From NCBI GenBank assembly GCA_025054835.1, contig JANWZQ010000052.1, positions 1-40,806 on the forward strand: a stretch of 40,806 nt of DNA. Direction: 5' to 3'. Both the position numbers and the translations under genes were made by a program. Below the pieces are notes generated by a model that saw nothing but the letters and a program-made list of their open reading frames with translations, made no database searches and was not told the origin of the DNA. The DNA is from Chthonomonadaceae bacterium. GTDB taxonomy: Bacteria > Armatimonadota > Chthonomonadetes > Chthonomonadales > Chthonomonadaceae. Below, piece by piece: positions 1 to 40,806 of this stretch; position 1 is the first letter of the stretch; each line of letters begins with the position of its first letter.

Positions 1-1
1 C

Positions 2-625
2 CCGTCCGGAGGGGGTTACCTTGCGGCACAGCTTGCCGAACGCGGATTTCAGGTCGTAGGAGCGGATCTGGTCCGGGACCTCTGGCAGTTCCCGCAGTAT
101 CCCTTCCTCTGTGCGGACCTGGACGCGCCTCTACCCTTTCAACCCGAGTCTTTCGATGTGGTACTGCACGTCGGAGGTCTCGCGCATCTGGAGAACCCGG
201 CCGCGATCATACGCGAGTTCTACCGCGTTCTTGCTCCGGGCGGTGCTTTCGGGATCACCATTGAGAATATTCTGACCATGGAGTCGCGACTGCGTTTTCT
301 GATCAACGGCACCTACCGGTGGTATCCGCACTACCAGTACCACGGGGAGGATAAGGCCGGTCTGTTTCTGGTCAATCGCGAGCCTGTCCGGATCACCACC
401 CTGCTGTTTCACATGGAACGCGCCGGGTTTCGCATTGAAAAAGTTCTTTTTGGTGGCAAGCCCAGCTACCACCTTCTGCTTCCGCTTGGCCTGCTTTTCG
501 CTCTGGGCACACGCCTCCACAACCGGATCCGTCGGGACAAAGGCAAGCAGACCCCGCCCATCGTCAACAGCCTCCCCGCGTTCATTTACCGTCACGTCGG
601 TGTGCTGGCCCGCAAGCCCCGATGA
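2..625 (+). CDS. Class I SAM-dependent methyltransferase, 5' end missing
   Basis: The reading frame is open from the window edge, so the start lies upstream and only about 207 residues are visible. The visible N-terminus reads PSGGGYLAAQLAERGFQVVGADL, which resembles motif I of class I methyltransferases: a Gly-rich turn, then a beta-strand ending in an acidic residue that binds the SAM ribose. About 30 residues later come a CADLDAPLPF segment and FDVVLHVGGLAHLENP, the usual motif II region, then REFYRVLAPGGAFGITIEN, the post-II loop typical of Methyltransf_11 proteins. The C-terminal third has a hydrophobic stretch (HLLLPLGLLFALGTRL) that may associate with membrane. The substrate cannot be told from sequence. 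The gene converges on the secreted protein at 649-1173 with 23 bp between them. The methyltransferase call is fairly sure; anything more specific would be a guess. Confidence 0.75.
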   Translation, partial: PSGGGYLAAQLAERGFQVVGADLVRDLWQFPQYPFLCADLDAPLPFQPESFDVVLHVGGLAHLENPAAIIREFYRVLAPGGAFGITIENILTMESRLRFLINGTYRWYPHYQYHGEDKAGLFLVNREPVRITTLLFHMERAGFRIEKVLFGGKPSYHLLLPLGLLFALGTRLHNRIRRDKGKQTPPIVNSLPAFIYRHVGVLARKPR

Positions 626-648
626 GTCCTGCTCCCTGCAGGAGACGC

Positions 649-1173
649 TCAACGAACCACGAAAGTTGCCGTGCCGAACGGCTTGGGTGTCCTCCCCATG
701 GTTGTCAGGATCCCTACCACGGTGTACGTTCCCGGCGTCAGTCGCGGAACCGGCACCGGGCTGGAGCGCTCCATCTCCCGGCTACCATAGTTTTCCACAA
801 ACGTCAGAGCCTGACCGGGTGCCAGCACCCGCGAGCGCAACGCCATGGTGAACATGCGTCCCTCTGCCCACTGCCAGACCCGTTCTCCGTTCCGGTCCTT
901 GCCACGCCGGATCTCCAGATCGAACATCTGGCCGCTGGCAAAGCGCAATGTCACGCTCGCAGGCTGCGTGTTCTTTGCGTTCAACGTGATCCGAATTACC
1001 TCACCGGGACGGTACACCTTCTTGTCGGTACTGACCGTTACTTTCACCGGGACATCCCGGCCGTCGCCGGCTGCCGGCCCTTCTGCTGCTTCTCCCTGCG
1101 CACCGACCACTCTGCTCGCTACAGCCAGAAGGGCAACCAGGCCAGCCCATCCACGCACACGCCAACCTGACAT
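649..1173 (-). CDS. Secreted protein with BsuPI-type (intracellular proteinase inhibitor-like) domain
   Basis: The 174-residue protein begins with an Arg-containing n-region and a hydrophobic core (GLVALLAVA) ending near VVGAQG, a likely signal peptide. The mature part, from about residue 42, is a single beta-sandwich-like domain. It has VSTDKKVYRPGEVIRITLNAKN, then VTLRFASGQMFDLEIRR, a W-Q-W-A-E-G-R-M-F element, LAPGQALTFVENYG, and a final TPGTYTVVGILTT. These are hallmarks of the BsuPI/IPI family, whose founding member inhibits serine proteases in Bacillus. Distant secreted members are mostly uncharacterised, so inhibitor activity is not assured. An AAGGAG-type site lies 6 nt before the ATG. 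The gene follows the small protein at 1184-1612 by only 10 bp, so the two are probably one transcript and may act together outside the cytoplasm. Confidence 0.7.
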   Translation of the reverse strand: MSGWRVRGWAGLVALLAVASRVVGAQGEAAEGPAAGDGRDVPVKVTVSTDKKVYRPGEVIRITLNAKNTQPASVTLRFASGQMFDLEIRRGKDRNGERVWQWAEGRMFTMALRSRVLAPGQALTFVENYGSREMERSSPVPVPRLTPGTYTVVGILTTMGRTPKPFGTATFVVR

Positions 1174-1183
1174 GTGACACTCC

Positions 1184-1612
1184 TTAGTTGGGAACAGGCA
1201 TTCCCATGCTGCGGTAGATATCCTCGATCATTTTCTTGTCGTTCAGGCTCGGCTGGTGCTTCGGGTCCACTGCCAGCGCCTTGCGATACAGAGCCAGCGC
1301 AGCGCGATACATCACTGAAGGCGGCAACTTGCCCCCCCGTGCCATCATCACGGCATGACCGTACCGGTACGCAGCTTCCACATAGGACTTGCGCACCTTC
1401 GGATCCTTCGGGCTTTTCTTGAGTTTTGCTTCCTCTGCCTGAAAGGCTTTCTCCATCGGAACAAAGCTCTTATCCAGTCTGGTGACCTCCTTGAGCGCCT
1501 CCTCGGTGGTCATCCGCTTGCCCCCGGCAAACGGTGCCGCGCCCATTCCCTGTGGCTGGGCCACTGTGCCCGAAGCCAGCGCCACCAGCAACGCAATCAG
1601 TGCAAGCCTCAT
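1184..1612 (-). CDS. Small secreted TPR-like protein
   Basis: The chosen start is the ATG whose product opens MRLALIALLVALASGTVAQ, a classic signal peptide. A GGAAAGGACAGG purine-rich site lies just upstream. An in-frame start 54 bp further upstream would add a non-hydrophobic tail ahead of the signal and is unlikely. The mature region of about 120 residues is helical and charged. It contains YVEAAYRYGHAVMMARGGKLPPSVMYRAALALYRKALAVDPKHQPSLNDKKMIEDIYRSMG, whose ALALYRKALAVDP core is a tetratricopeptide-repeat signature. I see about one and a half repeats, which suggests a protein-interaction role. It sits 10 bp upstream of the BsuPI-domain gene. Function is unknown; similar small secreted TPR proteins are often annotated hypothetical. 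Confidence 0.6.
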   Translation of the reverse strand: MRLALIALLVALASGTVAQPQGMGAAPFAGGKRMTTEEALKEVTRLDKSFVPMEKAFQAEEAKLKKSPKDPKVRKSYVEAAYRYGHAVMMARGGKLPPSVMYRAALALYRKALAVDPKHQPSLNDKKMIEDIYRSMGMPVPN

Positions 1613-1768
1613 GTTCACCCTGTCCTTTCCACACGAAATGGGAGGGGCCGCGTGACTTCCGTGCATGCGCCCCTCTCTACAGTACAGCTACGCACAATAA
1701 TACCTGCACATCGCCCCCCGCTTCTACCCCGGTTGTAGCGCCGCGTCATTAGAAGCGAGGACAGAACA

Positions 1769-2554
1769 TCAGGGGAGCTCGCGGAACCGCCAGATCAGAT
1801 TGGCGCCCCGATCCTGTGCGTTGATGAAATTGGCCGAATAACTCTTCGCATGGCCATCCGCGAAAACCAGACTGGCGGTTCCCTGCCCGTTGCCCGTGGC
1901 AAAATGCCGACAGAAGACCGGTTTCAGCTGGTTGGGACTTCGTGTCGCGCCCAGCTCAGCCACCAGATCACGGTCCGCTACCAGTGGGGTGGACAGACGC
2001 AGATCGATCGGGTTCACCGGGCCGTTGGCTGGATTGAACACGTATCCCCGGTACTTGCTGGCCAGTGGCCCTCCCGGTGTGTCCGCCATCAGTACCCCGC
2101 GTGCTGGCTCGTCAATCATGGCGATGTGCAACGCTTCCGGCAATCCTTCTGGATTGGGGGGATTGATCCGTTGATCTACCGCGGTCGTCTCATTGTAGCC
2201 CAGAGTCCCGAAGTTCCGGGTTGCCCAGCTGGCCGGGTACTGCCGCGGCGTTGCGCTCGGGCAGAGGAAGATACCCTCGTTGCGCACGTATGATTGCACG
2301 ATCTCCGACCAGATCCGCGGCGTGCTCCCATCCGGGGGGCGCAGGGATGCTGGAACGATATACTCGTCGTAGTCCTGGCAGTACATGTAGAGCGCTGTTG
2401 CCAGCTGACGCGCGTTGGATATACATCCTGTCTGCCGGGCTTTCTCCCGGGCCTGCGCGAACACCGGGAACAGGATCGCTGCCAGAATAGCGATGATCGC
2501 GATCACTACAAGTAACTCAATCAACGTGAATCCCGACCGCTTCAGACGCGGCAT
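1769..2554 (-). CDS. DUF1559-type prepilin-like protein (type II/IV pseudopilin)
   Basis: The 261-residue product opens [20 protein letters not shown]. This is a short basic leader, a Gly-Phe prepilin peptidase cleavage site, Glu at +5 and a long hydrophobic helix, the classic N-methylation motif. It continues with [27 protein letters not shown], typical of DUF1559 proteins of Armatimonadota and Planctomycetota. A globular part of about 190 residues follows. The C-terminus carries [25 protein letters not shown], the H-x(n)-DG signature of this family. Such proteins occur in many paralogues per genome and are thought to be exported by a pseudopilus-type system; their individual roles are unknown. 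An AAGGAG site lies upstream of the ATG. Family assignment is firm and is the main taxonomic clue in the window. Confidence 0.9.
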
Positions 2555-2637
2555 ATTTCCGTTCTCCTTCCTTTCTGTACCTGCCCTCCGGGATACATGC
2601 TCAGGAATGCACGCCGGTGCTCCTGAACCCGGTACCT

Positions 2638-3675
2638 CTAAATCAGAAACTGCCCGTCGCGCATGATTTGCAGGTCATCGGCCCAGATATCGAAATGGAG
2701 CCCGACCACATCGATATGCGTGGAGGAGTCCCATGGTGCCCCGGTATGTGCCCCGTAGGGATTCCCGAACGCCACATGGATCCCGGGCACCTTCTCATCC
2801 TGCAGGATGTTGCCGATCACCCCGCGCAATCCGATGTTGGTGCCTATGGCGAACTCTCCAACACGGTCACTGTTCTCATCCGTATGTGTGTACTTCCAGA
2901 ACTCCGCTTCCAATTCCTTGTTCGCGCACTCCACCGACTTCAGGCGATTACCCTCCACGGTGATCGTCAACGGCGTCTCACGCAGGCTTCCGTATCTGGC
3001 GCACAGGTAGTCTCCCACCACGCCATCTACTACAAAAACGCCGTTCACCTCCAGGGGAGTTGTGAACACCTCTCCACCGGGCAGGTTACCCCACTTTTGC
3101 GCGCTGATGATCCCGCTCGTTTTCAACCACCGGTATTCCGGCGTCAGAGTTGCAGTGATATCGGTCCCTGCCGGGGTGCGTGCACGGATCTGCCGGGCCC
3201 GGGTCACCACATCGAACACGCGCACGCTCAGGGCATCCACGGCCAGATAGTCGGCGCGCATGCCCTCCAGCATGATCTGCCGCTCGATGTTCACCATGTG
3301 CGCATGCCGGATCCGCCGCCGGTTCACGACCTCGGTCATCTGCATGCGCGTGCGCAACTCATTTTCCTGTGCCCGCACCGCAAAGATGCTTACCTGACTG
3401 CTCTCCAGGTCCTCCAGAACCGGCCGGGGCATGTCCGCAAGCGGGCGGGGCGCATAGTCCTCCAGGATGAACGGATGAAATGGCGCGCCGACCCGGTCCA
3501 GCTCCACCGCCAGCGCAGCAGCGATCTCCAGACAGGCCTGATCCGTGATCAGGGTCACCTTCTCCTCGGGGTGCACGCGCAGGCACACCCGTACCGCGTT
3601 CGCAGCTCCCGGCAGAAGCTCCGGGTCCACAGGCAGCTCCAGCAAACGTCTTCGGCTCTGTTCCAGCAAGTTCAT
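2638..3675 (-). CDS. M29-family aminopeptidase (leucyl aminopeptidase, AmpS/AmpT-like)
   Basis: The 345-residue product belongs to the thermophilic metallo-aminopeptidase group (peptidase family M29), which removes N-terminal residues using two metal ions. Expected ligands and catalytic residues are visible: Glu202 in [11 protein letters not shown], Glu274 in GEFAIGTN, His300 in [10 protein letters not shown], with Tyr307 in the same loop, His320 and Asp322 in THIDVVG. The protein is shorter than the roughly 400 residues of classical AmpS, mainly in the N-terminal part, but the C-terminal catalytic block is intact. No signal peptide is seen, so it is cytoplasmic. Its ATG overlaps the stop of the upstream ligase-like gene by 4 bp, so translation is probably coupled. 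Specificity is broad in this family and cannot be predicted. Confidence 0.85.
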
Positions 3676-4808
3676 GATTGTGCGTCACTCTCACCCGCGT
3701 CTGTCTCTGGCAGGCGTCGGGTCTCCTCGATGATATAGTCCACGACTTTCTTTAAATCCCCGGTTTCCCGGTAAACGTTCAATTGTCGGTCAGCGCCGGT
3801 ACCCATCTGCAGGATCTGGCGTACGTAATTCACCTCCTCCCGGCTCCCCAGTTCGTCTACCACATCGTCCACGAACTCCAGATACTCCAGTAGCAGTTCG
3901 CGCTCAGGTACCTCCTGCTGCTTGCCGAAATCGATCAGCTTCCCCTCGATCCCGTAGCGCGCCGCACGCCACTTGTTCTCCATGATCAGAGCGCGACTGT
4001 ACCGCCGGAAGTCCTGGTTCATACGATGCAGCTTGTAGATCTTGGCCACCGTTGCCTGCATCAGGGCCACGATGGCAATCGTCTCATCCACACGCATGGG
4101 CACATCGCAGATACGAAACTCCAGCGTCGGGTAGAACGGATGCGGCCGGATGTCCCACCAGATCTTCTTGGCATTGTCGATACAGTTGGTCCGCACCAGC
4201 AGATTAACAAACGACTCGTACTCGTTCCAGCTGGAGAACATGTCCGGAATATTGGTGCGCGGGAACTTATCGAACACCTTGCTCCGGTACGACTTGAGGC
4301 CTGTATTCATGCCGAGCCAGAACGGGGAATTGGTCGAAAGCGCCAGCAAGTGCGGCAGGAAGTAGCGGGCCGTGTTCATGATCTGGATCGCTTCCTCCCG
4401 GTCCTTGATCCCGATATGCACGTGCAGCCCGAAGATGAGGTTTTCGCGCGCCACCACCTGCAGATCCTCCACAATCGTATCGTAGCGCGCGTCCGGATAG
4501 ATCCCCTGTGTCCGCCAGTCGGCAAACGGGTGCGTGCCCGCCGCAGCTACCTTCAGGCCGTTATCCGCTGCCAGACGGATCAACTGCTGTCGTAACGCCG
4601 TTAGCTCCCGCTTGGCATGCTTGATATCCTCGCACACCCCGGTCCCTACCTCCACAACCGACTGGTGCATTTCTGCTTTGACCGATTCGTAGAGCAGCAT
4701 CTTGCCCTTTTGAATGATCTCGGTGTCGATGTGGGAACGCAGGTCCCGCGTTTCCGGGTCAATCGTCTGATACTCTTCCTCAATCCCGATGTTGAAGCTG
4801 GGTCGCAT
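3672..4808 (-). CDS. Carboxylate-amine ligase of the YbdK / GCS2 family
   Basis: This 378-residue protein matches the glutamate-cysteine ligase family 2 fold throughout. Visible elements are FNIGIEEEYQTIDPETRDL at the N-terminus (metal-binding Glu residues), VEVGTGVCEDI, AAGTHPFADW, LIFGLHVHIGIKDREEA near residue 125, SPFWLGMNTGLKSYRS near residue 160, and WWDIRPHPFYPTLEFRICDVP near residue 215. YbdK-type members use ATP to join a carboxylate to an amine and have weak glutamate-cysteine ligase activity in vitro; the physiological product is usually unknown. A true GshA role is possible, but no gshB is visible here. It overlaps the M29 aminopeptidase gene by 4 bp, hinting that amide or dipeptide synthesis and hydrolysis are linked. 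Family confidence is high and substrate confidence low. Confidence 0.88.
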   Translation of the reverse strand: MRPSFNIGIEEEYQTIDPETRDLRSHIDTEIIQKGKMLLYESVKAEMHQSVVEVGTGVCEDIKHAKRELTALRQQLIRLAADNGLKVAAAGTHPFADWRTQGIYPDARYDTIVEDLQVVARENLIFGLHVHIGIKDREEAIQIMNTARYFLPHLLALSTNSPFWLGMNTGLKSYRSKVFDKFPRTNIPDMFSSWNEYESFVNLLVRTNCIDNAKKIWWDIRPHPFYPTLEFRICDVPMRVDETIAIVALMQATVAKIYKLHRMNQDFRRYSRALIMENKWRAARYGIEGKLIDFGKQQEVPERELLLEYLEFVDDVVDELGSREEVNYVRQILQMGTGADRQLNVYRETGDLKKVVDYIIEETRRLPETDAGESDAQS

Positions 4809-5119
4809 GCTCCGCTCCCCCGATTGTACAACCCCATGGAAGAACCAGTCGGCTACATTACCCTGCAGGGATGTAGTCTTGAACCATACTCGCCCCTGTT
4901 GCTCCTGCTGGTGCCCATTATACCCTCAGGCATACTCTGGATGTTCCGAGCCATGTAGCAACCTGCGAACCCAACCACCCCCGTCTCCCCGTATAGAGAA
5001 GCAACACGCGCCTCAGGGAGAAAATCGTCTATAATAGTGCGGACGCAACGTATCCACACGTCCTGTGCCTCCTACGCAAGGCCTGTGCGAAGCACACCTG
5101 CAGGCAGAAGGAGCAGGCC
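4809..5119. other. Divergent intergenic region between the ligase and LpxH-like genes
   Basis: This stretch of 311 bases holds no convincing gene. It must contain the promoters of two divergent operons. A TATAAT hexamer facing right is annotated separately. Facing left, a TACAAT (plus-strand 4823-4828) lies 14 nt before the ligase ATG, but I see no clear -35 box for it. A short minus-strand frame at 4853-5059 has no ribosome site or family resemblance. Confidence 0.5.
5030..5035 (+). promoter_or_regulatory. Candidate -10 box for the lpxH-like operon
   Basis: A perfect TATAAT lies in a locally AT-rich patch (AAAATCGTCTATAATAG), about 85 nt before the LpxH-like ATG. No good TTGACA-like hexamer is visible 16-18 nt upstream, so the assignment rests on the -10 box and its position ahead of the operon. 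Confidence 0.45.
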
Positions 5120-5938
5120 ATGAACCACGGCAAGCGCATTTACCGCTCCGTCTTCATCTCGGATCTGCATCTCGGGTCCGCCGGATGTAAAACGGAGCAA
5201 CTTCAGGCGTTCCTGCACAGCGTGGAGTGTGAATACCTCTACCTTGTGGGTGACGTGATCGATATGTGGGTCGCCATCAAGCGGGGGAAGTGGCGGCAGA
5301 AGCATACCAATGTCGTCCGTACGATCCTCGGCAAGTCCAAGTACGGCTGTCAGGTGCGCTACACTCCCGGCAACCACGACGCTCTGGTCCGGCGTCTCAA
5401 TGGCTCGGAGCTGGGTAATATCGCCATTGATCATTCCTTCTCCCACTTCACTGCCGATGGGAAGAAGCTGCTCATCGTCCACGGGGATCTGTTTGACCGA
5501 TCTGTTACGTCCTTGCGCCCCATTGCCTGGGTGGCGACCTGGCTCTATGAATGCCTCACCGTCCTCACAGAATGGATCACGCAGTATCGCGCGCAACGCG
5601 GACTGGGCCCCTCCGACTTCAGCGCGCGCGTCAAGAAAAAGTTCAAACACGCTATCCAGTACGTCACCAGCTACGAAGAGCGCATCGTGGTTGATGCATG
5701 GAATCAGGGCTACGACGGCGTCGTCTGCGGGCACATTCACCGTCCCCGGATTGAACGCCATGAGTACGGCGGGCTCTATCTGAACACGGGCGACTGGGTG
5801 GAGAACTGCACGGCCATCGTGGAACATATCGATGGCAAACTGGAGTTGATCCGGTGGACCGAATTGCAACAGCAACTGCGCGAGGAGGCACTCTCACTCT
5901 CTGGACTTGGAGACAGGCATGCCCTTAGCTTCTCGTAG
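5120..5938 (+). CDS. LpxH-like UDP-2,3-diacylglucosamine diphosphatase / metallophosphoesterase
   Basis: The 272-residue product has the full calcineurin-like metallophosphoesterase set: Asp15 and His17 in SDLHLG, Asp45 in LVGDVIDMW, Asn85-His86-Asp87 in PGNHD, His121 in VHGDLFD, and His205/His207 in CGHIHRP. The arrangement and length fit the COG2908 (LpxH) family, which hydrolyses UDP-2,3-diacylglucosamine to lipid X during lipid A synthesis. Related proteins in non-LPS contexts act on other lipid or nucleotide pyrophosphates. An Arg-rich helical region at residues 130-175 may form the lid that holds the lipid. An AAGGAG site lies 6 nt before the ATG. The next gene starts inside its 3' end (20 bp overlap), and a diacylglycerol-type glycosyltransferase follows, supporting a lipid substrate. 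No other lpx genes are in the window, so the exact reaction is uncertain. Confidence 0.8.
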   Translation: MNHGKRIYRSVFISDLHLGSAGCKTEQLQAFLHSVECEYLYLVGDVIDMWVAIKRGKWRQKHTNVVRTILGKSKYGCQVRYTPGNHDALVRRLNGSELGNIAIDHSFSHFTADGKKLLIVHGDLFDRSVTSLRPIAWVATWLYECLTVLTEWITQYRAQRGLGPSDFSARVKKKFKHAIQYVTSYEERIVVDAWNQGYDGVVCGHIHRPRIERHEYGGLYLNTGDWVENCTAIVEHIDGKLELIRWTELQQQLREEALSLSGLGDRHALSFS

Positions 5939-6839
5939 CGTCTCCTCCGAAGAGACCGGATGGCTGGAGCGCGCCACGGAAACGCTGGAACCTCTTGTGG
6001 AGCGTTACACGCGCCTCCGGGGAATAGAGCACAATGGCCGGCTCTATGAGCACATGAGACTCCGGTCCCTCTACTGCCGGGTGGCCACGCTCTTTGGAGA
6101 TCCGGTGCTGCCCCCGGCCACTACCCCGGACCTCCGGACACAATCTCCTCTTAACCTCCGGCAAGTCAAGAAGCTGTACATCGACTCCGGCTACTATGAG
6201 ATCGTCAACCTGATCTACTGTATCTTCTATCTGCCACTGGTGGCCTACCTGATCCTGCAGGGCCAGACGGTTATCACCCTCTACGCCACCGCATGGATTG
6301 GCGTGCACGCGCTCTGCATTGTTCTGGAACGCTACAAGCGTGCACTCGCGCTCGCATGGCTCACGCATCAGCACTCACAGAGCACATGGGATGCGTCCAG
6401 CCCCGAAGCGTCGCCGCATTCCGCCTTCCCGGCATGGATGCACCGATGGTATTTCCAACCTCTCTGCCTCGAGTCGGAGAAGCTCTATCAGGCGCTGGGC
6501 ACGGAGCGTTTCCGTCTCTTCGTCGTCTGGCTCAAGCAACTCACGGCCCTGAACCCGGAAGCGGAACAGCCCAAACGAAAAATCCGTTACATCGAGGGTG
6601 CAACCCCCGCACACATCGAACAGTTTCTGGAGGAAACACGTATCTCCGAAGTGACGCACGTTATTGGCCTGCTGTCTCTGGTTCCCTACGCCATCCTGTT
6701 CTGGCGTGATGCTACACCTACAGGGATGGTGACGCTGACTCCACTCATCTGGGGCAATCTCTACTCGACTCTGCTGCAACGCTACCATCGAGTACGTATT
6801 GCCCGCATCCTGAACAGACGACGGATCCGCACAACCTGA
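5919..6839 (+). CDS. Membrane protein with a CrtO-like C-terminal motif, possible acyltransferase
   Basis: The ATG at 5919 is preferred because GGAG lies 6 nt before it; an in-frame TTG 12 bp upstream is the alternative. The product is about 306 residues. After a soluble N-terminus come two hydrophobic segments (IVNLIYCIFYLPLVAYLIL and VITLYATAWIGVHALCIVL, about residues 90-135). A charged central domain follows, then a third hydrophobic segment (VIGLLSLVPYAILFW) and a last stretch, LIWGNLYSTLLQRYHRVRI. The N-x-Y-x3-LQRYxRxR pattern after a membrane segment resembles glycosyl-4,4'-diaponeurosporenoate acyltransferases (CrtO type). That link is inference from one motif; the rest is unfamiliar. 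Overlap with the LpxH-like gene and the glycosyltransferase 35 bp downstream suggest membrane lipid modification. Confidence 0.55.
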   Translation: MPLASRSVSSEETGWLERATETLEPLVERYTRLRGIEHNGRLYEHMRLRSLYCRVATLFGDPVLPPATTPDLRTQSPLNLRQVKKLYIDSGYYEIVNLIYCIFYLPLVAYLILQGQTVITLYATAWIGVHALCIVLERYKRALALAWLTHQHSQSTWDASSPEASPHSAFPAWMHRWYFQPLCLESEKLYQALGTERFRLFVVWLKQLTALNPEAEQPKRKIRYIEGATPAHIEQFLEETRISEVTHVIGLLSLVPYAILFWRDATPTGMVTLTPLIWGNLYSTLLQRYHRVRIARILNRRRIRTT

Positions 6840-6874
6840 AAATAAACATCGGTCATCAAGGGGAGGATCACACC

Positions 6875-8026
6875 ATGCAGTCCACAACCCGGACCGCGCT
6901 CCCCAGGGTCATGCTGGTGAGCGCCTCCACAGGCAACGGTCACAACAGCGCCGCGCGGGCGCTACAGGTCGCGCTCGCACAGCAAGGCATCGAGGCTCCC
7001 CTCGTCGATACGCTGGACTACTGCCCGGCCAGCTTCCGTGCCTGGTTCCGCGACGGCTATGAAGTCCTCGTCCTGCACAAGCCGGACCTCTGGGGACACC
7101 TCTACCGTACTTCCGACAGACCGCGCTTCAATTACCGCTTCCAGACCATGCTCGACTTTCTTTTCGTCGCACGCATCAACGAGCTTATCCAGGCACATCG
7201 TCCCGACTGGATCGTCTGTACCCACTCCCTGCCCCTGCCCCGGCTGGCCCACATTCACCGGCGCAATCCCTCGTTCCGCGTCGGCGTTGTTGTAACCGAC
7301 CTCTACCCCCATCGCATGTGGTTGCGCGGTAATCCGCATCACTACTTCGTGCCCGATGAGTGGACACGCACCATCCTGCTGCAACGCAAACCGGATACTG
7401 CCGGGCACATTTCGGTGACTGGCATTCCGATCAACCCGGTCTTCGGCCAGAAGCAGAACCCGCGAGAAGCGCGCGAACAGCTGGGTCTGCACCCGGAGCT
7501 CCCCACGGTTCTGTTTACTGCCGGTGGGATCGGCGCCGGCCCGGTTGAGGAAGCCACACGCGCCCTGCTGCGCATGCGCCTTCCAGCACAGGTCGTTGTG
7601 GTCTGTGGTCGTAACGAGGGACTGTACCACCGCATGTGCCGGCGGCAGACACAGTTGACTGCCGGCACACCCGTGCGGCTCGCCCTGCGCGGGCACGTGC
7701 CGCAAGCAGAAATGGCCGCTCTCATGCGCGCCAGTGACCTGCTTGTCGGCAAACCGGGGGGCCTCACCATGTCCGAGTGTCTGGCCACCGGGTGTCCCTT
7801 TATCATCTACATGCCTGTCCTGATCCCCGGGCAGGAAGAAGGCAATGCACGCTTTCTGCAGGACGTTGGCGCGGGCCTCGCAGTACACCACCGGGATGAA
7901 TTGCCCTCCACGGTGCAGGCGCTGCTGCAGGATCCGCCGCGCCTCGCGGCCATGCGCGACGCAGCGTTGAAAGTGGCTCGCCCCAACGCAGCAGCCGACA
8001 TTGCCCGCATTCTCTGCACGCTCTGA
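6875..8026 (+). CDS. MGDG-synthase-like glycosyltransferase (GT28, diacylglycerol glycosyltransferase type)
   Basis: The 383-residue protein has the two-domain GT-B layout of the MGDG synthase / UgtP group. The N-terminal acceptor domain opens RVMLVSASTGNGHNSAARAL, with the GxGH loop characteristic of this family, and includes PDWIVCTHSLPLPRL and GVVVTDLYPHRMW. The C-terminal nucleotide-sugar domain has TVLFTAGGIGAGPVEEA, and near residue 292 KPGGLTMSECLATGCPFIIY followed by PGQEEGNARF, the donor-binding block of Glyco_tran_28_C. Such enzymes transfer glucose or galactose to diacylglycerol at the inner membrane. A GGGAGG site precedes the ATG. It is the last gene of a three-gene plus-strand unit and is followed by a strong hairpin. 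Sugar specificity cannot be read from the sequence. Confidence 0.85.
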   Translation: MQSTTRTALPRVMLVSASTGNGHNSAARALQVALAQQGIEAPLVDTLDYCPASFRAWFRDGYEVLVLHKPDLWGHLYRTSDRPRFNYRFQTMLDFLFVARINELIQAHRPDWIVCTHSLPLPRLAHIHRRNPSFRVGVVVTDLYPHRMWLRGNPHHYFVPDEWTRTILLQRKPDTAGHISVTGIPINPVFGQKQNPREAREQLGLHPELPTVLFTAGGIGAGPVEEATRALLRMRLPAQVVVVCGRNEGLYHRMCRRQTQLTAGTPVRLALRGHVPQAEMAALMRASDLLVGKPGGLTMSECLATGCPFIIYMPVLIPGQEEGNARFLQDVGAGLAVHHRDELPSTVQALLQDPPRLAAMRDAALKVARPNAAADIARILCTL

Positions 8027-8039
8027 ACTGCATGACAGA

Positions 8040-8069
8040 GAGGCCTGCGCCCGTACGGGCGCAGGCCTC
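8040..8069 (+). terminator. Perfect 28-bp palindromic hairpin after the GT28 gene
   Basis: GAGGCCTGCGCCCG and CGGGCGCAGGCCTC form a 14-bp, GC-rich stem around a TA centre, starting 14 nt after the stop codon. There is no T-run on the 3' side (it reads CTACCTCT), so a canonical intrinsic terminator is not complete. Position and stability still make a transcription stop or mRNA 3'-end stabiliser the simplest reading. Confidence 0.55.
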
Positions 8070-8424
8070 CTACCTCTAAAAGTGCGGGGACGCGCCACAG
8101 GCACGCTCCTTCTCCCCCCGCCGCAGGCACAACGAAACTCCATGGCGGTCCGCCCTCTTCGTGTGCCCTCTGTTGCCTCTATGTCAACGCCCCGACCGCT
8201 CTCCCCAATCGGCGCGATTAGCGGAACTCATGGACGCCGTTTCTACTGCAATCCAGATTTGCATACAACGTCCACCCGCATTGTTCCAGAAAAAGTTCGT
8301 CAGGCTGCGCCCGCAGAGATACGGGTTTTGCTGTGCACTCGCCATAAACCAAAATGAGCAGCCGGGATGATCAACCATCCCGACCGCTCACAGATCTGAA
8401 GTACCGATAGGCGGAGTTGAGGCT

Positions 8425-8448
8425 GATCGGAGTCCGGAACCTCCGATC
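8425..8448. repeat. Inverted repeat with 8-bp perfect stem
   Basis: GATCGGAG pairs exactly with CTCCGATC across the 8-nt spacer TCCGGAAC, whose first six bases are themselves palindromic. It lies mid-way through a gene-free stretch and has no T-run on either side, so it is not an evident terminator. It could be an operator-like site or part of a structured RNA. Confidence 0.45.
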
Positions 8449-8605
8449 GTGTATGCCAGACTCAGCAGCACGGCACTACCAAGGGGTTGCGATATTCACG
8501 CTCTCCTCGCTTCATCAATATTGCAAAATGCATGCCATTGGTTCCCGCGAGAGACAAATAGGCTCGCAACTTTTTCAGTCGCTATCTCATGGGGCCAGCG
8601 CGCAC

Positions 8606-8638
8606 CTCGTAAAAATACGAGCCTGTGCACGATGCACA
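8606..8638. repeat. Two adjacent small stem-loops
   Basis: CTCGTA-AAAA-TACGAG (8606-8621) is a perfect 6-bp stem with a 4-nt loop. TGTGCA-CGA-TGCACA (8624-8638) is a second perfect 6-bp stem with a 3-nt loop, only two bases later. A larger hairpin starts 21 bases further on. Such close packing is unusual for random sequence and would fit a folded RNA, but no promoter is clear. Confidence 0.4.
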
Positions 8639-8658
8639 CACAGAATGCCCGCTCCAAA

Positions 8659-8696
8659 CTGTGCAAAAGCACTGCTGCGAGTGAGCTTTTGCACAG
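8659..8696 (-). terminator. Hairpin after the TMEM14-like gene
   Basis: CTGTGCAAAAGC and GCTTTTGCACAG form a perfect 12-bp stem around a 14-nt spacer that itself contains CACT/AGTG. It begins 4 nt beyond the stop codon of the leftward gene at 8701-9033. On the minus strand only three T residues follow, so termination may be weak. Its location suggests it closes the leftward operon. Confidence 0.5.
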
Positions 8697-8700
8697 GAGA

Positions 8701-9033
8701 TCACCCCTCACGCTGGAGGGCAGCAACCAGGAAGATCAGCACGGCTACCACACTCACCACCCCGAACAGGCCAGCCGGGTAAAACGTGCCGCTCTTCTGG
8801 TAGCGCATCCAGAGGCTCACGAACATCATTGCTCCCACCACAGCACCGATCCACAGACCTGTCCGGGGCTGCGACCGGGTCAGCGCATAGGTAGCCAGCA
8901 ATACAATAGCACTGCCCACCCCGGCAATCAGTGATGGCACACTGCGCTTGCTGGCATAACCCAGGATCCCTCCGAGAAGCATGAGAAACGGATAGACCAG
9001 TAATGTCCAGCGACCGAACTCCAGCACAACCAT
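8701..9033 (-). CDS. TMEM14-family small integral membrane protein
   Basis: The start is set at the ATG giving MVVLEFGRWTLLVYPFLM, 110 residues; an AGGAGG lies 9 nt upstream. An in-frame ATG 18 bp earlier (9051) also has an AGGAG site and cannot be excluded. Four hydrophobic segments fill the protein. The pattern GGILGYASKRSVPSLIAGVGSAIVLL and later MRYQKSGTFYPAGLFGVVS matches the TMEM14 / UPF0136 family: a Gly-Tyr-x-Lys/Ser turn, SLIAG, then RY-x-K-[ST]-x-x-x-x-PAG. Eukaryotic TMEM14 proteins are linked to lipid or porphyrin movement; bacterial members are uncharacterised. It is last in a leftward set after the NHLP-clan protein (77 bp gap), but no functional link is evident. Confidence 0.75.
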   Translation of the reverse strand: MVVLEFGRWTLLVYPFLMLLGGILGYASKRSVPSLIAGVGSAIVLLATYALTRSQPRTGLWIGAVVGAMMFVSLWMRYQKSGTFYPAGLFGVVSVVAVLIFLVAALQREG

Positions 9034-9110
9034 CCCTCCTCTCCTCCTCATGATCGTGCTCTCCTGCTGACCTCCCGATCACTCTTCCTCAGGCACTTCA
9101 GAGAGCATCC

Positions 9111-9338
9111 TTACATCCCGATGTTACGTGCCAGCGCCACAATGCGTTCGTACGCGACGCGATCTTCCAGACCACGCCACTCCTCCAGATGGGTACGCAG
9201 CACAGCCATCTGCACGTCAGAGAGCACGAACCCCTCCTCCGCCAGGGTACACCCCGGATCCCGTATCAGACGTCCCCGGAAGTCGGCATCCACGCTGGCA
9301 CGCCACAGTATCGCCCGTATCGGCCCCGGGTCATCCAT
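9111..9338 (-). CDS. Os1348-type NHLP-clan small protein
   Basis: The start giving MDDPGPIRAILWRASVDADF is chosen because a GAGG element lies 6 nt upstream and the frame then begins 16 bp after the stop of the upstream glycosidase gene. Extending it 60 bp would overlap that gene. The 75-residue product reads ILWRASVDADFRGRLIRDPGCTLAEEGFVLSDVQ. This matches the leader-like module (A-x-x-D-x-x-F-R-x-R-L-x-x-D-P-x-x-x-L-x-E-x-G) of nitrile-hydratase-like leader-peptide (NHLP) proteins, especially the Os1348 group. In RiPP pathways such modules guide maturation enzymes. Here there is no Gly-Gly cleavage site, no separable core peptide, and no cyclodehydratase, radical SAM or peptidase-transporter next to it. 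It may be a stand-alone or repurposed member. Confidence 0.6.
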   Translation of the reverse strand: MDDPGPIRAILWRASVDADFRGRLIRDPGCTLAEEGFVLSDVQMAVLRTHLEEWRGLEDRVAYERIVALARNIGM

Positions 9339-9354
9339 TCCTGCCCTCGCCAGC

Positions 9355-12300
9355 CTACTCCACCGGAGCGGTGCGCACACCAAACCGATAGCCAGCAATC
9401 GTCATGTCGTTCGTTAACAGCACAAAGTCGGCCCGCACATCCCGATTGGGCCGGGCACGTAGCGTCAGCGTGTGCGTTCCGCGGGACAGCGGTACCACGT
9501 TCACCAGCAGGGTGTCCCCTGCTTTCGCGTTCACTGCCGTCACCGGCCTGCCATCCAGCAACACGGTCACTGGCTCCGGGATCCCGTTGCGCACGGCGCG
9601 CACGTAAAGCGCATAGTTACCCGGTACCTCCACAGCGAAGCGTGTTGTGATCGCGGCTCCCCCGGAGAGACGCACGCTTGAGGCGCCCTTGCCCGGACTG
9701 CACGCCGGATCTACTGCGGGCTTCGTTGCCCCGAGGTCCACAAACTTCTCACACTCAAACAACAACTCCTGTGGCTGCGGCGTGAACGATATCACCGCCA
9801 TGCCCTGCGGCTCGATTTCCACCTTCCAGGTTGTTTCCACCGGAGTTGCCACCTCATTCCGCCATGCGGCAAACGCCTCTGGCGGAATAGAAATTGTCTT
9901 CTGCACCGGTGTATCCCGGGAGTTGTACAGCAGGATCTTATCGGTACACAGAGTGGCATACACCCCGTCGTTGGCGTTATCCACCGGCAGGGCGCTTCGC
10001 CGGCCGGGCTCGAAGGCGTCCAGGTTGTAGATCGCTCTCCGAAGCACCTCGATATACCCTTTGAGCAGCTGACGCGTCGCCGGGAAGAACACAGTCAGGC
10101 CATTGCCATAGCGGCGCGTCCACGAGTCGCCAGTAGCACCATACAACCGGCGCAAATCCAGCTCGCGCCGCAGAGAGCCTTTCAGCAGGGGCGCCACCGC
10201 GTCCTCACGTACCGTCACTTCGGATAGCTGCACCGAATGCACCAGCACCCCGACCCGCTGGGGTGTTCGTTCCTCTCCTCCAGAACCGGGCCGTGGAAAC
10301 GTCTGCGATTGGATGGTCAGGGTTGCAAGGGGCCCTTTTGCCACGGCCTCTTCTGGAACCAGCATGCGGTAGGTCACATCCCCTGTTGCCGAGAGCACGC
10401 CCAGCTCATACCCGTTGAATAGCACCCGGCGCGTCAGGCCTGCTGCCTCCGGTGGCACCGTGGCACGGATCAGCAGGACATACTTCCGTTCCGGGTAGAC
10501 TGGCAGGCGCACCGTCACGTTCGCGCCAGCCCACCGGCGCGCCACACCATCCTCCACCTCTGTGTCCAGCCAGTCCCCACCCAGAAAGTCCGCAACCTCC
10601 GGTGCGGCCACCGGGATCCGGTACTGCGCGGGGATCGCCCCCACGTAACGCTCCGTTACCTGTGCCGGACGCAACTCGTTAGCATAACCGAACATCTCGG
10701 TGAACCATTGCGTGCTCCCATCGAAGGACTGCACCTTCCCGAAGTCGTACGCAATCAGCACCCCTCCTGCGTTGACCCACTCCCGGATCTTCTCCAGTGT
10801 GGAGGCCGAGGCCATCGTTCCCTCCCAGAGAGCCAGGATGCGATAGCGTGCGAGGCAACCGTCCTCGATCATCCGGTCGTCCACAATATCGAAGTTGGCG
10901 ATATCTCGCAGGTAGGCGCAGGCCTGTGCAAAGAGAGGCGCATACCCCTGGTTCGGACGCAGCTTCTGCGCTTCCGCCGGGTAGAACATGGCCACATCCA
11001 CCACCGGTCGCTCCACCCGGAGCCACCGTCCGTACCGGTAGTACACCTCCCGGCACGCGATCGCGCTCCCGGCCCAGTCGAACAGCCCCACCGCGCCCTG
11101 CGAGAGCGCCTCGAACAGGCGCTCCACCTGCTGTTCCGGCGTGAGGTTGCCCGGAGGCTCCACCCAGAAGGGCACGTTGTAGAAGCGGCATGCGCTTCCG
11201 ATGCGCCCGAACATCGTGGCAGCGTTCTCGGCAAACGGGCGGAACCGGCTGTGCGTGGAGCGCACCGCAGCGTTGTATTGCGCGGCAATCCGCACAATCA
11301 GGCTGTTGTCGTTGCCCCCGCGCGGGTCCTCGTCCACAAAGCCTGCCGGCACCATCAGCAGAGAGGCCGGGAAGTATCTGCGTGCCGCGCGTAGATTCAT
11401 CTCGATTGCCCTGCCCACCGACTGGTGATACCAGGTAACGAAGTCCAACCACTCCTGCCGTGCTTCGGCGCGCGGTCGTTGCGGGTACGTGATCTCATCC
11501 GGTGAGGCGAACGACCGCTTCCATGCTGCGTTCAACTGCGCCAGCCCCCCATACTTCTGCAGCATGGCGTCGCGGAAGCTGGCCCGGGCTAGCGGGTCAG
11601 CGCACCACCACCCCGGATGATTGTGCAGGTCCCCGAAGCGGCGCTCCCAGTCCTCCTTCTGACCGGGCACTGCCGTACGCCCTCCCTGCATCAGGCCCGC
11701 CTCGCCATAATCGCCATGGATCCCCACGTAAAGGGCCGGTATGTCCGTGCCAAATGCGCGCGCCAGCGCCGCGTAATGCTGTTCGATGAAGTCCGGCCAG
11801 GAGGGATCCCAGATGGAAAAGGCCTGCACGGGCTGGTTGTGCTCCAGACACTGCAACCGCGTAAACGGTACCGACTCCCGGTACCACTCGGGTGGAAATG
11901 CGCAGTGCGGGAAGTAGCACCAGTCCAGCCCCAGTTCGCGCACGAATTTCCGTGCAGCCTGCGGTACTGCCCAGTCCCACTGCCCGGGAGCCGTGAGTGG
12001 CGTCGAAAGATGGTCCGAGTCCGTCTGAAACAGCGTGAAACCGGCGCTGGCCAGAATGTCCATCTCAGAGCGACTGCCCACGTTAGCGCTCAGCAGCATC
12101 CGTTCACCCACGCGACGGGGGCGCGCATACGGGTTCTGGGCCGGCGCCCCCCCGGCCCGGATGTCCCACAGGCGCACGATACGGGAAGGGTCCGGCATGG
12201 GCGCGCCACGCAATGGCCCCCAGAGCCCTCCGTTACCGGGCGCGTATTCTCTGGCGGCAGGCCACTGCCGATCATCGAAGCCAGCTGTCCACCATGCCGG

Positions 12301-12816
12301 AGGCGCACGCCGGGTATGGCGCACTCCCTTGCCAGATGCAACTACCTGCGTCCGCCCCCCCGGCAGGGTCAGCACAAATTTGTATAGCAAGCCACCGGGC
12401 CCATCCGTGTTGCGCACCTCCACGGCAAACAGATTGTCTCCCGCTTGCAGATGCCCGGTAACGTCTATCTCCTGCACTGTGGTCCAGTCGTTGCCCTGCG
12501 CTACCGGTTGCGCGCGCCCATTGAGATAGGCCACGAAGATATCGTCCGCCACTATCAGCAGCTTTGCAGCAATCGGGCGACGCGCTACCGGAAAGCGATG
12601 CCGGAAGAACACGGTTTCTGGCGCACGCCAGCCGTCCGTTGCCCAGATCCACTGCCACCCCCCGGCAGACGGGTTTTCTGTGAGACGTTGCGCGGGAGCC
12701 GGGGGACGCTCGGAGGGCGGCGCACCCTGTCGGGCGGCCCGGCCAGCAACTACCATGCCACACAGGGGGATCAGCAACAGAAAGCGCCGACAGAAACGGC
12801 GCGATGGCTTCATCAT
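9355..12816 (-). CDS. Secreted GH42-like glycoside hydrolase with N- and C-terminal carbohydrate-binding-type domains
   Basis: The start at 12816 (or the adjacent ATG at 12813) gives MMKPSRRFCRRFLLLIPLCGMVVAG, a signal peptide. GGAA lies 4-7 nt upstream. The frame is open for 255 bp more, but that part looks non-coding and abuts ligA. The 1153-residue protein has a galactose-binding-like domain near 65-155 (FRHRFPV, ADDIFVAYLNG, GDNLFAVEVRN). A TIM-barrel-like region spans about 240-600, with GDYGEAG (Glu372, candidate acid/base) and FWVEPPG (Glu553, candidate nucleophile). A Rossmann-like segment follows (ILALWEGTMAS, WVNAGGVLIAYDFG), resembling the GH42 trimerisation domain. The last 130 residues resemble a CBM6/35-type module (LLFECEKFVDLG, GNYALYVRAVRNG). 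The architecture is beta-galactosidase-like; residue roles and substrate are inference. Confidence 0.7.
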   Translation of the reverse strand: MMKPSRRFCRRFLLLIPLCGMVVAGRAARQGAPPSERPPAPAQRLTENPSAGGWQWIWATDGWRAPETVFFRHRFPVARRPIAAKLLIVADDIFVAYLNGRAQPVAQGNDWTTVQEIDVTGHLQAGDNLFAVEVRNTDGPGGLLYKFVLTLPGGRTQVVASGKGVRHTRRAPPAWWTAGFDDRQWPAAREYAPGNGGLWGPLRGAPMPDPSRIVRLWDIRAGGAPAQNPYARPRRVGERMLLSANVGSRSEMDILASAGFTLFQTDSDHLSTPLTAPGQWDWAVPQAARKFVRELGLDWCYFPHCAFPPEWYRESVPFTRLQCLEHNQPVQAFSIWDPSWPDFIEQHYAALARAFGTDIPALYVGIHGDYGEAGLMQGGRTAVPGQKEDWERRFGDLHNHPGWWCADPLARASFRDAMLQKYGGLAQLNAAWKRSFASPDEITYPQRPRAEARQEWLDFVTWYHQSVGRAIEMNLRAARRYFPASLLMVPAGFVDEDPRGGNDNSLIVRIAAQYNAAVRSTHSRFRPFAENAATMFGRIGSACRFYNVPFWVEPPGNLTPEQQVERLFEALSQGAVGLFDWAGSAIACREVYYRYGRWLRVERPVVDVAMFYPAEAQKLRPNQGYAPLFAQACAYLRDIANFDIVDDRMIEDGCLARYRILALWEGTMASASTLEKIREWVNAGGVLIAYDFGKVQSFDGSTQWFTEMFGYANELRPAQVTERYVGAIPAQYRIPVAAPEVADFLGGDWLDTEVEDGVARRWAGANVTVRLPVYPERKYVLLIRATVPPEAAGLTRRVLFNGYELGVLSATGDVTYRMLVPEEAVAKGPLATLTIQSQTFPRPGSGGEERTPQRVGVLVHSVQLSEVTVREDAVAPLLKGSLRRELDLRRLYGATGDSWTRRYGNGLTVFFPATRQLLKGYIEVLRRAIYNLDAFEPGRRSALPVDNANDGVYATLCTDKILLYNSRDTPVQKTISIPPEAFAAWRNEVATPVETTWKVEIEPQGMAVISFTPQPQELLFECEKFVDLGATKPAVDPACSPGKGASSVRLSGGAAITTRFAVEVPGNYALYVRAVRNGIPEPVTVLLDGRPVTAVNAKAGDTLLVNVVPLSRGTHTLTLRARPNRDVRADFVLLTNDMTIAGYRFGVRTAPVE

Positions 12817-12986
12817 CGCGTTCCAGCACGTGTTAGAAGAATGTGATCCATGGCATACAGTACGCAGTCGGTTTCTCCTCTGTTCGCCCCGAATCCTGCC
12901 GTGAGGCGCATGCGCCCCCCGCAGAGCGCAGGATACAGATCGGGAGCCCTCTCTCGAGGACGCCCTGCATCCAGCGTTTCCACTGA

Positions 12987-15239
<2,253 letters not shown>

Positions 15240-15247
15240 CAGGGTTC

Positions 15248-15299
15248 CGGGGCCCGGAGAACCTGCACCCACGCAACGTTGCTGCCATTCCGGGCCCCG
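15248..15299. terminator. Shared inverted repeat between convergent ligA and GH-A genes
   Basis: CGGGGCCCGGA (15248-15258) pairs perfectly with TCCGGGCCCCG (15289-15299). The 30-nt spacer contains the palindrome GCAACGTTGC. The repeat starts 8 nt after the ligA stop, in a 138-bp convergent gap. Its symmetry would let it work in both directions, but neither side has a T-run. Confidence 0.45.
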
Positions 15300-15377
15300 C
15301 GATCGCTGCCCTCTGCTCCTTCCGCGGGTCGTGCCTGCGGAGCAGGTCGGGCGCAGCAACAGAGCAGGCACGGCGTA

Positions 15378-18287
15378 TCAGGATGGCACTTCGATCTCGT
15401 AGAGCAAACAGGCCTTTCCCCGCTGCCGAACATCCAGTGCAACTACCAGTGCCCCGTTGCGCACCTGCGCGGGCACCGTGTGAAGGCGTGCGCCGTCGGT
15501 AGCCAGCGCCCAGACCCGGGCCCTATCGGGCCGGGCCACGCGCACGGTCACAGTGGCACGCCCGCGTAGCACCAGGTGAGGTAGTCCTCCCCATTCCAGC
15601 AGCACCTGCCGCGCGCGGTCGGCGAAGCGGGCTCCGCTGTTCTGCAGGTCAGTCAGATGGGTGATGAGCAGGCGCCGGCTCCGGGCAATCGGCTGACCAT
15701 CCACACTGGAAACCCAGACGGTAGCGTCGACGTCCTGCACCTGCACGGTGACGGCACGGGTCTGCAGGGTCCTCCCCGCCGGAGCGTAGCCCCCTGCGGT
15801 ACGGGGTGTGTCCAGAACGAAAGTATCTGTCGGGGCATCCAGCGTTAGCTCTGCCGTTTCGCTCTGGAACCGACCGGTCTTCAAATCGGTCGAGTTGTCG
15901 GGCTTCAACCATCCGCGCCGCCGCATCTCCGCCAGTAACTGTGGCCCTGCGCTGTCGCCGTAGGGATCGAGCTTCAACGCCCCATCCCCCCATGCTCCCG
16001 TATGCTGCAGGGGCAACAGGATATCCACCCCCTGTACCTGCCCGGGCTTCTCAGTGATCAGAGTGCCCACCCGGGTGACGAGCGCCAGCACACTCCAGTC
16101 CGGAGTGACCCGGCGCACGGGTGCTGCTGGCCCCAGCACTTGCTGCGGAGTCATGGCGATGGCGATGGCGTGGCGGGCCGGTTGCATATCGCCTCGCCGG
16201 AACAGGCAGAGGCTGGCACGGTCCGAGGCCATGCCGAGCGGGTCCGAGACCAGATCGAAGTAGCCGGCCGGCGCCGGGGCGAAGAGGCTCTCCTGGTTGT
16301 GGCTGTAGGAGTAACGCCAGATCATCGCCCAGTCCTGCAGGGCGCCCAGCGCGCCCGTGAGGATCCCTCCAACCCCACGGAAGCGGCCGGGCCCGGAGTA
16401 GTTGAACTCGCTGATGGCAAAGGGTCGGTCGAACAGACGGTGGAAAGCGTTGCCAATCCCACCGGGACTGCCCTGCGCCACCGGGCTCACATTGGGGCAT
16501 CGTGATGGCAGACGCCACGGTTGTTCAAGAAACTCCGGATGATCCACGTAGAAGTGATCGTCCACGTAGTCCATCTCTGTGCGTACCGCATGCAGGGGCA
16601 ACGGGTTGGTCCATGCGTTCAGATTGGTCAACAGGGCACGACACCCCAGCTCCTCACGCAGGAACTGGCGCGTACGGCGGAAGAACTCGCGTTGATTTTC
16701 CGCGAGGAATACGTTGAAGACCGTCCACGCGGGGGTGTTCTCGGTTTCCGGCAGGGGCACGTTGCCCCGTTTCGGATCCTGCCCGTCCGGCAGTCCGCCC
16801 AGAGCGCGGGCGCAGGCGTCGCGGGTGGGGTACCGTGTGGTCAGGAACGCGTTCCACGCGCGCACGTAGTCCGCCCGGAGGTTCCCCTGCAGCAGGTGAC
16901 GGAAATTGCCGGGATTGCCCTCGTTGATCAGGCTGATCCACGCGAGGGCCGGGTCTTCGGCCCACCGCATTCCGGTGTAGGGGTTGCGATGGTCCAGCAG
17001 GGCCCGGGCAAACGCTTTGAAGTTGGCGAAGGCGCGCTCGTTGACCGGAACAGCCATCTTGAAAGCGTCCATCTCGATCTCACCGGTAGCGCCATCCCAG
17101 ATCGCTCCTGCGGGCACAGGCCGGGAGACGAACAGGTCGGTGGTAACGTAGATGCCCTGCTTTTTGAAGGCGGCAAACAGGTAGTCCAGCTGGTCCAGAG
17201 CGTCGGACCGGAGGCGCACACCATCCTGCGAGCGATCGATCAACAGGCCCTCGTAATGATGCAATCGCACCGCGTTGTAGCCCTGCCGGCGCAGACGTTG
17301 CGCGAAGCGGTCGGCCTGAGGGTGTGTGAGATACTGCGCCCCGAAGGAGAGATTGACGCCGTAGAAGCGTACGGGCTCCTGCGGGCGTTCCGCGAACGCG
17401 AGCTGCCCCCGCGTGTTCACGACGACGCGCCCGAGCCGGCCGGCTGGCGCATGCCAGGGCGTCAGATTGCTGAAGTCGATGGCGGAACCGGGCACGACAT
17501 CCAGGCGCGTGTCCAGCGGCACCCATTCCGGGCCCGGCGTAATGGTCACCGGGCCATCCATCTGCATCTGTATTCCTCCACGCGCCGTGAGCGTGAACGC
17601 AACCTGCAGTGCTCGCCCTGCGGGCCACAGGTCCTTCCCATCCATCTGCGGGCCAATGCGCACGGTGATGGTCGGTCCCCACTGCCGGTCATCCTGCAGG
17701 AGCACCGGCGTGGGCTCCGGGAAGCGCCATTGCAACTGCGCGCCATCGGCCAGAGTCAGATCGAGCGCGCGGGCCGGCATGGATCGGAGATGCACCTGCG
17801 CCCATTGATCCGGTACGGGTACTCGCTCTCCATCGATCACGAACACAGCGCCAGTAACCAGACGGACCGGCAGGCTCAGACTGACATGCAGGCTATTGAG
17901 GGCGACGGGTTCCTGCGGGGTGAGACGATAGGCCAGTTGCACTCCGTCCCTGACTGCAGTGGCTCGTACCTCGGTCTGGACCAGCGCACCACCCGGCGCG
18001 CGGATCTGCCCCCGCAGGGGGGTGCCGGCAGTCGCCTCCTGACCGGGTTTCGCGGGAGCCAGAGACGCCCCGCGCCAGGGAACCTCAAATAATCCGGGCT
18101 CCAGAGCCCCCATGTCCCGACCGGCGTAGCGCAGGCGCACACTGCCGGCGGGCGAGACCCACGCCTGCCACGGCGACGGGTTCTGACGTGCCATGCCAAA
18201 CGCGAGGAGCGCAGGCAGGAAGAGCACACAGGGCCACCGGAAGTGACCGGGGTTGATGATCTGAAAAATCCGTCGTGTGGTTGACAT
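15378..18287 (-). CDS. Secreted clan GH-A glycoside hydrolase (GH5-like)
   Basis: The ATG has GAGGGG 7 nt upstream. The 969-residue protein starts with a basic segment and a hydrophobic stretch (WPCVLFLPALLAFGMA), a signal peptide. Residues 45-290 are beta-rich. The catalytic barrel starts near 305 (VRFYGVNLSFGAQYL) and continues through YNAVRLHHYEG. Glu456 in AWISLINEGN is at the acid/base position (an Asn-Glu pair, as in clan GH-A), followed by DDHFYVDHP near 577. Glu627 in FAISEFNYSG is at the nucleophile position. The C-terminal 250 residues are beta-rich. The clan is well supported; GH5 or a related subfamily and the substrate are not determinable. It faces ligA across a palindromic gap and lies downstream of a decayed gene. 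Confidence 0.75.
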   Translation of the reverse strand: MSTTRRIFQIINPGHFRWPCVLFLPALLAFGMARQNPSPWQAWVSPAGSVRLRYAGRDMGALEPGLFEVPWRGASLAPAKPGQEATAGTPLRGQIRAPGGALVQTEVRATAVRDGVQLAYRLTPQEPVALNSLHVSLSLPVRLVTGAVFVIDGERVPVPDQWAQVHLRSMPARALDLTLADGAQLQWRFPEPTPVLLQDDRQWGPTITVRIGPQMDGKDLWPAGRALQVAFTLTARGGIQMQMDGPVTITPGPEWVPLDTRLDVVPGSAIDFSNLTPWHAPAGRLGRVVVNTRGQLAFAERPQEPVRFYGVNLSFGAQYLTHPQADRFAQRLRRQGYNAVRLHHYEGLLIDRSQDGVRLRSDALDQLDYLFAAFKKQGIYVTTDLFVSRPVPAGAIWDGATGEIEMDAFKMAVPVNERAFANFKAFARALLDHRNPYTGMRWAEDPALAWISLINEGNPGNFRHLLQGNLRADYVRAWNAFLTTRYPTRDACARALGGLPDGQDPKRGNVPLPETENTPAWTVFNVFLAENQREFFRRTRQFLREELGCRALLTNLNAWTNPLPLHAVRTEMDYVDDHFYVDHPEFLEQPWRLPSRCPNVSPVAQGSPGGIGNAFHRLFDRPFAISEFNYSGPGRFRGVGGILTGALGALQDWAMIWRYSYSHNQESLFAPAPAGYFDLVSDPLGMASDRASLCLFRRGDMQPARHAIAIAMTPQQVLGPAAPVRRVTPDWSVLALVTRVGTLITEKPGQVQGVDILLPLQHTGAWGDGALKLDPYGDSAGPQLLAEMRRRGWLKPDNSTDLKTGRFQSETAELTLDAPTDTFVLDTPRTAGGYAPAGRTLQTRAVTVQVQDVDATVWVSSVDGQPIARSRRLLITHLTDLQNSGARFADRARQVLLEWGGLPHLVLRGRATVTVRVARPDRARVWALATDGARLHTVPAQVRNGALVVALDVRQRGKACLLYEIEVPS

Positions 18288-18326
18288 CTTCGATCCCCTC
18301 TACTGTGCCACGCATGTGCTCCGGTT

Positions 18327-19137
18327 TCATTGCGCTTCGATGCGCAAACGAAAGGCATCCCCGAAGCGGGCCCGATTGTGCATAACGGGGCGCAGGAGGA
18401 ACCATTCTGGAGTCCCGGCGGTCGGAGCCTTCACATGGAACGTGATCGTGGCACCTGCGCCGGGCAGAACATCCCCGGCGACCGGCGCGGTGTAGACGCA
18501 TTCCCCGATCCGGGCCTGCAGTGCCACGCAGTGCAGATGGTGCGCACCGTTACCGCCCCGGGGGTTGCCCTGTAGACCTTTCCAGAAGGTTGGCGACGTG
18601 TTACGCAGGATGATCGTGAGCGCGAGTGTGGTGCGCGCCCACAGGAGTTGTCGCCCTGTCGTGCACAGGGCGCAGCAGTTTCCCGGGCACGGCAAGCGTC
18701 ACATGATTGAAGGCGGCGTCCAGCAGCCCGGGCGGATTCTGCCCATGGAAAGGCCTGTTACCAGCAGCAATCAGGGGGACACTGTGCGAGTCTTTGCCGG
18801 CGGCCCCGGTGCGCAACCCGGACCGCTTGCCAGCAGCACCCGCGTTCCAGAAGTCCTGCTGCATTCTCCGGTAGATGCCATGGACGCCGTCCTGCGTGGC
18901 GTCATGGTCCATGGTGAGCCAGATGTCCGGTGGTTCTGCAGGAGGCATCGCCAGGAAGCGCGGGCCTTCCTGCCGGACAACGCGCGCGTCATCGGTCGGT
19001 CAGTACCATCCGGATCGATGATCCTGTGATCGCTGTCTTCATTGCGCGATAGCCACCGGATACCGCCGGAAGAAGACGCTACGGAACCGGGAGAGGCGGA
19101 GCACCCGGTAGTAATCGCGGTAGAAGGCCACCTGCTG
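18327..19137 (-). pseudogene. Decayed gene ending in an Ig-like (NBR1-type) domain
   Basis: Coding-like sequence runs leftward but changes frame. From about 19137 one frame reads QQQVAFYRDYYRVLRLSRF and stops at 19039. A second frame then shows DHRIIDPDGTDRPM. The first frame resumes with RFLAMPPAEPPDIWLTMDHD and GVHGIYRRMQQDFW and ends at 18601. A third segment, in the second frame, reads LALTIILRNTSPTFWKG, then GDVLPGAGATITFHVKAP and RARFGDAFRLRI, and ends at 18327. That last part fits an Ig-like NBR1-type fold: NTxxxxW, LPGxxxTxxFxVxAP, a late FGD. Several frameshifts and stops would be needed to join the parts, so I read it as an inactivated gene for a secreted multidomain protein. The main-body family is not recognised. 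Sequencing error is an alternative. The exact 5' limit is uncertain. Confidence 0.5.
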
Positions 19138-19243
19138 TTGGCAGCAACAATGCATCCCGATCGCATGGGCAACCTGGAACGCTCTTTCTGGCTGCCGTGT
19201 TGCAGGGGGCGCAGGAGTTATCGTGACAGCCGGTACGGCATTA

Positions 19244-20293
19244 TTATGGCATCTTCTGCAGGGAATTGCGTGCTCGAACCGCAGTGGCCGGGAAGTCGGT
19301 GAACACACCGTCGACTCCCAGTTGCAGGAAGCGTCGGATCTCGGCGACCGCGTCGGGACAGTCAGCAGGGAGGAACATCTTCTCGTCGCGAAACGTCCAC
19401 GGGTGCACTTTGAGGCCCGCCGCATGCGCGTCCGTCACCAGGGTTGTGGGCGCTTTCCATCTGCCGGTGGGATCGCGAGGCAGGATAAGCCCTTTGGCCG
19501 GTCCGATACCCTGCGCGTAGGTGGCAATCTGCGCCAGCCCCTGTGGTGTGGCGAGATCAGCATAGGTGCGGGAGTCGCCCGCGACCTGGAAGTCGTAGGG
19601 CTGACCCCGCTCGTCCAGCAGCTGCACCAGCGGGAGATCGGTGATCTGGCGCAGGCGCTTGAGGTTGGCAACCTCGAAAGATTGGATGAAGACCGGGGCG
19701 TTCCTCCCGCGATAGCCGTACCGGTGCAGCAGCGCCGCCAGTTTCTCTTCCATGGGTAATCCGATCTGGCGGAAGTAGGAGGGGTGCTTCGTCTCCGGGT
19801 ACAGACCAGTGACACGCCCGGTCTCCTTCTGCCTGCGCCGCAACAGTTGCAGGATCTCTTCCAGGGTGGGGATGGTGAACTGTCCGTCGTAGGTAGCGCT
19901 GTCGCGACGCAACTGTGGCAGTCGCTCCCGGACGCGGAGGGTTTTCAATTCCGCGAGGGTAAAATCTTCGGTGAACCAGCCGGTAACCTTTTTGCCATCG
20001 ATCGTCTTCGTGGTCCTGCGCGCGGCGAACTCCGGTCGGGACGCGACGTCTGTAGTCGTGGAGATCTCGTTTTCATGCCGGGCGATCAGCACGCCGTCAC
20101 GAGTCATGACCAGATCGGGTTCAAGGTAATCGGCACCCTGCGCGATGGCGAGTTCGTAGGCGGCCAGAGTGTGTTCCGGTCGTAGCCCGCTGGCACCTCG
20201 ATGCGCAATGACAATGGGTGTGGGCGCTTCCGGAGCGCCGGCATGGGCGGGCAGGAGCGCCGCCAGAAACAGAACCAGCAAACCGGTTCTCAC
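19244..20293 (-). CDS. Secreted glycerophosphodiester phosphodiesterase (GDPD)
   Basis: The GTG at 20293 is preferred: GGAGGG lies 8 nt upstream and the product then begins with a clean signal peptide (RTGLLVLFLAALLPAHAG). Another in-frame GTG 39 bp upstream lacks a ribosome site. The 349-residue protein has the GDPD catalytic set: His31-Arg32 in IAHRGASGLRPEHT, Glu58 and Asp60 in DYLEPDLVMTRDG, a His at the RHEN position, and YPETKHP further on. It also has PVFIQSFE, GLKVHPWTFRDE and the terminal GVDGVFTDFP. Members split glycerophosphodiesters into glycerol-3-phosphate and an alcohol; secreted ones scavenge deacylated phospholipids. It diverges from the phosphatase gene at 20399 with a 105-bp gap, so the two may share control. 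Confidence 0.92.
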   Translation of the reverse strand: MRTGLLVLFLAALLPAHAGAPEAPTPIVIAHRGASGLRPEHTLAAYELAIAQGADYLEPDLVMTRDGVLIARHENEISTTTDVASRPEFAARRTTKTIDGKKVTGWFTEDFTLAELKTLRVRERLPQLRRDSATYDGQFTIPTLEEILQLLRRRQKETGRVTGLYPETKHPSYFRQIGLPMEEKLAALLHRYGYRGRNAPVFIQSFEVANLKRLRQITDLPLVQLLDERGQPYDFQVAGDSRTYADLATPQGLAQIATYAQGIGPAKGLILPRDPTGRWKAPTTLVTDAHAAGLKVHPWTFRDEKMFLPADCPDAVAEIRRFLQLGVDGVFTDFPATAVRARNSLQKMP

Positions 20294-20398
20294 AGGTCGT
20301 TTCCCTCCTGCAGCACGTTCTGGTGGAAACACTATACCCGGGCCCTGTTTAAGAGGATGTTAAGCGCGCTGGTTTCCGGCGCAGCAAGGAGCTGTTCC

Positions 20399-20920
20399 GT
20401 GCGACTGGTCCCTGCAACGTGTGTGGTTCTCTGTGTGCTATGCCTTCTGTGCTCTGCAACCGCACGAGCTTCAGACCTGCCGAACTTCCATCCGGTGTCA
20501 CCGGGCATCTACCGGGGAGCTGCACCCACGGAGGCCGGCCTGCGCCGGTTGCGCGCGATGGGCATTCGCACAATCGTGGACCTGCGCATCTCTCCGAAGC
20601 AGGTACAGCGCGAGAAGGTGCTTGCGGAGAAGCTGGGTTTCCGGTGGATGAACCTGCCGATGGGCAGTGATCCCCCCACGCAGAAACAGGTGGACACGTT
20701 GATCGCCACATTGCGGCAGGCACGAACATCCCCGGTGTTTGTGCACTGCCAGCACGGTGCGGATCGGACCGGATGCATGATCGGGATCTGGCGCGTGGCG
20801 GAAGAGGGCTGGACCTACGCGCAGGCGTACCGGGAGATGCGCCGCTACGGTTTCAAGCCCTATTACACCCGGCTGGCCAGTGCGGTACGGCAACGAGCCC
20901 GGCCATCCACGATTCGATAG
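20399..20920 (+). CDS. Secreted dual-specificity-type protein tyrosine phosphatase
   Basis: The GTG at 20399 is chosen because AAGGAG lies 7 nt upstream; an in-frame ATG at 20357 has only AGAGG directly adjacent. The 173-residue product starts with a hydrophobic, Cys-rich segment (TCVVLCVLCLLCSATARAS), a signal peptide or membrane anchor. The phosphatase domain includes NFHPVSPGIYRGAAPTEAGLRRL and IRTIVDLR. The P-loop is HCQHGADRTG: nucleophile Cys117, phosphate-binding Arg123. Asp91 in MGSDPPT is a possible general acid. The form resembles the Siw14/DSP-like group seen in bacterial envelopes; substrates may be phosphoproteins, inositol phosphates or phospholipids. Proximity to a secreted GDPD allows a phosphate or lipid role, but nothing proves it. 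Confidence 0.85.
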   Translation: MRLVPATCVVLCVLCLLCSATARASDLPNFHPVSPGIYRGAAPTEAGLRRLRAMGIRTIVDLRISPKQVQREKVLAEKLGFRWMNLPMGSDPPTQKQVDTLIATLRQARTSPVFVHCQHGADRTGCMIGIWRVAEEGWTYAQAYREMRRYGFKPYYTRLASAVRQRARPSTIR

Positions 20921-20948
20921 CTTCCTGCGCGCGCCGGCGTGGATCGGG

Positions 20949-20954
20949 TATACT
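20949..20954 (+). promoter_or_regulatory. Candidate -10 box of the metal-efflux operon
   Basis: TATACT lies 37 nt before the ATG at 20992 and 28 nt after the phosphatase stop. A TTCCTG at 20922-20927 is 21 nt away, too far for a standard -35 box. An activator-dependent promoter would explain a missing -35, but no operator symmetry stands out. Confidence 0.35.
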
Positions 20955-20991
20955 GCGTTGCAGGAAACCGCTCGTAGCAACTGCTGTGACC

Positions 20992-21474
20992 ATGCTCACG
21001 TTGCGTTCGCTTCAATCCGGATATCGCAGGCTGGCAGCTCTTCTGCTGACGCTCGCCTTTCTGGCAGGCGCCCTGTCGCCCCACTTCCAGTGGGAGTGCC
21101 CGGATGGCACACCCTGCCCGCCCCGATGCTCGATGCCGCATCCGGCGCTCACGGGGCGTATCGAGACAGGTACTCTCGAGCTCTCGTGCGGGCATTGCAC
21201 GCATGATGCGCCGGAGGCTCGCGCTGTAGGGCACGAAGCAACGGGTTGCACCACAGCATCCTGCGTGCTGACTGTGCCGACCCCGATGGACGCATTGCGC
21301 GTGGATCGGGTCTCGCTGTCCGCTTCCGAACTCGCCCTTCCCCTGCTGCTGGTTCCGGAAGCACCTGCTCTCCGCACCTTCCTTCCCCTCTTCTTCCGGA
21401 CACAGGAAGTTCTCTTCCCCGGACGTTTCCTCACATCCTGCACTGGCCGTTCTCCTCCTGTCTCCTGCGTGTAA
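20992..21474 (+). CDS. Small secreted Cys-rich protein at the head of the efflux cluster
   Basis: Unrecognised family. The ATG gives a 160-residue product starting with a basic N-terminus and a hydrophobic core (LAALLLTLAFLAGALSP), a signal peptide. No good ribosome site is visible close to the ATG, so the start is provisional. The mature part has nine Cys in clusters: ECPDGTPCPPRC, SCGHC, GCTTASC and two near the C-terminus, with several His (HPAL, HCTHD, VGHEA). Such Cys/His clusters suit metal binding or disulfide bonding in the periplasm. The last third is hydrophobic (ELALPLLLVPEAPALRTFLPLFF). A 242-bp gap with no recognised feature separates it from the next gene. The link to metal handling is inference from composition and neighbours. 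Confidence 0.6.
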   Translation: MLTLRSLQSGYRRLAALLLTLAFLAGALSPHFQWECPDGTPCPPRCSMPHPALTGRIETGTLELSCGHCTHDAPEARAVGHEATGCTTASCVLTVPTPMDALRVDRVSLSASELALPLLLVPEAPALRTFLPLFFRTQEVLFPGRFLTSCTGRSPPVSCV

Positions 21475-21716
21475 CTCTGTCGGGTTCTGTGTGCCCCTGC
21501 AGGTATCCCGCGCATGATCGTTGTGCCGTGGCATTACCCTGCCTGTCACAGAACGACACGCATCGTCACACATTCCCGGACCTGAAAAGAGGCGCTCTCT
21601 GCAAGCCCTTCTGCAGGTGATCGTGCTGCATGTAGAAGGCCCGCAGGAGCGTGTCTCGCGTTGCTTCTTGCAGGCAATTCAGGTACCCGGCCTGTTCTAT
21701 TCCAGGAGTTGAGAAC

Positions 21717-22280
21717 ATGTCCGAGACCGTGCATCGGCTCATCTCGCCACGACCGGCATGGGGAAGATGGAGCCGTATCCTCGTTACCCCATTCACATGG
21801 ATCGTGCTGGCCTTCTGTTCTGTCACTGGAGGCCTCTGGCCGCATCTGCGTCCTGATTCCTACGCCACGGGGCGCGCGCACAGAGCCCCGCTGAGCCCGG
21901 TTGTAACTACTTCCCCTCCGCCCCTGCACAAACCGGAGGTCAGCATGTTGCTGGCCGAAGCAGGGCGGCTCGGTTTGCGTCCGGAGCAACAGACCCTCCT
22001 GCGCGAGCTGGATCGGCGATGGCAGCAGGAGCGCACCGAATGGCAGCAGCATCTGGAGCAAGCGATCCGGGATACCGGGCACCTCCTGCAGGGGGAGCGC
22101 GCACGTAGCGGCGTTGCACTGCCAGCCATGATGGCCGGCCTGCGCGACTATTCGCGCCTGTCGCAGGCTTATGACCGGCGACGCGCTTTCTGGTGGGAGC
22201 GCGGCCTGGAGACCCTACGCCCGGAGCAACGTCGGATGGCCCTGCGCTCCGTGCTTCCCGGAGTTTCCGGTGGAAAGTGA
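21717..22280 (+). CDS. Periplasmic helical protein, CpxP/ZraP-like metal-resistance accessory
   Basis: The ATG has AGGAG 8 nt upstream and is preferred over one 66 bp earlier. The 187-residue product has one membrane segment or uncleaved signal near residues 22-42 (ILVTPFTWIVLAFCSVTGGLW), then a Pro-rich linker. A charged helical region follows: LLAEAGRLGLRPEQQTLLRELDRRW, QEERTEW-type heptads, and a C-terminal LRPEQRRMALRSVLPG. The repeated L-x-L-x-P-E-Q element, with helices between, is the pattern of Spy/CpxP/ZraP (heavy-metal resistance LTXXQ) proteins, which bind metal or chaperone unfolded proteins in the periplasm. The match is by pattern only. It lies 9 bp before the TolC-like gene, clearly in the same operon. 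Confidence 0.55.
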   Translation: MSETVHRLISPRPAWGRWSRILVTPFTWIVLAFCSVTGGLWPHLRPDSYATGRAHRAPLSPVVTTSPPPLHKPEVSMLLAEAGRLGLRPEQQTLLRELDRRWQQERTEWQQHLEQAIRDTGHLLQGERARSGVALPAMMAGLRDYSRLSQAYDRRRAFWWERGLETLRPEQRRMALRSVLPGVSGGK

Positions 22281-22289
22281 GGTTCTACA

Positions 22290-23600
22290 GTGCGCAGGGT
22301 ATGTATTGTGCTGGGTATCGGGCTGGCCTCAGCCGGGCTCGGGCAAACGCAATCGGCAGAGGTCTGGCAGGGTGGAGCGCTTTCTGTTCAGCAGGCCGTA
22401 GCGATCGCTCTGCGGGACAACCCGCAGGCGCATGCAATCCGCGCGGAGGCGCGTGCCGCAGCAGCAGACATCCGCTTCGCTCGCAGTCAGACACGTCCAC
22501 AGGTGTCTGCCAACACGTACCTGACCTACGGTGACATGCCGGCGGTTCTGTACTCTGTCGGCGGCGTGATGCCCGGCAGTCTGATCGTCGCTCCGTCACA
22601 GGGCCTCGTGGATCAGAACCTGACCCTGATGGTGCCCCTCTACACAGGTGACCGGTTGCGCGCGCAGGTACGGGCAACGCAGGCGCGCGCGCAGGCGGCG
22701 ATGGCAATCCTACGGCAGACGGAGGCCGAGATCGCGCTGCAAGTGCGTGAGGCCTACTACCGTGCCCTGTGGGAGGCGGAGAACGTGCGCGCGGCGCAGG
22801 CGCAGCGAGAGGCCACGCTCGCCATGGCCCGTGTTACGCAGGCGTTGTGGGAGGCTGGTAAAGGGCTGGAAGCTTCCGTACGGCGCGTGGAGGCGGAACA
22901 GGCAGCCACGCAGCGCGACCTGACTGCTGCGCGTAACGAGGAGGCGAAAGCGCTGCTGGACCTGCGGATCGCCATGGGCGTGCGCCCCGATGTTCCTCTC
23001 TCGCTCTCGGAACCCCTCGTCTTTACTCCCCCTGCAAAGGATCTGAACGGGTACCTGCAGGCTGCCGCCGAGAACCGCCCGGAATTGCAGGCGGCACGCC
23101 TGCTCCTGACAGCAGCCGGGCACCAGCTGCGCTCTGCACGAGGTGCGCAGAGCCCGCAGGTCTACGGCATGGCAATGGCCGATGGCTTCCTCTCGAACCG
23201 CATGGGCACGCGGGGTGGCTACAACGTGGGAGTGATCCTGAGCCTGCCGCTTCTGGACGCTGGAGAGAGGCGGGCCGGGATTGACCGGGCGGAGGCGTTG
23301 CAGGCACGCGCCGCAGCGGACCTGCACCGATTGCAGTTACAGGTGGAGACAGAGGTCCGACGCGCCTGGCTGGACGTGGAGGCGGCAGCGCAGAACTACC
23401 GGGCGGCACAGGAAGCGCTGCGGGCAGCGCAGGTCGCCTACGACGTGGCCGCATTGCGTGTGGAGAACCAGCGAGGCCTGCTGGTGGAGCAGCTGGACGC
23501 TCTGGCAGTCCTGACACGGGCGCGCCGGGATGTGGCCCGGGCGCTCCACGACCACGCGGTTGCAGTGGCTCGCCTGCAACGCGCGGCTGGCCTGCCATAG
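22290..23600 (+). CDS. TolC-family outer-membrane efflux channel protein
   Basis: The GTG start has TGAGG 7 nt upstream. The 436-residue product has a short signal peptide (VLGIGLASAGLGQ) and two repeats of the outer-membrane efflux protein (OEP) domain. Each starts with a helix such as LSVQQAVAIALRDNPQAHAIRAEARAAAADI, then a beta-hairpin segment (VSANTYLTY...QNLTLMVPLYTG; second copy NVGVILSLPLLDAGERRAG). Long Ala/Arg/Glu-rich helices follow (AQATQARAQAAMAILRQTEA type). This is the trimeric channel that carries efflux substrate across the outer membrane. Length is typical. It is 30 bp ahead of the adaptor gene, so the operon encodes a complete tripartite pump. Family assignment is firm; substrate is inferred from neighbours. 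Confidence 0.92.
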   Translation: MRRVCIVLGIGLASAGLGQTQSAEVWQGGALSVQQAVAIALRDNPQAHAIRAEARAAAADIRFARSQTRPQVSANTYLTYGDMPAVLYSVGGVMPGSLIVAPSQGLVDQNLTLMVPLYTGDRLRAQVRATQARAQAAMAILRQTEAEIALQVREAYYRALWEAENVRAAQAQREATLAMARVTQALWEAGKGLEASVRRVEAEQAATQRDLTAARNEEAKALLDLRIAMGVRPDVPLSLSEPLVFTPPAKDLNGYLQAAAENRPELQAARLLLTAAGHQLRSARGAQSPQVYGMAMADGFLSNRMGTRGGYNVGVILSLPLLDAGERRAGIDRAEALQARAAADLHRLQLQVETEVRRAWLDVEAAAQNYRAAQEALRAAQVAYDVAALRVENQRGLLVEQLDALAVLTRARRDVARALHDHAVAVARLQRAAGLP

Positions 23601-23630
23601 CGTGGGGCACATCACGGAAAGGAGTAGTGC

Positions 23631-25439
23631 ATGCAAGGGAAAGGAGTTTCCGCAGGAACGCGCGCGTTTCTCGGAGGCGTGCTGCTGCTGGCTGCGATGT
23701 GGGGCGCCTCGACACACGCGATCCATCACTGGCGGCGCAAGGGTGCGATGACGCCCATCGAGGCGCAGGCTATGGACATGGATCTGCCCGCGCCCTATGG
23801 CACAGCCCCGGTCGAGCTAGCCCCTGTGCGGCGCGGGCGAATCGCACAAACGGTTCGCTACGCGGGGCAGGCAGTCGGCTACGTGGAAGCGGAAGTCAAC
23901 GCCCGCGTGGAGGGCATTGTGAAGGGAGTTCACGTTTACGTTGGAGAGGCAGTACGTCCAGGGCAGTTACTGGCCCATCTGGACGTCACTCGCAGTGCCC
24001 CGCAGACCGCGGAGCGACGCGCGGCGCTGCACGTGGCGGAGCGCGGCGTAGCGGTCGCACAGGGAGAACAGCGGCAGGCACAGGCCGTTGCTGCAGAGGC
24101 CCACGCTGAGGCCGGCATGCGGCAGGCTGCTCTGGAGGCAGCCCGGGCGGAGCTGGAGGGGGCTCGCCTGTCGCAGGCTCGGGCGCAGGCCACGCTGGAG
24201 GCGTGGCAGGCACAGGCAATCGAGGTGGAAGCACAGTTGCAGGCCGCACAGGCCGGACGAGAGTACTGGCAACAGGAACTTGCACGCACGCAGAAGCTGC
24301 TTTCCGGAGGCGCAGTAACGCTCGAAGAGTACCAGCGTACGCTGGCCACAGCACGCAACGCAGAAGCACAGGTGCGGCAGGCGGAGGCGCGTCAGATGCA
24401 GGTGCAGGCGCAGATCCGCGTGGCACAGGCCGAGCGGCAGCAGGCAGAAGCAATGGTCCGCGCGGCGCAGGCCCGGGTGCAGGAAACCGGGGCGGAACTC
24501 AGGGCGCACCTGGCCCACGTGCAGGCCGCACAGGCCGGCGCGGTCACAGCACGGGAGAAGCTCACGCAGGCCCGTGCGAACGTGGTACAGGCCCGGGCAG
24601 CCCTCACAGAAGCCCGGGTCATCCAGGGTTACAGCAAGATCCGGGCGCAGACACAGGGCGTGGTGACACAACGTGTTGTGAGCCCGGGCACCCTGGTCAG
24701 TCCCGGTCAGACGTTGCTGCGGATCGCACAGATCGCTCCGATCCGCTTGCAGGCACATGTGGCAGAAGCAGACCTGTCCCGTATCCGGGTAGGAAGCCGG
24801 GTGCGGGTTTTCGTGCGCGACAGCACACGTCCCCCGGTGCAAGCACATGTCACTTCCATCGCGCCCGCGGTCGATCCTGTGGCACGCACGGGCGTTGTCG
24901 AGGCCGTGGTGCCCAACCACGATCGGCGTTTTCTGCCCGGCCAGTTCGTGACTCTGGAGGTCACACTGGAGGAGAAGGCAGAGGCACTGTACGTGCCTCT
25001 ACGGGCCCTGCGCCATCGTACTCCGGCTACCGGCCGGGTGCTCTCCACGCATCCCGGGACCACTGTATGGGTGGCGGAACCCGTGTCGGGTGAACCACAT
25101 CGGTACACGGTGCGCGAGGTTGCTGTCCGTGTCGGGCTGCGCGATGGCGACACAATTGAAGTGCTCTCCGGCCTGAGCGCAGGACAGAAAGTGGTGGTTG
25201 TCGGTCAGGATTTCCTGCACGACGGCGACACCGTGCATGACCGCACGGCTCCCCTTCCCTCGCCAGCAGGCACGCAGGTTCCCGCAGGTTCTTCCCGTAC
25301 AGGCCGTCCCGTACCGCCTTCTGGCTCCCCGGCGGTCTACACCTGCCCGATGCACCCGGAAGTGAACCGGCAGAGCCCGGGAGACTGCCCGAAATGCCAG
25401 ATGAAACTGGTGCGCACGCGAAAGGCAGGGCGACCATGA
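23631..25439 (+). CDS. RND/HlyD-type periplasmic adaptor with C-terminal heavy-metal-binding domain
   Basis: AAAGGAG lies 6 nt before the ATG. The 602-residue protein has an N-terminal membrane segment (FLGGVLLLAAMWGAS), a lipoyl/barrel-sandwich half (VEGIVKGVHVYVGEAVRPGQLLAHLD, about 95-120), and a very long Ala/Gln/Arg-rich coiled-coil hairpin (about 125-330). The second lipoyl half (YSKIRAQTQGVVTQRVVSPGTLV) and beta-barrel and membrane-proximal domains follow (RIRVGSRVRVFVRD, FLPGQFVTLEV). At about 568-596 is VYTCPMHPEVNRQSPGDCPKC, the heavy-metal-binding domain (HMBD) with the YxCPMHP and CPxCxM elements. HMBDs usually occur in copper/silver adaptors and P-type ATPases, supporting a metal substrate. 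The coiled coil is longer than usual for CusB. The stop overlaps the pump gene start by 4 bp. Confidence 0.9.
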   Translation: MQGKGVSAGTRAFLGGVLLLAAMWGASTHAIHHWRRKGAMTPIEAQAMDMDLPAPYGTAPVELAPVRRGRIAQTVRYAGQAVGYVEAEVNARVEGIVKGVHVYVGEAVRPGQLLAHLDVTRSAPQTAERRAALHVAERGVAVAQGEQRQAQAVAAEAHAEAGMRQAALEAARAELEGARLSQARAQATLEAWQAQAIEVEAQLQAAQAGREYWQQELARTQKLLSGGAVTLEEYQRTLATARNAEAQVRQAEARQMQVQAQIRVAQAERQQAEAMVRAAQARVQETGAELRAHLAHVQAAQAGAVTAREKLTQARANVVQARAALTEARVIQGYSKIRAQTQGVVTQRVVSPGTLVSPGQTLLRIAQIAPIRLQAHVAEADLSRIRVGSRVRVFVRDSTRPPVQAHVTSIAPAVDPVARTGVVEAVVPNHDRRFLPGQFVTLEVTLEEKAEALYVPLRALRHRTPATGRVLSTHPGTTVWVAEPVSGEPHRYTVREVAVRVGLRDGDTIEVLSGLSAGQKVVVVGQDFLHDGDTVHDRTAPLPSPAGTQVPAGSSRTGRPVPPSGSPAVYTCPMHPEVNRQSPGDCPKCQMKLVRTRKAGRP

Positions 25440-28400
25440 GCACTTACTCCTCGATGCCCCCGCAACCGGGACCGGAGACTGAAAAGCCGCGCGCGTACCA
25501 TGCGCTTCATCTGATCCATCGCTGGAGTATCGAGCACCCGCATGCGGTGATCGCGTTCTACGTGGCAGCAGTTGTTCTGGCGTGGCTGGCCATGGCACGG
25601 TTAATCCCCCGTCGCTTTGCGCCCTATGTAGAAAGCCCGATGATCGGGATTGTGACGATGATGCCGGGCCTCTCTGCTCAGGAGATGGAGCTCTACGTGA
25701 GCAACCCGATCGAGCAGCAGATGGTGCACATCAAAGGCCTGCGCTACATCCGCTCCACGTCGCAGAACGGTTTCTCGATCGTGACCCTGGAGTTCCCGTA
25801 CGGCACGGACATGCAGCGCGCGCTGGTAGACGTGCAGGCATTGATGAACGTTACGCAGTCGAACCTGCCCATGACCGGAGCGAACTTGAAGCCCTCCTGG
25901 GTGGTGCCCATCGATCCACTGAACCTGCCGGTGCTCACGTTGAGTCTACGCGGAGATGCCACACAGGGATGGGACCTGGCGCGTGTGCGCGAACTGGCGG
26001 ACAACACCGTGGTGAACCGGATCAAGAGCGTGCCGGGTGTCTACTCGGTGGTTCCTTTCGGGGGTTATCGCCGGCAGATGCAAGTGCTGGTGGACCGGGA
26101 GAAGCTGGCAGCACACAATCTTTCGATCTTACAGGTACGGGACGCCATCGACCGCTACAACGTAGCGCGCCCTGCCGGCACCCTGACCCACGGGCCACGG
26201 GAAGAAATCGTCCGCATGGACATGCGTGCGTTGCGCGCGGAGGATGTGCACAACATCCCGGTTGTATCGGTCAGTACGGAGGCCGGACGTGCCCCTCGCG
26301 TGATCTACGTGCGGGACGTAGCCGATGTGGTGGATGCGCACTGGGAGCGACGCAGCGCCTATCACTACCTGAAGCACGAGCCGGGACGTGCCGCGGAGGT
26401 GATCCCGTCTATCTCGATCTCGGTGCTGCAGAACCCCGGCGCCAGTTCTGCTGCGACCGTCCCGGCCGTCATGCAGGTGGTACGGCAGCTGGAGGCGGAG
26501 TATCCGGGGATCCAGTTCGAGATAGCGTATGACAACGCGCACTTCGTGAATGTGCTGTTCCGGAACGTGTGGCAGGAGCTGGCGATCGCCGTGGGTCTGA
26601 CCGCGTTAGCCGTGCTGCTCTTTCTGGGGGAGTGGCGCGGCACGCTCATCGTGATGGTCACTGTGCCGACATCGCTGGCGCTGGCTGTACTGCTGATGGT
26701 ACCTTTCGGAATGAGTTTCAATTCGGGCACGTTGATTGGCCTGTTGCTCTGCATTGGCCGTCTGGTCGACGACTCGATTATCGACATTCATGCAGTAGAG
26801 CGCCATCTGCGAATGGGTAAAGACCCGAAGACAGCAACGATCGACGGGATTGCCGAGGTGCGTGTGGCTGTGATCGCCTCCACCCTGATGATCGTGATTG
26901 CGCTGGCCCCGTTGCTGTTCGCCGGTGGGATCACACAGCTGATGTTTGAAGAGCTGGTGTGGCCCCTGTTGTTCGGCCTGATCGCCTCCATGCTCGTTTC
27001 ATTCACACTGACAGCGTTGCTCTGTGCCCACCTGCTACGTCCTGAGAACGTGCGAGCGGCGGAACGTCGGCATCCGGTATTGCGATGGATTTACGCCTGC
27101 CTGGACCCGTTTCAGCGATTTCTGGACCGCCTGGAGGCGGGCTACGCCCGCACCGTTCGCTGGATGCTCCGCAACCGCTTCACCAACCTGACCCGGATCC
27201 TGGCAACGCTCATTCTCGGGATGACCTTCTACTACTTCATTGGCTCGGAGATGATGCCCCTGGCGGATGTAGGGCAGGCTGTGGGCTTTCTGGAGATGGC
27301 CCCGGGAACCTCTTTCCAGGAGACGGAGCGCGCCGTACGCCGCCTTGAGGGGATTCTGGCGCGATATCCGGAGCTGGAGAAGGCAAGCATCGAAATCGGA
27401 GCGGAGACGATGTTCGAGAGCTTCACTCCCTACTACACGGGATACCAGATGCCGCAGGTGAACGGGGCGGTGATGATGCTCACCTTCAGCGACAAGGATA
27501 CGCGTCGGCGCAGCATCTTCACGCTTATAGATGCCATTCAACGGGAGGCGCTGACAACGATCCCCGGGATCCGGCGCCTGCAGATCAAGGAAATGGGATC
27601 GGACGTGATGGCCACGGCGGCTGCGCCGATCCATGTGAATATCTACGGCCCGGAGTTGCAGATGCTGGATCGGCTGGGACAGGAAGCGTTGCGGGTCGCT
27701 CAGAAGATGCCAGAGTTGTTCCAGCCCGGTGTAACCTGGACACTGGGGCTCCCGGAGCATCGCGTGCGGGTGGATCCGCAACGGGCGCAGGAGATGGGCC
27801 TGTCGGCCACGGAGATCGCGGAGCAGGCGTACTATGCTCTTTCCGGCGGATTGACGGCCGAGTTCTTCCGACTGCCCCACCTGCGTCAGAACACCATTCA
27901 GGTGCGCTACGCGCCGGACGATCGGGCTACCGTGGACGACCTGGAGAACCTGTACGTGACGGCCCCGGATGGCCGACAGATCCCGCTCAGTTCCGTGGCA
28001 CGGGTTGAGCGGGATCTGGCCCCTACAGCGATCGAGCACGATGGCCTGAAACGTGTGATCGGGATCACAGGCTACTATCGCATTGGGAGCCTGCCCTCGA
28101 TGGACGTTGTGATGAATCTGACGGCCAATCTGTACGGGGGAAACGAGGAGCTCGGGATCCAGCCTCTCAATTTCCCTCCGGGTTATGGCATGGAGATCCG
28201 CGGGGACATGAAGGAGATGATGGGCTCCTTTGCCCGGATGCTGAACGGCCTGTGGCTGGCCCTCATGTTGATGTATCTGGTGCTGGTGGTACAGTTCCGT
28301 GGCTTTCTGCAACCGTTTCAGATGATCGCCTCGCTCCCGTTGGAGCTGGCCGGGGTGTTCATCGCGCTCTGGATCGCCGGGCAGTCGTTCTCCACGGTCT

Positions 28401-28807
28401 CTATTCTGGGGATCATCGTGTTGACCGGCATGGACATCACGACGGCTGTGCTGCTGATCGACATGATCATGCGCTACCGGGATCAGGGCCTGCCCCGCGA
28501 TGAGGCGATCGCGCAGGCCTGCCCACAACGGCTGCGACCGATCCTGATGACCGCCGGGATCACGCTGGTGGTTCTGCTGCCGATCGCGCTGGCCCCCCGG
28601 ACCGGTCTGGATGCCTATCAGCCGCTGGCGACCACGGTGATCGGCGGCCTGCTGGCGGGCACAACGCTGAGCCTGTTCGACATTCCGATCATGCACACGT
28701 ACATGGATGATCTGATGCGATGGTTCTATCGCACAGTGCTCCGGAGGGAGTGGCAGTGGCCATCGACTCGCGGGAGTGTGGCAGCGCAGAGCGCAGAGGG
28801 AGACTGA
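25436..28807 (+). CDS. RND-superfamily efflux permease
   Basis: The start is the ATG overlapping the adaptor stop (ATGA). The 1123-residue length and layout are those of RND pumps: a first membrane helix (VIAFYVAAVVLAWLAMARL), a porter domain (MMPGLSAQEMELYVSNPIEQQM, then GVYSVVPFGG), membrane helices 2-6 from about residue 380, a second periplasmic half, and helices 8-12. In TM4, Asp445-Asp446 of RLVDDSIIDIHAVE match the proton-relay pair of HAE-type pumps. In TM10 the HAE-type KNAILLVD is TTAVLLID here, preceded by Asp1000, so the relay Lys is missing. It is therefore neither a clear AcrB-type nor a clear CusA-type pump. Metal-binding neighbours suggest metal export. Its stop codon directly abuts that of convergent uvrC. 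Confidence 0.92.
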   Translation: MSTYSSMPPQPGPETEKPRAYHALHLIHRWSIEHPHAVIAFYVAAVVLAWLAMARLIPRRFAPYVESPMIGIVTMMPGLSAQEMELYVSNPIEQQMVHIKGLRYIRSTSQNGFSIVTLEFPYGTDMQRALVDVQALMNVTQSNLPMTGANLKPSWVVPIDPLNLPVLTLSLRGDATQGWDLARVRELADNTVVNRIKSVPGVYSVVPFGGYRRQMQVLVDREKLAAHNLSILQVRDAIDRYNVARPAGTLTHGPREEIVRMDMRALRAEDVHNIPVVSVSTEAGRAPRVIYVRDVADVVDAHWERRSAYHYLKHEPGRAAEVIPSISISVLQNPGASSAATVPAVMQVVRQLEAEYPGIQFEIAYDNAHFVNVLFRNVWQELAIAVGLTALAVLLFLGEWRGTLIVMVTVPTSLALAVLLMVPFGMSFNSGTLIGLLLCIGRLVDDSIIDIHAVERHLRMGKDPKTATIDGIAEVRVAVIASTLMIVIALAPLLFAGGITQLMFEELVWPLLFGLIASMLVSFTLTALLCAHLLRPENVRAAERRHPVLRWIYACLDPFQRFLDRLEAGYARTVRWMLRNRFTNLTRILATLILGMTFYYFIGSEMMPLADVGQAVGFLEMAPGTSFQETERAVRRLEGILARYPELEKASIEIGAETMFESFTPYYTGYQMPQVNGAVMMLTFSDKDTRRRSIFTLIDAIQREALTTIPGIRRLQIKEMGSDVMATAAAPIHVNIYGPELQMLDRLGQEALRVAQKMPELFQPGVTWTLGLPEHRVRVDPQRAQEMGLSATEIAEQAYYALSGGLTAEFFRLPHLRQNTIQVRYAPDDRATVDDLENLYVTAPDGRQIPLSSVARVERDLAPTAIEHDGLKRVIGITGYYRIGSLPSMDVVMNLTANLYGGNEELGIQPLNFPPGYGMEIRGDMKEMMGSFARMLNGLWLALMLMYLVLVVQFRGFLQPFQMIASLPLELAGVFIALWIAGQSFSTVSILGIIVLTGMDITTAVLLIDMIMRYRDQGLPRDEAIAQACPQRLRPILMTAGITLVVLLPIALAPRTGLDAYQPLATTVIGGLLAGTTLSLFDIPIMHTYMDDLMRWFYRTVLRREWQWPSTRGSVAAQSAEGD

Positions 28808-30673
28808 TCAGGGACTGCTGGAGATCTCTCCAGCGGCGTGCAGATAATCGTACACGGTCTCGGCGAGCCGGCGGTTCATCCCGGGAACCGCGGCCAGTTC
28901 TTCCACGGTCGCTTCGCGCATGCGAGCCAGGCCACCGAAGTGGATCTGCAGCTGTTTGCGCCGCTTCGGTCCAATGCCGGGGATCTCTTCCAGCAGAGAG
29001 TGCGTGGCCCTGCGAGCCCGGACCCGGGCCTGATAGGCGTTGGAGAAGCGGTGCGCCTCGTCACGGATCCGCTGGAGCAGGAAGAGCGCCTGCGAATTGC
29101 GCGGCAGGATGATGGGTTCAGGCGCTTCGGGGCGGAAGAGGTACTCGAACTGCTTGGCCAGTCCTGCTACTGGCACCGGCATGCCGACCTGTAGCATGGC
29201 GGTGACGGCAGCGGATACCTGTCCCCTGCCTCCGTCTACGATCAGGAGATCGGGCAGGCGATGGAATTTCGGGTTGCCCGCCCGGGCCTCCTGCAGGCGT
29301 CGTGTGATGACCTCCTGCATGGCGGCATAGTCGTCGGGCTTGCCCTCGTTACATCGGATGCGAAATTTGCGGTACTCCTTCTTGTTCATCTGCCCGTTCT
29401 CGCAGACGACCATGGAGGCTACCTGGTTCTGGCCCTGCGTGTTGGAGATATCGAAGCACTCGATGCGCCGGGGGGGTGCCTCCAGCCCGAGGGCCTCTGC
29501 CAGTTCCTGCAGGGCACGTTCCGTGCTGCTCAACTGCGCTCGCATCTGCGCTTTGATCTGCTCCAGTGCGTGGCGTGCATTTTCCATGGCCATCTCGATC
29601 AGGTCTTTTCGCTCACCACGCCGGGGGACCCGGATCTCGACCTTCCGCCCTTTTCTCTGCCGCAACCACGCCTGTACCACCTCGATTTCGTCCATCTCAT
29701 GTGGCAGCAGGATCTCCTGCGGAATGTAGCTGGCCGACTGGTAGTACTGCTTGACGAACTCCCGGATGATCTCCGCTTCCGTCTGCTCGTCCGTGCCCTC
29801 CACCAGGTAGTGGTTCTGCCCGATGAGTTTGCCCCCGCGAATGTAGAACATCTGCACGCAGGCGCCGTTGAGACCGGTGTCGTCCGGAACCATGGCGATC
29901 ACGTCCTGATCGATGATCTGCGTACTGATCACCCGTTGCCGTTGCAACACTTCTTCCACAGAACGGAGCCGGTCGCGGATGCGGGCCGCACGTTCAAACT
30001 CCAGCTGCTCCGCTGCCTCTTCCATCTGCTGGCGCATCTTCCGGATCAGTTCCTCCTGTCGGCCCTCCAGAAAGTCGATAACATCGCGCACGGCGGCGCG
30101 GTACTCCTCCCGATTTGCCAGACCGGCACAGGGCGCCAGACACTGTCCCATGTGATAGTACAGGCAGGGCTTCTGCACCGGACGCCCATCAAAGCTTTTG
30201 CCACAGGCGATCAAGGGGAAGACCCGATTCACGACCTCCATGGTCTGGTACACGGCGCGGGAACTGGTGTATGGACCGAAGTAGCGGTTCCGATCATCGC
30301 GTACCCGCCGGACCAGCATCAGGCGCGGGAACGGCTCGGAGGTCGTGAGACAGAGGTAGGGATAGTGCTTATCGTCGCGCAGACGCACGTTGAAATGCGG
30401 CTGATATTTCTTGATGAGGGAGCACTCCAGCACCAGCGCTTCCAGCTCGCTCTCGCAGACAACGTACTCCAGATCGGCGATCTGCGCTACCAGACGGCGC
30501 ACCTTGGGGCTGAGGTTGGCGCTCTTCTGAAAGTAGGAGCGCACACGCTGGCGCAGGTTGACCGCCTTGCCAACGTAGATCACGGTGCCGCTGGCATCCT
30601 TGTGCAGATAGACGCCCGGCTTTCCGGGCAACGTCGCCAGTTTCTCCTGTACGGTTGGCGGGATCATCGGCAT
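28808..30673 (-). CDS. uvrC: Excinuclease ABC subunit UvrC
   Basis: UvrC makes the two incisions around DNA lesions in nucleotide excision repair. The start giving MPMIPPTVQEKLATLPGKPG suits the family N-terminus; no strong ribosome site is seen, and a GTG 51 bp upstream is possible. The product of about 621 residues has the GIY-YIG nuclease domain (GVYLHKDASGTVIYVGKAVN, RSYF), a Cys-containing loop (ACGKSFDGRPVQKPCLYYH), and the UVR motif near 200-235 (MEEAAEQLEFERAARIRDRL). The C-terminal RNase H-like endonuclease domain (IECFDISNTQG, SMVVCENG, DLLIVDGGRGQ) is followed by tandem helix-hairpin-helix motifs (LEEIPGIGPKRRKQL, AAVPGMNRRLAETV). All domains are present. It is monocistronic, convergent with the RND pump and divergent from mlaE. 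Confidence 0.96.
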   Translation of the reverse strand: MPMIPPTVQEKLATLPGKPGVYLHKDASGTVIYVGKAVNLRQRVRSYFQKSANLSPKVRRLVAQIADLEYVVCESELEALVLECSLIKKYQPHFNVRLRDDKHYPYLCLTTSEPFPRLMLVRRVRDDRNRYFGPYTSSRAVYQTMEVVNRVFPLIACGKSFDGRPVQKPCLYYHMGQCLAPCAGLANREEYRAAVRDVIDFLEGRQEELIRKMRQQMEEAAEQLEFERAARIRDRLRSVEEVLQRQRVISTQIIDQDVIAMVPDDTGLNGACVQMFYIRGGKLIGQNHYLVEGTDEQTEAEIIREFVKQYYQSASYIPQEILLPHEMDEIEVVQAWLRQRKGRKVEIRVPRRGERKDLIEMAMENARHALEQIKAQMRAQLSSTERALQELAEALGLEAPPRRIECFDISNTQGQNQVASMVVCENGQMNKKEYRKFRIRCNEGKPDDYAAMQEVITRRLQEARAGNPKFHRLPDLLIVDGGRGQVSAAVTAMLQVGMPVPVAGLAKQFEYLFRPEAPEPIILPRNSQALFLLQRIRDEAHRFSNAYQARVRARRATHSLLEEIPGIGPKRRKQLQIHFGGLARMREATVEELAAVPGMNRRLAETVYDYLHAAGEISSSP

Positions 30674-30850
30674 GTCAGGTTCTGCGTTCTGTGCCGGTCT
30701 CAGGAGGACAGCAGGGACCCACACATAGTTACGCAGGATGTTGCACTCAGATTTTACGACGCTCGGGACGCTGCTTCCTGTGTGTTGCTACCTGTGCCAT
30801 ACCGTACCGGGATCCCGCATATGCCCGGGGCCGCGACATCCGTGCGCTTC

Positions 30851-30879
30851 TTGACGGCCCGGGTTCCGGCGAGTATACT
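30851..30879 (+). promoter_or_regulatory. Near-consensus sigma70-type promoter of the mla operon
   Basis: TTGACG (30851-30856) and TATACT (30874-30879) are separated by exactly 17 nt. The mlaE ATG begins 7 nt after the -10 box, where transcription should start, so the mRNA would have little or no leader. No ribosome-binding sequence precedes the ATG, which agrees with a leaderless transcript. Confidence 0.7.
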
Positions 30880-30886
30880 GCCACAT

Positions 30887-31711
30887 ATGGCTGACGAGGC
30901 ACTGCAACGAACGCCCGATGCGCCGTCTCCGCCACCCCCACCGCGAGCCAGAGCAGGCCTGCCATCGATCACACAGGCCCTGGAAATGACCGGAGAGGCC
31001 GTGCTCCTGACCGTGGGCGCGGCGCGCACGTTCCTGCGTCAGGGAGTGCACCCGGGGGATCTGGTGCGGCAGATGGCAACCATTGGCGTGGACTCTGTAT
31101 GGATTGTGACGATCATCGCCGCAGCCTCCGGAGCGGTCTTCGCGCTCTACACAGCCAGACTTGCGACCAGCATCGGGGCCACTATGTTCGTGGGCGGTAC
31201 TCTGGGTTATGCCTACCTGAACGAGCTGGGCCCGGTGCTTGGAGGTGTGGCTTTTGCGGCGCGCTCCGGTGCGGCTATTGCCGCAGAGATCGGCACCATG
31301 GTTGTCACGGAGCAGGTCGATGCCCTGCGGGCCATGGCGGTTTCGCCGATCCGCTATCTGGTGCTGCCCCGCGTGCTGGCCGCCATCCTCATGCTGCCCG
31401 CTCTGACCCTTTTCGGGGATTTCGTGGGGTTGTTCAGCGGGTACGTGTCTGCGGTTCTGAACGGGGTACGTGGCGCGGACTTTCTGGAGTCGCTGTTCAC
31501 CTACACCCGGCCGGATGATTTGATCAACGGCCTTATCAAGGCGGTGGTGTTCGGGTATCTGGTCGGGATCACGGCCTGTCAGCAGGGCCTGCGCACGCGT
31601 GGGGGCGCTACCGGTGTGGGACACGCAACCACACGCTCGGTGGTGCTGTGTGTGATGCTGATCTCGGTGGCCGACCTGGTGATCGCGGTGTTGCTGCAGG
31701 GGCGGCGTTAG
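30887..31711 (+). CDS. mlaE: MlaE-family ABC transporter permease
   Basis: The 274-residue protein is the inner-membrane permease of the MCE-type phospholipid transporter. After a Pro-rich cytoplasmic N-terminus (SPPPPPRARAGLP) comes the family core: VDSVWIVTIIAAASGAVFAL, LGPVLGGVAFAARSGAAIAA, EIGTMVVTEQVDALRAMAVS, PIRYLVLPRVLAAILMLPAL, and C-terminal helices ending VADLVIAVLLQGRR. The ELGPVLGG and E-I-G-T-M elements are highly conserved in MlaE/YrbE permeases. The ATG lies immediately after a strong -10 box with no Shine-Dalgarno sequence. The mlaF gene follows after 3 bp, so translation is probably coupled. The gene order E-F-D is that of Mla loci. Confidence 0.93.
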   Translation: MADEALQRTPDAPSPPPPPRARAGLPSITQALEMTGEAVLLTVGAARTFLRQGVHPGDLVRQMATIGVDSVWIVTIIAAASGAVFALYTARLATSIGATMFVGGTLGYAYLNELGPVLGGVAFAARSGAAIAAEIGTMVVTEQVDALRAMAVSPIRYLVLPRVLAAILMLPALTLFGDFVGLFSGYVSAVLNGVRGADFLESLFTYTRPDDLINGLIKAVVFGYLVGITACQQGLRTRGGATGVGHATTRSVVLCVMLISVADLVIAVLLQGRR

Positions 31712-31714
31712 GAC

Positions 31715-32500
31715 ATGAGCGTTCCCCAGATCCAGATCCATGACCTGGTATATGAGGTCGCGGGCAAGCGTATTCTGAACGCTATCAATCTCGAGATCGC
31801 CCGGGGCGAGATCGTCTCCATCATGGGGCAATCCGGCAGCGGCAAGACCACGTTGCTGAAGCTGATGTGCGGTCTGCTTCGCCCGACTGCCGGGCAGATC
31901 CTGGTGGAGGGAGAAGACATCACCCGGATGTCCGAGATGCAACTGGACCGGGTGCGCCTGAAAATGGGGCTGGTGTTTCAGTACGCGGCTCTGTTCGACT
32001 CACTGAATGTCTACGACAACATCGTGTTCGGGGTTGTGCGCAATCGGCGCGGGGTAACACGCCGGGAGCTGGACACGCTGGTTCGGGAACTGCTGGCGGA
32101 CGTGCACCTGCCCGGGATCGAGCGACTGTTCCCGTCGGAGCTCTCCGGAGGCATGCGCAAGCGCGTTGGTCTGGCGCGCGCGCTGGCCATGCAACCGACC
32201 ACCCTGTTTTACGACGAACCGACGAGCGGCCTGGATCCGGTGACAGCCTATGCCATCGATGCGCTGATCGTCGAAACGCGTCGCCGCTTTGGAGTTACCT
32301 CTGTCGTTGTATCGCACCATATCCCGTCGATCTTCCGGATCTCGGACCGGATCGCCATGCTGGACCGGGGCGAGATCGTTGCGTTCGGCACTCCAGCAGA
32401 ACTGGAGGCCTCACCGCAACCAGCGGTGCAGGCGTTCCTGCACCCGGACAGGAGTCTCCTCGCTGTACCGGGACACGCGCAGGATGGCGCGGCCAAGTAG
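31715..32500 (+). CDS. mlaF: MlaF-family ABC transporter ATP-binding protein
   Basis: The 261-residue ATPase has Walker A GQSGSGKTT near residue 38, a Q-loop in LVFQYAALFDSLNVYDNI (the Gln-Tyr-Ala-Ala-Leu-Phe-Asp-Ser string is typical of MlaF/Ttg2A), signature LSGGM with MRKRVGLARAL, Walker B LFYDEPTSGLDP, and the switch His in VSHH. It drives lipid movement by the MlaE permease and MCE protein. It starts 3 bp after mlaE and is followed by mlaD after 14 bp. All catalytic motifs are intact. Whether transport runs toward or away from the outer membrane cannot be read from sequence. Confidence 0.95.
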   Translation: MSVPQIQIHDLVYEVAGKRILNAINLEIARGEIVSIMGQSGSGKTTLLKLMCGLLRPTAGQILVEGEDITRMSEMQLDRVRLKMGLVFQYAALFDSLNVYDNIVFGVVRNRRGVTRRELDTLVRELLADVHLPGIERLFPSELSGGMRKRVGLARALAMQPTTLFYDEPTSGLDPVTAYAIDALIVETRRRFGVTSVVVSHHIPSIFRISDRIAMLDRGEIVAFGTPAELEASPQPAVQAFLHPDRSLLAVPGHAQDGAAK

Positions 32501-32514
32501 AAAGGAACATCCGC

Positions 32515-33969
32515 ATGGATAGCAAGGCAGCCGTAAAAGTGGGCATGTTTGCGCTGCTGGCGCTGGTGCTGGGGATCGGAGGGTACCTCTCTCTGGCACA
32601 TATCAATCCCAACACCTACATCGTGCGGGTGGACTTTGAGAACACCAGCGGTTTGCAGCGACAGAGTGTGGTGCGCATGCAGGGCGTCAACATCGGAGAG
32701 GTCGCCAGTGTCCGTCTGGACACCACGCAACGCCCTCCTCGCCCGGTCGTCCTGCTGGCTATTCGCAAGGAGATCGGCATTCCGGCCGACTCGCGCGCGC
32801 GGATCGTCTCCGGACTGCTGATTTCCAACCCGCAGGTGGAGATCGTGCCGGGCACCAGCCCGCTGCTGATTGCGCAGGACGGGAAGCAGACGATCCCGGG
32901 CGATGCGGTGGAAAGTCCTTTGCGCGCGCTCAGTCCTGAGCTGGCAGAAACCGCAGAAAAGCTGAACGCCACTTTTGACGAGTTGAACAAACGTTTTCTG
33001 GTGGCCTCGGACAAGATCAACCGGGTGCTGGATGAAACCGAACGCCTGCTGAAGACTGCCAACCGTGCGGCCCGCACCGGTGAGGATCTGATCCGGGATC
33101 CAGAACTGCGCTCCTCCCTGAGGAATACGCTGGCCAATTTTGAAGCGGCTTCCGGGCAGGTTGCCGTGACCTCGAAGGATCTGAGCCGGCAGCTGGGGGA
33201 AGTGATCACGCAAGGACAGGAGTCGCTGGAGAAGCTCACCACCAGTCTGAGCAATATTCTGGTCCGTGTGGACACCACGCTGGATGACGCGAACACCGTG
33301 GTCAAGAAGCTGACCGAACAGGTCACCGATCCGCGCCTGCAGAACACGTTGCAGGAGACCGCGGATCTGGCGCGAACCACTCTGGCGCGCTTCAACCAGA
33401 TTGCCTCGGACCTGCATCAGATCACCGGGGACCCCCTGTTGCAGAACAACCTGCGGCAAACGGTGCAGAACCTGCAGGAGGCCACCGAACAGGGGGAGGA
33501 GGCCATCCGCAAGATCAACGATCTGCTGGGGCGCCTGACCGGGGAGCGGGGTCCGGCGCCCGATCTGCGCCTGCCTCCCACGCAGTTTGTTGGCAATATC
33601 TCGGAGCAGTTGAACCCGGCACGACTGCGTGTGGACGCGGAGGCGCGCGTCCGCCTGAGTTCTGCTGACCTGCTGAATCTGGGACTGTATGACTTCGGGG
33701 GCAACACGCGCCTGATCCTGCAGGGAGGCCGCATGATTAACGATCGGTTGCTGGCACGCTACGGTCTGTATGCCTCCAAACTAGGGGTGGGGCTGGAGAC
33801 CGTGGGGCAGCAGAACGTCGGGTTCCGTGCGGACCTCTGGGACGCGAACAGGCCGCAACTTGACTTGCGCGCCCTGTTCAGGGTAAATAACAACGCTTCC
33901 GTATGGGTTGGAGCCGATGGACTGTTTCGCGATCACACCACGCCAGTCATCGGCATCCAGATACGGTAA
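32515..33969 (+). CDS. mlaD: MlaD-like MCE-domain protein with long coiled coil and C-terminal beta-domain
   Basis: AAAGGA lies 8 nt before the ATG. The 484-residue product is far longer than proteobacterial MlaD (about 180). An N-terminal membrane anchor (KVGMFALLALVLGIGGYLSL, residues 8-28) is followed by a single MCE domain (about 34-115; VRVDFENTSGLQRQSVVRMQ, GVNIGEVASVRL, IVSGLLISNPQVEIVPG). Residues 135-342 are helical with heptad-like Leu spacing. Residues 366-484 are beta-rich with alternating polar and hydrophobic residues (LRVDAEARVRLSSADLLNLG, NTRLILQGGRM, LGVGLETVG, VGFRADLW, LDLRALFRV, ASVWVGADGLF). The layout resembles the barrel-ended MlaD reported in the diderm Firmicute Veillonella, thought to bridge inner and outer membranes. 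The barrel reading is inference. Confidence 0.85.
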   Translation: MDSKAAVKVGMFALLALVLGIGGYLSLAHINPNTYIVRVDFENTSGLQRQSVVRMQGVNIGEVASVRLDTTQRPPRPVVLLAIRKEIGIPADSRARIVSGLLISNPQVEIVPGTSPLLIAQDGKQTIPGDAVESPLRALSPELAETAEKLNATFDELNKRFLVASDKINRVLDETERLLKTANRAARTGEDLIRDPELRSSLRNTLANFEAASGQVAVTSKDLSRQLGEVITQGQESLEKLTTSLSNILVRVDTTLDDANTVVKKLTEQVTDPRLQNTLQETADLARTTLARFNQIASDLHQITGDPLLQNNLRQTVQNLQEATEQGEEAIRKINDLLGRLTGERGPAPDLRLPPTQFVGNISEQLNPARLRVDAEARVRLSSADLLNLGLYDFGGNTRLILQGGRMINDRLLARYGLYASKLGVGLETVGQQNVGFRADLWDANRPQLDLRALFRVNNNASVWVGADGLFRDHTTPVIGIQIR

Positions 33970-34061
33970 TCCCTGGTGGATGACCTTCCGCCTCCGGGAG
34001 GGCCTGCGCCATCAACGGTACACAGCGGGCCACGACGGGCGCAGGTCAGGAGAAGTGGATT

Positions 34062-34643
34062 ATGAAGGTGATTTTAACCCGTGACGTCCCGAAAGTCGGC
34101 AAGGACGGCGACGTTGTTACTGTGGCGGATGGCTATGCGCGCAATTATCTGTTTCCGCGGCAGCTGGCCGTGGTCGCCACACGTGCCGCACTCAAGCAAC
34201 ACGAGAATCGCATCGCCCGCGAGCTAGCCCGTAGCGCCGAGCAGCTGGCGACAGCGAAGCAACAGGCAGAAAAGATCCAGGGCCAGCAACTGCAGATCCT
34301 GGCGCGTTCCGCCGCTGGCTCCACACGCCTGTTCGGATCTGTGACCGCGGCAGACGTCGCCGCGGCGCTGCAACGCGTGCTGGAGATCGAAGTCGATAAG
34401 CGCAAGATCAGCCTGATTGATCCGATCAAGCAGGCAGGCGTTTACGAGCTGACCGTCAAGTTGCACCCGGAAGTGGTCGTCTCCTTCTCGGTAGATGTCG
34501 TCACCGAGGAGATCCTGGCGGAGCGAGAGCGCCAGCGTGCCGCGGAAGAAGAGAGGCAGCGTAAGGCGGCTGAAGCCTCCAGTACTGCAGCGGCCGGGGC
34601 GCCCGCAGCGGAAGACGTGGCCGACACGGCCGCAGAAGTCTGA
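34062..34643 (+). CDS. rplI: 50S ribosomal protein L9
   Basis: The protein opens MKVILTRDVPKVGKDGDVVT and continues VADGYARNYLFPRQLAVVAT, the conserved rRNA-binding N-domain of L9. A long connecting helix (ALKQHENRIARELARSAEQLATAK) and the C-domain (GSTRLFGSVTAADVAAAL, VDKRKISLIDPIKQAGVYEL, VKLHPEVVVSFSVDVV) follow. At 193 residues it is about 45 longer than usual, owing to a low-complexity tail rich in Glu, Arg and Ala. AGGAGA lies 9 nt before the ATG. The neighbours differ from the rpsF-ssb-rpsR-rplI block of many bacteria: only the rplI-dnaB pairing is kept. It is followed by a likely terminator. Confidence 0.97.
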   Translation: MKVILTRDVPKVGKDGDVVTVADGYARNYLFPRQLAVVATRAALKQHENRIARELARSAEQLATAKQQAEKIQGQQLQILARSAAGSTRLFGSVTAADVAAALQRVLEIEVDKRKISLIDPIKQAGVYELTVKLHPEVVVSFSVDVVTEEILAERERQRAAEEERQRKAAEASSTAAAGAPAAEDVADTAAEV

Positions 34644-34654
34644 GTCTCCATTGC

Positions 34655-34681
34655 TTCACAGCACACATGCTGTGGATTTTT
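34655..34681 (+). terminator. Intrinsic terminator after rplI
   Basis: CACAGC and GCTGTG (34657-34662 and 34669-34674) form a stem with a 6-nt loop, extended by a T-G and a T-A pair, and are followed by TTTTT at 34677-34681. It lies 13 nt after the rplI stop. This is the only hairpin in the window with a real T-run. Confidence 0.7.
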
Positions 34682-34683
34682 CC

Positions 34684-34720
34684 GTGCCCGAACCGGTGCG
34701 CATGACACCGGTTCGGGCGC
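34684..34720. repeat. Strong 13-15 bp stem-loop between rplI and dnaB
   Basis: GCCCGAACCGGTG (34686-34698) pairs perfectly with CACCGGTTCGGGC (34706-34718) around a 7-nt loop, with one wobble and one more pair outside. It begins 3 nt after the T-run of the rplI terminator and has no T-run of its own. It may reinforce termination or act in the dnaB leader. Confidence 0.55.
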
Positions 34721-34790
34721 ACATCCTCATCGGGCATCCAGAAGCCCCCTTGCTCATTCGGAACTGCCTGTCCAACCACACCTCAGAGCG

Positions 34791-34807
34791 GGTCAGCTCC
34801 GCTGACC
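34791..34807 (+). repeat. Small stem-loop in the dnaB upstream region
   Basis: GGTCAGC-TCC-GCTGACC is a perfect 7-bp stem with a 3-nt loop, 79 nt before the preferred dnaB start. If the dnaB promoter lies upstream it would be in the 5' leader; no -10/-35 pair is clear enough to decide. Confidence 0.4.
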
Positions 34808-34886
34808 ATGGAAGGTGCCCCGGCAGTGAGACTGAGCAACCTTCAACGCTTGGAACATGCGCATCCTGCCTGAGGGAGGATCGAGT

Positions 34887-36317
34887 GTGTCGCCGGATCA
34901 TTTCCGTCCTTTCGACCGCATCCCACCACAGAACCTGGAAGCCGAGCAAGCCGTACTTGGCTCCATGCTGATCGAGCGCGCTGCGGTAGAGCGCGCGGCT
35001 GAAATCCTCAAGCCTGAAGATTTTTACCGTGACGCGCACCGTTACATCTTTGAAGCGATGCTGTCGCTGGCGGAGCGCGACGAGGCAGTTGATCTGATCA
35101 CTGTCGAAGACGAACTGCGGGTGCACGGCCGTATCGATACGGTAGGAGGTCCTGCCTATCTGCGCAGCCTGATGGATGCGCCGTCTACTGCGGCCAACAT
35201 TGAGCACTACGCGCGCCTTGTTGAGGAGAAAGCCATTCTGCGCCGCTTGCTGGATGCGGGCACACAGATTCAGGCTCTGGCCTACTCCGACTTCGAAAAC
35301 GTTAATGAAGTCATCGATCGCGCGGAACGCTTCATCTTCGAGGTTGGCCAGAGACGCATGGGGCAGTACTTCTCCCCGCTACGCCCGCTTCTGGATGAGG
35401 AGCTGGACCGGATCGAGAAACGCTACGAGAACAAGGGGATGACGACCGGTCGGCAGACGCCTTTTGATGACCTCAATTACAAAACCGCAGGTCTACAACC
35501 TTCCGACCTGATTATCGTCGCCGCGCGCCCATCCATGGGCAAGACGTCGCTCTCGGTACAGATGGCACAACATATCGCCATGCAGGAAAAGATGCCGGTA
35601 GCCATCTTCAGCCTGGAAATGTCCAAGGAGCAACTGGTCACGCGTATGATCTGCTCCGAGGCCCGGGTGGACGCGCATCGACTGCGCACAGGCTTCCTGC
35701 AGAGTGAGGACTGGCAGCGCGTGGGTGACGGGATCGCCCGCCTGTCAGAGGCCCCGATTTTCATCGACGATACGCCGGACACCTCTGCCATGGAGATGCG
35801 CGCCAAGTGCCGCCGTCTCAAGGCCGAGCACGGAGAGCTCGGTCTGGTGCTGATTGACTACCTGCAGTTGATGCGCTCACACCGGCGCGCCGAGAACCGC
35901 AATCAGGAGATCTCCGATATTGCACGCGCCTGCAAAGGCCTGGCCCGTGAACTCAAGTGCCCGGTCATCGCGCTCTCACAACTCTCCCGTGCCGTGGAGT
36001 CCCGACCGGACAGGCGCCCCATGCTCTCCGACTTACGTGAGTCCGGAGCGATCGAAGCCGAGGCGGACCTGGTCATGTTCATCTACCGCGAGGATTACTA
36101 CAAGCGCAAGGAGGCCCGTGCGGACGGGGAGGATGAGGCCGAACCCGCATCCGGGAACGGACAGGAGCAGAGCCGGGAGAAACTGCAGGTGACAGAACTG
36201 ATCATTGCCAAACAGCGCAACGGTCCAACCGGTGTGATCAAGGTCGGCTTCCTGCCGCACTACGCACGCTTCGAGAATCTGGCACACGAATATTACGACA
36301 ACGGACCCGGCGATTAG
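34887..36317 (+). CDS. dnaB: Replicative DNA helicase DnaB
   Basis: The GTG at 34887 has GGGAGG 7 nt upstream and is preferred over an in-frame ATG 30 bp earlier with no ribosome site. The product of about 476 residues unwinds DNA at the replication fork. The N-terminal domain reads RIPPQNLEAEQAVLGSMLIE and LKPEDFYRDAHRYIFEAM. The RecA-like C-domain has Walker A ARPSMGKTS (Lys219), FSLEMSKEQLVTRM, Walker B LVLIDYLQLM, PVIALSQLSRAVESRPDRRP and LRESGAIEAEADLVMFIYRE, then AKQRNGPTG and PHYARFEN near the end. No intein is present. It follows rplI across a hairpin-bearing gap of about 240 bp, and purD follows after 50 bp. Assignment is certain; start choice is moderately sure. Confidence 0.97.
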   Translation: MSPDHFRPFDRIPPQNLEAEQAVLGSMLIERAAVERAAEILKPEDFYRDAHRYIFEAMLSLAERDEAVDLITVEDELRVHGRIDTVGGPAYLRSLMDAPSTAANIEHYARLVEEKAILRRLLDAGTQIQALAYSDFENVNEVIDRAERFIFEVGQRRMGQYFSPLRPLLDEELDRIEKRYENKGMTTGRQTPFDDLNYKTAGLQPSDLIIVAARPSMGKTSLSVQMAQHIAMQEKMPVAIFSLEMSKEQLVTRMICSEARVDAHRLRTGFLQSEDWQRVGDGIARLSEAPIFIDDTPDTSAMEMRAKCRRLKAEHGELGLVLIDYLQLMRSHRRAENRNQEISDIARACKGLARELKCPVIALSQLSRAVESRPDRRPMLSDLRESGAIEAEADLVMFIYREDYYKRKEARADGEDEAEPASGNGQEQSREKLQVTELIIAKQRNGPTGVIKVGFLPHYARFENLAHEYYDNGPGD

Positions 36318-36367
36318 GTGCTGTCCTCAGGAAGAAACGGGGCACGCAGAGACGGAGGGCACAATCC

Positions 36368-37660
36368 ATGCGAGTACTGGTCATTGGCGGTGGCGGACGC
36401 GAACACGCTCTGGTCTGGAAGATCGTGCAGAGCCCTCTGGTGCACAGGGTCTACTGTGCCCCGGGCAACGCCGGGATCGCACAGTGCGCCGAGTGCGTGG
36501 CGATCCGCCCGACGGATCTGAACGCGCTGGCGGATTTCGCAGAGACGCATAACGTGGGCCTGACGGTGGTCGGCCCGGAAGCGCCACTGGCAGCGGGCAT
36601 TGTGGACATTTTCGAGTCGCGTGGCCTGCGGATTTTCGGCCCCTCAGCTGACCCGGCACGCATCGAGAGCAGCAAGGCCTTCGCCCGACAATTGATGCGG
36701 AGCGCTGGCATCCCCTGTCCGGAGTTCTGGATCTGTGATACCCCGACGGAAGCTCTGGATCGGATCCGGGAATACTTCGCCGCACGGGGGCCGGAAGCGC
36801 GCATTGTCATCAAGGCTGATGGGCTCGCAGCGGGCAAAGGAGTCAGCGTGGTACAGGGAGAGGCTGCCGCACAGGAAGCCGTGCACCGCATCATGAGTGC
36901 ACGTGTGTTCGGAGCAGCCGGCGACCGAATTGTAGTCGAGGAGTGCCTGCACGGCGAAGAGGCCTCCATCATGGCCGTCACCGACGGGAAAACCGTTGTA
37001 CCTCTGCTCCCCTCTCAGGACCACAAACGCGCCTGCGACAACGATCAGGGCCCCAACACGGGGGGCATGGGCGCTTACACTCCAGTACCGGCCCTGCCGC
37101 CCCCTCTCCTCGCCGAAGCGATCGAGCGCATTCTTCATCCGGCTATCGCCGCCATCTATGAACTCGGTATCCCCTATCAGGGAGTGCTCTACGCAGGTGT
37201 TATGATCACGGATCAGGGCTTGCAGACCATCGAGTTCAACTGCCGCTTCGGCGACCCGGAAACACAGGTGGTCCTCCCCCTGTTGCAAAGTGATCTGGTG
37301 CCCCTTCTGCTCGGCGCTGTGGACGGCACGCTGGAGGCTGTGCCGGTACAATGGCGGGATAGCGCCGCAGTCGGTGTGGTGGCTGCATCGGGGGGGTACC
37401 CGGGCGACTACGAGGTCGGTAAGGTGATTGCCGGTCTGGACGTTGCCTCTACTCTGCCGGACACCCTAGTGTTTCACAGCGGTACCCGCCAGCAGGGAGA
37501 TCAGATTGTCACCGATGGCGGACGCGTTCTGACTGTTGTCGGTGTTGGCGCCACGTTGCTCGACGCGGCAGCCCGGGCCTACGATGGACTCGGGCACATT
37601 CATTTTGATCGCATGCATTTCCGCAAGGACATCGCCGCCCGCGCACTGAAGTTGCTCTGA
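36368..37660 (+). CDS. purD: Phosphoribosylamine-glycine ligase (PurD)
   Basis: PurD joins glycine to phosphoribosylamine with ATP in purine synthesis. GGAGGG lies upstream of the ATG. The 430-residue protein has the N-domain (MRVLVIGGGGREHALVWKI, CAPGNAGIAQ, VVGPEAPLAAGIVD), the ATP-grasp domain (ARIVIKADGLAAGKGVSVVQ, VVEECLHGEEASIMAVTDG), the DHKRACDNDQGPNTGGMGAY block, and metal-binding FNCRFGDPETQVVLPLL. The C-domain ends GLGHIHFDRMHFRKDIAARA. Length and motifs are complete. It sits between dnaB (50 bp) and the radical SAM gene (61 bp), possibly in one transcript, though the functions are unrelated. A purine permease gene lies 1.7 kb downstream on the other strand. Confidence 0.97.
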   Translation: MRVLVIGGGGREHALVWKIVQSPLVHRVYCAPGNAGIAQCAECVAIRPTDLNALADFAETHNVGLTVVGPEAPLAAGIVDIFESRGLRIFGPSADPARIESSKAFARQLMRSAGIPCPEFWICDTPTEALDRIREYFAARGPEARIVIKADGLAAGKGVSVVQGEAAAQEAVHRIMSARVFGAAGDRIVVEECLHGEEASIMAVTDGKTVVPLLPSQDHKRACDNDQGPNTGGMGAYTPVPALPPPLLAEAIERILHPAIAAIYELGIPYQGVLYAGVMITDQGLQTIEFNCRFGDPETQVVLPLLQSDLVPLLLGAVDGTLEAVPVQWRDSAAVGVVAASGGYPGDYEVGKVIAGLDVASTLPDTLVFHSGTRQQGDQIVTDGGRVLTVVGVGATLLDAAARAYDGLGHIHFDRMHFRKDIAARALKLL

Positions 37661-37721
37661 CACGGGTTCCTGCAACGCAGGCGCCTGCACTCTGGAAAAC
37701 GACTACGAGAGAAAGAGCTCT

Positions 37722-39344
37722 GTGACTATCATGAGCCTGTCCGACAATCCTGCCTGTCCGATGGATTACCGCGCGCATAATCGGCGCCGGATCCTGTGTG
37801 TGTTCCCCCGCTACGTACACTCCTTTGGCACGTTTGCCCACGCCTTTCCTCTGATGGGTGTACGCGCCTTCATGCCCCCTCAGGGCCTGCTGATCATCGC
37901 AGCCAGTCTGCCATCGGAGTGGGAGGTACGCTTTGTGGACGAGAACGTCCGCCCGGTGACCGACGCCGACCTGCAGTGGGCCGATGCCGTGCTGATGAGT
38001 AGCATGCACGTGCAACATCCGCATATCACCGGGATTAACCGGCGCGCGCACGCCTTCGGCAAGATCACCGTGCTGGGCGGTCCTTCCGTATCCGCTTGCC
38101 CGGAGTGGTACCCCGACGTGGATCTGCTTCACATCGGTGAGATCGGCGATGCGACCCGGGCACTGATCGAACGCCTGGACCGGAGCGCCGACCGGCCCGC
38201 AACGCAGGAGATCTATCGCACTGAAGAGCGCCTCCCCCTGACGGAGTTCCCCCTTCCGGCCTACCACCACATTGATCTCCGGCACTACTTCATGGCCAGC
38301 GTCCAGTTCTCCAGTGGCTGCCCGTACCGATGTGAGTTCTGCGACATCCCGGCGCTCTACGGGCGCAATCCGCGTTTAAAATCACCGCAACAGGTGACTG
38401 CCGAACTGGACGCGATGCTGACCCGAGGGAATCCGGGTGCTGTCTACTTTGTGGACGACAACTTCATTGGCAATCGCAAGGCGGCCATGGCTCTTCTGAA
38501 GGAGCTGGTGCGCTGGCAGCAGGAGCGTGGTTACCCGATCACCTTTGCCTGCGAGGCCACGTTGAATTTAGCGCAGGTTCCCGAGGCACTGGAACTGATG
38601 CGCGAGGCCGGATTCACAACGGTGTTCTGCGGTATTGAAACGCCGGAGGAGAACGCGCTCCGCTCGATCCACAAAGAGCAGAACCTGCGCCAGCCAATCC
38701 TGGACGCGGTGGCCACGTTCAACCGCTACGGCATCGAAGTCGTTTCCGGCATTATTCTGGGTCTGGATACGGACACACCGTCGACCGGGCGGCGCATTCA
38801 GGAGTTCATCACGGTCTCTCGGATCCCTCTGCTGACCATCAATATCCTGCACGCGTTGCCGAAGACGCCTCTCTGGCAACGTCTGGAGGCAGAAGGGCGC
38901 CTGCTGTTCCACTCCCAGCAGGAATCCAACATACAGTTCCTGCTGCCGTATGAGACGGTAGTCGGAATGTGGCTGGATTGCGTCACGCGTGTGTACACGC
39001 CGGAGGCGATTTACGCGCGCTTCGCATACCAGATCCAGCACACCTATCCCAACCGCAAGCGCCTGCCGGCGACACGCGCCCGGGTCAATCTGGCGAACAT
39101 CCGGCGCGGACTGTCCATCCTGCTGCGTCTCTTCTGGCACGTAGGAATCCGTTCGGACTACCGCCGTCTGTTCTGGCAGATGGCGTTGCCCCGGCTGTTG
39201 CGGCTGGACATCGAGCGCGTGATCCATGTAGCTGTTGTGTCGCATCACCTGATCCTGTTCGCCCGGGAATGCGCGGCAGGGCAGGCAGAAAAGTGTTTCT
39301 ACAGCCCGCAAAGGATCGGAGCGTTGAGCCAGTCGCAGATGTAA
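37722..39344 (+). CDS. B12-binding-type radical SAM protein (DUF4070-like)
   Basis: The start is a GTG at 37722; an ATG 9 bp later is equally possible, since the GAAAGAG ribosome-like site is weak for both. The 540-residue protein has a Rossmann-like N-domain as in cobalamin-binding radical SAM enzymes (LLIIAASLPSEWEVRFVDEN, WADAVLMSSMHVQHP, ITVLGGPSVSACPEWYP, LLHIGE). The radical SAM core has CysX3CysX2Cys in SSGCPYRCEFCDIPALYGRN (Cys200, 204, 207), DDNFIGNRKAA and FCGIETPEENAL. The C-terminal region resembles DUF4070. FCDIPALYGRxPRxKS-type sequence is shared with hopanoid methylases such as HpnP/HpnR and with many uncharacterised relatives. Methylation of a lipid or other unactivated carbon is possible, but no hopanoid genes are nearby. 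Confidence 0.8.
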   Translation: MTIMSLSDNPACPMDYRAHNRRRILCVFPRYVHSFGTFAHAFPLMGVRAFMPPQGLLIIAASLPSEWEVRFVDENVRPVTDADLQWADAVLMSSMHVQHPHITGINRRAHAFGKITVLGGPSVSACPEWYPDVDLLHIGEIGDATRALIERLDRSADRPATQEIYRTEERLPLTEFPLPAYHHIDLRHYFMASVQFSSGCPYRCEFCDIPALYGRNPRLKSPQQVTAELDAMLTRGNPGAVYFVDDNFIGNRKAAMALLKELVRWQQERGYPITFACEATLNLAQVPEALELMREAGFTTVFCGIETPEENALRSIHKEQNLRQPILDAVATFNRYGIEVVSGIILGLDTDTPSTGRRIQEFITVSRIPLLTINILHALPKTPLWQRLEAEGRLLFHSQQESNIQFLLPYETVVGMWLDCVTRVYTPEAIYARFAYQIQHTYPNRKRLPATRARVNLANIRRGLSILLRLFWHVGIRSDYRRLFWQMALPRLLRLDIERVIHVAVVSHHLILFARECAAGQAEKCFYSPQRIGALSQSQM

Positions 39345-39356
39345 TGCGGGTTCCCT

Positions 39357-40652
39357 TCATTCCAGCGCGAACGCCAGCGCGAACAGCAACGTGACGCCCA
39401 CCATCAACGGGTGCAGATCGCGCCAGCGACGCAGAGCGCACAGGATCACCACGTAGCTGATAAAGCCGTAGCCGATACCGCGCGCAATGGAGTAGGTGAA
39501 CGGAATGGTGATCAATGTGACGAAGGCCGGCAGAGCCTCCTCCACACGGTCAAACGCGATGTCGCGCACGCTTTTGAGCATGAGAAAGCCCACAACGATG
39601 AGTGCGGCGGCCGTAGCCTGCGGAGGCACCACACCGGCCAGAGGTGCGAAGAAGAGCGATGCGAGGAACAGCACCCCCACGGTGACAGCAGTCAGACCTG
39701 TCCGGCCTCCTTCCGCCACGCCACTGGCACTCTCGATGTAGGCTGTTGCCGAGGATGCGCCGCACAGGCCACCCCACCATGCAGCACAACTGTCCACCAG
39801 CAGTACCTCGCGCAGTCGGGGGACTTCGCCTTCTGGCCCGGTCAGCCCCGCCTCACGCCCTACTCCCAGCACCGTACCCATCGAGTCGAAGAAGTCGCTC
39901 ATTAGAAACGCCAGCACCGAGGCCCAGAGTGCAGGCTGGAGGGCGCCCACCACATCTGCTTGCCCGAATGTTGCGAAATCGGGCACCTGCAACCAGACTT
40001 CTGGAGGCTTTGCAACGCCCGTCAGCAGCGCCAGCACTGTCGCAATCAGAATGCCCGCCAGCAGTGCGGCGCGCCAGCGCAGAGCGAACAACGCAAACGT
40101 GATCACCGCCCCGATAATGGCAACCTGCACCCCCCGATCGTGCACGTTGCCAAACGTCAGAGGCGCGGATGGCAGGTTCATGCGCACCAGGCCGGCGTTC
40201 ACCATGCCGAGCAACGCCAGAAAGAGCCCGATGCCAGCCGCAATGGCATGACGCAACGCAAGAGGTATCGCTCTTAGAATGGACTCCCGCAACCCCACCA
40301 GAACCAGCAAGGTGATGAGGATCCCTTCCACCACAATCACGCCCATTGCGGTCTGCCACGAAACGCCCCGGCCCAGACACAACCCGAACGCCAGCGCACC
40401 GTTCAACCCCATGCCCGGAGCCAGCGCCAGCGGCATGTTCGTCCAGAGCCCCATCAGCAACGTAGGAATGGCCGCGGCCAGACAGGTCGCCGCGGCCAGT
40501 GCGGGAACAGAACCTTTCAATGCAGGGATGTTGCTCAGCACCTGCGCGTTGACAAAAATGATGTAGGCCATGGTCAGGAACGTGGTCAGACCGGCCATGA
40601 TCTCGCGGGCCACTGTGGTGCCACGCTCCCTCAACGCGAAGTGTTTTTCCAC
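39357..40652 (-). CDS. AzgA-family purine (adenine/guanine/hypoxanthine-type) permease
   Basis: The GTG at 40652 has AGGAGG 7 nt upstream and gives VEKHFALRERGTTVAREIMA, the family N-terminus. The open frame extends further but runs through the preceding gene. The 431-residue product has 12-14 hydrophobic segments and the NCS2/AzgA signatures: AGLTTFLTMAYIIFVNAQVL, ALAPGMGLNGALAF, LMSDFFDSMGTVLGVGREAG, and GASSATAYIESASGVAEGGR followed by TGLTAVTVG. These proton symporters import purine bases. The start overlaps the end of the upstream probable Nudix gene by 22 bp, so translation is coupled. The gene converges on the radical SAM gene with 12 bp between stops. Family call is firm; the base preferred is unknown. 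Confidence 0.9.
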   Translation of the reverse strand: MEKHFALRERGTTVAREIMAGLTTFLTMAYIIFVNAQVLSNIPALKGSVPALAAATCLAAAIPTLLMGLWTNMPLALAPGMGLNGALAFGLCLGRGVSWQTAMGVIVVEGILITLLVLVGLRESILRAIPLALRHAIAAGIGLFLALLGMVNAGLVRMNLPSAPLTFGNVHDRGVQVAIIGAVITFALFALRWRAALLAGILIATVLALLTGVAKPPEVWLQVPDFATFGQADVVGALQPALWASVLAFLMSDFFDSMGTVLGVGREAGLTGPEGEVPRLREVLLVDSCAAWWGGLCGASSATAYIESASGVAEGGRTGLTAVTVGVLFLASLFFAPLAGVVPPQATAAALIVVGFLMLKSVRDIAFDRVEEALPAFVTLITIPFTYSIARGIGYGFISYVVILCALRRWRDLHPLMVGVTLLFALAFALE

Positions 40653-40806
40653 GCATCCTCCTCCTGCAATACATAGCGGAACACCGCCTCCAGCAACGGG
40701 TCCCATCGGTAGTAGAGGGCGGGGAGCTCCTCTAACGTCAGTACGCGCACCCCCCGGGCCTCCGAAGTCCCCGATAGAGGCCGCAATGCATGCACCCGGG
40801 CCACAA
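40631..40806 (-). CDS. Probable Nudix hydrolase, C-terminal fragment at window edge
   Basis: A minus-strand frame is open from the window edge to a TGA at 40631-40633, giving 57 visible residues. They read VHALRPLSGTSEARGVRVLT, then LEELPALYYRWDPLLEAVFR and YVLQEEDAWKNTSR. The E-A-R-x-V-R-x-L-T-x-E-E-L-P pattern followed by a D-P-L-L-E helix is typical of the C-terminal end of Nudix hydrolases. The catalytic Nudix box would lie outside the window, so the family is inferred. Codon use is natural, and the stop lies inside the start region of the purine permease, an overlap typical of a real operon. The pairing with a base permease allows a nucleotide-pool role, but that is speculation. Confidence 0.5.
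   Translation of the reverse strand, partial: VARVHALRPLSGTSEARGVRVLTLEELPALYYRWDPLLEAVFRYVLQEEDAWKNTSR

Follow-up and report, generated by a model that had tools for sequence, protein, structure and literature searches.

The mla locus of a Chthonomonadaceae bacterium (Armatimonadota; assembly GCA_025054835.1, contig JANWZQ010000052.1) encodes an MlaD protein in which the MCE domain is followed by a long helical region and by a further domain rich in beta-strands. This raises the question of whether the last domain is a membrane barrel, and whether MlaE, MlaF and MlaD could by themselves connect the inner with the outer membrane. We addressed this computationally, from the window (the whole stretch of 40,806 nucleotides), the remaining genome and other genomes of the phylum. 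The features of the locus are listed in Table 1.

Table 1 Features of the mla operon and predicted parts of MlaD (coordinates refer to the window).
Feature	Length or residues	Position	Strand	Evidence
mlaE, permease	274 aa	30887-31711	+	Pfam PF02405, E 6.8e-69; NCBIfam TIGR00056, E 4e-58, 197 bits vs cut-off 212
mlaF, ABC ATPase	261 aa	31715-32500	+	Pfam ABC_tran, E 5e-34; best NCBIfam model MlaF PRK11831, E 1.4e-57, below equivalog cut-off
mlaD, long barrel-type	484 aa	32515-33969	+	Translation, Pfam, AlphaFold2
N-terminal inner-membrane anchor helix of MlaD	3-27	32521-32595	+	AlphaFold2; hydrophobic sequence
MCE domain core of MlaD	34-113	32614-32853	+	Pfam PF02470, E 9e-15; Foldseek to E. 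coli MlaD core 5uw8
Helical stalk of MlaD, five predicted helices	141-341	32935-33537	+	AlphaFold2, pLDDT mostly 38-66
C-terminal ten-stranded beta-barrel of MlaD	356-483	33580-33963	+	AlphaFold2, Foldseek, inside-out conservation

Operon, host and outer membrane

The mlaD gene is the third of an mlaE-mlaF-mlaD operon, with intergenic gaps of 3 bases (mlaE/mlaF) and 14 bases (mlaF/mlaD). Its open reading frame had no internal stop, and the reverse-strand translation held one. A purine-rich stretch, AGAAAGGAA (32500-32508), is found 5' of mlaD, with the end of mlaF just upstream. On the 3' side follow rplI (34062) and dnaB (34857), the latter identified from its sequence. The gene order mlaE-mlaF-mlaD-rplI-dnaB was kept in those Chthonomonadales loci whose flanks reached far enough. 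In two Chthonomonadales loci (L044 and L046, about 2500-4000) mlaF and mlaD were ~1.5 kb apart. The named relatives in the protein alignment came from the Chthonomonadaceae and Chthonomonadales, all in the Armatimonadota.

No other MCE gene than mlaD was found in the genome. An earlier note on this DNA had remarked on the lack of a separate MlaB gene in the window, and no MlaB (a generic STAS domain) was present in the operon. It had also remarked that the window has no separate MlaA or MlaC. This extends to the genome (97% complete), in which neither was detected, and to the phylum: MlaA was found in 0/201 Armatimonadota genomes and MlaC, above cut-off, in 0/201, with one weak partial match below the cut-off in a single other genome.

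BamA, TamB and LpxC were all encoded in the genome, on contig C70, and the host therefore likely has an LPS-bearing outer membrane. The three genes lie together at about 23000-30700 of this contig (loci L053, L054 and L055 of genome G000), as an outer-membrane biogenesis cluster. The window itself also carries an efflux operon (22290-28807), consisting of an outer membrane efflux protein (OEP), an HlyD-type adaptor that includes a heavy-metal binding domain, and an AcrB-family pump. It probably serves metal efflux and is unrelated to mla.

Domains of MlaD

The full chain was modelled with AlphaFold2 as a single chain, from an alignment with 21 relatives. Together with translation and Pfam, the model bore out the layout first read from the sequence, namely a 484-residue MlaD with an anchor, one MCE domain, ~200 helical residues and C-terminal strands. 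The MCE strands spanned residues 34-129, and in Foldseek the domain matched the E. coli MlaD core 5uw8 with TM-scores (by target) of 0.78-0.85 and an rmsd of 1.9-2.5. For the full-length model the best structural match was the mycobacterial Mce1 (8fed-8fef), full-length matches reflecting chiefly the MCE half of the protein. Assignment to two known families was rejected. MlaD scored 66 bits as an E. coli-type MlaD (TIGR04430, equivalog cut-off 135), whose partners MlaA and MlaC were not detected either, and 63.2 bits as a member of the mycobacterial Mce family (TIGR00996, family cut-off 140.5).

The stalk helices were predicted at residues 141-187, 196-233, 236-271, 273-304 and 307-341, i.e., over ~200 residues, with low confidence in their packing. 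Three similar units of the form DPxLQxxLxxT start at residues 195, 272 and 306, and the helix breaks before 196, 273 and 307 coincide with them. When the stalk was compared with itself, the score was 45, whereas the highest among 60 shuffles was 38; no one repeat length dominated its hydropathy periodicity. In the alignment, no part of MlaD is more conserved than residues 251-310, whose mean majority identity is 0.71; the MCE domain reaches 0.59 and the barrel domain 0.55. Within these residues lies the mid-stalk segment TEQVxDPRLQQSLQETxELARTTLARFNQIASDIHQ.

Modelled alone with AlphaFold2, residues 346-484 gave ten strands with a mean pLDDT of 91.9 and a pTM of 0.80. A beta-domain had been expected at 366-484; the domain is there, but that start was set about 10 residues too late, because the first strand is formed by residues 356-366. 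A search with the barrel-domain sequence against solved structures gave no match even at E 10, and the fold was therefore judged from the model and Foldseek. The best Foldseek matches were mostly transmembrane barrels, including designed TMBs (TM-score 0.60 to TMB10_163), the KdgM porin, OmpA, FadL and porins. Soluble barrels were matched too (mFAP designs, Rv2717c, lipocalin-like ones), with TM-scores close to the membrane ones. With closure judged from these fold matches, the C-terminal domain is predicted to be barrel-like, as the earlier note had supposed, and not a disordered tail: its ten strands, modelled with high confidence, resemble transmembrane barrels.

The strands have a hydrophobic face (mean hydropathy +1.98) and a polar face (-1.69), a contrast reached in 0/5000 shuffles. 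Such alternation does not by itself prove a membrane barrel, as soluble sheets alternate too, and a conservation test of the strand faces was therefore added. Of the two faces of the C-terminal domain, the polar one was the more conserved (entropy 1.43, vs 1.88 for the hydrophobic face), a modest contrast whose one-sided p of 0.013 is optimistic, because the alignment rows are related sequences. The MCE domain, which served as soluble control within this alignment, showed the reverse (2.12 polar vs 1.00 hydrophobic). The polar face of the C-terminal domain also carries most of its charged residues. This test tells membrane from soluble barrels better than alternation does: a conserved polar face and a variable hydrophobic one fit a polar interior and a variable exterior facing lipid. 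The usual C-terminal signal of outer-membrane barrels is aromatic. The C-terminus of MlaD ends in hydrophobic or basic residues instead, and this counts against an outer-membrane barrel.

Comparison with known systems and proposed mechanism

A minimal MlaEFD with a barrel-tipped MlaD has been described in Veillonella parvula (Grasekamp et al. 2023, PMC10665443). There, the separated MlaD domains localised to the inner and outer membranes, and barrel-type MlaD was reported as widespread in diderm Terrabacteria (PMC10665443). The earlier note's idea of a Veillonella-type design in another diderm phylum thus holds for the layout and the missing partners but not as a novelty: the design was published in 2023 (PMC10665443), and the Armatimonadota protein adds a further member to it.

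Both systems have three mlaEFD genes without MlaA and MlaC, and TamB elsewhere in the genome or nearby. In both, MlaD has a membrane helix, a single MCE domain, a long helix and a C-terminal ten-stranded barrel, a likeness of layout between the description in PMC10665443 and the prediction made here. The V. parvula protein is shorter (419 vs 484 residues), with about 150 instead of about 200 helical residues, and unlike it the stalk in our protein is divided into segments marked by DP motifs. The surroundings differ as well, the mla operon being followed by rplI and dnaB here and by tolC and tamB in V. parvula; the outer-membrane biogenesis cluster on contig C70 excludes mlaEFD, unlike in that species.

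MlaD of E. coli (MlaFEDB) shares the membrane helix and the MCE domain, but has 183 residues, no long stalk or barrel, and works with MlaB, MlaC and MlaA. PqiB and LetB (YebT) have several MCE domains per chain and no known C-terminal outer-membrane barrel. Like the structure proposed here, they are periplasm-spanning MCE tubes (PqiB also in PMC10665443). Mycobacterial Mce1 (8fed-8fef) resembles the MlaD structure proposed here in that long helices after the MCE domain build a tube; it differs in being a heterohexamer with one small common barrel, to which every chain contributes a single strand (PMC10665443), whereas here each chain would have its own ten-stranded barrel.

We consider it probable that the three proteins MlaE, MlaF and MlaD make up a minimal Mla transporter like that of Veillonella, with barrels in the outer membrane and phospholipid return as its function. 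MlaE and MlaF would form an ATP-driven inner-membrane unit. Several MlaD chains, by analogy six as in all characterised homologues, would sit on it via their N-terminal helices, with the MCE domains arranged in a ring around a pore that conducts lipid. Across the periplasm this pore would be continued by the long helices, as a tube or scaffold; as the stalk model is of low confidence, we infer the spanning of the periplasm from the likeness to known systems. Placed end to end, about 190 helical residues would give a stalk of up to about 28 nm. Each chain would end in its own small ten-stranded barrel, which BamA would insert into the outer membrane. Fixed there, the barrels would anchor the tube and replace MlaA, and the tube would replace MlaC. 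The cargo would most likely be glycerophospholipid, taken from the outer membrane back to the inner one, by which the LPS layer would be kept free of phospholipids. The phrase 'one-protein bridge', used in the earlier note, is therefore loose, because such a bridge would be an oligomer needing MlaE and MlaF, and its insertion into the outer membrane and its span are readings by analogy.

The barrel may do more or less than this. Tentatively, the Armatimonadota barrel could go beyond a mere anchor: as part of a near-universal single-copy bridge, the longer segmented stalk and the conserved polar barrel interior might form an outer-membrane lipid-handling site replacing MlaA, e.g., where neighbouring barrels meet. 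With a similarly limited chance, the barrel is an outer-membrane anchor and the helices are no lipid-conducting tube, so that the stalk just links the membranes and lipid takes another route. The V. parvula barrel is stated to be too narrow for a phospholipid, and AlphaFold models of its stalk were both open and closed (PMC10665443); the stalk modelled here is of low confidence. Against this, the helices of PqiB and Mce1 form closed tubes that are hydrophobic inside (cited in PMC10665443), and since MlaD is coupled to MlaE and MlaF, transport is implied.

It is unlikely, somewhat more so, that MlaEFD exports lipid or carries another hydrophobic cargo instead of returning phospholipid. Sequence cannot reveal direction or cargo, and the direction of transport is debated even for E. 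coli Mla. However, mla mutants of V. parvula behave as expected if the system is retrograde and TamB works against it (PMC10665443), and the genome studied here encodes TamB. Quite improbable is a soluble barrel in the periplasm, akin to lipocalins or nitrobindins, which would receive or pass lipid in a hydrophobic cavity while MlaD is anchored in the inner membrane only: soluble barrels, some lipocalin-like, are among the Foldseek matches (2fr2, 4es7, mFAP designs), but most of the best ones are membrane barrels, and a lipid cavity should show the opposite of a conserved, charge-bearing polar face and a variable hydrophobic one, as the MCE domain does.

Spread across Armatimonadota

A match to the MlaD protein was found in 267/291 genomes of the phylum, many of them full-length, so the layout is not due to chance. 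The barrel domain was present in 117 of the 121 sampled Armatimonadota genomes, nearly always in one copy, and a sequence search detected none in plasmids. Two genomes had two barrel-domain matches each. In one (G183) they were neighbouring fragments in short frames, suggestive of a frameshift, and in the other (G190) they were on different contigs.

Literature searches for Mla in Armatimonadota returned only unrelated matches or none. The main text of PMC10665443 has no word beginning with Armatimonad, and its supplement may already list the phylum. New here are the near-universal presence in one little-studied phylum and the inside-out conservation that speaks for a membrane barrel. In the survey of PMC10665443 the barrel occurred in roughly 10% of MlaD sequences. 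Its presence in 117/121 genomes contrasts with this and makes the Armatimonadota a good phylum in which to ask for the role of the barrel. Because the barrel domain is so common here and MlaA and MlaC were not detected above cut-off, the results also support the published view of the bridge-like Mla system with three components as older and commoner than the other form.
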